Shown here in pieces: positions 1 to 41,157 of a stretch of 41,157 nucleotides of DNA; position 1 is the first letter of the stretch; the number at the start of each line of letters is the position of its first letter. The position numbers and the translations under genes are program-made. Under the pieces are notes generated by a model. It ran no database searches. It worked only from the letters and a program-made list of their open reading frames with translations, and was not told where the DNA came from. The DNA comes from Ruminococcus sp. (GTDB lineage Bacteria > Bacillota > Clostridia > Oscillospirales > Ruminococcaceae): positions 1 to 41,157 of the forward strand of contig JAKSQT010000012.1 of assembly GCA_024403995.1 (NCBI GenBank), in the 5' to 3' direction.

Positions 1-23
1 CGAAAAATCTAACTGCGTTTCTG

Positions 24-42
24 CCGCACAATCTTTGTGCGG
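24..42. repeat. Short inverted repeat beside the GH16 terminator
   Basis: CCGCACAA (24-31) and TTGTGCGG (35-42) form an 8-bp perfect stem with a 3-nt loop. The stem shares the core CCGCACAA with the terminator hairpin at 57-86. No clear T-run follows on either strand, so it is not called a terminator by itself. It may be a degenerate second copy of the terminator, or the end of a repeat that runs off the window. Confidence 0.4.
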
Positions 43-49
43 TGTTGCC

Positions 50-86
50 ATAAAATAACCGCACAAAGCCGGAGCTTTATGCGGTT
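50..86 (-). terminator. Rho-independent terminator of the GH16 gene
   Basis: On the minus strand a 13-bp stem (AACCGCATAAAGC / GCTTTGTGCGGTT, one G-U pair, 4-nt loop) occupies 57-86 and is followed by ATTTTA. It lies 22 bases past the stop codon of the GH16 gene, the expected place for its terminator. Confidence 0.8.
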
Positions 87-108
87 TATGAGAGGGAGAA
101 GTAATCAG

Positions 109-1548
109 TTATTCAATTTCCTCGACTCTGACGTTGGTGATATAAACGGTAGCAGTTGAACCTCTGTGACCGAGATTGAATTCGGCTCTGCCGTTGTTGT
201 CATCTTTGTCCTTCATTTCAAAGTCATAGGAATATGTCTGCTTTTCAGTAGTAATTGTAAGCTCGGTGTCGGGCAGATATCTTATCCAGCCTGATGTCGG
301 AGCAGAAACGCATACAACGATTGGACGTTCCTCGGAAGCGTATGCATCAAATGACATTCTGTACTTATGACCTTTTATCATCGGGAGATTTGGCTGGAAT
401 ATCTGTACGGAGTAGTCCTGAGTGCCTTCCTTTTCGGTCTGTATCTCTATCATGTTATCATGGATAGAGGCAGTACCTGCGCCGCCCTCTGCAAGATAGA
501 ATGTCCAGTCCTGATCGTCTGTGAGATCTTCATCAGCGGAGAAATCACCGTTGTTGAGGAAGTTGCCTGTTTCATCGGCTTCCTTGTAGTTCTTTTCAGG
601 CTTGGAAACGTTGGTGTCATAAGAATCCTTCTGATAAACTCTAACATAGTCAACCTCAAATTCGGCGTTGTCAAAGTCAGTTGTTTCGTCAGGATCGCCA
701 GGCCATGTGCCTCCGACAGCAAGATTGAGCTGTACGAAGAAGGTCTGGTCAAAAGGTGCAGGGTATGGCTTTTCTTCTTCGCCCTCGACTGCTGTGAACC
801 AGTCATTTGCGGTATGATAGAGATTTCCGTCGATATACCAGCGGAATTCACCCGGTTCCCATTCAACTGAGAACTCATGGAATGAGTCGCTGTATGTATC
901 GCCTGAAAGTTCATATGTACCCTGTTGTTCGCCGTGAGGCTCACCGTAATGGAGAGTGCCGTAAGCCTTGGAAGTATCATTGCCGAGTATTTCCATAATA
1001 TCGATCTCGCCGCACTTAGGCCACTGACCATAGTATGACTCGTCCGTAGGCATCATCCAGATCGCAGGCCATAATCCCTGACTTTCGGGAACTTTAGCGC
1101 TTACAACGACTTTGCCGTACATAAAATCCTTTTTGTTCTGTGTAGTTACCTTGCCTGATGTATAGTAGTCCTTGCTGTCTTTTTCTGATTTGATGGCTTT
1201 GAGGACGAGATGTCCGTCTTTTACAAAAACATTGTCAGTTGATGTTGTATATTCCTGAAGCTCCTCATTTGTCCAGCCGGGTTCATGAGGTTCATAATTC
1301 CATATCGTTTCGTCCATTGCATCGCCGTCAAATTCGTCGTTCCAGAGAAGGTTGTAGCCTTCAAGTTCAATATCAGATGCGGCAGTTTCTGTGGTTTCTT
1401 CTGTGACAGGTTCAGTTTCTGCGGCAGCGGTCGTTTCTTCCGCCGTGGAAGATACAGGCTCTGAGCTTTTTTCTTCTCCGCAACTGAAAAGAGCGGCTGT
1501 CATGCTTAAAGCGCTGAGCATACATAAAAATCTGTTCATTTTGGACAT
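109..1548 (-). CDS. Secreted lipoprotein GH16 beta-glucanase (laminarinase type) with C-terminal carbohydrate-binding domain
   Basis: This is a 479-residue exported glycoside hydrolase, expected to cut beta-1,3 or mixed-linkage beta-glucans outside the cell. Residues 1-23 are a lipoprotein signal with lipobox ALFSC (Cys23 is the lipid site). Residues 24-60 are a Ser/Thr/Glu linker. The GH16 domain spans about 62-307 and shows GLWPAIWMMP and the catalytic motif EIDIME, with Glu181 as nucleophile, Asp183, and Glu186 as acid/base. The extra residue (ExDxxE) is the beta-bulge form typical of laminarinases rather than Bacillus lichenases. Residues about 330-479 look like a CBM4/9-type beta-sandwich module (NxGDFS start, aromatic-rich). 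The start ATG has AGGAGG 10 nt upstream. The gene is monocistronic, with its own promoter and terminator. Substrate specificity is inferred from the motif only. Confidence 0.93.
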   Translation of the reverse strand: MSKMNRFLCMLSALSMTAALFSCGEEKSSEPVSSTAEETTAAAETEPVTEETTETAASDIELEGYNLLWNDEFDGDAMDETIWNYEPHEPGWTNEELQEYTTSTDNVFVKDGHLVLKAIKSEKDSKDYYTSGKVTTQNKKDFMYGKVVVSAKVPESQGLWPAIWMMPTDESYYGQWPKCGEIDIMEILGNDTSKAYGTLHYGEPHGEQQGTYELSGDTYSDSFHEFSVEWEPGEFRWYIDGNLYHTANDWFTAVEGEEEKPYPAPFDQTFFVQLNLAVGGTWPGDPDETTDFDNAEFEVDYVRVYQKDSYDTNVSKPEKNYKEADETGNFLNNGDFSADEDLTDDQDWTFYLAEGGAGTASIHDNMIEIQTEKEGTQDYSVQIFQPNLPMIKGHKYRMSFDAYASEERPIVVCVSAPTSGWIRYLPDTELTITTEKQTYSYDFEMKDKDDNNGRAEFNLGHRGSTATVYITNVRVEEIE

Positions 1549-1587
1549 AATTGCAATTCCTCCTGTGATTTAGTAGGTTCATTAAGT

Positions 1588-1597
1588 ATTATAACAC
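1588..1597 (-). promoter_or_regulatory. Extended -10 promoter for the GH16 gene
   Basis: The minus strand reads GTGTTATAAT, a TATAAT box preceded by TGT, which is the extended -10 form. There is no good -35 box at 17 nt, which suits an extended -10 promoter. The box lies about 40 bases upstream of the GH16 start codon. Confidence 0.6.
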
Positions 1598-1732
1598 GTA
1601 AACCATGCGTATTCTATCATTATTTTTCAACTTATGGTAATTTCATGATATTGATTGAAGTACAAATTGTGCATTAAAAAAAATAATACAGCGATAAAAT
1701 ATTGATAAAGCACTGCCTTTTGTAGTTACTGC

Positions 1733-1761
1733 TTGATAAAATAAAATATATGTGGTATAAT
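1733..1761 (+). promoter_or_regulatory. Promoter of the exported protein / peptidase pair
   Basis: TTGATA (1733-1738) and TATAAT (1756-1761) are separated by exactly 17 nt, close to the sigma-A consensus. The start codon at 1790 follows about 28 nt after the -10 box. The rest of the 1549-1789 intergenic stretch is AT-rich and shows no gene. Confidence 0.75.
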
Positions 1762-1789
1762 TATCATATTGCTGAAAGGAGCGATGTTT

Positions 1790-2311
1790 GTGAAAAGAAA
1801 AATTACAGCTTTTATTTTAAGCATAGCCGCAGTTATGTCAATGGGCACAGCTGCATATGCAATAGAACTTCCCTTTATACCGATAGAAGATATAGAACAG
1901 TCAGGTGACAGTGTATCATCCGAATCAGAGATAGTGACGGAGGAAGAAATATCTGTACCTGAGATTCCGGTTGATTCTGAAAGTGAGGTCGAACTTCCGA
2001 TAATCGATATTGAAGAAGGTGGAATGATACTCGGTGAAGACGGAAAATCTGAGGACGATACTTCTGCTGTCAAAGCTAAAGTGACAGAAAAGGCTGACAA
2101 TAAAAAAGATGTGACCACATCCGCCGAAGTTGAAAGTGAAACAAAAGCTGAAACAGCAGAAACTGCCACAAAGAAATCGGACGAAAAAAAAGAAGAAAGC
2201 AAAGAAACCGATAAAAAAAGTCCTGTAATTCCTATTGTTATCGCATCAGTTGCAGTTATAGCTGCCATTGGCATTGCAGTATTTGCGGCTTCAAGGAAAA
2301 AGAAGAAATGA
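1790..2311 (+). CDS. Exported C-terminally membrane-anchored protein of unknown function
   Basis: I do not recognise a family. The chosen GTG start at 1790 lies 8 nt after AAAGGAG; an in-frame ATG at 1784 is only 2 nt from that site and is less likely. From this start the protein is 173 residues. It has a clean signal peptide (KRK, then a hydrophobic core ending in MGTAAYA), an acidic and Lys-rich low-complexity middle, and a C-terminal transmembrane helix (about 17 hydrophobic residues after SPVIPIV) followed by RKKKK. This layout suggests a stalk-like wall or membrane-surface protein. There is no LPXTG motif. The stop overlaps the start of the next gene (ATGA), so the two are translationally coupled and the peptidase may act on this protein or a related one. 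Confidence 0.8.
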   Translation: MKRKITAFILSIAAVMSMGTAAYAIELPFIPIEDIEQSGDSVSSESEIVTEEEISVPEIPVDSESEVELPIIDIEEGGMILGEDGKSEDDTSAVKAKVTEKADNKKDVTTSAEVESETKAETAETATKKSDEKKEESKETDKKSPVIPIVIASVAVIAAIGIAVFAASRKKKK

Positions 2312-2751
2312 ATACTACGACATTTGAAGAAGAAATAAAGAGAAGCGGCAGGCTTGTCTATACCAATGTCGGCGACAGTATGAATCCTCTCATTCGTCAG
2401 GGCAGGGATGTAATGGTGATATCCGCTGTAAACGGCAGGCTGAAAAAATATGACGTGCCGCTGTACAAAAGAGACAGCGGTCAGTATGTCCTTCACAGGA
2501 TACTTAAAGTCAGAAAAGACGATTATGTGATATGCGGCGATAACCGCTGGTGCAGGGAATTCGGCATATCCGACAGACATATCATAGGCGTGCTGACATC
2601 GGTAATACGTGATGGAAAGGAAGTCCCTGTTACTGATAGAAAATATAAGGCATACGTTCATCTGTGGTGCGATTTTTTCTGGGTGAGAGCGTTCATCCTG
2701 CGTTCAAAACACGTTATAAAGAAAATAGTAAGACGGCTAAAAAGTGCTTGA
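2308..2751 (+). CDS. S24/S26-type (signal peptidase-like) serine peptidase
   Basis: A 147-residue protein with hallmarks of the S24/S26 peptidase clan. VGDSMNPLIRQG gives the nucleophile Ser24. RRxxxY-like KYDVPLYKRDSGQYVLHRI contains Lys54 and His63, either of which could be the general base (Lys in bacterial-type enzymes, His in the SipW/archaeal type). CGDNR (77-81) is the conserved box III. It lacks the N-terminal transmembrane anchor of classical signal peptidase I, but its C-terminus has an aromatic hydrophobic stretch (about 117-131) followed by basic residues that could associate with the membrane. It overlaps the upstream exported-protein gene by 4 nt. Its specific substrate is not known. 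Confidence 0.8.
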   Translation: MNTTTFEEEIKRSGRLVYTNVGDSMNPLIRQGRDVMVISAVNGRLKKYDVPLYKRDSGQYVLHRILKVRKDDYVICGDNRWCREFGISDRHIIGVLTSVIRDGKEVPVTDRKYKAYVHLWCDFFWVRAFILRSKHVIKKIVRRLKSA

Positions 2752-2776
2752 TTTATTATTCCATGTGTGATATAAT
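2748..2776 (+). promoter_or_regulatory. Promoter of the G3E GTPase pair
   Basis: TTGATT (2748-2753) and TATAAT (2771-2776) have a 17-nt spacer. The -35 box overlaps the last codons of the peptidase gene, so the GTPase pair has its own promoter despite the tight packing. Confidence 0.75.
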
Positions 2777-2782
2777 AAAATT

Positions 2783-2795
2783 TGAATATTATTCA
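2783..2795. promoter_or_regulatory. Candidate operator palindrome at the transcription start
   Basis: TGAATA-T-TATTCA is a perfect 6-1-6 dyad located 6-18 nt after the -10 box, where a bound repressor would block initiation. The layout resembles Fur/Zur-family sites, which are usually 7-1-7, but the sequence is not a clear match to any one consensus. The binding protein is therefore unknown. Confidence 0.4.
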
Positions 2796-2813
2796 GAAAG
2801 AAGTGTTACTGAA

Positions 2814-4013
2814 ATGACAAAAATTACCATTTTTTCAGGTTTTCTCGGAGCCGGAAAAACTACACTTATAAAAAAGCTCATCAAGGAAGGCTATAACGGT
2901 GAAAAGCTTGTCCTTATCGAGAACGAATTCGGTCAGATAGGTATCGACGGAGGCTTCCTTCAGGATGCAGGCGTTGAGATAACAGAAATGAACTCAGGCT
3001 GCATCTGCTGTTCTCTGGTAGGCGATTTCGGCAAGGCTCTCGAAAAAGTTCTTGCAGACTATGCTCCTGACCGTATCATTATTGAGCCTTCAGGTGTAGG
3101 CAAGCTCAGTGACGTTATCCGTGCAGTGCAGAATATCAATGCTCATGATGTTGAGCTTGACGGCTTCACAACAGTTGTTGATGCCAAGAAGTACAAGATG
3201 TATATGAAGAATTTCGGCGAATTCTTCGATAACCAGATAACCTATGCAAGCTGTCTTATCCTCAGCCATACATCAGGTCTTTCACAGGAAAAGCTTGACG
3301 ATTGCGTAAAGAGCCTCAGAGAGAAAAATCCTGCCGCACCTATCGTAACAACAGAGTGGGATCAGCTTACAGGCAAGCAGCTTACTGATGCCATGACTCA
3401 GAAAAATACTCTTGATGATGAATTGAAGGAGCTTCTTGAAGAGGCTGAACATCATCACCACCATCATGACGATGACGACGACGATGAACACGAGCATCAT
3501 CACCATCACCACCACGATGACGATGATGACGACGAACATGAGCACTGTCACCACCATCACGATGACGATGAACATGAGCATCATCACCACCATGAGCATG
3601 ACGAAAACTGCACCTGCGGCTGTCATGACCATGACCACGACGATGATGACGACCATGAGCATCATCACCACCATGAACATGATGAAAACTGCACCTGCGG
3701 ATGCCACGATCATGACCATCACCACCATCACCATGCTGATGATGTATTCACAAGCTGGGGCAGAGAAACTGCAAAAACTTTCACAGCCGATGAGATCACT
3801 GCCGCTCTTGAAGCATTGCAGAATGAGGAAAAATACGGCATGATACTCAGAGCAAAGGGCATTGTTGCAGGTCAGGACGGTCAGTGGATCCACTTTGACT
3901 ATGTACCGGGCGTACCTGATGTACGTACAGGCTCGGCAGGCACTATCGGCAGACTTTGCGTTATCGGCTCAAAGATAAACGAGGACGCAATTGCAGAACT
4001 TTTTAATGCGTGA
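2814..4013 (+). CDS. G3E-family GTPase (COG0523/CobW-like) with long His/Asp/Cys-rich metal-binding segment
   Basis: The start at ATG 2814 was chosen because it follows the promoter and begins directly with the GTPase domain; longer in-frame readings run back over the promoter. The protein is 399 residues. The Walker A motif GFLGAGKT is at 9-16 and the family metal site GCICC at 62-66 (Cys63, 65, 66). CobW-like metallochaperone GTPases move Zn, Co or other metals into target proteins. Between the GTPase core and the CobW C-terminal domain (about 315-399), residues about 214-310 are almost wholly His, Asp and Glu with CTCGC clusters. This segment includes a 27-residue (81-nt) unit repeated in tandem from about 3573. 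The segment is probably a metal buffer or sensor, and zinc is the first guess. The next gene is a paralogue. Confidence 0.9.
   Translation: MTKITIFSGFLGAGKTTLIKKLIKEGYNGEKLVLIENEFGQIGIDGGFLQDAGVEITEMNSGCICCSLVGDFGKALEKVLADYAPDRIIIEPSGVGKLSDVIRAVQNINAHDVELDGFTTVVDAKKYKMYMKNFGEFFDNQITYASCLILSHTSGLSQEKLDDCVKSLREKNPAAPIVTTEWDQLTGKQLTDAMTQKNTLDDELKELLEEAEHHHHHHDDDDDDEHEHHHHHHHDDDDDDEHEHCHHHHDDDEHEHHHHHEHDENCTCGCHDHDHDDDDDHEHHHHHEHDENCTCGCHDHDHHHHHHADDVFTSWGRETAKTFTADEITAALEALQNEEKYGMILRAKGIVAGQDGQWIHFDYVPGVPDVRTGSAGTIGRLCVIGSKINEDAIAELFNA
3573..3734 (+). repeat. 81-nt in-frame tandem repeat encoding a His/Cys metal-binding unit
   Basis: Two adjacent copies (about 3573-3653 and 3654-3734) each encode a 27-residue unit. 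The unit contains HEHDENCTCGCHDHD surrounded by His and Asp runs. The copies differ mainly at third positions, so the duplication is kept at protein level. Confidence 0.75.
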
Positions 4014-4030
4014 CGGAAAGGAGCATTCAG

Positions 4031-4990
4031 ATGCCGAATAAAGAGGAAGAATATATTCCGATATACCTGTTTCTGGGATTTCTGGAATCAGGCAAGACAA
4101 AGTTCATTCAGGAAACTCTTGAGGATAAGCGATTCAATAAAGGTGAGAAGACTCTCGTGCTGATATGTGAGGAAGGTATTGAGGAATTTGATATTTCAAA
4201 AATGCCGAAAAAGAATATCGTTTTCCATACAATAGAGGACAAGGCTGACTTCACAGAGGAAAACTTCACGAAAATTCTCCGTGAAAGCGGCGCAGAGAGA
4301 GTTGTTGTTGAATTCAACGGTATGTGGACTATGGAGGATTTCTTCGGCGCAATGCCAGAGGAGACCACTCTTGCACAGATAATGTTCTTTGCAGATGCCA
4401 CAACATTCATGAACTATAACTCAAATATGAGAAGTCTTGTGGTTGATAAGCTGAATGTTACCGAAATGACGGTCTTTAACCGTTTCGATGACAGCTTTGA
4501 TCCGAATGAGTATCACAAGCTTGTAAGAGGTGTCACACGCCGCTCTGAAATTGTCTACGAGTACAATGACGGACGTGTTGCTTATGACGACATAGAAGAT
4601 CCGCTTCCGTTTGATACAGAGGGCGATGAAGTTACCATAGAGGACAAGGATTTTGCTCTCTGGTACAGAGATATCATGGACGATCCTGATAAGTATGACG
4701 GCAAGATAATGCACTTCAAGGCTATTGTTGCAAAGGATAAGAAGTTCCCTGAAAATACATTTGCTATCGGCAGACATATCATGACTTGCTGTGTCGAGGA
4801 TATCCAGTACTGCTGGCTTGTTGCTCAGAACGACAAGGGATTCGGTGCCGAGAACAAGGAATGGGTCAACATTTCCGGCAAGATAAAGGTGCAGAAGCAT
4901 AAGATGTACCGTGGAAAAGGCCCTGTTCTTTTCGTTCAGGATATGAGCAAGGCAGATCAGCCCGAACAGCCTGTTGCTACTTTCTATTGA
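4031..4990 (+). CDS. G3E-type GTPase-like protein fused to a TIGR03943-like C-terminal domain
   Basis: The ATG at 4031 is preferred (GGAAAGGAG lies about 7 nt upstream); a GTG 21 nt earlier overlaps the previous stop and has no ribosome site. The protein is 319 residues. N-terminal residues 10-200 resemble the COG0523 fold, with P-loop GFLESGKT at 16-23. The CxCC metal motif of its neighbour is missing. Residues about 210-319 (MHFKAIVAKDKKF, then IGRHIMTCCVEDIQYC) resemble the C-terminal domain of TIGR03943/COG3689 proteins, which usually pair with a COG0701 permease. No such permease gene lies nearby. A role together with the upstream metallochaperone in metal handling is likely. The fusion is inferred by eye. 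Confidence 0.75.
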   Translation: MPNKEEEYIPIYLFLGFLESGKTKFIQETLEDKRFNKGEKTLVLICEEGIEEFDISKMPKKNIVFHTIEDKADFTEENFTKILRESGAERVVVEFNGMWTMEDFFGAMPEETTLAQIMFFADATTFMNYNSNMRSLVVDKLNVTEMTVFNRFDDSFDPNEYHKLVRGVTRRSEIVYEYNDGRVAYDDIEDPLPFDTEGDEVTIEDKDFALWYRDIMDDPDKYDGKIMHFKAIVAKDKKFPENTFAIGRHIMTCCVEDIQYCWLVAQNDKGFGAENKEWVNISGKIKVQKHKMYRGKGPVLFVQDMSKADQPEQPVATFY

Positions 4991-4995
4991 TTTTA

Positions 4996-5030
4996 AGCCG
5001 CACTGTTGTAACTCAGTGCGGCTATTTTAT
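4996..5030 (+). terminator. Rho-independent terminator after the G3E GTPase pair
   Basis: AGCCGCACTG (4996-5005) and CAGTGCGGCT (5014-5023) make a perfect 10-bp stem with an 8-nt loop, followed by ATTTTAT. Confidence 0.85.
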
Positions 5031-5048
5031 AAAAAGGGGAAATAAAAA

Positions 5049-5519
5049 ATGAATATAAGAAGATTTGAAAATAATGATGCCAAAGAACTTGCAGAAGTCA
5101 TAGCATATACATTCAGAACGACTAACATAAAAGATTATTCGTCTGAATTCATTGAAAATTCTATAAAAAATGATCTTTACGCTGAAAAGCTGATTGAGCG
5201 TTCAGGCTGGACACATTTTTTTGTTGTATGTGAAGCTGAAAAAATTATCGGCTGCGGTGCGATCGGTCCGTTCTGGGGCAAGGAAGATGAAAGCTGTCTT
5301 TTTACAATATTTGTTCTGCCTGAATATCAGGGCAAGGGCATAGGACGCAAAATAATTGATGTTCTTGAACATGATGAATACTTTTTGCGTGCAAAACGAA
5401 TTGAGATTCCTGCATCAATAACGGCTGTACCGTTTTATCTGAAAATGGGCTATACATATAAAAACGGTGTGACTGAACCTGACGAGGAACAGCTTATAAG
5501 AATGGAAAAATTCAGATAA
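5049..5519 (+). CDS. GNAT-family N-acetyltransferase
   Basis: A 156-residue acetyl-CoA-dependent acyltransferase. The core GNAT signature is visible: IFVLPEYQGKGIGRKIIDVLE around residues 92-112 holds the Q/RxxGxG/A pyrophosphate loop, and YLKMGYTYKNG near the C-terminus is the usual beta6-beta7 end. The ribosome site AGGGGA precedes the ATG. The gene begins just after the upstream terminator and is followed by a broken flavodoxin-like gene. The acceptor substrate cannot be told from sequence. Confidence 0.88.
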   Translation: MNIRRFENNDAKELAEVIAYTFRTTNIKDYSSEFIENSIKNDLYAEKLIERSGWTHFFVVCEAEKIIGCGAIGPFWGKEDESCLFTIFVLPEYQGKGIGRKIIDVLEHDEYFLRAKRIEIPASITAVPFYLKMGYTYKNGVTEPDEEQLIRMEKFR

Positions 5520-5542
5520 AACGACTTTTTGGGGGAGAAACA

Positions 5543-5997
5543 ATGAAAATTCTGACTGTTATGGGAACTCAGCACAAGGAACACAAAAGCTATAACTGAT
5601 TTGTTTCTATACGAATTCAAAGGTGGCAATAACGAATTTGACGTGATGAAGCTGCCTGATGATATGCCTGAATTCTGCTGCGGTTGTGCGGACTGCATAC
5701 TGAAAGGCGAGGATAAATGTCCGCATTATGCTTATGTTTCGCCGATAGTACGCAAAATAGAGAGTGCTGACCTGATTATTTTTGCCAAGCCTGTTTTTGT
5801 TGGATCATGTTCGGGAAGCATGAAAACGTTTCTCGATTATCTTGCATATATGTGGATTGTTCACAGACCGAATGGCAACAGAAAACCGAGCCTGAAAATG
5901 AAGTTCTTTTTCAATATATTCAAACGGCTGGAACAAAACTGATTCCGACTACTGGAAGAATAAAGGCTGGCTTGACGGAAAAAGCCATACTGAAAAA
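5543..5997 (+). pseudogene. Degraded flavodoxin-like / NADPH-dependent FMN reductase gene
   Basis: The coding sense continues through three frames. MKILTVMGTQHKE opens at 5543 and stops at TGA 5597. From about 5583 a second frame carries on with TKAITDLFLYEFKGGN, the CCGCADCILKGEDKCPHY cysteine region and ADLIIFAKPVFVGSCSGSMK, and stops at 5942. A third frame from about 5932 gives NKTDSDYWKNKGWLDGK, typical of the C-terminal end of these small flavoproteins. At least two frameshifts, and probably an internal deletion (the middle region is short), have destroyed the gene. The intact family members are FMN-binding oxidoreductases of about 200 residues or more. Sequencing error could explain one shift, but hardly the shortening. 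Confidence 0.75.
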
Positions 5998-6027
5998 ACT
6001 CCCCATGATCGTTTCATGGGGAGTTTT
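5993..6027. terminator. Bidirectional terminator hairpin after the pseudogene
   Basis: CTCCCCATGA (5999-6008) and TCATGGGGAG (6014-6023) form a 10-bp stem. It is preceded by a run of six A and followed by TTTT, so it can act on both strands. Confidence 0.8.
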
Positions 6028-6030
6028 GCA

Positions 6031-6061
6031 TATAAAAAATCCCACAGAAAAATCTGTGGGA
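6031..6061 (-). terminator. Terminator of the first tRNA-Ser pair
   Basis: On the minus strand TCCCACAGA-TTTT-TCTGTGGGA is a 9-bp stem (6040-6061) followed by TTTTTTATA. It sits just beyond the 3' end of tRNA-Ser(GCU). Confidence 0.85.
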
Positions 6062-6078
6062 CATTGTTTGCTATAAGC

Positions 6079-6164
6079 GCGGATTGAGAGATTTGAACTC
6101 TCGCGCCGGTTTCCCGACCTACTCCCTTAGCAGGGGAGCCCCTTCACCACTTGGGTAAATCCGC
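6079..6164 (-). tRNA. tRNA-Ser(GCU), copy 1
   Basis: An 86-nt tRNA on the minus strand with acceptor stem GCGGATT/AATCCGC, a long class II variable arm, T-arm GTTCAAATC and anticodon GCT in the context CCCTGCTAAGGG. The 3' CCA is not encoded (CTT follows the discriminator G). It reads AGC/AGU codons. It is co-transcribed with tRNA-Ser(UGA) just upstream. Confidence 0.95.
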
Positions 6165-6173
6165 ATAAAAATA

Positions 6174-6262
6174 TGGCGGAGAGGGTGGGATTCGAACCCA
6201 CGTGACCGTTAAGTCAAACGGTTTTCAAGACCGCCTCGTTATGACCGCTTCGATACCTCTCC
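6174..6262 (-). tRNA. tRNA-Ser(UGA), copy 1
   Basis: An 89-nt class II tRNA on the minus strand with acceptor GGAGAGG/CCTCTCC, anticodon TGA in the context GTCTTGAAAAC, T-arm GTTCGAATC and an encoded CCA. It lies 9 nt upstream of tRNA-Ser(GCU) and reads UCN codons, mainly UCA. Confidence 0.95.
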
Positions 6263-6296
6263 GTGTGTGATTGGTTTATCTTCAATCGACTTATAT

Positions 6297-6325
6297 ATTA
6301 TATCACAGCAAAATCAAAAAGTCAA
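6297..6325 (-). promoter_or_regulatory. Promoter of tRNA-Ser pair, copy 1
   Basis: The minus strand has TTGACT, a 17-nt spacer and TATAAT. The -10 box is about 35 nt upstream of the tRNA 5' end. The downstream end of the spacer (GCTGTGA) is identical in copy 2. Confidence 0.85.
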
Positions 6326-6354
6326 GTATTTTTTTGAAAAATTTATTGTTTCTT

Positions 6355-6395
6355 GGAAAATAAAAAAACTGTATCACGCAAACTACGCAATACAG
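6355..6395 (-). terminator. Terminator of the second tRNA-Ser pair
   Basis: On the minus strand CTGTATTGCG and CGTGATACAG pair over 10 bp (two G-U pairs, 7-nt loop TAGTTTG). They are followed by TTTTTTTATTTT. This terminator differs in sequence from that of copy 1. Confidence 0.85.
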
Positions 6396-6412
6396 CCGTT
6401 TTCTTAATAAAC

Positions 6413-6498
6413 GCGGATTGAGAGATTTGAACTCTCGCGCCGGTTTCCCGACCTACTCCCTTAGCAGGGGAGCCCCTTCACCACTTGGGTAAATCCGC
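6413..6498 (-). tRNA. tRNA-Ser(GCU), copy 2
   Basis: This appears identical in sequence to copy 1 at 6079-6164, offset by 334 nt: same anticodon GCT, same acceptor stem, no encoded CCA. Confidence 0.95.
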
Positions 6499-6507
6499 AT
6501 AAAAATA

Positions 6508-6596
6508 TGGCGGAGAGGGTGGGATTCGAACCCACGTGACCGTTAAGTCAAACGGTTTTCAAGACCGCCTCGTTATGACCGCTTCGATACCTCTCC
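6508..6596 (-). tRNA. tRNA-Ser(UGA), copy 2
   Basis: This appears identical to copy 1 at 6174-6262, offset by 334 nt: anticodon TGA, CCA encoded. The identity with copy 1 ends within a few bases upstream of the tRNA 5' end. Confidence 0.95.
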
Positions 6597-6632
6597 GTGT
6601 GTCTTACTGAGTTCTCCTCAGCCGACTTAAAT

Positions 6633-6661
6633 ATTATATCACAGCATTAATTAAAAGTCAA
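6633..6661 (-). promoter_or_regulatory. Promoter of tRNA-Ser pair, copy 2
   Basis: The minus strand has TTGACT, a 17-nt spacer ending GCTGTGA and TATAAT, the same arrangement as the copy 1 promoter. Confidence 0.85.
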
Positions 6662-6817
6662 GCTTTAGTTCACAAATTATAAGACAAATATTTTTCAACA
6701 TTTTTGTATAGTATGACTATGGGGTGCTGTTTTGATTTGTTTTCAACGTGTCATTCATTATTTATATGTGAAAAATAGAAAAAATCTGAAAAAAAACAGA
6801 CTTTTTCAAAAATAGAC

Positions 6818-6846
6818 TTTACATTATTATGAAATTAGTGTAAAAT
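6818..6846 (+). promoter_or_regulatory. Promoter of the pyrH-polC gene cluster
   Basis: TTTACA (6818-6823), a 17-nt spacer and TAAAAT (6841-6846). The pyrH start codon follows 30 nt later. The rest of 6597-6876 is AT-rich and shows no gene; it also holds the divergent promoter of the second tRNA pair. Confidence 0.65.
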
Positions 6847-6876
6847 AGACATAGATAATTTTTTGTGAGGTGCAGT

Positions 6877-7581
6877 ATGGAACCAAAGTATAAAAGAGTA
6901 TTATTAAAAGTCAGCGGTGAGGCACTTGCAGGCGATAACAAAACAGGTCTTAACTTCGATGTTATCACCGATATCTGCAAGAGTATAAAGAGATGCGTTG
7001 ATGCAGGCGTTCAGGTCGCTGTTGTATGCGGCGGCGGAAACTTCTGGAGAGGACGTTCAAGCGGCGCTATGGACAGAACAAGAGCAGACCACATCGGTAT
7101 GCTTGCAACTGCCATGAATGCACTTGCAATTGCTGATGCCCTTGAAGCACTCGGCTGTGTTGTTCGTGTTCAGACCGCTATCATGATGCAGCAAGTCGCT
7201 GAACCATATATCCGCAATAAGGCTATCAAACACCTTAACAAGGGCAGAGTCGTTATTTTCGGATGCGGAACAGGAAATCCGTTCTTCTCGACAGATACAG
7301 CTGCTTCACTCCGTGCTGTTGAGATCGAGGCTGATGTATTCCTCAAGGCTACTCTCGTTGACGGAGTTTATGACAAGGATCCGCATAAGTATCCTGATGC
7401 AAAGAAATATGACACACTCTCATTCAGTCAGGTCCTCAATGAGCAGCTTGCAGTTATGGACAGCACTGCAGCTACTATGTGCCGTGACAACAAGATGAAA
7501 ATGCTGGTATTCGACCTCTCACGTCCTGATAATATCTATGACGCTGTTATGGGCGAGGATATCGGAACACTTGTACTTTAA
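6877..7581 (+). CDS. pyrH: UMP kinase
   Basis: This enzyme phosphorylates UMP to UDP with ATP and feeds all pyrimidine nucleotide synthesis. The ATG at 6877 has GAGG 6 nt upstream; a GTG 12 nt earlier overlaps that site and is rejected. The protein is 234 residues, normal for bacterial PyrH. Visible features are the amino-acid-kinase N-terminus [15 protein letters not shown], the glycine loop [14 protein letters not shown] with [15 protein letters not shown], and [23 protein letters not shown] in the C-terminal half. It is followed 30 nt later by frr, the usual bacterial order. Confidence 0.97.
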
Positions 7582-7611
7582 TATATCTATAATCGAAAGG
7601 AATGTTTTACA

Positions 7612-8166
7612 ATGAAAGAAACTATCAATCTTGCTAAAGAAAAAATGGAAAAGAGCCTTAATGCACTCGGAAACGAGTTTGCAGCTATTCGTGCAGGCAG
7701 AGCAAATCCTGCCGTTCTCGACAAGGTAACTGTTGACTACTACGGCTCACCTACACCTATCCAGCAGATGGCTGCTATCTCTGTATCAGAGGGACGCAAC
7801 CTCATTATCTCTCCTTGGGAGAAGAACCAGTTAAAGGCTATTGAAAAGGCTATTCAGGCTTCTGATATCGGCATCAATCCTACAAACGACGGCAGCGTTA
7901 TCCGTCTTGCTTTCCCGCAGCTCACAGAGGAAAGACGTAAGGAACTCTGCAAGAATATCAAGAAGATCGGTGAAGACTGTAAGGTCGCTATCCGTTCTAT
8001 CAGACGTGATACTATGGAAAAACTCAAGAAAATGAAGAAGAATTCCGAAATCACTGAGGACGATCTCGGCGAGTGCGAGAAGAAGGTACAGAAGATCACT
8101 GATGAATACTGCGACAAGGCTGACAAGGCTGTTGCAGACAAGGAAAAAGAGATCATGACTGTCTGA
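7612..8166 (+). CDS. frr: Ribosome recycling factor
   Basis: This factor splits post-termination ribosomes together with EF-G. At 184 residues it has the normal length. The conserved N-terminal helix and turn (ALGNEFAAIRAGRANPAVLDKVTVDYYGSPTPIQQMA) and the C-terminal three-helix bundle (RRDTMEKLKKMKKNSEITEDD) are clear. AAAGGAATG provides a ribosome site before ATG 7612. It lies between pyrH and uppS, as in most Firmicutes. Confidence 0.98.
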   Translation: MKETINLAKEKMEKSLNALGNEFAAIRAGRANPAVLDKVTVDYYGSPTPIQQMAAISVSEGRNLIISPWEKNQLKAIEKAIQASDIGINPTNDGSVIRLAFPQLTEERRKELCKNIKKIGEDCKVAIRSIRRDTMEKLKKMKKNSEITEDDLGECEKKVQKITDEYCDKADKAVADKEKEIMTV

Positions 8167-8176
8167 TTGGAGAATT

Positions 8177-8917
8177 ATGGCATTATTCGGTAAAAAGGAA
8201 AAAGAGGCAATTCTTCTGCCTGAAAAGCTGCCTGACCATGTCGGATTTATCATGGACGGCAACGGCAGATGGGCAAAAAAACGTGGCCTGCCAAGAAGCT
8301 TCGGTCACAGGGAGGGCGCTAAGAACTTCAAGAAGATCGTCCGCTACTGCAAGGATATCGGACTGAAAAACATCTCGTTCTATGCTTTCTCAACTGAAAA
8401 CTGGCAGAGACCTGACGATGAGGTAAACACGATCATGGAACTTTTCCGTGATTATATCGTCGATGTAAGAAACTTCCTGAGCGAAAACACACGAATGGTT
8501 TTCCTCGGCGACAAATCCGCATTTGACGAAGACCTTCAGGAAAAAATGATAAAGCTTGAGGAAGATACTGCAAAATATGATGAAATGACACTTATGATGG
8601 CTGTCAACTACGGCGGACGTGACGAGCTTGCCCATGCGGCAAGGATACTTGCACAGAAGGCTGTAAACGGTGAGATAAAGCCTGAGGATATCAATGAGCA
8701 GTCAATTGCCGATGAACTTTACACAAAGGGCATTCCTGACGTTGACCTCGTTATCCGTCCGAGCGGTGAGCTGAGACTCTCAAATTATCTTATCTGGCAG
8801 TGTGCATATGCGGAGTATTATTTCACGGATATTCTGTGGCCTGATTTTACTCCGGAGGAACTTGACAAGGCTCTTATTGACTTTGACAGCAGACATCGCC
8901 GCTTCGGAGGTGTCTGA
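8177..8917 (+). CDS. uppS: Isoprenyl transferase (undecaprenyl diphosphate synthase)
   Basis: This cis-prenyltransferase extends farnesyl diphosphate with IPP to C55-PP, the lipid carrier for peptidoglycan and wall polymers. The 246-residue protein carries HVGFIMDGNGRWAKKRG (catalytic Asp in MDGNGRW), FSTENWQRP and the C-terminal DLVIRPSGELRLSNYLIWQCAYAE signature, split here only by normal spacing. A non-conserved N-terminal stretch of about 19 residues precedes the domain. It starts 10 nt after frr and its stop overlaps the cdsA start (TGATG). Confidence 0.97.
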   Translation: MALFGKKEKEAILLPEKLPDHVGFIMDGNGRWAKKRGLPRSFGHREGAKNFKKIVRYCKDIGLKNISFYAFSTENWQRPDDEVNTIMELFRDYIVDVRNFLSENTRMVFLGDKSAFDEDLQEKMIKLEEDTAKYDEMTLMMAVNYGGRDELAHAARILAQKAVNGEIKPEDINEQSIADELYTKGIPDVDLVIRPSGELRLSNYLIWQCAYAEYYFTDILWPDFTPEELDKALIDFDSRHRRFGGV

Positions 8918-9783
8918 TGAAAACACGTATAATTTCGGGAGCTGTCGGCGTTGTTATTTTAGCGGCTGTGCTGTATTTTCATGATACACTTGTTCTTCCG
9001 ATCGCAGTTGCTCTTATGATAGCAATTATGCTGTTTGAGCTTCTGCGGGCAGTTAAGCTTGAAAAATGTATGCCGATACTCATTGCGGCTGAACTTTATG
9101 GTATTGCTGTGCCGGTATTGTATGGCTTATTTACCAAATTTCCTGTTGACGGTCAGGAAGTACCGCCGCACCGTGAGTTTTATGCGTGGCGTTATGCAAA
9201 TGAATATAATATTTATATTTTTGGCATAGCCATTCTTTGTGCCTCGGCAATATTCATCACATGGCTGAGAAAGCACAAGGAAATACGTTATGAACAGGTA
9301 TTTTTCGTGCTTGCAGCAATGCTGCTCGTACCGCAGTCAATGACAACAATGATACGTATTGAGCGATTTGACTCGGAAAACGGTCTTTTTCTGCTTGTTA
9401 TGGGACTCTGCGGCGCATGGATAGCTGACACGGGAGCATATTTCACAGGCGTTACTCTCGGAAAGCGTAAGCTTTGTCCTGAAATAAGCCCGAAGAAAAC
9501 CGTAGAGGGACTTGTCGGCGGCATCGTTACAACAGGTCTTGTATATGCAATTGCATTCTCGGTTTTCTACAGCAGATTTGAACCTGTATTTTTCGTCGTA
9601 GGTGCTGTTTGTGCCGTTATCGGTACAATTGGCGACCTTTCGGCTTCTATGGTAAAGCGTCAGATAGGTTTCAAGGATTACGGAAAGATAATGCCCGGTC
9701 ACGGCGGTCTTATGGATCGTTTTGACAGCGTTCTTTTCGTTCTTCCGACTTATTTTGTATTCTGCGTGTTTACCGTTAAATGA
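8917..9783 (+). CDS. cdsA: Phosphatidate cytidylyltransferase (CDP-diglyceride synthase)
   Basis: This enzyme converts phosphatidic acid and CTP to CDP-diacylglycerol for phospholipid synthesis in the membrane. The 288-residue protein is strongly hydrophobic with about seven to eight membrane segments. The family signature is present at about residues 244-271: SMVKRQIGFKDYGKIMPG followed by HGGLMDRFD. GAWIADTGAYFTG and KKTVEGLVGG are further conserved blocks. Its start overlaps the uppS stop by one base, so translation is coupled. Confidence 0.96.
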   Translation: MKTRIISGAVGVVILAAVLYFHDTLVLPIAVALMIAIMLFELLRAVKLEKCMPILIAAELYGIAVPVLYGLFTKFPVDGQEVPPHREFYAWRYANEYNIYIFGIAILCASAIFITWLRKHKEIRYEQVFFVLAAMLLVPQSMTTMIRIERFDSENGLFLLVMGLCGAWIADTGAYFTGVTLGKRKLCPEISPKKTVEGLVGGIVTTGLVYAIAFSVFYSRFEPVFFVVGAVCAVIGTIGDLSASMVKRQIGFKDYGKIMPGHGGLMDRFDSVLFVLPTYFVFCVFTVK

Positions 9784-9903
9784 TTTTTATAATTTTGAAA
9801 GGAGACTAAACGTATTTTCAGCGGATAGTCCCTTTCGCATTTATGGGCTTGCTTTGCGGCTCGTATATTCAGGGATAATTCCCGTGAAAAAAGGTGAAAA
9901 AGT
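9784..9903 (+). other. 120-nt gap between cdsA and dxr
   Basis: This spacer breaks an otherwise tight operon. It contains a strong ribosome-site-like AAAGGAG at about 9798-9804 with no usable start codon at the right distance; the frame there reaches a stop within five codons. It may be the relic of a small lost gene or simply a leader. I see no terminator and no convincing promoter. Confidence 0.4.
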
Positions 9904-11058
9904 ATGATAAAAACAGTGTCAATTCTCGGCTCAACAGGCTCTATCGGCACACAGTCGCTTGAAGTCTGCGAGAAACACGGAATTAAAGTCACAGCACTTG
10001 CGGCTCACAGCAGCATCGATATGCTTGAACAACAGGCAAGAAAATACAGCCCGTCGGTGGTATGTATATACAGGGATGACAAGTATGCCGAGCTGAAAAA
10101 GCGTCTTGCTGACACAAATATAAAGGTACTCTGCGGCATGGAAGGACTCTGCGAAATTGCTGTCATGGACGAGAGCGATATCGTGCTCAACTCTGTTGTC
10201 GGCATGGTCGGACTTCTCCCTACGCTGACTGCTATGGAGGCAGGAAAAAATGTCGCACTTGCAAACAAGGAAACTCTCGTTGCAGGCGGAAAGCTTGTAA
10301 CTGACCTTGTAAAGAAAAAAAGCATAAAGCTTTATCCTATCGACAGCGAACATTCGGCTATATTCCAGTGTTTGCAGGGCAATAAGCGTGAACAGCTCAG
10401 TAAGATCATCCTCACTGCATCAGGCGGCCCGTTCTTCGGAAAGACCTATGACGAGCTGAGGGCTGTCACAAAGGCTCAGGCTCTCAAGCATCCGAACTGG
10501 GATATGGGCAACAAGATAACGATCGATTCGGCTACACTTATGAATAAGGGACTTGAATTTATCGAGGCAAAGTGGCTCTTTGACCTTGAACCTGAACAGA
10601 TAGAGATAGTTGTTCACCGTCAGAGTGTTGTGCATTCGGCTGTGGAATATAATGACTATTCAGTTATTGCACAGATGGGCGTACCTGATATGAAAATACC
10701 GATACAGTATGCACTTCTCTATCCTGACAGAATGGAGTGCCCGACAGGAAGGCTTTCACTTACAGATTACGGAAAGCTCACATTTGATAAGCCTGATTTC
10801 GAGACATTCAAGTGCCTTTCAGCCGCAATTGAAGCAATTACCCGTGGCGGCGCTTATCCGTGTCTCGTAAATTCAGCAAATGAGGAGGCTGTAAGGGCAT
10901 TCCTTAATGACGAGATAAGCTTTATCGAAATTGGCGAGATAGTTTTGTCTGTGCTTGATAAATTTGAATATTTTGATATAAATGATTATAATGACGTAAC
11001 AAAGGCAGATACTATGGCAAGAGATTACGTCAGGGGTATAGTTTCAGACAGAAAATAA
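9904..11058 (+). CDS. dxr: 1-deoxy-D-xylulose 5-phosphate reductoisomerase
   Basis: This enzyme converts DXP to MEP with NADPH, the first committed step of the MEP isoprenoid pathway. The 384-residue protein has the N-terminal NADPH-binding GSTGSIGTQSLEV, the central ANKETLVAGG, and the catalytic and metal-binding block PIDSEHSAIFQCLQG. ASGGPF and NKGLEFIEAKWLF are also typical. With ispG downstream and uppS upstream, the cluster links isoprenoid precursors to the undecaprenyl carrier. Confidence 0.97.
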   Translation: MIKTVSILGSTGSIGTQSLEVCEKHGIKVTALAAHSSIDMLEQQARKYSPSVVCIYRDDKYAELKKRLADTNIKVLCGMEGLCEIAVMDESDIVLNSVVGMVGLLPTLTAMEAGKNVALANKETLVAGGKLVTDLVKKKSIKLYPIDSEHSAIFQCLQGNKREQLSKIILTASGGPFFGKTYDELRAVTKAQALKHPNWDMGNKITIDSATLMNKGLEFIEAKWLFDLEPEQIEIVVHRQSVVHSAVEYNDYSVIAQMGVPDMKIPIQYALLYPDRMECPTGRLSLTDYGKLTFDKPDFETFKCLSAAIEAITRGGAYPCLVNSANEEAVRAFLNDEISFIEIGEIVLSVLDKFEYFDINDYNDVTKADTMARDYVRGIVSDRK

Positions 11059-11086
11059 CTGTCTGCAATGAAAGGAAAAATCACAC

Positions 11087-12148
11087 ATGGGTATAGTTAT
11101 AGCAATTATCATTTTCGGACTTATTGTTACTGTGCATGAATTCGGACATTTTATCTGTGCGAAACTCAGCGGTATAAGAGTACTTGAATTTTCGGTCGGC
11201 ATGGGCCCTAAGCTTTTGCAGAAGAAAAAAGGCGAAACTGCCTATTCTCTGAGACTTTTGCCTGTTGGCGGATACTGCGCTATGGAGGGCGAGGACGCTG
11301 ATACTGATGACGAAAGAGGTTTCAGAAAAGCAAAGCTCTGGAAGCGTATGATCGTGCTTGTTGCAGGTGCGACGATGAATTTCATTCTTGGTTTTCTTCT
11401 TCTTATCGGCATGGTGTGCATGATGGCAAAAGTACCGACGACTGAAATAAGCGGATTCAACGGCGAAAAGAACGAGGATGGAACAATTACCTATTACGCT
11501 GAAAGCTATGAGTCAGGTCTGAGACACGGAGATAAGTTCATCAAGATCGACGGCACAAGAATTTTCAGCCTTCTTGATATCAATTACATTTTCTCCACGA
11601 CAACGCTTGATACCCATGACGTAGTAGTTGAGCGTGACGGCGAGAGAATCGAGCTTACCGACGTGAGATTTAATGATACGAAAAACGGCGGAACAATGGA
11701 TTTCGGCAATGTTTATGTTGACAAGAATCCGATTACAGTCATTAAGGGTTCAGGAGATTTCTTCATGTCAATGGGACATCTTGTCGGATTATCGCTTAAA
11801 CAGATGCTTTCCGGCAAAATGGAAAAAGAGGAGATCTCAGGTCCTGTCGGTGTTGTCAGCACCATCAGCGAGACTGCTCAGGAGGGCGAAACTCTTGCGG
11901 ATAAGGTTTTCAATCTGCTTTATATGGCAGCGCTTATCACCATAAATGTCGGTATCTTCAATTTACTTCCAATTCCGGGACTTGACGGCGGACGACTGCT
12001 GTTCTGCTTTATTGAACTTGTCCGCAGAAAGCCTGTCAAGCCTGAACATGAGGGATATGTCCACCTTGCAGGTATGGCTCTGCTGTTCGGAGTAATGATT
12101 TTTGCTACTTATAACGACATTGTAAGGTTAATTACAGGAGGAAAATAA
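11087..12148 (+). CDS. rseP: RIP metalloprotease (site-2 protease, RseP/RasP family)
   Basis: This is an intramembrane zinc protease that cuts membrane-bound regulators such as anti-sigma factors and leftover signal peptides. The 353-residue protein has HEFGH (His17, Glu18, His21) in the first membrane helix, the PDZ-like middle domain (about 120-210), and the C-terminal NLLPIPGLDGGRL block, which supplies the third zinc ligand (Asp in LDG). Three to four membrane segments are visible. Its stop overlaps the next start by one base (TAATG). Confidence 0.96.
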   Translation: MGIVIAIIIFGLIVTVHEFGHFICAKLSGIRVLEFSVGMGPKLLQKKKGETAYSLRLLPVGGYCAMEGEDADTDDERGFRKAKLWKRMIVLVAGATMNFILGFLLLIGMVCMMAKVPTTEISGFNGEKNEDGTITYYAESYESGLRHGDKFIKIDGTRIFSLLDINYIFSTTTLDTHDVVVERDGERIELTDVRFNDTKNGGTMDFGNVYVDKNPITVIKGSGDFFMSMGHLVGLSLKQMLSGKMEKEEISGPVGVVSTISETAQEGETLADKVFNLLYMAALITINVGIFNLLPIPGLDGGRLLFCFIELVRRKPVKPEHEGYVHLAGMALLFGVMIFATYNDIVRLITGGK

Positions 12149-13062
12149 TGATAGATGTATGTTTGTTAGGAACCGGAGGTATGCTCCCGTTAAAAGACAG
12201 GTTTCTCACGAGCCTGTATGCTGAAATAAACGGAAAAGCACTTCTTATCGACTGCGGCGAGGGTACACAGGTCGCAATGGGCGAATTCGGCTTGAAAATG
12301 AGCAAAATAGAGATGCTTTTCATTACACACTGCCACGCTGACCACGTTACGGGACTTCCGGGACTTCTGCTTTCAATAGGCAATTGTTCACGCACTGAAC
12401 CGCTTGACGTGTATATTCCTGAAAGCTGCGTGGATACCATAAAATCGCTTATGTCTGTATGCGGATATCTGCCATATGAGGTGGTACTGCATACTCTGCC
12501 TGACAACGAGAGCGTAAGCTTCAAGGCAGATAAAATAGACGAGATGCTGACTATTACTACCATTCCGCTGAAACACAGCGTTGAATGTATCGGATATAAT
12601 CTTGAACTGACTCAGAAACCTGTGTTTGCGCCTGATAAGGCTAAGGCACTCGGTGTTCCGGTGCAGTTCTGGAAAAAGCTTCATTCAGGCGAAAGCGTAA
12701 CTCTTGATGACGGCACGGTCGTTACTACAGGACAGGTGACTAATGAGGCAAGAAACGCCCTGAAGGTGACATATACTACCGATTCTCTGCCGCTTGATGA
12801 AATAGTCGGATTTGCAGAAAATGCCGATCTTTTCATCTGCGAGGGTATGTACGGTTCAGCCGACAAAAAGCAGTCCATGAATGAAAAAGGACATATGCTC
12901 ATGCAGGATGCCTGTGACCTTGCTTCAAGGGCAGGCGCAAAGAGACTGTGGCTGACACATTACAGCCCTGCGGAAAAAGAGCCTGCGGAATATGAAAATG
13001 AACTGAAACAGATATTTGAAAATGTTGAAGTTTCAGTTGACGGAATGAAAATAACTCTGTGA
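12148..13062 (+). CDS. rnz: Ribonuclease Z-like metallo-beta-lactamase-fold nuclease
   Basis: RNase Z trims the 3' trailer of pre-tRNAs, which matters for tRNAs without encoded CCA such as tRNA-Ser(GCU) here. The 304-residue protein shows LGTGG at the N-terminus, the zinc motif THCHADHVTGLPGLL (HxHxDH), PLKHSVECIGY (third His), an Asp in TYTTDSLP, and the late LTHYSP histidine. The length and the H-R-type end block fit the family. It is an unusual guest between rseP and ispG, joined to rseP by a one-base overlap. An RNase-Z-like protein with another substrate cannot be excluded. Confidence 0.88.
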   Translation: MIDVCLLGTGGMLPLKDRFLTSLYAEINGKALLIDCGEGTQVAMGEFGLKMSKIEMLFITHCHADHVTGLPGLLLSIGNCSRTEPLDVYIPESCVDTIKSLMSVCGYLPYEVVLHTLPDNESVSFKADKIDEMLTITTIPLKHSVECIGYNLELTQKPVFAPDKAKALGVPVQFWKKLHSGESVTLDDGTVVTTGQVTNEARNALKVTYTTDSLPLDEIVGFAENADLFICEGMYGSADKKQSMNEKGHMLMQDACDLASRAGAKRLWLTHYSPAEKEPAEYENELKQIFENVEVSVDGMKITL

Positions 13063-13075
13063 AAGGGAGATAACA

Positions 13076-14113
13076 ATGAGAAACGTCAAAGCTGTAAAAG
13101 TCGGGGACTGCGTCCTTGACGGAAAGCACATCTACATACAGTCAATGCTGAATGCACGTTCAGATGATATCGAAGGAAGCGTAAAACAGGCTGTTGAGCT
13201 TGAAAAGGCAGGCTGTGAGATAATTCGTGCGGCAATTCCTGATATGGAGGCTGTTAAGCTTATTCCTGCGATAAAGGAGGCAGTCAGCATTCCGCTCGTT
13301 GCCGACATTCACTTTGACTACAGGCTTGCTATTGAAGCTGCTGCGGCAGGTGTTGACAAGATTCGCATAAATCCCGGAAATATCGGCGGCATGGACAGGG
13401 TAAAACAGGTCGTTGATGCCTGCCGTGCAAGAAATCTGCCTATAAGAATAGGCGTTAATTCGGGTTCGCTTGAAAAGGAGATACTTGCAAAATACGGCTC
13501 ACCAACTCCGGAAGCTCTGGTCGAAAGCGCCATGACTCATGCCGCAATGCTTGAACATTTCGACTTTGACGACATTGTTATCTCTATCAAATCATCAGAC
13601 GTAAACAGAATGATAGCCTCATACAGACTTGCGGCTGAAAAGTGTAATTATCCGCTCCATCTCGGAGTCACAGAGGCTGGTACGGAGCGTATGGGGCTTA
13701 TCAAGTCATCTGTGGGTATCGGTTCACTTCTCTGTGACGGAATAGGCGAGACTATCCGTGTCTCACTTACAGATGATCCGATTCGTGAAATTGCCGCCGC
13801 AAAGGATATCCTGAAAGCTATCGGAAAGCGTGGCGGCGTTAAGATAGTATCTTGTCCGACCTGCGGCAGAACACGTATCGACCTTGTAAAGGCTGCAAAA
13901 ATGGTGGAGGAAGCCGTAAAGGATATGGATAAGGATATCACCGTTGCAGTTATGGGCTGTATCGTGAACGGTCCCGGAGAAGCTCGTGAAGCTGATGTCG
14001 GAATTGCAGGCGGCGACGGCTGTGCTGTGATCTTCAGAAAAGACGGTTCTCAGAGAAAAATCAAAGAGGAGGAAATTGTCAGCGAGCTTCTTGCGGAGGT
14101 TGACAAGCTTTAA
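13076..14113 (+). CDS. ispG: Flavodoxin-dependent (E)-4-hydroxy-3-methylbut-2-enyl-diphosphate synthase
   Basis: IspG/GcpE reduces MEcPP to HMBPP in the MEP pathway using a [4Fe-4S] cluster. The 345-residue protein has a TIM-barrel N-terminal half (VADIHFDYRLAIEAAAAG, KIRINPGNIG, GVNSGSLEKEIL) and the cluster-binding C-terminal half: CPTCGRTRIDL gives two Cys and MGCIVNGPGEAREADVGIAG gives the third Cys with the conserved Glu. The ribosome site AAAGGGAGA lies about 5 nt upstream of ATG 13076. It lies two bases from polC. Confidence 0.97.
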   Translation: MRNVKAVKVGDCVLDGKHIYIQSMLNARSDDIEGSVKQAVELEKAGCEIIRAAIPDMEAVKLIPAIKEAVSIPLVADIHFDYRLAIEAAAAGVDKIRINPGNIGGMDRVKQVVDACRARNLPIRIGVNSGSLEKEILAKYGSPTPEALVESAMTHAAMLEHFDFDDIVISIKSSDVNRMIASYRLAAEKCNYPLHLGVTEAGTERMGLIKSSVGIGSLLCDGIGETIRVSLTDDPIREIAAAKDILKAIGKRGGVKIVSCPTCGRTRIDLVKAAKMVEEAVKDMDKDITVAVMGCIVNGPGEAREADVGIAGGDGCAVIFRKDGSQRKIKEEEIVSELLAEVDKL

Positions 14114-14115
14114 GA

Positions 14116-17100
14116 ATGAACATAAATTTAGCTGAATTCCTTAAAGAATACAATACCGAAATACCTGACAGCATCAGGTGCGGAGAAATATTCAGGCTGA
14201 CTTATTCCGACAAGCTTGATCATATCACATTCTATGCCAACTATGAGAAGCTTGTTCCGAGCGAGGATATCTTCCTTTTTGAAAAGACAGTTGAAGAAGT
14301 TTTTCAGGTTGAAAAAATGCGGCTGTCATGCCGTTATCCTTCTGAAATTTTCGGAATGGACTGCTATCATGAGCTGCTGAAACTCCTTAAACGTGATGTG
14401 TCGGTAGTGAACGGCTTTCTTGATGATGCTGATGTAAGGATGTCGGAGGGCAGAATCGATATCTCCATCGTTCACGGCGGTCTTGATATTCTGAATAAAT
14501 TTGATTTCTGCGGACGTTTTTCACGCCTTATTTATAATCAGTTCGGCTTGAAAACTGAAATTACCCTGACAGGTGATTCTTCCGTTTCAGATGAGGAATA
14601 TGACAAGCTTGTTGAAACTCGTGAGGCTGAAATGCCTGATTACAGCAGTCAGCTCATTCCGGAAAAGACTGCCGAGGAGAAACAGCGTGAGGAAATACAG
14701 AACGTTATGCCTACGGCTTCAATTGATGTGACGGCTCTTGATAAGGAGTTTGACCCTGAATCTGCTGAGGTAATAAAGGGCAGGGCGATTCGTGAAAAGC
14801 CTGTGCCGATATGCGATGCAATACCGAGAATGGGCGAAAAACTCGTAGTTGTCGGCGATGTGTTTGCCTCTGAGATAAAGGAACTGCGTAACGAGAAGTC
14901 CGTTGCAACTTTCGATATAACCGATTACAGCGGCTCGCTCAAGATCAAGATATTCGGCACAAACGCTGAAATTGAGGAGATGAAGCTGTCCTCCATAAAG
15001 AACGGCACAACGCTTCTGGTTTCAGGCAAGCTCGATTATGATCAGTATGCAAGAGATATCGTAATATCGGCAAATTCTCTCATAAAGGTAAAGCGTATTC
15101 CGAAGATGGACAATTATCCCGAAAAGCGTGTAGAACTGCACTGTCATACGAATATGTCGGCAATGGACGCGGTGACCGATCCTGTAACACTTATCAACAG
15201 AGCGGCAGAATGGGGACATCAGGCTATGGCGATAACCGATCACGGCTGTGTTCAGGCTTTTCCTGACTGTATGTACAATATGCCGAAGAACTTTAAGGTT
15301 ATTTACGGCATGGAGGCTTACGTTGTCAACGATATGGATAAGCAGCTTATCCTGAAAAATCCCGACAGCCGCAGTATAAATGATGAAATTATCATTTTTG
15401 ACGTTGAGACAACAGGTCTGAATTTTTCAACTGACCGCCTTACAGAGATTGGTGCGGTAAAGCTGAAAAATTTGCAGGTAGTTGACAGCTTCAACACCAA
15501 AGTCAACCCGAAAAAGCACATTCCCGAGGAGATAACAGAACTTACAGGCATCAGCGATGACGATGTAAAAGATGCCCCTGAGGAAAAGGAAGCCGTTGAG
15601 ATGTTTATGGAATTCTGCGGCGATGATCCTGTGCTTGTTGCACATAACGCAAATTTTGATACGACTTTCATCAATGAGGTCTGCAAGCGTCAGGGGATAG
15701 ATTTTAAGTATAACTGGATAGATACTCTTATTCTCTGTCAAACTATGCTTCCCGAAATGGGCAGACATAAGCTGAATCTCGTGGCAAAACAGCTTAAACT
15801 CGGCAAATTTGACCATCATCGTGCATCTGATGATGCTCTCATGCTTGCCAAGATATACATTGAACTTGTAGGCAGGCTTGTCAGCGATAAACAGCTCAAA
15901 ACCCTTGATGAGCTGAATTTCAAGGCAGGCGAGATAGACGTAAAGAAGCTGAAATCCTACCACCAGATAATTCTCGTCCGCAATCAGGCAGGACTGAAAA
16001 ATCTCTATAAGCTCGTTTCATACAGCAACCTTGACTACTTCTATAAAAAGCCGCTTATCCCGAAAACTGTTCTTCAGGCGCACCGTGAGGGACTTATCTT
16101 CGGAAGTGCCTGTGAGGCAGGCGAACTCTTTCAGGCAATGGTGATAAGGGATTCCGAGGAGCATATCGAAAACCTTGCAAAATTCTATGATTATCTTGAA
16201 ATTCAGCCTATCGCCAATAACGAATTTATGGTTCGTGAGGGTACGGCACAGGACGATGAGGAGCTTCGTGACTACAACAGACGGATAATTGCACTCGGTG
16301 ACAAGCTCGGCATACCTGTATGTGCGACTTGTGATGTTCACTTTATTGACCCGAAAGATGCTATATACCGTAAAATAATCCTTGCCAGCATGGGCTTCAA
16401 GGATATTGAAAATCAGGCTCCGCTCTATCTGAGAACTACCGAGGAGATGATGCAGGAATTTGCTTATCTCGGCGAGGACAAGGCTCGTGAGGTAGTTATC
16501 ACAAATACCAACGCCATAGCTGACATGATAGAGGAGGTACGCCCGATTCCGAAGGGCACGTTTACTCCTACCATCGACGGCGCTGAGGAGGAACTTGTTA
16601 AGATAACCCATGACAAAGCATATGAGATATACGGAAATCCGCTGCCTGAAATAGTTGAAAAACGTCTTGACAGAGAGCTTTCGTCTATCATAAAACACGG
16701 ATTTTCGGTACTTTATATCATTGCCCAGAAGCTTGTATGGAACTCTGTTGATAACGGCTATCTTGTTGGTTCACGAGGTTCTGTTGGTTCATCATTCGTA
16801 GCTTCTATGGCTGGAATTTCGGAGGTAAATCCGCTTCCGCCGCATTATGTCTGTCCGAAATGCAAGCACAGCGAATTTCTCCTTGACGGTGTTTACGGTT
16901 CAGGCTTTGACCTGCCGCAGAAAAACTGTCCTGACTGCGGAACGGATATGATGCGTGAGGGACACGATATCCCATTCGAGACCTTCCTCGGCTTTGACGG
17001 CGACAAAGCCCCTGATATCGACCTGAATTTCTCCGATGAATATCAGTTCTGGGCTCACAGATATACCGAAAAGCTGTTCGGCAAGACCAACGTTTTCAAG

Positions 17101-18441
17101 GCAGGAACGATATCCGTTGTCGCTGAAAAGACGGCTTACGGCTATGTAAAAAAATACTGTGAGGATAACGGAATCACGCTTAACAATGCCGAAATGACAC
17201 GACTTTCCATAGGCTGTACAGGCATCAAGCGAACAACAGGTCAGCACCCGGGAGGAATGGTCGTTGTTCCGTCGGACTATGATGTATACGATTTTACACC
17301 TGTTCAGCATCCTGCGGATACTGCCGATTCTGAGATCATCACCACACATTTCACGTTCAACTCGCTCCATGATACCATATTGAAGCTTGATGAGCTCGGA
17401 CACGTTGTACCTACGCTCTATAAGCACCTTGAAGACCTGACGGGCAAGAAGATAAAGGACGTTCCGACATCTGATCCTGACGTTATAAGAATGTGTACAA
17501 ACTGCGATGTTCTGGGAGTTACGCCGGAGGAGATATACTGCAAGACGGGAAGTCTCGGTATCCCTGAAATGGGAACAGGTTTCACTATCCAGATGCTGCT
17601 TGATGCAAAGCCTACGAAATTCAGCGACTTTTTGCAGATATCGGGACTTTCGCACGGTACTGACGTATGGCTCGGCAATGCGAAAGACCTCATCGATCAG
17701 GGCACTTGTACGATTTCAGAAGTTATCGGTACCCGTGACAGTATCATGACTTATTTGCTGTATAAAGGCGTTGAGCCGAAAATGGCATTCCAGATCATGG
17801 AGTGGACTCGTAAGGGAAAAGCGCCAAAGCAGTTCACGCCTGAGATAATCCAGATGCTTCTTGACCATAATGTGCCGCAGTGGTACATTGACAGCTGTCT
17901 GAAGATAAAGTATATGTTCCCGAAAGCTCATGCCGCTGCGTATGTTATTGCGGCTATCAAACTGGGATGGTTCAAGCTTCATATGCCGCTTGAATACTAT
18001 GCTACCTATTTTTCAGTTCGTGGCGAGGATTTTGACGCAGAGCTTGCAGTCAAGGGAAAAGCTGCTGTAAGGGCAAGAATTGAGGAGCTTAAAGCACTTG
18101 GAAATGACCGCTCCAAAAAGGAAAGCGACCTTTATGATATTCTTCTTATCACAAATGAGATGCTGTCAAGAGGCTATGAATTCCTGCCGATAGACCTGTT
18201 CAGATCCCATGCAAAGGACTATCTCGTTGAGGACGGCAAGCTGAGAATACCGTTTTCTGCTATGTCAGGCGTTGGTGAGAATGCCGCTATGGGTATTTAT
18301 GATGCCGTACAGAAAGGCGGATTTATGTCGGTTGAGGAGTTCCAACAGGAAAGCGGAGCGTCAAAAACTACAATTGATATGTTGAAAAGTATAGGGGCAT
18401 TTGGTGATTTGCCCGAATCTACGCAAATGTCGTTCTTTTAA
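14116..18441 (+). CDS. polC: DNA polymerase III alpha subunit, PolC type (Gram-positive)
   Basis: This is the main replicative DNA polymerase of low-GC Gram-positives. It has 1441 residues, the normal PolC length. Domain order: N-terminal domain (1-230), OB fold (about 235-325), PHP domain starting at RVELHCHTNMSAMDAVTDP (about 338), and a DEDDh 3'-5' exonuclease inserted in the PHP domain (about 420-585; FDVETTG, AHNANFD, HRASDD). After the rest of the PHP domain comes the palm with SRGSVGSSF, a CPKC...CPDC zinc module (about 912-942), PDIDLNFS with the catalytic aspartates (about 965), and RTTGQHPGGM. It ends in a fingers and tail region. It is the last gene before a new promoter; I see no clear terminator after it. 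Confidence 0.98.
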   Translation: MNINLAEFLKEYNTEIPDSIRCGEIFRLTYSDKLDHITFYANYEKLVPSEDIFLFEKTVEEVFQVEKMRLSCRYPSEIFGMDCYHELLKLLKRDVSVVNGFLDDADVRMSEGRIDISIVHGGLDILNKFDFCGRFSRLIYNQFGLKTEITLTGDSSVSDEEYDKLVETREAEMPDYSSQLIPEKTAEEKQREEIQNVMPTASIDVTALDKEFDPESAEVIKGRAIREKPVPICDAIPRMGEKLVVVGDVFASEIKELRNEKSVATFDITDYSGSLKIKIFGTNAEIEEMKLSSIKNGTTLLVSGKLDYDQYARDIVISANSLIKVKRIPKMDNYPEKRVELHCHTNMSAMDAVTDPVTLINRAAEWGHQAMAITDHGCVQAFPDCMYNMPKNFKVIYGMEAYVVNDMDKQLILKNPDSRSINDEIIIFDVETTGLNFSTDRLTEIGAVKLKNLQVVDSFNTKVNPKKHIPEEITELTGISDDDVKDAPEEKEAVEMFMEFCGDDPVLVAHNANFDTTFINEVCKRQGIDFKYNWIDTLILCQTMLPEMGRHKLNLVAKQLKLGKFDHHRASDDALMLAKIYIELVGRLVSDKQLKTLDELNFKAGEIDVKKLKSYHQIILVRNQAGLKNLYKLVSYSNLDYFYKKPLIPKTVLQAHREGLIFGSACEAGELFQAMVIRDSEEHIENLAKFYDYLEIQPIANNEFMVREGTAQDDEELRDYNRRIIALGDKLGIPVCATCDVHFIDPKDAIYRKIILASMGFKDIENQAPLYLRTTEEMMQEFAYLGEDKAREVVITNTNAIADMIEEVRPIPKGTFTPTIDGAEEELVKITHDKAYEIYGNPLPEIVEKRLDRELSSIIKHGFSVLYIIAQKLVWNSVDNGYLVGSRGSVGSSFVASMAGISEVNPLPPHYVCPKCKHSEFLLDGVYGSGFDLPQKNCPDCGTDMMREGHDIPFETFLGFDGDKAPDIDLNFSDEYQFWAHRYTEKLFGKTNVFKAGTISVVAEKTAYGYVKKYCEDNGITLNNAEMTRLSIGCTGIKRTTGQHPGGMVVVPSDYDVYDFTPVQHPADTADSEIITTHFTFNSLHDTILKLDELGHVVPTLYKHLEDLTGKKIKDVPTSDPDVIRMCTNCDVLGVTPEEIYCKTGSLGIPEMGTGFTIQMLLDAKPTKFSDFLQISGLSHGTDVWLGNAKDLIDQGTCTISEVIGTRDSIMTYLLYKGVEPKMAFQIMEWTRKGKAPKQFTPEIIQMLLDHNVPQWYIDSCLKIKYMFPKAHAAAYVIAAIKLGWFKLHMPLEYYATYFSVRGEDFDAELAVKGKAAVRARIEELKALGNDRSKKESDLYDILLITNEMLSRGYEFLPIDLFRSHAKDYLVEDGKLRIPFSAMSGVGENAAMGIYDAVQKGGFMSVEEFQQESGASKTTIDMLKSIGAFGDLPESTQMSFF

Positions 18442-18442
18442 C

Positions 18443-18471
18443 TTGACTTTGTTTTAGTAATATGCTATCAT
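18443..18471 (+). promoter_or_regulatory. Promoter of the histidine operon
   Basis: TTGACT (18443-18448), a 17-nt spacer and TATCAT (18466-18471) begin directly after the polC stop codon. The leader is only about 55 nt, too short for a T-box, and I see no histidine-rich leader peptide. A small dyad TTAGC-AG-GCTAA at 18481-18492 sits near the expected transcription start and could be an operator. Confidence 0.7.
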
Positions 18472-18531
18472 ATTATCATGTTAGCAGGCTAAAGTGATGT
18501 TGCAAAACGATTTATATAAATGGAGGTAATT

Positions 18532-19728
18532 ATGCGAAATTATGATCTTATAACTCCCGAAGGCACAAAGGATCTGCTTTTCGGTGAGTGTACAATCAGA
18601 CGAAATATAGAAAATACGCTTCTCGAACTTTTCAAAAAGAGAGGCTACAGCGAAATGATAACTCCGGGACTGGAATTCTTTGATGTTTTCAACCTGAATT
18701 CACAGTACTTTCCGCAGGAAAATCTCTATAAACTCACTGACAACAAGGGCAGACTGCTTGTTATGAGACCTGATTCTACAATGCCTATTGCAAGAGTTGT
18801 GGCTACAAGACTCAGAGAGGCTGATCTTCCGCTGAAATTATGCTATAACCAGACAGTTTACCGTACAGAGCCTGCACTCAAGGGCAGAAGTGACGAGATA
18901 GTGCAGACTGGTATCGAGCTTATCGGTTCACAGCAGAAAATGGCTGACCTTGAAGTTATTTCAACAGCTGTTGATTCTCTCAGGGCATTCGGCATGGAGT
19001 TTTCAATCGAACTCGGTCATATCGGCGTTTTCAAGGAGCTTGTGAGCCGTCTTGAAGCTACTGACAAGGAAAAGGAGAAGATCAGAAAACTCATCGAAAA
19101 CAAGAATTTCCCTGCGCTCAATGATTTCCTTGATACATTCGGCAACAGCCCTGTTACTAATGCACTGAAAAAGCTGCCTGCACTTTTCGGCGGCGAGGAA
19201 GTTTTTGAAAAGGCTGATGAACTTATCGCTGACGATAATGTTTCTGCACTTCTTGAAGAACTTCGTGAGATATATACTGACATTTCCGAGATATGCGGCA
19301 ATGACGGTACAATTACAGTTGACCTCGGTCTCGTAAACAAGACAGACTACTATACAGGCCTTATCATAAAAGGCTATTTACAGGGACACGGCGAGGAAGT
19401 TATCTCAGGCGGACGCTATGACAAGCTTATCTCTGAATTCGGCTATGACGTTCCTGCGGTAGGTTTTGCAGTAAATGTCAACGGCATTGAAAAGGTCATC
19501 ATCAAGAACGGCGTATTCCCTGCAAATCAGGAAATAGATGCCATTGTATATGCTGAACAGGGATTTGAGGTTGCCGCACTGAAGGCAGCACAGGCTCTCC
19601 GTGAACAGGGACTTGTTGTTGAAAATGCGCTTTTTGACGACCTTGAAAGTGTAAGGGAATATGCAATTGAAAAGAAAATCGCAAGAGTTGTTGTGGTTGA
19701 CAGCGAAAACGGGGAGGTCACAGAATGA
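18532..19728 (+). CDS. hisZ: ATP phosphoribosyltransferase regulatory subunit
   Basis: HisZ is a catalytically inactive histidyl-tRNA synthetase paralogue that binds short HisG and carries the histidine feedback site. ATG 18532 is chosen because GGAGG lies 5 nt upstream; an ATG 12 nt earlier overlaps it. The 398-residue protein has class II aaRS core blocks (TPEGTKDLLFGE, YRTEPALKGRSDEIVQTGIELIG, VDLGLVNKTDYYTGLIIKGY, ISGGRYDKLISEFG). It precedes hisG with a 4-nt overlap, as expected for obligate partners. Confidence 0.96.
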   Translation: MRNYDLITPEGTKDLLFGECTIRRNIENTLLELFKKRGYSEMITPGLEFFDVFNLNSQYFPQENLYKLTDNKGRLLVMRPDSTMPIARVVATRLREADLPLKLCYNQTVYRTEPALKGRSDEIVQTGIELIGSQQKMADLEVISTAVDSLRAFGMEFSIELGHIGVFKELVSRLEATDKEKEKIRKLIENKNFPALNDFLDTFGNSPVTNALKKLPALFGGEEVFEKADELIADDNVSALLEELREIYTDISEICGNDGTITVDLGLVNKTDYYTGLIIKGYLQGHGEEVISGGRYDKLISEFGYDVPAVGFAVNVNGIEKVIIKNGVFPANQEIDAIVYAEQGFEVAALKAAQALREQGLVVENALFDDLESVREYAIEKKIARVVVVDSENGEVTE

Positions 19729-20354
19729 ATAAGCCTATCAGAATAGCGCTCACTAAGGGCAGACTTGAAAAAGATACAGTCGGACTTCTTGAAAAGCTCG
19801 GATTTGACTGTACAGCAGTACGTGAAAAGGGCAGAAAGCTCATTCTTCCTGTTCCTGACGGAAATCTTGAAGTCGTTCTTGCAAAGGCAAACGATGTAAT
19901 CACATATGTTGAACACGGCGTATGCGATATGGGCGTAGTCGGCAAGGATACTATCATGGAGATGAAGGGCAAGTTCTATGAGCTTGTTGACCTCGGTTTC
20001 GGAAAGTGCAAATTTGCTCTTGCCACAAAGAAGGGCTACGATTTCTACAGCGGCTACGGCATCAAGACTATTGCCACAAAATACCCGAATGTATCAAGAA
20101 GCTTTTTTGAGAAAAAGGGTATGGATACTGAAATAATCAAAATAGAAGGCTCAGTTGAGCTTGCACCTCTGCTTGAACTTGCCGACGGAATCGTTGACAT
20201 AGTTGAAACAGGCACTACGCTCAAAGAAAACGGACTTGAAGTTATCGAGGACGTTGCACCGATTTCTGCAAGACTTATCGCAAACACGGTAAGCTTAAAA
20301 ATGAGACAGGCAGAAATTGAGGGACTTATCAATCTTATAGAGGAGAATCTTTGA
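19725..20354 (+). CDS. hisG: ATP phosphoribosyltransferase, short form
   Basis: This enzyme joins ATP and PRPP to phosphoribosyl-ATP, the first step of histidine synthesis. At 209 residues it is the short HisG without the C-terminal ACT-like regulatory domain, so it needs HisZ, which is encoded just upstream. Characteristic blocks: ALTKGRLEKD, GVCDMGVVGKDT, FALATKKGYD and the PRPP loop region ADGIVDIVETGTTLKENGL. It overlaps hisZ by 4 nt and hisD by one base. Confidence 0.98.
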   Translation: MNKPIRIALTKGRLEKDTVGLLEKLGFDCTAVREKGRKLILPVPDGNLEVVLAKANDVITYVEHGVCDMGVVGKDTIMEMKGKFYELVDLGFGKCKFALATKKGYDFYSGYGIKTIATKYPNVSRSFFEKKGMDTEIIKIEGSVELAPLLELADGIVDIVETGTTLKENGLEVIEDVAPISARLIANTVSLKMRQAEIEGLINLIEENL

Positions 20355-21637
20355 TGAAGAAAATTTTTGCAAACGGTAAAGATGAAGCTGCATTTCTCAG
20401 CGAACTTAAAAAGAGAAGCGGCGAGACAAATAAAAAAGTTGAAGCAGTTGTAACTGAAATTATCGATACAGTAAAAAACGGCGGCGATGAGGCTGTAAAG
20501 AACTATACTCTCAAATTTGACGGAAACCTTCCGCAGTATTACGAAGTTCCGAGAGAGGTCATCAATGATGCACTCTCTGAGGCTGATGAGAGTTTTGTCA
20601 ATGCACTTCTCAATGCAATTGAAAATATATCCGATTTCCACCACAAACAGGTTGAACAGAGCTTTATCTCTCCAAAGGAAAACGGCGTAATTCTCGGACA
20701 GAGAATTCGTGGACTTGAAAGAGTTGGTCTTTATGTTCCGGGCGGTACGGCTGCATATCCTTCAAGCGTACTTATGAATGCTATCCCTGCAAAGATCGCA
20801 GGCGTTAAGGAGATCATCATGGTAACTCCGCCTCTTAAAGACGGTACACCTAATAAGGATATCCTCGTTGCGGCAGGTCTCTGCGGAGTTGACAGAGTAT
20901 TTCTTTCAGGCGGCGCACAGGCAATTGCGGCTCTTGCATATGGTACTGAGGAGATACCGAAGTGCGATAAGATCGTAGGCCCTGGAAATATCTATGTTGC
21001 AACCGCAAAGAAACTGCTCTATGGCGTTGTTGATATCGATATGATCGCAGGTCCGAGTGAGATTCTTGTTATTGCCGATGAAACTGCAAATCCGAAGTTT
21101 GCTGCGGCTGACCTTATGTCACAGGCAGAGCATGATGTTCTTGCATCTGCAATTATGGTAACTACAAGCGAAAAGCTTGCAGATGATACCATTAAGGAAA
21201 TAGAACGTCAGAAAGAGTATCTTTCAAGAAAGGCTATCATCGAAAAGTCACTTGATGACTACGGCGCAATAATAATTGCAGACAGCCGTCAGAAGTGCGT
21301 AGAACTGGCAAATGCAATTGCTCCTGAGCACCTTGAAGTACTCATGGAAAATCCGTTTGAGCTTCTTGGAAGTCTTGACAATGCAGGTTCTATTTTCCTT
21401 GGTCACTACGCTTCAGAGCCTCTCGGAGACTATTTTGCAGGCCCTAACCACGTTCTGCCGACAAGCGGTACAGCACGTTTCTTCTCGCCTCTTGGCGTGG
21501 CAAGCTTTACAAAGCGTACTGCATATACATATTATACCGAAGATGCTCTGCGTGAGGCAAAGGACGATATCGTTCTCATTGCTGAAAGAGAAGGACTTAC
21601 TGCACACGCAAATGCTATCAAGGTAAGATTTGAATAA
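20354..21637 (+). CDS. hisD: Histidinol dehydrogenase
   Basis: HisD oxidises L-histidinol to L-histidine in two NAD-dependent steps and needs zinc. The ATG at 20354 overlaps the hisG stop; 427 residues is the usual length. Conserved blocks: GLYVPGGTAAYPSSVLMNA, KIVGPGNIYVATAKKLL, IAGPSEILVIAD, LMSQAEHD (zinc and catalytic residues), APEHLEVL, and AGPNHVLPTSGTARFFSPLG. It is followed by a short hairpin and an unrelated small gene before hisC. Confidence 0.98.
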   Translation: MKKIFANGKDEAAFLSELKKRSGETNKKVEAVVTEIIDTVKNGGDEAVKNYTLKFDGNLPQYYEVPREVINDALSEADESFVNALLNAIENISDFHHKQVEQSFISPKENGVILGQRIRGLERVGLYVPGGTAAYPSSVLMNAIPAKIAGVKEIIMVTPPLKDGTPNKDILVAAGLCGVDRVFLSGGAQAIAALAYGTEEIPKCDKIVGPGNIYVATAKKLLYGVVDIDMIAGPSEILVIADETANPKFAAADLMSQAEHDVLASAIMVTTSEKLADDTIKEIERQKEYLSRKAIIEKSLDDYGAIIIADSRQKCVELANAIAPEHLEVLMENPFELLGSLDNAGSIFLGHYASEPLGDYFAGPNHVLPTSGTARFFSPLGVASFTKRTAYTYYTEDALREAKDDIVLIAEREGLTAHANAIKVRFE

Positions 21638-21650
21638 TAATATATTGTTG

Positions 21651-21686
21651 TAGGGCGGCTGAAATTGACCGCCCTATAGGTGTTTT
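21651..21686 (+). terminator. Intra-operon hairpin after hisD
   Basis: TAGGGCGG (21651-21658) and CCGCCCTA (21669-21676) form an 8-bp stem with a 10-nt loop. A T-run (TGTTTTT) begins about 5 nt later. The gap from stem to T-run makes it a weak or partial terminator. It could lower expression of the distal his genes or protect the hisD 3' end. Confidence 0.5.
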
Positions 21687-21701
21687 TAGAAAGGAGCATA
21701 T

Positions 21702-22088
21702 ATGAAGAAATTCCGGTGCTTATGCTGCGGTTACCGCACAGTAGACGTAAGGGGAGAATTTGATATATGTCCGATATGCTTCTGGGAAGATGATCTGTAT
21801 ATTCTCTTTGATGACATTGAAGTAAAGACCGGGACATCGTCAGTATTTATTTACAATAACTCTGAAAGCGACAGCTATGACGGCAGTGATATTATTGATA
21901 TACCGTCAAGAGCAAATCATTTGATGACACTTCGGCAGGGAAGAATAAATTTCCGCAAAAATGGTGTCTGTGATGATGAATTTAAGAAATATGTCAGATT
22001 CCCACGAAGCTCTGAAATGAAGAAATGGCGTGAAGAAAACCGTATCATTGATGGTGAACTGGTTTTTCTTAAAGCTGAGAAAGGATAA
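21702..22088 (+). CDS. Small CPCC-type cysteine-rich protein
   Basis: A 128-residue protein resembling the Cys_rich_CPCC family. The N-terminus FRCLCCGYRTVDVRGEFDICPICFWEDD has four cysteines in two CxxC-like pairs (CLCC and CPIC), suited to a zinc ribbon; here the first motif is CLCC in place of CPCC. The C-terminal part (FPRSSEMKKWREE) is basic and hydrophilic. AAAGGAG lies 6-7 nt upstream of the ATG. Function is unknown. It has no known tie to histidine synthesis and sits between hisD and hisC as an apparent insertion in the operon. Confidence 0.8.
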   Translation: MKKFRCLCCGYRTVDVRGEFDICPICFWEDDLYILFDDIEVKTGTSSVFIYNNSESDSYDGSDIIDIPSRANHLMTLRQGRINFRKNGVCDDEFKKYVRFPRSSEMKKWREENRIIDGELVFLKAEKG

Positions 22089-22091
22089 AAA

Positions 22092-23147
22092 ATGGGATAT
22101 AAACTGAATAAAAAGCTGATCGATTTAGTGCCGTATGAACCGATCACAGGTACATATAAGATCAGACTCGATGCAAATGAGAGCTGTTTCAATCTCAATG
22201 AACAGCTCAAAGAGAAGATATGCAAAAGAATTTCTGCACTTGATTTCAACAGATACCCTGACTGTATCGCATCAGAGCCTGTGAATGCATTTTCAGCATT
22301 ATACGGCGTTTCTCCTGAGCTTGTAACTGCGGGAAACGGTTCTGATGAGCTTATCAGCGTTATTTCAAGTTGCTTTTTTGAATCGGGAGATACAATTGTA
22401 AATGTATCAAATGACTTTTCAATGTACGGCTTCTATGCACAGCTTTATGAGCTGAATGTTGAAACATACCAGAAAGAGTCTGACCTTTCAATAAATGCAG
22501 ATAAGCTTATTGCTTTCTGTAAGGAAAAAAATGCGAGGGGACTTATTTTCTCTAACCCGTGCAACCCGACATCTCTCGGACTTTGCAGGGATGATGTGAG
22601 AAAAATTATCAAGTCTCTCAGCGATTGTCTCGTGATACTTGACGAGGCATATATGGACTTCTGGAATCAGTCACTTCTTGATGAGGCTGATAAATATGAC
22701 AACCTGATAATCCTGAAAACCTGTTCAAAGGCTATAGGACTTGCCGCTGTAAGATTTGGATTTGCTGTATCGAACAAGACCGTGACAACAGCTATGAGAG
22801 CCGCTAAATCGCCTTATAACAATGATTCAGTCGCACAGACTATAGTTGCGGAGATTCTTTCGGAAAAGCAGTATCTTACAGATTGCCGCAATACTATAAT
22901 CCAGAATACGAAGCAGCTTTACAGCGATATTCTTGCAGTTGACAAGAAATACGGCTGTTTTGAAAAGGTTTATGAGCCTTGCACTAATTTTGTGTACATA
23001 AAGACTGACGATTATCAGAAAATTTATGAGTTTATGCTTGAAAATTCCATCGCAGTCAGAAAATTCAACGGCTATCTCAGGATAACTGCCGGTACTGCTG
23101 AGGAAAATGCTCAGTTTATCGCAGTTCTTGACAGGTTCTATCAGTGA
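22092..23147 (+). CDS. hisC: Histidinol-phosphate aminotransferase
   Basis: A PLP-dependent class I/II aminotransferase that makes L-histidinol phosphate from imidazole acetol phosphate and glutamate. The 351-residue protein has IRLDANESCF at the N-terminus, GNGSDELISVI, FSNPCNPTS, VILDEAYMDF (Asp that binds the PLP ring nitrogen) and the PLP lysine block LKTCSKAIGLAAVRFG. The context in the his operon supports HisC over other branch members. Confidence 0.97.
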   Translation: MGYKLNKKLIDLVPYEPITGTYKIRLDANESCFNLNEQLKEKICKRISALDFNRYPDCIASEPVNAFSALYGVSPELVTAGNGSDELISVISSCFFESGDTIVNVSNDFSMYGFYAQLYELNVETYQKESDLSINADKLIAFCKEKNARGLIFSNPCNPTSLGLCRDDVRKIIKSLSDCLVILDEAYMDFWNQSLLDEADKYDNLIILKTCSKAIGLAAVRFGFAVSNKTVTTAMRAAKSPYNNDSVAQTIVAEILSEKQYLTDCRNTIIQNTKQLYSDILAVDKKYGCFEKVYEPCTNFVYIKTDDYQKIYEFMLENSIAVRKFNGYLRITAGTAEENAQFIAVLDRFYQ

Positions 23148-23156
23148 GGTAATTTT

Positions 23157-23738
23157 ATGAGAACAGGTACTATCGAGCGAAATACAAAGGAAACACAGAT
23201 AAAAGTCACCGTTGCACTTGACGGAAAGGGGACGGCTGATATTTCAACAGGCGTGGGATTTTTTGACCATATGCTCACAGCGCTTTCCGTTCACAGCGGA
23301 ATAAGCATGGATATCAAGGTAACAGGCGATCTCCATGTTGACTGCCACCACACGATTGAGGATACAGGCATTGCCCTCGGTAAGGCTCTTGATCAGGCAC
23401 TTGGCGCAAAATCGGGAATTGTACGCTATGGTACGGCATATATCCCGATGGATGAGTCACTTGCAATGGCAAGCCTTGACCTCAGCAACAGACCGTTTCT
23501 TGTGTTCAACTGCGAATTTACAAATCAGTCCTGCGGAAATTATGACCTCTGCATGACCGAGGAGTTTTTCCGTGCATTTGCCTTTAATTCGGGCATGACA
23601 CTGCATATCAACCTTCTGTACGGCAGCAATGACCACCATAAGGCAGAGGCTGTATATAAGGCTGTTGCCCATGCACTGAAAACCGCAGTTACACTAAATG
23701 CTGACGGTTCAACACTCTCCACGAAAGGAGTACTGTAA
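23157..23738 (+). CDS. hisB: Imidazoleglycerol-phosphate dehydratase
   Basis: HisB dehydrates IGP to imidazole acetol phosphate using two manganese ions. The 193-residue, single-function form lacks the phosphatase domain seen in enterobacteria. Metal-binding motifs are clear: FFDHMLTALSVHSG, DCHHTIEDTGIALG and GSNDHHKAEAVYKA. The stop overlaps the hisH start (TAATG). Confidence 0.98.
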   Translation: MRTGTIERNTKETQIKVTVALDGKGTADISTGVGFFDHMLTALSVHSGISMDIKVTGDLHVDCHHTIEDTGIALGKALDQALGAKSGIVRYGTAYIPMDESLAMASLDLSNRPFLVFNCEFTNQSCGNYDLCMTEEFFRAFAFNSGMTLHINLLYGSNDHHKAEAVYKAVAHALKTAVTLNADGSTLSTKGVL

Positions 23739-24340
23739 TGATTGCAATTATTGATTACGGCGCAGGCAATATTTTCAGCGTGAAAAATGCACTGGATTAT
23801 CTCGGACTTGAAAGCAGATTGGTTTCGGACAAGGAATCGGTAATTTCGGCTGATGCGGTGATACTTCCCGGTGTAGGCGCATTTCCTGCCGCAATGAAAA
23901 AGCTTGAGGCTACGGGGCTTGTTGATACGATAAAGGCTGAGGCTGAGAAAAAGCCGTTTTTAGGCATATGTCTCGGAATGCAGCTCATTTTTGAAAAAGG
24001 CTATGAGTTTGAGGAGACTGACGGTCTCGGACTTATCGGCGGTTCTGTAATAAAAATGGAAGAACCTGACCTCATAATCCCGCATATGGGCTGGAATAAG
24101 CTTGAAAAGCTGAATGAATGTCCTCTGCTTGAAAATATAGGGGATAATGAGTATGTTTATTTCGTACACTCCTACAAGGCTGACTGTGCAGACAGCAATA
24201 TTGCCGCATACAGCGGATACGGCGGACGTGTTCCTGCACTGGTATACAACGGAAAATACGTTTACGGAGCACAGTTCCACCCTGAAAAGAGCGGCGAAAC
24301 CGGACTGAAAATTTTAAAAAGCTTTGGCAGTCTGATATAA
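23738..24340 (+). CDS. hisH: Imidazole glycerol phosphate synthase, glutaminase subunit
   Basis: A class I glutamine amidotransferase that hands ammonia to HisF. The 200-residue protein has the oxyanion region ILPGVGAFPAAM, the nucleophile elbow LGICLGMQLIFE (Cys), the HisH-specific PHMGWN, and the catalytic His-Glu pair in AQFHPEKSGETG. Its partner hisF lies about 2.6 kb downstream, separated by hisA and several unrelated genes. Confidence 0.98.
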   Translation: MIAIIDYGAGNIFSVKNALDYLGLESRLVSDKESVISADAVILPGVGAFPAAMKKLEATGLVDTIKAEAEKKPFLGICLGMQLIFEKGYEFEETDGLGLIGGSVIKMEEPDLIIPHMGWNKLEKLNECPLLENIGDNEYVYFVHSYKADCADSNIAAYSGYGGRVPALVYNGKYVYGAQFHPEKSGETGLKILKSFGSLI

Positions 24341-24375
24341 ACCGATACAGAACAACAGATAAGGGGATAAATTTA

Positions 24376-24726
24376 ATGAAGAATTTTTGGGGAATATTAT
24401 CATATATCATAACATTTTTGAGTTTTACTGCACCGATATACGTGCAGATAATTATGTACAGTCTGGCAAAGCGCAAATTTCCGCAGATCTTGCCGGCAAC
24501 GCTGTTCTTCAGATGCTTTTTGATAAACGGATTTGCACTTGTTTTTATATTAAGTGCCATAGAGAAAATAACAGCAAGATTAACACCGCAAATATTTCAG
24601 CCTACTCACGGCATTGGCTGGTATATATTACTGGCTCCATGGATGTTTATTTATTTCATAATATTTATAGTGTCCATGGTTAAATATCATGAAGGTGTCG
24701 TTAAGGGGAGGAAAAAAGCCGCATGA
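24376..24726 (+). CDS. Small integral membrane protein of unknown function
   Basis: A 116-residue protein with three likely membrane helices (about 5-28, 42-62 and 80-103) and basic loops and tail (KGRKKAA). I do not recognise a family. A ribosome site AAGGGGAT lies about 8 nt upstream of the ATG. It sits inside the his operon between hisH and hisA, and its stop overlaps a tiny following reading frame (ATGA). Confidence 0.65.
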   Translation: MKNFWGILSYIITFLSFTAPIYVQIIMYSLAKRKFPQILPATLFFRCFLINGFALVFILSAIEKITARLTPQIFQPTHGIGWYILLAPWMFIYFIIFIVSMVKYHEGVVKGRKKAA

Positions 24727-24809
24727 CGGACAACAGCGAGATGACAGAAAACAGCAATAAAGACGGATATGAAATGACAGAAAATAATGATATAAACAAG
24801 GAGGAATAA
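24723..24809 (+). CDS. Possible 28-residue micro-ORF upstream of hisA
   Basis: The frame begins at ATG 24723, overlaps the stop of the membrane-protein gene by 4 nt, and ends one base before the hisA ATG. It encodes a very polar peptide with EMTEN twice, and its last codons (AAGGAGGAA) are the hisA ribosome binding site. It may exist only to carry translation coupling into hisA, or it may not be translated. No homology is claimed. Confidence 0.3.
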   Translation: MTDNSEMTENSNKDGYEMTENNDINKEE

Positions 24810-24810
24810 T

Positions 24811-25536
24811 ATGTTAATATTTCCTGCAATCGACATAAAAGACGGTAACTGTGTACGTCTTTTCAAGGGCGATTTCAACACAGTTGAAAAAGTGGCATCA
24901 GACTACCTCGAAACAGCAAAAAGCTTCGAGGCGGCAGGTGCTGAATGGATACACATGGTAGACCTTGACGGCGCAAAAGAGGGCAGACCTGTCAATACAA
25001 AAATTTATACTGACGTTGCCGAAAAGACTAATCTGAAAGTTGAGCTTGGCGGCGGTATACGCAGTCTTGAAACCATTCAGGAATATCTGGATATGGGCAT
25101 CACAAGAGTAATTCTCGGCTCTGTTGCGCTGAAAAATCCAAAGCTTGTGCGTGAAGCTGTTGAAAAGTTCGGAAGCGAAAAAATCGTTGTTGGGATAGAT
25201 GCCATGAACGAAATGGTCGCTACAGAAGGCTGGCTTGAAAGCTCTGACGTTCACTATATCGACCTTGCGGAAAAGATGATAGAATCAGGCGTGAAATACT
25301 TCATTTTCACCGATATTTCCAAGGACGGCACACTCAGCGGCGTTAACCGTGAACAGCTAAAAAAGCTTGCCGACGCAACTGAGGGCAGAGCTAATATCGT
25401 TGCAAGCGGCGGCGTTCATACAATGGATGACATAATCGCCTGCAAGGAAATGAATCTCTACGGAACTATATGCGGAAAATCAATTTATAAAGGCACACTT
25501 GATCTTAAAGAAGCTATAGAGTATTCATTAAAATAA
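24811..25536 (+). CDS. hisA: ProFAR isomerase (HisA)
   Basis: This is the Amadori isomerase converting ProFAR to PRFAR, a (beta/alpha)8 barrel. The 241-residue protein shows FPAIDIKDGNCVRL (catalytic Asp8 in IDI), VDLDGAKEGRP, VELGGGIRS, GVKYFIFTDISKDGTLSG (second catalytic Asp) and VASGGVHTMDDI. AAGGAGGAA precedes the ATG by 6 nt. Confidence 0.98.
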   Translation: MLIFPAIDIKDGNCVRLFKGDFNTVEKVASDYLETAKSFEAAGAEWIHMVDLDGAKEGRPVNTKIYTDVAEKTNLKVELGGGIRSLETIQEYLDMGITRVILGSVALKNPKLVREAVEKFGSEKIVVGIDAMNEMVATEGWLESSDVHYIDLAEKMIESGVKYFIFTDISKDGTLSGVNREQLKKLADATEGRANIVASGGVHTMDDIIACKEMNLYGTICGKSIYKGTLDLKEAIEYSLK

Positions 25537-25557
25537 TACGAAAATAGGCGGTTGGCT

Positions 25558-26343
25558 ATGAATATTATCAATAACGAAATCGACAACGGAAAAGCATTTG
25601 ACTGGGGAAGAACATCGGCAGATTATGCAAAATACCGTGACATCTATCCGCAGGAATTTTATGACAAAATACTCGCACTTGGTTTATGCAAAGACGGTCA
25701 GCGTGTACTTGATATCGGTACGGGAACAGGTGTAATTCCACGAAATATGTACCGTTACGGTGCAAAATGGACGGGAACTGATATATCCGAAAATCAGATA
25801 GAACAGGCAAAACAGCTTTCAAACGGCATGGATATTGATTATTATGCACTTCCGACTGAAAAGCTTGACTTTCCTGACGGGACATTTGATGTTATCACAG
25901 CCTGCCAGTGTTTCTGGTATTTTGACCATGAAAAAGTTGCGGACTGCTTTTACAGAATGCTGAAACCAAACGGAAAAATTCTCGTTCTGTATATGGCATG
26001 GCTGCCGTTTGAGGATAAAATTGCAGGCATGAGTGAGAAACTTGTGCTGAAATATAATCCGAACTGGACAGGAGGCGGCGAAAAAGTACATCCGATATTC
26101 ATTCCTGAATGCTATAATGACAAATTTGAACTTGCAGCGCATGAGGAATACAAACTTAATGTTCCGTTCACACAGGAAAGCTGGAACGGACGAATGAAAG
26201 CCTGCCGTGGCGTAGGAGCTTCACTTTCAGAGAGTGAAACAGCTTTATGGGAGGCTGAACACAAAAAAATGCTTGAAAACAATGCACCGGATGAATTTGA
26301 TGTTATCCACTATGGTGCATACGCTGAATTAAGAAAAAAGTAA
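25558..26343 (+). CDS. Class I SAM-dependent methyltransferase
   Basis: A 261-residue methyltransferase of the Methyltransf_11/UbiE-like type. The ATG at 25558 follows AGGCGG by 8 nt. The SAM motif I is VLDIGTGTGVIPRN (about 50-63), motif post-I is WTGTDISENQIEQAK, and FDVITACQCFWYFDHEK is the motif IV region. The FDWGRTSADYAKYRDIYPQEF N-terminus is common in small-molecule methyltransferases. Substrate is unknown. The gene lies between hisA and hisF with no evident link to histidine synthesis. Confidence 0.9.
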   Translation: MNIINNEIDNGKAFDWGRTSADYAKYRDIYPQEFYDKILALGLCKDGQRVLDIGTGTGVIPRNMYRYGAKWTGTDISENQIEQAKQLSNGMDIDYYALPTEKLDFPDGTFDVITACQCFWYFDHEKVADCFYRMLKPNGKILVLYMAWLPFEDKIAGMSEKLVLKYNPNWTGGGEKVHPIFIPECYNDKFELAAHEEYKLNVPFTQESWNGRMKACRGVGASLSESETALWEAEHKKMLENNAPDEFDVIHYGAYAELRKK

Positions 26344-26500
26344 ACGGCGAAGCCGATACTGCGGGGGCAAGGGAGCAGCTCGCTCCCATGCGGGGGGTGT
26401 ACGAGGGAGGCAGAGTCTACCTAAGAAGCAGTAAATCAAGCTTGCGATGATTTACGGATGGCTATCTTTATTTCCCTCGGCTTGACCGACAAAATAAAAT
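26342..26500 (+). ncRNA. Structured non-coding repeat element, full copy
   Basis: The gap between the methyltransferase and the next gene is rich in nested complementarity: CGGC-GAA-GCCG just after the stop, GGGAGC/GCTCCC (26371-26387), CGAGGGA/TCCCTCG (26402-26408 with 26473-26479), and inside that GTAAATCA/TGATTTAC (26431-26455). AAGCCGA (26350-26356) can also pair with TCGGCTT (26477-26483). Its first 37 nt recur at 28799-28835 with 30 matches. It is more GC-rich and G-rich than its neighbours. It could be a structured RNA, a palindromic repeat of the REP/MITE kind, or an RNA-processing site. Confidence 0.5.
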
Positions 26501-26521
26501 GAAAGAAGTAAGGTGAACATT

Positions 26522-26938
26522 ATGGGATTTGACTTGGCAAAAGCAATGGGTTTTGATAAACTCGGACTTAATTATGAGATAACAATGGACGGAATAGACG
26601 GAGAATGCTTTAATTACAGCATTTTCTTCACTGACGGTGTAACAGATGCAAAACTTGATGAGGTTCAGAAGGCAATTGGTGCATTTGAGGATTCAATAAG
26701 CGGCGAAGACGATGACTATGCAGGATATATCAGCGTTTCAAAGTCTGACAGCAAGATAGAGATATACCACGATATCGGTAATGTCAGAAACGAAAATGCC
26801 GCAATACATGGCATTCTCAAAGCTTTCAACAATGTTTCGGGCATTAAGAAGGTCATTGTCAACGAGGGCATGGATGCGTTTGATGACTTTGACGATTTTG
26901 AAGATTTTGAACATGATGATGAGGCAATAGAAGACTAA
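26522..26938 (+). CDS. Hypothetical acidic protein
   Basis: The ATG at 26522 has AAGGTGA upstream at suitable distance; a GTG 9 nt earlier overlaps this site. The protein has 138 residues, is acidic throughout and ends in a [13 protein letters not shown] run of alternating Asp/Glu and Phe. I recognise no family. It looks like a small soluble alpha/beta protein (alternating short hydrophobic strands such as YEITMDGI and KIEIYHDI). It is placed between the non-coding repeat and hisF, with AAAGGAG for hisF at its stop codon. Confidence 0.65.
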
Positions 26939-26951
26939 AAGGAGCTTGAAA

Positions 26952-27707
26952 ATGCTTGCAAAAAGAATAATACCATGCCTTGACGTGAGAAACGGCAAGG
27001 TTGTTAAAGGCGTGAATTTTGAGGGAGTACGTGATGTCGGTGATCCTGTTGAATGTGCTGCTGAGTACAACAAACAGGGCGCTGATGAACTTGTATTCTA
27101 CGATATAACCGCATCTTTCGAGGGCAGAGGTGTATTCCTTGATGTGGTGCGTGATACTGCAAAAAAGGTTTTTGTACCGCTTACAGTCGGAGGCGGAATA
27201 AAGAATGTCGATGATATCCGTGAGGCTCTCCGTGCAGGTGCAGATAAAGTATCTGTAAACTCACAGGCTGTGAAAAATCCACAGCTTATCAAGGATGGCG
27301 CTGATATTTTCGGCAGTCAGTGTATCTGCGTGGGAATTGATGCAAAGAAGATTGCCGAACAGAAATGGACTGTTTATATAAACGGCGGACGTGTTGATAT
27401 GGGCATTGACCTTATTGACTGGGTGCATACCATTGAAAAGCTCGGTGCAGGCGAAATATGCCTTAATTCCATAGATGCCGACGGCACCAAGGAAGGCTTT
27501 GATATCGATATGCTGAAGGCTGTGTGCAATAACTGCTCGATACCTGTCATCGCAAGCGGCGGCGCAGGAAAGATAAACGATTTCTATGAGGTCTTTGAGA
27601 AAACAGGCGCTACTGCGGCTCTTGCGGCTTCACTTTTCCACTTTAAGGAACTGACTGTCGGCGAGGTAAAGGACTACTGCCGCAGCAAGGGTGTAATTGT
27701 CCGCTGA
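26952..27707 (+). CDS. hisF: Imidazole glycerol phosphate synthase, cyclase subunit
   Basis: HisF joins ammonia from HisH to PRFAR, giving IGP and AICAR. ATG 26952 has AAAGGAG 7 nt upstream. The 251-residue barrel shows [18 protein letters not shown] (catalytic Asp11), [30 protein letters not shown] (second catalytic Asp) and VIASGGAG. The stop overlaps the start of the following ATPase gene (TGATG). Confidence 0.98.
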
Positions 27708-28429
27708 TGTTTATTCGCAGTGTTCAGATAAACGATTTATCACAGTGCGAGGAATACGTCAGATGTCTTGGCGCTGTGCGTCAGATATGCGATATGGGCG
27801 GACTGCCGCTTGACCGGTCTGTTACAATTTTTTCAGGCGAAAACGGAAGCGGAAAATCTACTCTGCTTGAAGCAATAGCCGTAAAATACGGTTTCAATCC
27901 TGAGGGCGGCTCAATGAATTTCTCCTTTTCAACAGAGGAAACGCATTCATCACTGCACAGTGCGGTGAAGCTGGTAAGAGAGATCGAACGCCCGAAAACA
28001 GGTTTTTTTCTGCGTGCCGAGACTTTTTACAATGCGGCATCATATATCGCCGGAATGGACAAGGAAGTGTTGAAAGCATACGGCGGAACATCCCTGCATG
28101 ACCAGTCGCACGGCGAGAGTTTTTTCTCATTGTTCATGAACAGGTTCACGGTTCACGGATTTTATATACTCGATGAGCCTGAAGCCGCACTTTCGCCGTC
28201 ACGTCAGATGTCGCTGATGATACGTCTGCATGAGCTTGCGGAGAAGGGAAGTCAGTTTATAATTGCTACCCATTCGCCGCTTCTGCTTGCATATCCCAAT
28301 GCGCTGGTGTATGAACTGAACAGCGACGGAATTGCCGAAATACCGTATGAACAGACCGAATGTTTTCAGACGGTCAGAGCGTTTATGCAAAGTCCTGAAA
28401 GAATGCTCAGAAATTTGTTTGAGGAGTGA
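27707..28429 (+). CDS. ABC/SMC-type AAA ATPase (COG3910-like)
   Basis: A 240-residue stand-alone ATPase of the predicted AAA_21/AAA_23 type. Walker A is FSGENGSGKST (42-52). A signature-like QSHGESFFSLF lies near 133-143. Walker B is FYILDEPEAALSP and the H-loop is IIATHSPLL. There is no membrane domain and no nuclease domain. Such proteins are often annotated as OLD-like or RecF-like predicted ATPases with unknown function. It is coupled to hisF by a one-base overlap, yet is not a histidine gene. Confidence 0.88.
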   Translation: MFIRSVQINDLSQCEEYVRCLGAVRQICDMGGLPLDRSVTIFSGENGSGKSTLLEAIAVKYGFNPEGGSMNFSFSTEETHSSLHSAVKLVREIERPKTGFFLRAETFYNAASYIAGMDKEVLKAYGGTSLHDQSHGESFFSLFMNRFTVHGFYILDEPEAALSPSRQMSLMIRLHELAEKGSQFIIATHSPLLLAYPNALVYELNSDGIAEIPYEQTECFQTVRAFMQSPERMLRNLFEE

Positions 28430-28433
28430 TGAT

Positions 28434-28796
28434 ATGCTTGAATTTACATCTGAATTTGCCGATGTTGAGTACATTGAGGCTGACGGAAAAGTTCTGCTGA
28501 CATGGAAAAAAGAGGCAAGACTTGATAACTACCGCAAACCAACAACTGCGGCTCTGGAACTTCTCCGCAAATATGGCTGTGACTTCGTTATTGATGCAAG
28601 GAACGGCTTTGAAGATGACAAGGCTGATGTTGAATGGGGATTTTCATGGCTTCTTCCAGAAATGGCGAAAACAGGCTGTAAAAATGTCTGGCTGATCATG
28701 AATGAAGTCAATGAAACTGAGATCGGTGAGGAAATGGATATGTGGACTGCCGAATTCAGCAAATATTTCAAAGTTACAAAAACAAAAAATTATTAA
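28434..28796 (+). CDS. Hypothetical protein, possibly SpoIIAA/STAS-like
   Basis: ATG 28434 has GGAG 7 nt upstream and lies just after the ATPase stop; longer in-frame readings overlap the ATPase gene and lack a site. The protein has 120 residues. The pattern (strand ADGKVLLTWKK, helix, strand DFVIDARNGFED, helix, strand KNVWLIMNEV) suggests a small alpha/beta fold like SpoIIAA/STAS domains, but I cannot confirm the family. It has no visible catalytic motif. Confidence 0.6.
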   Translation: MLEFTSEFADVEYIEADGKVLLTWKKEARLDNYRKPTTAALELLRKYGCDFVIDARNGFEDDKADVEWGFSWLLPEMAKTGCKNVWLIMNEVNETEIGEEMDMWTAEFSKYFKVTKTKNY

Positions 28797-28798
28797 TA

Positions 28799-28835
28799 AA
28801 ACGGCGAAGCCGACACAGCGGAGTCCAGAGAGCAT
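28799..28835 (+). repeat. Truncated copy of the non-coding repeat element
   Basis: 37 nt match 26342-26378 at 30 positions, including the first 15 bases and the CGGC-GAA-GCCG mini-hairpin. The match stops where the full copy's second hairpin would continue. Both copies start within a few bases of a stop codon in the his operon. Confidence 0.55.
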
Positions 28836-28850
28836 TATGAGGTGAATAAC

Positions 28851-29243
28851 ATGGACAAGATATGGAACGAATTATACGAAGCTGCTAAAGCTGTACAGAA
28901 TGAAAAACGCATTTCAGAATATGTCACCTGCGGAGAAGTAGGTGCTGCAATACTCTCTAAATCTGGAAAGATATATACAGGCGTATGTATAGATACCTGT
29001 TCGACGCTTGGAATATGTGCCGAGAGAAATGCTGTTTTCAACATGATAACAAACGGTGAAACTGAAATAGACAAAGTGCTTGCGATACTGCCTGACGAAA
29101 GTTCAGGTGCTCCGTGTGGTGCGTGCCGTGAGCTTATGGTCCAGCTTATGCCTGAAAACTACAAAGATATAGAAATAATGCTTGATATGAGCAGCGGAAA
29201 AACTGTCACACTTGGCGAAATTACGCCTGAGTGGTGGATTTAG
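28851..29243 (+). CDS. Cytidine deaminase-like zinc enzyme
   Basis: A 130-residue protein (ATG 28851 with GAGGTG upstream) with the cytidine deaminase zinc signature: CAERNAVF (Cys56, Glu58 as proton shuttle) and APCGACRE (Cys89, Cys92). The strand TYxGVCIDTCSTLGI-like region before it and the C-terminal WWI end fit the blasticidin-S / cytidine deaminase branch of small homotetrameric enzymes. The substrate could be cytidine, deoxycytidine or a nucleoside antibiotic; sequence alone does not decide. Confidence 0.85.
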   Translation: MDKIWNELYEAAKAVQNEKRISEYVTCGEVGAAILSKSGKIYTGVCIDTCSTLGICAERNAVFNMITNGETEIDKVLAILPDESSGAPCGACRELMVQLMPENYKDIEIMLDMSSGKTVTLGEITPEWWI

Positions 29244-29254
29244 GAGGTATCATT

Positions 29255-29659
29255 ATGGAGATAGATTACAAACTTACGCATGATTTTACGCCGCAGGAGC
29301 TTGAAAGACTGTTTCTTTCGGTTGAATGGTCATCGGGACATTTTCCTGACAAGCTTGCTGTGGCTATGAAGAATTTTTCAACAGTTATAAGCGCATGGGA
29401 CGGAAATAAGCTTGTCGGCATGATATGTGTCATGGACGACGGAATAATGACGGCATATGTTCATTATCTTCTTGTTGACCCTGAATATCACGATATGACA
29501 ATTGGCAGAACACTTGTTGATATGATGAAGAAAAAATATGAGGATTACCTCAGAATAGTAGTCGTTGCATACAACAATGAGTTGCATTTCTATGAGAACT
29601 GCGGTTTCAAAAAGGCTGATGATGCATCTCCGATGTTTATAACATCTCTCTGGACATGA
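29255..29659 (+). CDS. GNAT-family N-acetyltransferase
   Basis: The ATG at 29255 follows AGGAGGT by 6 nt; an upstream GTG that overlaps the deaminase gene is not used. The protein has 134 residues. The GNAT core is visible as VHYLLVDPEYHDMTIGRTLVDMMKK (Q/RxxGxG loop degenerate to HDMTIG), and FYENCGFKKADDASPMF gives the usual end. The acceptor is unknown. It lies between the deaminase-like gene and kptA. Confidence 0.85.
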   Translation: MEIDYKLTHDFTPQELERLFLSVEWSSGHFPDKLAVAMKNFSTVISAWDGNKLVGMICVMDDGIMTAYVHYLLVDPEYHDMTIGRTLVDMMKKKYEDYLRIVVVAYNNELHFYENCGFKKADDASPMFITSLWT

Positions 29660-29668
29660 GGTGATGAT

Positions 29669-30211
29669 ATGACTGATCTGAAAAATATGAGCAAGTTTAT
29701 CAGCCTGATACTGCGCCATAAGCCTGAAACTATAGGTATTCAGCTTGATGAGCACGGATGGGCTGAGGTCGACAGCCTTATTGAAGGTATAAACAGAAAC
29801 GGCGGTCAGAAAATCAGCATGGCTGTGCTTGAAGAAATTGTCAGAACAGATGAAAAGCAGCGATACAGCTTTAATGAGGACAAAACTCTTATCCGTGCAA
29901 ATCAGGGACATTCGGTGCAGGTCGATGTTGAGCTTGAAGAAAAAAATCCGCCTGAATTTCTATATCACGGAACAGGCGAAAAATATGTTGATTCAATTCT
30001 GAAAGAGGGACTGAAACCTAAAAGCAGACTGTATGTGCATCTTTCGGCTGATACTGAAACTGCACACAAGGTCGGCATAAGACATGGAAAGCCGCATATT
30101 TTCAGGATAAGATCAGGAGAAATGTCACGGAACGGCATAAAATTCTTCATTTCCGCAAACGGAGTATGGCTGACTAAGGCTGTGCCTGTTGAATATATTG
30201 AAGACAACTGA
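29669..30211 (+). CDS. kptA: RNA 2'-phosphotransferase (Tpt1/KptA family)
   Basis: KptA moves a 2'-phosphate from RNA to NAD+, giving ADP-ribose 1'',2''-cyclic phosphate. In fungi the substrate comes from tRNA splicing; bacteria lack that pathway and the native role is unsettled. The 180-residue protein has the family N-terminus LSKxLS-like MSKFISLILRHKPE (Arg16, His17), WAEVDSLIEG, the NAD-binding LYHGTGEKYVDSILKEGL, and the FISANGVWLTKAVP end. GAGGTGATG precedes the ATG. It is the last of the non-histidine genes before hisI. Confidence 0.94.
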   Translation: MTDLKNMSKFISLILRHKPETIGIQLDEHGWAEVDSLIEGINRNGGQKISMAVLEEIVRTDEKQRYSFNEDKTLIRANQGHSVQVDVELEEKNPPEFLYHGTGEKYVDSILKEGLKPKSRLYVHLSADTETAHKVGIRHGKPHIFRIRSGEMSRNGIKFFISANGVWLTKAVPVEYIEDN

Positions 30212-30226
30212 TATATGGAGGTAAAA

Positions 30227-30580
30227 ATGATAAAGGTAGATTTAAATGACCTTGACAGATTTTTCGTAAAGGGAGAACTTATCCCTGCGATATGTTATGA
30301 GGTCAATACGAAAACAGTACTCATGCTGGCATACATGAACAAGGAAAGCCTGAAAAAAACGCTTGAAACAGGCTATACATGGTTCTGGAGCCGTTCAAGG
30401 CAGGAATACTGGAACAAGGGTGCAACATCAGGTCATCTCCAGAAGGTCGTATCGATATACGGCGACTGTGATGATGATACTCTGCTTGTAAACGTGGAGC
30501 AGACGGGCGTTGCGTGTCATACAGGTTCATACAGCTGTTTCTTTAACGAGCTGTATAATACAGAAGAAAAAGGAGAATAA
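30227..30580 (+). CDS. hisI: Phosphoribosyl-AMP cyclohydrolase
   Basis: HisI opens the purine ring of PR-AMP to form ProFAR; it needs zinc and magnesium. ATG 30227 has GGAGG 5 nt upstream. At 117 residues it is the stand-alone form, separate from HisE. Motifs: [38 protein letters not shown], the metal site [10 protein letters not shown], and the zinc cysteine region [12 protein letters not shown]. Confidence 0.97.
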
Positions 30581-30582
30581 AA

Positions 30583-30921
30583 ATGACAGTTTACGAAGAG
30601 ATCTTTGAGGTAATCAAGGCAAGAAAAAAGCAGTATCAGGAAGGTACAGCAGAGGAAAATTCCTATACCTGTTACCTTTTTGATAAGGGCGTTGACAAGA
30701 TATGCAAGAAGGTCGGCGAGGAAGCTACTGAAACTGTTATTGCTGCAAAGAACGGCGATAACGACGAGCTGAAAAACGAGATAAATGACCTTCTCTACCA
30801 TGTAATGGTGCTCTGTGCTAATCAGGGACTTGAATGGTCAGAGGTTGAAAAGGTGCTTGAGGAGAGAAACGAGAAGATCGGCAATCTCAAGACATTCCAT
30901 CAGGTCGACAAAAACTCATAA
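30583..30921 (+). CDS. hisE: Phosphoribosyl-ATP pyrophosphatase
   Basis: HisE removes pyrophosphate from PR-ATP to give PR-AMP, the second step of the pathway. The 112-residue MazG-like helical protein has SYTCYLFDKGVDKICKKVGEEATETVIAAKN and the metal-binding ELKNEINDLLYH motif. It is 2 nt from hisI, with AAAGGAGAA inside the hisI end as its ribosome site. It is the last gene of the his operon. Confidence 0.97.
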   Translation: MTVYEEIFEVIKARKKQYQEGTAEENSYTCYLFDKGVDKICKKVGEEATETVIAAKNGDNDELKNEINDLLYHVMVLCANQGLEWSEVEKVLEERNEKIGNLKTFHQVDKNS

Positions 30922-30985
30922 CAGAATTTGAAAAAATCCCCTCGTAGCTAACGGCGGTACTCATACAGAAGTTTGTACTATTTAT

Positions 30986-31020
30986 CGGGGCAAACCTTTC
31001 TGAGGAAAGGTTCTTCCCCG
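30986..31020. repeat. Left-arm hairpin of the inverted duplication
   Basis: CGGGG-CAAACCTTTC, a TGAG loop, and GAAAGGTT-CTT-CCCCG form a near-complete stem. The matching hairpin in the right arm differs in sequence but pairs as well, so pairing seems to be kept. Confidence 0.65.
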
Positions 31021-31120
31021 AACCCCTTTCCAAAGACTTTCAGTATTATGGCGTATCTTATACAGGACATATGTCCTGTATAAGATACGCTAAAACACCT
31101 AAAAGTTTTAGGAAGGGAGT

Positions 31121-31157
31121 TTGAGGGAGAACCCTTTTTCAAAAGGGTTTCCCTCAA
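31121..31157. repeat. Right-arm hairpin of the inverted duplication
   Basis: TTGAGGGA-GAACCCTTTT, a TC loop, and AAAAGGGTT-TCCCTCAA pair almost fully. Just before it, CCTAAAA-G-TTTTAGG (31098-31112) is another small perfect dyad. Confidence 0.65.
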
Positions 31158-31200
31158 TAATAAGCATAAAGTTTCTATATGAGTACCGCCGTTATGCTAC

Positions 31201-31214
31201 GAGGGGATTTTTTT
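31201..31214 (+). terminator. U-tract end of the inverted duplication, likely terminator for hisE
   Basis: On the plus strand the right terminal repeat ends GGGGATTTTTTT, so the paired arms would form a giant stem followed by seven U. On the minus strand the left end likewise gives GGGGATTTTTT, serving the convergent five-gene operon. Bidirectional termination is an inference from structure. Confidence 0.55.
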
Positions 31215-31235
31215 CAGATCATGTTATTCTGTATT

Positions 31236-34200
31236 TTATTCCTCATTTTTGCCGATGACGTTGGTAAGCTGGAGGATTATCTCGCTGAAATAGCGTTTGT
31301 TGACATCTCCGATATTTATCGGATTTTTGTAATCAGAGGCTTTGAAGAATTTGAGTTTTTCAATAGTAACATCTTCCGAGCCGTATTCAAAAACGCCGAT
31401 ATATGTGCCTGAGAATGAAAGCTCTGCGATATATCCGAGATTTTCACAGGTTCCGTCAGGATTACGTTTAAGACCTGAGATATCCTTGCGGAGAAATTCC
31501 ATGAACCAGCCTGCATCCTGAGCCTGTCCTTTATCCCAGCCGTATTTGGTCATTCTTCCGCAGAGAGCCTGATTATCGATTTCTTCACCGTCAAATCTGT
31601 CTATCTCATTCTTTGAAAGTTCTTTGTCATCTGCGGTGAATATTTCTCTTGAAAGCTGTGGGAAAGGCTGTGTTATCTCATAGTCGGAAAGCTGTTCAGA
31701 CCATGTGCTGCGTTCATCTTCTGTAAGTTCGATAGGATGAACGAGACCGATAAGAGCGTTTTCGTCAAGTTCAAATTCATCTTCATCAGAAGTGGTGAAT
31801 GAGCCGTCATCGAGATAACGGAAGGTCGTGACAAGCTTGCCGTCCTCGTATGTGCCCCAGATAAGTCCGATAGCAAAGCAGTGCATAACAGGATTGGCTA
31901 CGAAAAGCTTTTTCCAGTTTTCGGCAGTCCATTTTCTGTCACACATAAGAACATATTCCAGACGTGCCTTCTGCGATGAAACGACATTTTTCATCTGCTT
32001 CTTCATTTCCTTGAATTCATTGTATGATTTTTCGGCTATCTCAGCATCATCGGAAACACCCGGTTTAGGCATACTTTTAACTTTCTTGTCACCGTTGAAT
32101 ATTTCGATCTCAAGGTCAGGCGTGAGGTATACATTAAACTGACGCTTGCCGTAGTCAAATACTCTGCACATTTTTTCGTCAAATCCCATGTCAGGAACGA
32201 TTCTGTCAGAAAGCTCCTCTTTGGTAATTCCGAGCTGGTCAGCGGCATAGAGAAGGGCATTGTTTGCAGCTGAGCGAACTTGTTTGTTCTTGAATTTACG
32301 TGACATATTATCTACGTTCATAAGGGCGGCGGAACTGCCGTTGAGAGCAAGTGCCTTAACAGCTTCGGCAGCAATTGCACTACGCATATTTTCAGCCCAG
32401 TACTTGATATAGTACATGAGGTTGTCTATCATATCAGAGCCGCCGTAAACGCCTGAGAAATAGAGTACCCATTTTGTTTTTGCGGCTGCACCGTCTTCGA
32501 CCCATTTGCCGAAAAGTTCGTTTGCAAAACGGGTAAGGTCATTTTTATCCAGCATATCCGAGAATTTTTCTGCGATAGGATTGACAATGCCAGCCTCCGG
32601 AGCATAGCACATTATGAGACTTTTCAGGATATCCGATGACTCGTCGGAACCGTCTTTTAGATGAACAAGGGAGTATTTGCCTTCCCATACCCAGTCTATC
32701 TTCTTTGCACGATTTCCGCCGGTAAGTTTCTTTATTTCGTCTTCAATTGATAAAGCCGCAGCAGCAGTATCATTGGAAATATTTTTCTGACCGAGCAGAA
32801 CGGCGATCCTGTTTTTGAGTTTATCGGATTTTTCTGTTTCAAGAGCTTTGCTCAGGGCATCATTGAAATCAGCAGCGCCTTTTTTCTCGATTATTGAAAC
32901 AGCTGTTTCACGAATTGCGCTCTTTTTTGATGAAAGGAGTGCGGCTATTTCGTCATTCCATTTGGAATTTGCGATAATCGGGATAAGTTTTTCTTTTACG
33001 GCTTTGCTTGTATCCGAAGTGAGCGAGAGGAGAAGTTCCTTGTTTCTGTTTGGATTTTTGCTGATGACATCAATAAGAATTAAACGTGAATAAAGCGGGA
33101 ATCCGTCAGGCTTGACATCCGAGAATATATTCGGATATTTTTCAAGAGCATTCAGAGCAAAGCTCATTTCCTCATTGATGCTGTATGAATAGAAGCCTGC
33201 CATAAGATTGCCGAGCATATAAAGAACAACGTCGGCAGGAATTTTTTCATTCATCATAGTGTCTATAAGCTTGCTTTCCTTTTTTGACATACTTATGCCT
33301 GTATGATATGATGTATTGCTGCTTGGATCGTCTGTACAGAGAAGCGTTACGAATATACTGTGCAATATAAGTTCATCAAAACCGTATGAAGAACAGTATG
33401 AACTGCCGTTTTTCCAGCGGTATGAGCCGATTTTCTTATCCTTTATCAGCGGATATATCTCATTGAATGTAGTTTTTCCGAGAAGATAATTTCTGACAGC
33501 CTCAGAAGCATCATTGTCATCAAACTTAGCGGCAACAGTATTGACCATCTGCATTTTAATGTCAGAGAGCTGCTTTTCAATGTCGATTTTTATTTCCGGC
33601 TTTTCGGCTTTGAGAATATCATACATAATTCTTATTTTGTCCGGTGCATCACTTGCAGTAATGGCAGAAACGTAATCATCAGTAAATTCTCTGGCAAGTC
33701 TTTTGAAAACTTCTTTTTTGTCAAGACAAGTCCGTGCAAGAGCGGTAATATATTCAGCATTGACAATTCCGGGAACGTTTGTGACAGCATTGAGAAATCT
33801 GTCCGAAGAACGATAGCTGAATCGGGTAACAATGTCAATATCAATTTTTTTTATATTATCAGCAAACAGCTTTTTAAGCTTTTCGGAGAAAAATGAGCCT
33901 TCGCCGACAGCAACAAGGTCATTATTGATAATATAATATCCTGAAATATCAACACTATGATTTGAGAAGTAATCCTCAATAATTCTGACAGCTTTTTCTG
34001 CGGCATCCGAAAGGCGTTTTTTATCCTTTGGAAGCGGCTGTTCCTGAAGAATTCTGCTGCTTAATAAAATTGAATAATAATCTGATTTTTTACTTGTAAT
34101 TTCAGCCGCTTTTAAAAGAAGTTCAGTATTTTTACATTTCGTATCTTTCAAAGCTATGAGGATATGCACCTGTGCATCATCTTCGCCGTACTCTGAAATA

Positions 34201-34550
34201 AGAGCATCTTTTATCCTTGTATTTGCATCATCATAAGCACCTCTGAGATAATTGCAGCAATCACTGCTTGTCAGCTTGTACAAGGCAATGATAAAACGCT
34301 GAGTAAGCTCGTCATCTCTTTTCTTCTTGATATCGGAAGTGACAGCATTAAAAAAATTAGATGTAACATTGTTGTAAAAAAAAGTTTGTCCTGCAGGAAT
34401 GGTCTTGATTTTGTCAAGAAGTTTGATGTCACGTTCATTGTCGGTATCAATATACGCAATGATATTGCCGATAGTTTCAGCATCGATTCCGAGACCTGTC
34501 ATAGCCTCTGAGAGTTTGTCGAATTTGTTTGAGCCGTTTGTATAGATCAT
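31236..34550 (-). CDS. Giant DUF4132-like protein (YehI-like)
   Basis: A 1104-residue soluble protein, last gene of the five-gene minus operon. The N-terminal 1-470 is helical and without a recognised domain. Residues about 470-620 look like HEAT-type helical repeats (KEKLIPIIANSKWNDEIAALLSSKK, given in parts elsewhere in the chain). The C-terminal part from WVWEGKYSLVHL (about 620) to the end matches the DUF4132 pattern, including VLMCDRKWTAENWKKLF (about 872) and FAIGLIWGTYEDG. Escherichia coli YehI (MolR-related) has the same C-terminal domain. Unlike YehI, no WGR domain is evident at the N-terminus. AAAGGA lies 11 nt upstream; the gap to the SWIM gene is 18 nt. Biochemical function is not known. 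Confidence 0.82.
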   Translation of the reverse strand: MIYTNGSNKFDKLSEAMTGLGIDAETIGNIIAYIDTDNERDIKLLDKIKTIPAGQTFFYNNVTSNFFNAVTSDIKKKRDDELTQRFIIALYKLTSSDCCNYLRGAYDDANTRIKDALISEYGEDDAQVHILIALKDTKCKNTELLLKAAEITSKKSDYYSILLSSRILQEQPLPKDKKRLSDAAEKAVRIIEDYFSNHSVDISGYYIINNDLVAVGEGSFFSEKLKKLFADNIKKIDIDIVTRFSYRSSDRFLNAVTNVPGIVNAEYITALARTCLDKKEVFKRLAREFTDDYVSAITASDAPDKIRIMYDILKAEKPEIKIDIEKQLSDIKMQMVNTVAAKFDDNDASEAVRNYLLGKTTFNEIYPLIKDKKIGSYRWKNGSSYCSSYGFDELILHSIFVTLLCTDDPSSNTSYHTGISMSKKESKLIDTMMNEKIPADVVLYMLGNLMAGFYSYSINEEMSFALNALEKYPNIFSDVKPDGFPLYSRLILIDVISKNPNRNKELLLSLTSDTSKAVKEKLIPIIANSKWNDEIAALLSSKKSAIRETAVSIIEKKGAADFNDALSKALETEKSDKLKNRIAVLLGQKNISNDTAAAALSIEDEIKKLTGGNRAKKIDWVWEGKYSLVHLKDGSDESSDILKSLIMCYAPEAGIVNPIAEKFSDMLDKNDLTRFANELFGKWVEDGAAAKTKWVLYFSGVYGGSDMIDNLMYYIKYWAENMRSAIAAEAVKALALNGSSAALMNVDNMSRKFKNKQVRSAANNALLYAADQLGITKEELSDRIVPDMGFDEKMCRVFDYGKRQFNVYLTPDLEIEIFNGDKKVKSMPKPGVSDDAEIAEKSYNEFKEMKKQMKNVVSSQKARLEYVLMCDRKWTAENWKKLFVANPVMHCFAIGLIWGTYEDGKLVTTFRYLDDGSFTTSDEDEFELDENALIGLVHPIELTEDERSTWSEQLSDYEITQPFPQLSREIFTADDKELSKNEIDRFDGEEIDNQALCGRMTKYGWDKGQAQDAGWFMEFLRKDISGLKRNPDGTCENLGYIAELSFSGTYIGVFEYGSEDVTIEKLKFFKASDYKNPINIGDVNKRYFSEIILQLTNVIGKNEE

Positions 34551-34568
34551 AATATATCATCCTTTCGT

Positions 34569-36332
34569 TCACTGCATTGCAGTTATTATTTCAAGTTTAT
34601 TCTGTGCGGCGGCGATGTAGGTGAGGATATCGCTCATCAGCACGATAATGTCTGCGGCAGTTTTTTCGCCGCCGTGACGGTAGGATTCAGCAGCAGACAT
34701 AAATTCCGCAGTCAGTTTTGCAAGTCCTTTCAGACCGCAGTTATTCAGCTTATTTTCAAGTTCTTTGTCATTTATCCCGCCCGATTGCAGACCGCACTGG
34801 AGAGTAATTTCAATTTTGTTCCGTACATCGCTCAGTGTGCTGAGAATTGCATACGCATAATATGCATCTTCCTCAGAAAATTTGTATTCATCAGGCAGAA
34901 TATAATCCTTATGCGGCTGAGGAGTGATGAAATCATAGACTTCAATAGGAAAGAAATTCAGCCTTCCGTTTTCGGTATATGCGGAAACGAGCATGACAAA
35001 GTATGTATCCTGATTTTCAAGTATTTTTTTTCCGATTTTTTCAAGAGTCTCAATAAACTCTTTAGTTTCGGCACGGTATTTCACTTTGATGTCAGTCGTT
35101 CTGCCATTGCAGTCCTCGATGTTCATGAGAAAAGTCTGGGTATACTTGTCAAATACCGATGAATTGACCTTGGTCGGGTGAATAAAGAACAGCCTGTCAG
35201 CCTCGCTGCGTACTTCACGGCTGAAAAGTTCAGCGGTAGCAGCCGAAAAATCGTCCATAATAATGCTGTGGAGTTCAGGACAGTCAAGTTTTGCGGCAGT
35301 CTGTGCAAGTACCGACGTTTCCTGAGAAGATGACAGTTTTCCGCCGTTGATCTTAGCATTTCCGAGAACCATTTTCGTCCGCATCATATTTTTAAGCGGA
35401 GTGCCGAGTCCCCACGGTACAACATTCTGTACGGCAGTCCTCCGTCTTTCGGAGACCTCATAAAACACTGGGCGCAGGTCGGAAAGAGTAAGAAAGCGCT
35501 GCTTTGCATTTTCGTCCATGTTCAGAAAATAGTAGATATCACCCTCATATTCACCGCCTGCGACCTGTCGCTGACCGATTGGAAGAATGGTCAGCTTGTC
35601 ATTGCAAGCATCATATTTCTGACGGAAAACACCAAGTTCATTGGCAGTGATATTGCTTTCGGAAAGACGGCTGAGAAGCTTCACACAGTCAAAGAATTTT
35701 TCCGTAAATATCCGTATGCTGAAAGAAGCACGTCTTGCGATGCAGTCACCAAGTTTGCCGCCGAGTTCACGGACAGCACGTTCGGCATCAGCCATTTTCA
35801 GAGCATGACAGCGGACGGCATTGACTTCAAGATTTTCAGCCTCAGCATCAGGAACACGAACCAGTCCGTGTTTCAGGATATCTTCAAGTGCCGCAAGAGA
35901 CTGCTTAGCACAGATATTGATTTTTTCTATTTGTTTTGCAGTGAGCTTTTCAGTCACATCTTCAGGTTCGGGCGTAGTTTCAGGTTTGTTTTCGGGATTA
36001 TTTTCTGTTTTGGTTTCTGACTGCGGTTCAGGTCGTTCATTGTCAGCCGTTACTGACGCAGATTCGGAAACAGTGCTTTTCATAAGCAGAATTGCCGATA
36101 AGATATGTCTGCATACGGTACGTGAAACGCATGAGCATTTGCATTCCGTAAGCGGAGTTTTCAGCGTGACTGTCTCGCCGCCGACAGAAATTTCTGCTGT
36201 ATCACCGTTATTTTTTATATCGGGAGCAACACCGTCGATATCTTTGACAGCACGTTTGTAAAGTCCTTTGTTGGCGAGGCTGACAAGAAAATCTTCATCA
36301 GCCGCCGCAACTGCTTTTAAAAGTTCATTCAT
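34569..36332 (-). CDS. SWIM zinc-finger protein (YehQ-like)
   Basis: A 587-residue protein. A SWIM zinc finger sits at residues 64-76: Cys64-x-Cys66, seven residues, Cys74-x-His76 (an additional Cys68 lies between). SWIM domains bind DNA or proteins. A Pro/Glu/Thr linker (about 92-128) leads to a large helical C-terminal region without recognised motifs. In E. coli the SWIM protein YehQ lies next to VWA and MoxR partners, as here. A Cys-rich finger plus a large scaffold suggests recognition of a nucleic acid or a client. It lies 17 nt after the VWA gene. Confidence 0.8.
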   Translation of the reverse strand: MNELLKAVAAADEDFLVSLANKGLYKRAVKDIDGVAPDIKNNGDTAEISVGGETVTLKTPLTECKCSCVSRTVCRHILSAILLMKSTVSESASVTADNERPEPQSETKTENNPENKPETTPEPEDVTEKLTAKQIEKINICAKQSLAALEDILKHGLVRVPDAEAENLEVNAVRCHALKMADAERAVRELGGKLGDCIARRASFSIRIFTEKFFDCVKLLSRLSESNITANELGVFRQKYDACNDKLTILPIGQRQVAGGEYEGDIYYFLNMDENAKQRFLTLSDLRPVFYEVSERRRTAVQNVVPWGLGTPLKNMMRTKMVLGNAKINGGKLSSSQETSVLAQTAAKLDCPELHSIIMDDFSAATAELFSREVRSEADRLFFIHPTKVNSSVFDKYTQTFLMNIEDCNGRTTDIKVKYRAETKEFIETLEKIGKKILENQDTYFVMLVSAYTENGRLNFFPIEVYDFITPQPHKDYILPDEYKFSEEDAYYAYAILSTLSDVRNKIEITLQCGLQSGGINDKELENKLNNCGLKGLAKLTAEFMSAAESYRHGGEKTAADIIVLMSDILTYIAAAQNKLEIITAMQ

Positions 36333-36349
36333 AGTACACCTCCTGACCG

Positions 36350-37486
36350 TCAGCTAAATATCCTGCCGAGGTAATCGCCGAGCTGTTCGGGTGTCATAGC
36401 GCCGACAAATGCGCCCATATCCGCAAGCTTCTGACCAAGAGTACGGTCAAATGCAGGATTAGCCTCTTCATCAAGAGCAGTCAGAAAGCTGAGTTTTGCT
36501 CCGCTTGTAATTATATTGCGGCTTGTATTGAGCAGATATTTTTCGGATGCGCCCTCATACAGGTCAGTGACGATGATAACAGCAGTCTGCAAAGGCGTTT
36601 CGATAAGCTGGTCACAGTATGCAGCGGCTTTTCCGATATCCGTACCGCCTCCGAGCTGAACGCTCATAAGAATTTGTGCCGGATCATCGGCATAATCCGA
36701 GAGGTCAACCACACTTGTATCAAAAATTACAAGTTTCAGCTCTGCAAACGGCAGACTTGCAATTATCTGAGCCATTACAGCACTGTGGATAATAGAGCCT
36801 GTCATTGAGCCGCTTTCGTCGATCGCAATTATCACACGCTTGTTATTGTATTTTTTGACACGGTTGCTGAAATAGATATCCTTCAGAATAAGCTTCTGCG
36901 ATTCTGTATCGAAATTCTTTAGATTTCGGCGTATCGTCTTGGTAATATCAAGGTTTCTTGCCGAATGTACGGGACTGGAGCTGTTTCTGTCAATACGTCC
37001 GAGAATTGAGCGCTTAACATCATTTTCGAGTTTCTGCCGCAGTTCTTCAGCGACCTGACGTGCGATATTTCGTGCTGTTTCCAGTACCTCGCCTTTCATG
37101 AGATGTTTAAGCTGGAGAACTGTTTTGAGCAGATCCATATCAGGCGTGATTTTTTTCAGCACAGCATTATCAGTAAGCAGTTCGGTCATGTGAAATTCAT
37201 CAAGTGCGTGTTTTTCCATGATCTCGGCAGTTTTTTTCGGAAATAGAGTACGCACTTTTGTGATCCATTCGGCGGCTGAGATGACTGACGGACTGAGACT
37301 GCCGCTCCGTCCGTCCGTGCGGACATCATCGCCCTGAGAACGGCTGTAGAGGTAGTCAAGAAGTTCCTCCATGTCCATGAACGAAGCCACTTCTCTTTCA
37401 CCGCCTGAAAATGAGAGCTGTTTGTCGGAAAGACTGCCGAGAATCAGCCTCCATCTGTTAACGGAAGTTTCTGAATTGCTGTTCAT
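36350..37486 (-). CDS. VWA-domain protein with intact MIDAS (YehP/CoxE-like)
   Basis: A 378-residue protein. The N-terminal half (1-200) is helical and charged. The C-terminal VWA domain begins at KRVIIAIDESGSMTGS (about 215-230), giving the MIDAS DxSxS. The other metal ligands are present: Thr in GGGTDIG (about 282) and Asp in VTDLYEG (about 307). Such CoxE/YehP-type VWA proteins work with MoxR AAA+ ATPases, which use ATP to remodel or metallate a target held by the VWA partner. The ATG overlaps the stop of the upstream DUF5682-like gene (ATGA), so the two are coupled. Confidence 0.88.
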   Translation of the reverse strand: MNSNSETSVNRWRLILGSLSDKQLSFSGGEREVASFMDMEELLDYLYSRSQGDDVRTDGRSGSLSPSVISAAEWITKVRTLFPKKTAEIMEKHALDEFHMTELLTDNAVLKKITPDMDLLKTVLQLKHLMKGEVLETARNIARQVAEELRQKLENDVKRSILGRIDRNSSSPVHSARNLDITKTIRRNLKNFDTESQKLILKDIYFSNRVKKYNNKRVIIAIDESGSMTGSIIHSAVMAQIIASLPFAELKLVIFDTSVVDLSDYADDPAQILMSVQLGGGTDIGKAAAYCDQLIETPLQTAVIIVTDLYEGASEKYLLNTSRNIITSGAKLSFLTALDEEANPAFDRTLGQKLADMGAFVGAMTPEQLGDYLGRIFS

Positions 37487-39882
37487 GAAAGCAGCGCCTC
37501 CTTTCCGAGTAAACTGAATATATCGGTGTCGAGTTTTGCACCGAATGCAAATAATTTTTCATCGATGCCCTTTTGGTTAAGAATGTCATTTTTATCTGAA
37601 TTATTGATCTTTGCCGCAGATTCGGCAAGTGTCTGTATTTCATCAGGCGTGAAATATCCGAATGCAAGGCGCATTGACGGAAGAATATCCATAAAATCGT
37701 CATATTCCATTTCCGTGATGAGGGTATCGGTCATATTCAAAAATGTATCATCAGCGAGTACGATATCCCTTGCCGAGCTGAAAAGTCCACGCAGATATTC
37801 AGCACCAAGCTTTTTAATTTCAGGAGTACCTTTAAGGAATCCTGCCATAGCGTTTTCAGCATCACTGCGTCGGTCGGGGTCTATCGCATAGAGAATGCCC
37901 ATAGCAGAGCCGAAAACAGACGGTTCTTTTTCAGCTGCCTCAACAAGGGTGAGGAGAGACTGTTCAAAAACAGAGAGTTTTTCCGGAAGTATCCTTGAAG
38001 CTACAGAGAACATCTCACGCATGATATCAGTGCATTCATCGGCTTTTTCACGGGGAGCATCCGCCATTGACGGCAGGGAAGAAATGAGTTTGTCAAAGCA
38101 TCTTTCAACGTAATTCAGTTCGCCTGCATCGTCGAAGCTGTAAAGCTGACGGAGGCTGTGAAGAACTTCAAATTTATGAAGTGCTCTGCCTGCCGAGAAG
38201 AAATCACCGTCGTTTGCGAGAATAAGATCAAGCTGTTCGTATTCCGATTCAGTGAGAGGAATACCCATAAGAAAGCAGTCAACAGCGATATCAGCGGCAT
38301 TGTCACAGCGGCGTTCAGTCTTCATTTTCTTTGCCGCAAATGAGGAACAGGCTTCTTCAATTGTAAAGCCGTCGGTCATATGGTCAATAAGAGCGGCATC
38401 AACATTTGGTGTGCGTCTGTAGCTCCATTCCTCACGGACACGGCTCCTGTCCTTGTTATTCCGCAGGTCAGGGCCTTTTTTGCGTTTGGCAAAGTCTGTT
38501 CCGAGAAAAGCCATACGATGAAGAAAACGGCTCTGCTCCATGCCTTTCTGTGTAGTAAAAAGCGGAACATCAAGAGTTTTCGGTACAACGGAAGTATGCT
38601 TGATTCCAAGCTTGTCACAATTTTTTTCAAAGTCGGTGATAAGGGGAGGAATGTGCTGTTTATCTCCGATCTTTCCGACGGCTTCACCTGTAGCGATAGT
38701 TTTCAGTATATCAAGCGGCATTGCTGATGAAACAGTTTTTTCGCCCTTGATAAATGTACTTGTGATGCCGTCTATAAGCTCAAACATACCGCATTCAGGA
38801 GAATTTCTCAGTGCGGCAAGTCCCTGCATGAGAGTGAGTGCAGACGAGACATCTGCGGTCGATACGGCAATATCCTTTTTGGCAGATGCCTTTGAGGTCT
38901 TTACGAGAAGGTCGAGAGTGAGGTCATTATAAACATTTTCGGGACTGTCGTTTTCGGAAAGCTTTTTTGAGACCGAGTCGTAGAAAAATGGATAGCTCAT
39001 GCCCGAAGCATAGCCATGCAGAGCGTCAGCGGCTTCATATGAGTAAGCCATAGGGTAGCTGCCCTGCAAAGTATCGGGAATTGTATGGAGCTTTGGTGCT
39101 TTGAAATTCTTATTCTGCAAAAGCGTATGCAAGCCGATGCTGTGGAAACCTCCCGTAACGGAAAGAACTTTTCCGAACTGCTCCATAGCCTCTGAAATAC
39201 GCATAGCCATATGGTTTTCACGTACATTTGTACCATCTGCATCAAGTTCGGCATCGGGGACATCCTGACGTGAAAGAATACAGTATGTATGCATCTGTCT
39301 GATAAAATCCTGCGGACTGAGGCGAAGTCCCTGAATTTCAAAGTATTTCTCCCAGAATTCCTCAAAACTTCTAAGACCTGTTTTTTCGCAGAGTTTTTTA
39401 TAGAACTGACTGCGGATAAGACCTGAATCATCGGCATACGAGTGCCTTTCGGCATTCTGGCGCAGACCTTTGCCGCTTGATGTGCTTATAAGTATCTCAC
39501 AGTAGGGGAGATCTATGAATTTTGCAGGAATCCCCAGTTTTTTAGCTTCATTTACGGCATTGTATTCAGGTGAAGAATTAAGAAACGGATAGTAGCATTT
39601 ATAGTCTCCGCCCTCATCATTGATAAGCTTTTTTGTATCTTTGTAGAAATAATAGAGAGCGGCAGGGAGCTGAGTATCCTCATGGGTAAGCGACGGAATA
39701 AGCTCATTGGCATTTTCAGGACCTTCAATGAGAATGATATCAGGCTTGTATTCCTTTATCGTTCTGACAAGCTGAAAAGAGCAGACAGGGCTGTGATGTC
39801 TGACAGGAAAAAGCAGAAGCGGCTGGTCAAAGCTGCACGGAATTATTTCAGAAGCTTTGCTGTCTCGGAGTATTCTTTCCAT
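37483..39882 (-). CDS. DUF5682-like protein (YehM-like)
   Basis: A 799-residue protein. The N-terminal region resembles DUF5682: LFPVRHHSPVCSFQLVRTI, PDIILIEGPENANELIP, and GGFHSIGLHTLLQ near residue 240. The His-His, Glu-Gly-Pro and Gly-Phe-His elements recall the EreA/ChaN/TraB-like fold, so a hydrolase or metal-binding activity is possible but not shown. The C-terminal half is helical. The start lies inside the upstream AAA+ gene (40-nt overlap) with GGTGG 4 nt before the ATG. E. coli YehM holds the same place between YehL and YehP. Confidence 0.78.
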   Translation of the reverse strand: MERILRDSKASEIIPCSFDQPLLLFPVRHHSPVCSFQLVRTIKEYKPDIILIEGPENANELIPSLTHEDTQLPAALYYFYKDTKKLINDEGGDYKCYYPFLNSSPEYNAVNEAKKLGIPAKFIDLPYCEILISTSSGKGLRQNAERHSYADDSGLIRSQFYKKLCEKTGLRSFEEFWEKYFEIQGLRLSPQDFIRQMHTYCILSRQDVPDAELDADGTNVRENHMAMRISEAMEQFGKVLSVTGGFHSIGLHTLLQNKNFKAPKLHTIPDTLQGSYPMAYSYEAADALHGYASGMSYPFFYDSVSKKLSENDSPENVYNDLTLDLLVKTSKASAKKDIAVSTADVSSALTLMQGLAALRNSPECGMFELIDGITSTFIKGEKTVSSAMPLDILKTIATGEAVGKIGDKQHIPPLITDFEKNCDKLGIKHTSVVPKTLDVPLFTTQKGMEQSRFLHRMAFLGTDFAKRKKGPDLRNNKDRSRVREEWSYRRTPNVDAALIDHMTDGFTIEEACSSFAAKKMKTERRCDNAADIAVDCFLMGIPLTESEYEQLDLILANDGDFFSAGRALHKFEVLHSLRQLYSFDDAGELNYVERCFDKLISSLPSMADAPREKADECTDIMREMFSVASRILPEKLSVFEQSLLTLVEAAEKEPSVFGSAMGILYAIDPDRRSDAENAMAGFLKGTPEIKKLGAEYLRGLFSSARDIVLADDTFLNMTDTLITEMEYDDFMDILPSMRLAFGYFTPDEIQTLAESAAKINNSDKNDILNQKGIDEKLFAFGAKLDTDIFSLLGKEALLS

Positions 39883-40952
39883 AATCCACCAACCTTAGCG
39901 CTTTTTTCCTTAACGGCTGTTCTGAAATAGCCTTTCAGCTTTTCAAGGTCATTTTTGTTTTCCTTGCATACTGCACCGAGGAGATTTTCGGTCAGAATGC
40001 CGATATCTGTCTTTCCGTTGCCATAGTACCATGAATGGCTGATAGTCTGATAGAAAACGGAAACAGCCTCAGCTGTACTCATAACGGCTGAAGGCTTTTC
40101 AACGATAGTACCCTCTGCGGTAACGCCCTCACGCAGTTCATGGTAAGTAACAGCAAGAAGCTCGGCTGCATCAGTATCAACAGGCATATCAATATGACCT
40201 GCGGCGGCGAGGTTTTCAGCTTCACGTACAATAATAGCCTTTTCAAGACGAACATCCCTTACAGGCTCGACAGTTTCAAAATTGAAGCGTCGCTTCAGAG
40301 CGCCTGACATTTCATTTACGCCTTTATCACGAGTGTTTGCAGTACCGATGATATTGAAGCCGGGGCGTGCAAAAACAAGTCCGTCATCGCCAAGTTCAGG
40401 GATATTCAGTATCTGGTCGCTCATGACAGAGATAAGGCTGTCCTGAATTTCGGCAGGAGTACGGGTGATTTCCTCGAAACGGGCGAAAATTCCCTGTTCC
40501 ATTCCGACAAGAAGGGGAGCGGGGACAAGTGCTTCACGGCATGGACCTTTTGAGAGGAGCAGTGCATAGTTCCAGCTGTATTTTATCATATCCTCAGTTG
40601 TACCTGCCGTACCCTGAACGGTATTCGTGCTTGAACCGCAGCAAGCGGCTGAGAGAAGTTCCGAAAGCATAGTTTTAGCAGTACCCGGTTCACCGACAAG
40701 CATCAGTCCACGGTTTCCTGCAAGGGTTATGATGCATCTTTCGACGAGGGCGTCATTGCCGTAGAATTTTTTTGGGATATCAACAGTACCGTTCGGAGTC
40801 TGCACTTTTCCGCCGAGAATGAAAGTTCTTACGGCTTTTGGGGAAAGTTTCCAGTTCTGCGGCTTTTTGTTGTCGGTATCGGCGGATTTTAATGCTTCAA
40901 GTTCATCAGCATAGCGTATTTCCACAGGTGGTTTGATAAGTTTTTGTTCCAT
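39843..40952 (-). CDS. MoxR-type AAA+ ATPase (YehL-like)
   Basis: First gene of the five-gene operon, 369 residues. Walker A is GEPGTAKT (87-94). In place of the usual DE the Walker B region reads GIFARFEEITRTP (154-166, Glu160-Glu161). Sensor 1 is GTANTRD (203-209) and the arginine-finger region is ALKRRF (218-223). The lid domain occupies about 240-340. This matches the YehL branch of MoxR ATPases, thought to act as hexameric remodellers with VWA partners. AAAGGATTC gives a ribosome site upstream of the ATG. Residues 20-40 hold a poorly conserved linker. Confidence 0.88.
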   Translation of the reverse strand: MEQKLIKPPVEIRYADELEALKSADTDNKKPQNWKLSPKAVRTFILGGKVQTPNGTVDIPKKFYGNDALVERCIITLAGNRGLMLVGEPGTAKTMLSELLSAACCGSSTNTVQGTAGTTEDMIKYSWNYALLLSKGPCREALVPAPLLVGMEQGIFARFEEITRTPAEIQDSLISVMSDQILNIPELGDDGLVFARPGFNIIGTANTRDKGVNEMSGALKRRFNFETVEPVRDVRLEKAIIVREAENLAAAGHIDMPVDTDAAELLAVTYHELREGVTAEGTIVEKPSAVMSTAEAVSVFYQTISHSWYYGNGKTDIGILTENLLGAVCKENKNDLEKLKGYFRTAVKEKSAKVGGLWKEYSETAKLLK

Positions 40953-40968
40953 AATAAGAATCCTTTCG

Positions 40969-41028
40969 ATGGTATAAAATACAGTATTGAACTGTAAAAA
41001 ATATCAGGTTTTTGATTAATTATACCAT
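40969..41028. promoter_or_regulatory. Nested inverted repeats in the control region of the five-gene operon
   Basis: ATGGTATAA (40969-40977) and TTATACCAT (41020-41028) are a perfect 9-bp inverted repeat, the right half overlapping the -10 box. Between them TACAGT-ATTGA-ACTGTA (40980-40996) is a second dyad that would lie in the 5' untranslated RNA. Repressor binding across the two outer half-sites, or looping, would cover the promoter. No regulator gene is in the window. Confidence 0.45.
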
Positions 41029-41047
41029 AAAATCATTCATTTGTCTA
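41019..41047 (-). promoter_or_regulatory. Promoter of the five-gene MoxR/VWA operon
   Basis: On the minus strand TAGACA (41042-41047), a 17-nt spacer and TATAAT (41019-41024). The start codon of the AAA+ gene is about 65 nt downstream of the -10 box. Confidence 0.75.
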
Positions 41048-41157
41048 CTATAGGGCATCTCTAAAAACCCGTTTTGAGTAAGAAAAAGCAGATAGGTGCA
41101 GCAGATGCAAGAAAAGCCATCGAAGGCGTGCTTTCGCACTACGAGAGGGTTTGACGC
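41048..41157. other. Unassigned right edge, possible mobile-element end
   Basis: The last 110 bases encode no gene I can support. They change style abruptly next to the -35 box (CTATAGGGCATCTCTAAAAA) and hold the small hairpin GTGC-TTTC-GCAC. The text resembles the edge of a non-coding insertion element, but only one end is visible. Confidence 0.3.

Follow-up and report, generated by a model that had tools for sequence, protein, structure and literature searches.

A YehL-type five-gene operon of Ruminococcus sp. encodes a MoxR-VWA pair, a TraB/TIKI-like predicted hydrolase and a fast-evolving DUF4132 protein

A MoxR ATPase with a VWA partner is the common element of NorQ-NorD, CoxD-CoxE and RavA-ViaA. 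In the MoxR-vWA ternary conflict systems, the pair is accompanied by further proteins proposed to be effectors or sensors (PMC7159879). The E. coli yeh cluster contains the same five families as the locus described here, and no established function was found for the YehL-type gene set, including the E. coli yeh genes. The locus lies in a stretch of 41,157 nucleotides from Ruminococcus sp., which was analysed as a whole and is called the window. Its VWA protein is of the CoxE type and, as in the ternary systems, further proteins are encoded next to the pair. The following features were located:

41019..41047, minus strand: likely operon promoter TAGACA-17-TATAAT with TG before the -10 (consensus scan, 11/12)
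39843..40952, minus strand: MoxR-type AAA+ ATPase, YehL subfamily, 369 aa (ORF, Pfam and BLASTP)
about 40284-40706, minus strand: AAA_5 core of MoxR (Pfam)
39843..39882, minus strand: MoxR 3' end and DUF5682 start, 40-nt out-of-frame overlap (locus comparison)
37483..39882, minus strand: DUF5682 protein, YehM family, 799 aa (Pfam, BLASTP to YehM)
39103..39825, minus strand: predicted N-terminal TraB/PrgY/TIKI-like domain of DUF5682, about residues 20-260 (reciprocal profiles, hhalign)
36350..37486, minus strand: VWA (CoxE-like) protein, 378 aa (Pfam VWA_CoxE)
about 36383-37018, minus strand: VWA domain (Pfam)
34569..36332, minus strand: SWIM zinc-finger protein, YehQ family, 587 aa (BLASTP to YehQ, finger)
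36105..36137, minus strand: SWIM finger C66-x-C68-x5-C74-x-H76 (alignment of relatives)
31236..34550, minus strand: DUF4132 protein, MolR/YehI family, 1104 aa (Pfam, BLASTP to YehI)
33051..34550, minus strand: residues 1-500 of the DUF4132 protein, its fast-evolving N-terminal half (identity in relatives)
31536..32087, minus strand: DUF4132 domain, conserved portion (Pfam)

All five ORFs were found on the same strand as originally predicted, with overlaps of 40 nt and 4 nt and gaps of 17 nt and 18 nt. Of 81 loci (window counted), 71 have a MoxR/DUF5682 overlap of precisely 40 nt, and the DUF5682 ATG stands at this position in 73 of the 77 loci carrying both genes. Because the window is the entire contig, 205 bp are visible upstream of the operon. 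The 11/12 match found there agrees with the single shared promoter that had been proposed, which is graded as likely, since the scan of the region yielded 30 matches versus 18.3 in shuffled sequences.

The correspondence with yehL-yehM-yehP-yehQ and yehI, also predicted, holds gene for gene. By BLASTP against E. coli K-12, MoxR matched YehL (2.6e-102, 46% identity), the DUF5682 protein YehM (2.3e-38), the VWA protein YehP (3.2e-89), the SWIM protein YehQ (1.9e-6) and the DUF4132 protein YehI (4.7e-53). The window therefore carries a YehL-type cluster, in which a YehL-like MoxR gene adjoins homologues of YehM, YehP, YehQ and YehI/MolR. The L-M-P-Q order is identical in both, whereas the DUF4132 gene is last in the window operon and lies before yehL in E. 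coli. E. coli also differs in having two or three DUF4132 genes (yehH/yehI) instead of one, a 10-nt gap instead of the 40-nt overlap at the MoxR/DUF5682 junction, and WGR, for which a Pfam scan gave no match in the window proteins.

The YehL-type five genes are one system. The original prediction had staked this idea on HHpred matches to DUF5682 and DUF4132 and on co-occurrence of the genes in other genomes. Pfam matched both families (2.8e-90 on the 799-aa protein, and 3.1e-51 on the 1104-aa protein, where HEAT_2 stayed below the cut-off). When the MoxR gene alone was used as bait, the complete set was present in 57 of 80 loci, 54 in the canonical order and 3 circularly permuted, and contig ends account for 14 of the 23 incomplete loci. 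The five genes are also grouped in E. coli, Sinorhizobium and Iodobacter, and the DUF5682 and VWA genes are fused in locus L021.

The motifs of an ATP-driven set were intact as anticipated, including Walker A, the arginine finger, the MIDAS and the SWIM finger. Pfam AAA_5 matched MoxR at 3.7e-30 and VWA_CoxE matched the VWA protein at 5.3e-36. Walker A and ALKRRF are each kept in 81/81 MoxR relatives and the unusual Walker B RFEEITR in 80/81 (window and YehL counted). The MIDAS DxSGS and TD motif occur in 74/74 VWA proteins, and the strict GGGTD pattern in 35 of these. Pfam SWIM scored 0.051 on the YehQ-family protein, below the Pfam cut-off; the CxC...CxH finger is invariant in 30/30 aligned relatives, and at least one CxCx4-6CxH was present in 67/67 relatives (a stricter pattern in 59). 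In sequence searches against solved structures, MoxR matched midasin, and no convincing relative was obtained for the DUF5682 (best E 0.097), SWIM (0.49) or DUF4132 protein (0.029).

By profile comparison and motif residues, the first ~260 residues of DUF5682 are assigned to the TraB/PrgY/GumN (TIKI) proteins, which is new here. In a search of 1817 ORFs with the DUF5682 profile, 19 of 20 PrgY-set proteins ranked above every unrelated protein, and weak matches to PrgY-type proteins were also given by PF18934. With the reverse PrgY profile, the best 50 non-PrgY matches were 34 DUF5682 and 16 GumN proteins and nothing else; in the forward DUF5682 search, GumN proteins were inconspicuous (best E 0.52). 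The hhalign comparison of DUF5682 with a TraB/PrgY-type profile gave 8.9e-6, versus 0.081-0.79 for three unrelated profiles run with a slightly smaller DUF5682 alignment. The DUF5682 N-terminus shares the superfamily motifs GxxH/E and RE(D)xx(M/L)AxxI...GxxH, and its TIKI-like residues are R28, H29, S31, E53, D124, R221, E222 and H247. R28, H29, S31 and E53 are kept in 73 of 74 DUF5682 rows (one row has a gap), and R221, E222 and H247 in all 74. The erythromycin-esterase family, intended as a yardstick, had no member among 40 relatives. Unlike TraB/PrgY/GumN proteins, DUF5682 has a long additional C-terminal region and is set in a MoxR operon. For bacterial TraB/PrgY proteins, catalysis is largely a prediction, and the DUF5682 N-terminal domain is likewise a likely hydrolase as judged from sequence. 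The description of DUF5682 and DUF4132 as two large scaffold proteins was thus incomplete for DUF5682.

Conservation drops steeply from the motor to DUF4132, which is a new observation. Between the window and five or six relatives, identity is 85-91% for MoxR, 75-78% for VWA, 61-66% for DUF5682, 44-53% for SWIM and 40-45% for DUF4132 (one C-terminal DUF4132 fragment at 58% excluded). As baselines, PolC gave 76-81% in five genomes and, in a sixth where it is in two pieces, 88% and 59%, and a second protein gave 78-80%. In E. coli, dN/dS is 0.033 for yehL, 0.069 for yehP, 0.10 for yehQ, 0.11 for yehM and 0.20 for yehI, compared with 0.018 for metG and 0.003 for mrp. Within the DUF4132 protein, mean pairwise identity among 45 relatives is 57-60% for residues 701-1000 and 17-24% for residues 1-500. 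The N-terminal half is proposed to be the recognition part, and we lean slightly towards the DUF4132 protein as the recogniser. Relaxed constraint on helical repeats is another possible explanation of this rapid divergence.

E. coli MolR alleles likewise have a variable segment beside the conserved DUF4132 domain, which is also new here. Across 12 alleles (excluding two annotated pseudogenes, the L175 yehI and the first of the DUF4132 genes in L186), identity is 63-68% for codons 541-660, or 74-77% when the two most divergent alleles are removed, and 94-99% for codons 721-1260 with or without these two. For codons 61-300, most of the variation comes from L177 and L185, a divergent pair 94% alike that may represent a different copy rather than an allele. 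The N-terminal variability of MolR weakened when it was recomputed without the most divergent members.

Occurrence in the genus and the phylum is patchy. DUF5682 was present in 9 of 35 other genomes of the genus, six of them with the DUF4132 type, and above the cut-off in 4 of 298 other genomes of the phylum, in sets that include many incomplete assemblies. In E. coli, yehLMPQ is core (match in 5301 of 5426 genomes, 5162 of them over at least 80%), so an ordinary accessory defence system is less likely. For the defence role that had been considered possible, the variable DUF4132 and embedded toxin-antitoxin-like modules give indirect support, against which stands this core status. Such modules, newly found here, are embedded in the operon of four clostridial loci, every one between SWIM and DUF4132 (HicAB; AbiEii with DUF6088; NTase with NTase_sub_bind; DUF3990), and the control queries came from the inserts themselves, which biases the comparison in favour of inserts. 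PADLOC gave no fitting model for the five proteins, with only a weak IetA ATPase match (E 0.026). UvrD/GajB-type models were found in 2 of 32 inserts (among 25 of 185 families listed). In 140 flank genes PADLOC gave AriA (4), mad3 (3), AbiLi (3), mad8 (3) and others (25 of 122 families listed). These flank genes were mostly ordinary among 25 of 160 families listed, and so were 16 flank genes of relatives scanned singly; such ordinary neighbours and the lack of a fitting PADLOC model also count against a plain defence system. Restriction or toxin-immunity genes lie near the gene set on two plasmids.

The gene immediately upstream of the operon varies between loci; this, the patchy distribution and the plasmid-borne restriction or toxin-immunity genes count in favour of the conflict reading. 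In two loci the operon is preceded by a RlaP-like gene. Of the loci read, the window alone has a KptA gene next to the operon, and an RNA-repair reading was dropped as too thin because of this confinement of KptA to the window and of the RlaP-like gene to two loci.

Our preferred reading, held tentatively, is a YehL-type five-protein machine in which MoxR-VWA gates a TIKI-like predicted hydrolase, with recognition by DUF4132/SWIM, in conflict or stress. A MoxR hexamer together with its VWA partner would act as an ATP-driven switch of the NorQ-NorD kind and work on DUF5682, in which the TraB/PrgY/TIKI-like domain, a predicted metallo-hydrolase and perhaps a peptidase, would probably supply the catalytic output. 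A trigger or client would be recognised by the SWIM protein and by the DUF4132 protein, whose front is variable and whose C-terminal domain is conserved, upon which ATP use by MoxR-VWA would hold or release the hydrolase. The setting would most likely be foreign-element conflict, or else dealing with proteins that are damaged or foreign. While the gene set and its linkage, the domain homologies, the gradient of conservation and the variable segments are direct observations, we infer from them that the five proteins assemble, catalyse, recognise and take part in conflict.

A maturation chaperone would explain part of the same data, and we consider it possible but doubtful. Here MoxR-VWA would metallate or remodel a dedicated client, either DUF5682 or some housekeeping complex encoded away from the operon; DUF4132 and SWIM would serve as adaptors, with no part in conflict. 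DUF5682 could be the client because TIKI-like domains are predicted metalloenzymes; the window VWA is CoxE-like, the E. coli yeh genes are core and constrained, and studied MoxR-VWA pairs act in this way, as described for NorQD and also in PMC7159879. However, of the ten window genes and the 16 flank genes, none was recognised as a linked metalloenzyme that would support metallation as in CoxDE, except for a pyruvate:ferredoxin oxidoreductase gene upstream in L019. Adaptors of a fixed client should also vary less between strains than MolR does, and their patchy occurrence in one genus would not be expected.

A DNA-damage or general stress module appears improbable. It is modelled on Deinococcus radiodurans, in which DUF4132 proteins are induced along with the DdrO/IrrE regulon: mitomycin C raises DRA0166 (DUF4132) and DR2173 in an IrrE-dependent manner (PMC8533742). 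SOS control of the present operon is unsupported, with LexA-like boxes rare upstream: GAAC-N4-GTTC and CTGT-N8-ACAG were each found in 1 of 76 upstream regions, versus 0.26 and 0.34 in shuffles. None of the genes yehF/H/I/K/L has a strict LexA-like box upstream, and a single loose match precedes yehL. The gene set has no DNA-repair gene.

A regulator of molybdate or molybdenum cofactor is implied by the old name MolR; the 1990 title on E. coli molR and the VWA kinship with CoxDE also speak for it. MoaC is required for molybdenum cofactor. It was found in 0 of 40 genus genomes, carriers included (24 of the 40 have a completeness of 90% or more and a contamination of 5% or less), versus 11 of 14 control genomes, and the molybdate role is therefore unsupported and, barring some other cofactor route, rejected as very improbable for the window host. 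Chance neighbourhood of five unrelated genes is refuted, since the set is kept and re-shuffled as a unit across phyla.

Returning to the gated machine, the gene set occurs in nearly all E. coli and many gut anaerobes, and the TraB/TIKI-like domain with the variable MolR segments would turn an anonymous operon into a testable machine of motor, adaptor, cutter and variable recognisers. It could be an overlooked stress or immune system, because an ATP motor would be coupled to a predicted cutting domain and fast-changing proposed recognition proteins. That almost every E. coli has an immune-type system, in which strain-variable MolR/YehI sense foreign or altered proteins and YehL-YehP unleashes the predicted hydrolase YehM, is conceivable though unlikely. 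If the gated machine is right, a second E. coli MoxR would gain a role and DUF5682 and DUF4132 would no longer be unknown families.

Among known systems, the ternary conflict systems have a VMAP, iSTAND or beta-propeller partner, none of which was found by Pfam in the five window proteins. The bpMoxR score in the window is 18.3 bits versus a cut-off of 27, outside that class, and SWIM, TraB and YehL are absent as terms from the main text of PMC7159879. A sister architecture, SWIM-HEAT/DUF5691-MoxR-DUF5682-VWA, occurs in Rhizobium, Deinococcus and one Ruminococcus-group genome, and in part in Methylosinus and locus L015. It shares MoxR, DUF5682, VWA and a homologous SWIM protein with the window, and a HEAT-like/DUF5691 protein replaces DUF4132; the HEAT-like protein was rejected as a remote DUF4132, having no detectable similarity (E 0.072). 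Compared with NorQ-NorD, CoxD-CoxE and RavA-ViaA, the window system is without a recognised linked client enzyme and has three additional subunits, one of which is TraB/TIKI-like.

The five genes lie on the minus strand exactly where the original prediction had placed them:

39843-40952, minus strand, MoxR ATPase
37483-39882, minus strand, DUF5682 protein
36350-37486, minus strand, VWA protein
34569-36332, minus strand, SWIM protein
31236-34550, minus strand, DUF4132 protein

The spacing was reproduced as well, with 40 and 4 nt of overlap and gaps of 17 and 18 nt. Pfam assigned AAA_5 (to MoxR), DUF5682, VWA_CoxE and DUF4132, and SWIM stayed sub-threshold; NCBIfam and PADLOC gave nothing above cut-off or convincing for the five proteins. 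The predicted match to the E. coli yeh genes was recovered, each protein finding its K-12 counterpart (YehL, YehM, YehP, YehQ and YehI, in operon order). The top minus-strand promoter match in the scan is immediately upstream of the operon; the window is the entire contig, and the gene upstream of the operon falls beyond the sequence. Four other features of the window were recorded:

30931-31213, palindromic MITE-like element of about 280 bp between hisE and the operon 3' end; 74 matching stretches in its own genome by DNA search, many places being counted twice because of the palindrome
29669-30211, KptA/Tpt1 RNA 2'-phosphotransferase (Pfam 3.6e-48) close to the operon, flanked by a GNAT gene and hisI; among the other loci read, none showed a KptA gene next to the operon
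27707-28429, AAA_21 ATPase gene, with relatives near the operon also in loci L075, L083, L087 and L094
6077-6596, tRNA-Ser(GCT)/tRNA-Ser(TGA) pair in two tandem copies

The five proteins almost certainly form one YehL-type machine, a single system. With the MoxR alignment as the only bait, at least 582 confirmed relatives were found in the genome collection and the best 80 were retained. As had been anticipated, the genes recur as a set: all five are present in 57 of these 80 loci, in the order MoxR-DUF5682-VWA-SWIM-DUF4132 in 54 and as the circular permutation VWA-SWIM-DUF4132-MoxR-DUF5682 in three. By table reading, the remaining 23 comprise 14 at a contig end, one cut by the 10-kb limit and eight others; in the contig-end locus L074, DUF5682 is absent from the 1.8 kb following MoxR. 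In these eight, a partner is missing or displaced by other genes (L039, L043, L058, L059, L062, L068, L073 and L083). Whole-genome relatives gave four complete loci and a fifth with all five genes, its DUF5682 cut by the contig end; these are not independent of the set of 80 because some contigs, judged by their length, are common to both. Sinorhizobium, Iodobacter and E. coli have the set in other gene orders. Of 81 loci, 71 share a MoxR/DUF5682 overlap of precisely 40 nt, and in 73 of 77 an ATG opens it; such a fixed overlap suggests translational coupling. In locus L021 (11447-14428), DUF5682 and VWA_CoxE are naturally fused in one 993-aa protein; this locus comes from a different bacterial family within the same taxonomic order. 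In several loci (L058, L064-L067, L069, L071, L078, L084 and others), the SWIM gene is followed by another short ORF (about 100-140 aa) that matches the SWIM profile, as if the SWIM protein were split over two genes. MoxR of L054 (2908-4065) and DUF5682 of L095 (11059-13521) each consist of two ORFs and look broken or misassembled.

Walker A and the arginine-finger motif ALKRRF are present in all 81 MoxR proteins. The usual pair in Walker B is DE; the motif reads RFEEITR in 80 of the 81 (window and relatives), and therefore has EE in that place. The MIDAS described as intact was indeed found in all 74 VWA proteins as DxSGS with a later TD motif, the strict GGGTD pattern occurring in only 35.

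DUF5682 is very probably kin to TraB/PrgY, as judged from profile comparisons. In 299 phylum genomes, Pfam's model of DUF5682 had three weak matches under its cut-off, and two of these proteins carry GTAHVS and ERDxYLAxKI...GAxHxxGI, which we take to be PrgY/TraB motifs. With a profile made from these two, 18 more proteins were recovered, each in a locus that Pfam's TraB model had also picked up on its own. When the DUF5682 N-terminal profile was searched against 1817 ORFs (150 aa or longer), 19 of the 20 PrgY-set proteins outscored the best-placed unrelated protein (E 0.22), with two DUF5682 fragments ranking between them and it, and the twentieth PrgY protein came at E 0.44; 32 GumN proteins were not prominent under this profile (best E 0.52). 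In reverse, the 50 best non-PrgY hits of the PrgY profile were 34 DUF5682 and 16 GumN proteins and nothing else; DUF5682 ORFs in the search set numbered 105, with some genes entered twice under different locus names. hhalign paired VRHxS...PDIILIEGP of DUF5682 with GTAHVS...PDTVAVEL of PrgY at E 8.9e-6, and in global mode the second motif too, whereas GumN alone was weaker (E 0.0016, probability 16%) and unrelated profiles gave 0.081-0.79. R28, H29, S31 and E53 are conserved in 73 of 74 DUF5682 rows, the remaining row having a gap, and D124, R221, E222, M225, G244 and H247 in all 74. No sequence relative of DUF5682 was found in the PDB. The excerpt of PMC12329661 presents Tiki proteins as metalloproteases that cleave Wnt, and their relatives as potential metalloproteases; for DUF5682, hydrolysis is thus predicted.

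Identity between the window and five or six genus relatives was 85-91% for MoxR, 75-78% for VWA, 61-66% for DUF5682, 44-53% for SWIM and 40-45% for DUF4132 (omitting a C-terminal fragment in L016, 58%), against baselines of 76-81% for PolC in five genomes (88 and 59% for its two pieces in the sixth) and 78-80% for a second protein. Among 45 clostridial DUF4132 proteins, mean identity is 17-24% over residues 1-500 and 57-60% over residues 701-1000. The dN/dS values in E. coli, each from 4 to 6 strains, were 0.033 for yehL, 0.069 for yehP, 0.10 for yehQ, 0.11 for yehM and 0.20 for yehI, compared with 0.018 for metG and 0.003 for mrp. All five yeh genes are constrained, the DUF4132 gene least. 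Each strain has two DUF4132 genes, except L177 with three and L178 with two and a remnant. Identity among twelve MolR sequences, each the first or second DUF4132 gene of its strain as picked by similarity, is 70-81% over codons 61-300, falls to 63-68% over codons 541-660 and reaches 94-99% over codons 721-1260. Those of L177 and L185 stand apart along the whole front part (76-77% identity overall) and may represent a different copy; once they are set aside, the values are 83-94% in codons 61-300, 74-77% in 541-660 and still 94-99% in the rear. Silent substitutions are also more frequent in the variable parts, which is what imported divergent sequence would produce, and yehI follows the same pattern more mildly (84-90% in codons 361-600). 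The variable front could have a duller cause, relaxed constraint on repeats. A recogniser that docks through a fixed domain would also be expected to have a variable front and a conserved back, and we lean slightly towards DUF4132 as recogniser.

The first six entries below come from loci with all five core genes, DUF4132 being truncated at the locus end in four.

Inserts in relatives of the operon, assigned by Pfam unless stated
L081, SWIM-DUF4132 interval, HicA/HicB
L084, SWIM-DUF4132 interval, DUF6088-AbiEii
L097, SWIM-DUF4132 interval, nucleotidyltransferase and NTase_sub_bind
L063, SWIM-DUF4132 interval, DUF3990
L063, between core genes, NADAR
L075, between core genes, RhuM
L073, UvrD-type helicase
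L042 and L043, interleaved with core genes, several LRR_5 (BspA-type) genes that have an N-terminal pattern in common

DUF3990 and NADAR are presumably ADP-ribosylation modules. From two GajB/UvrD matches among 32 inserts, we infer that the L080 insert is also a UvrD-type helicase. The LRR_5 genes could be a sensor array; relatives of them also lie in the flanks of nine loci. Further inserts include a methyltransferase and an M18 peptidase, and some inserts match no Pfam family. None of the toxin-antitoxin-like insert families was found among 1748 flank ORFs (722.7 kb, against 41.6 kb of inter-core DNA), a contrast that is suggestive only because the queries were taken from the inserts.

The 16 flank genes of relatives scanned singly were ordinary, and 140 sampled flank genes gave mostly ordinary families among the matches listed (25 of 160). 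In two Ruminococcus loci (L036 4808-5602 and L046 9124-9918), a polymerase-beta-type protein with a GSHAYG...SDLD motif lies 82-83 nt upstream of the operon; it most likely belongs to the RlaP family, which Pfam counted twice among the 140. The Iodobacter plasmid has a type I restriction set downstream of the gene set; on the Methylosinus plasmid, a VapC toxin pair lies near it, as does an Imm26 gene. yehLMPQ matches occur in 5301 of 5426 E. coli genomes (5162 over at least 80%). Loss of genes is tolerated: yehL and yehM are not intact in strain F5446, and the excerpt of PMC9334617 places a resistance transposon within the DUF4132 region of an ST131 branch. DUF5682 was found in 9 of 35 other genus genomes (six of the DUF4132 type) and over cut-off in 4 of 298 other phylum-sample genomes, both counts being lowered by incomplete assemblies. 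It also occurs in 30 plasmid records, some chromosome-sized, and matches one 14-kb record labelled 'phage'. The chromosomal yeh block also turns up on one conjugative E. coli plasmid, flanked by IS26 copies.

Our leading, though tentative, reading is that a MoxR-VWA switch would control a TIKI-like hydrolase (DUF5682), with the DUF4132 and SWIM proteins supplying the recognition, in a setting of conflict or proteotoxic stress. The original interpretation is partly supported: a single YehL-type system holds, and an anti-invader role of the five genes is possible but less likely than not.

In the open-licence PMC literature, no description of DUF5682 and no report of MoxR with SWIM and DUF4132, or with a SWIM zinc finger, was found; titles and abstract openings retrieved with DUF5691, DUF5682, YehQ and related terms held nothing on this gene set, and an excerpt naming yeh genes of this set gives them only in a gene list. 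Seven MoxR subfamilies are named in the excerpt of PMC3893208, YehL being one. A sister architecture, SWIM-HEAT-like(DUF5691)-MoxR-DUF5682-VWA, exists in Rhizobium, Deinococcus and the Ruminococcus-group locus L014; in the Methylosinus sister locus VWA is not annotated (the plasmid gene table is incomplete), and in sister locus L015 no SWIM was confirmed. The sister SWIM protein is homologous to the window type (hhalign 7.6e-9), and homology of the HEAT-like protein to DUF4132 was not detectable. The vWA-MoxR-VMAP sets beside CRISPR loci, as excerpted from PMC10910872, are another kind of MoxR-vWA set. NorQ-NorD illustrates the working of a MoxR-VWA pair: according to the excerpt of PMC13036017, a VWA finger sits inside the AAA+ pore, with twisting powered by ATP.
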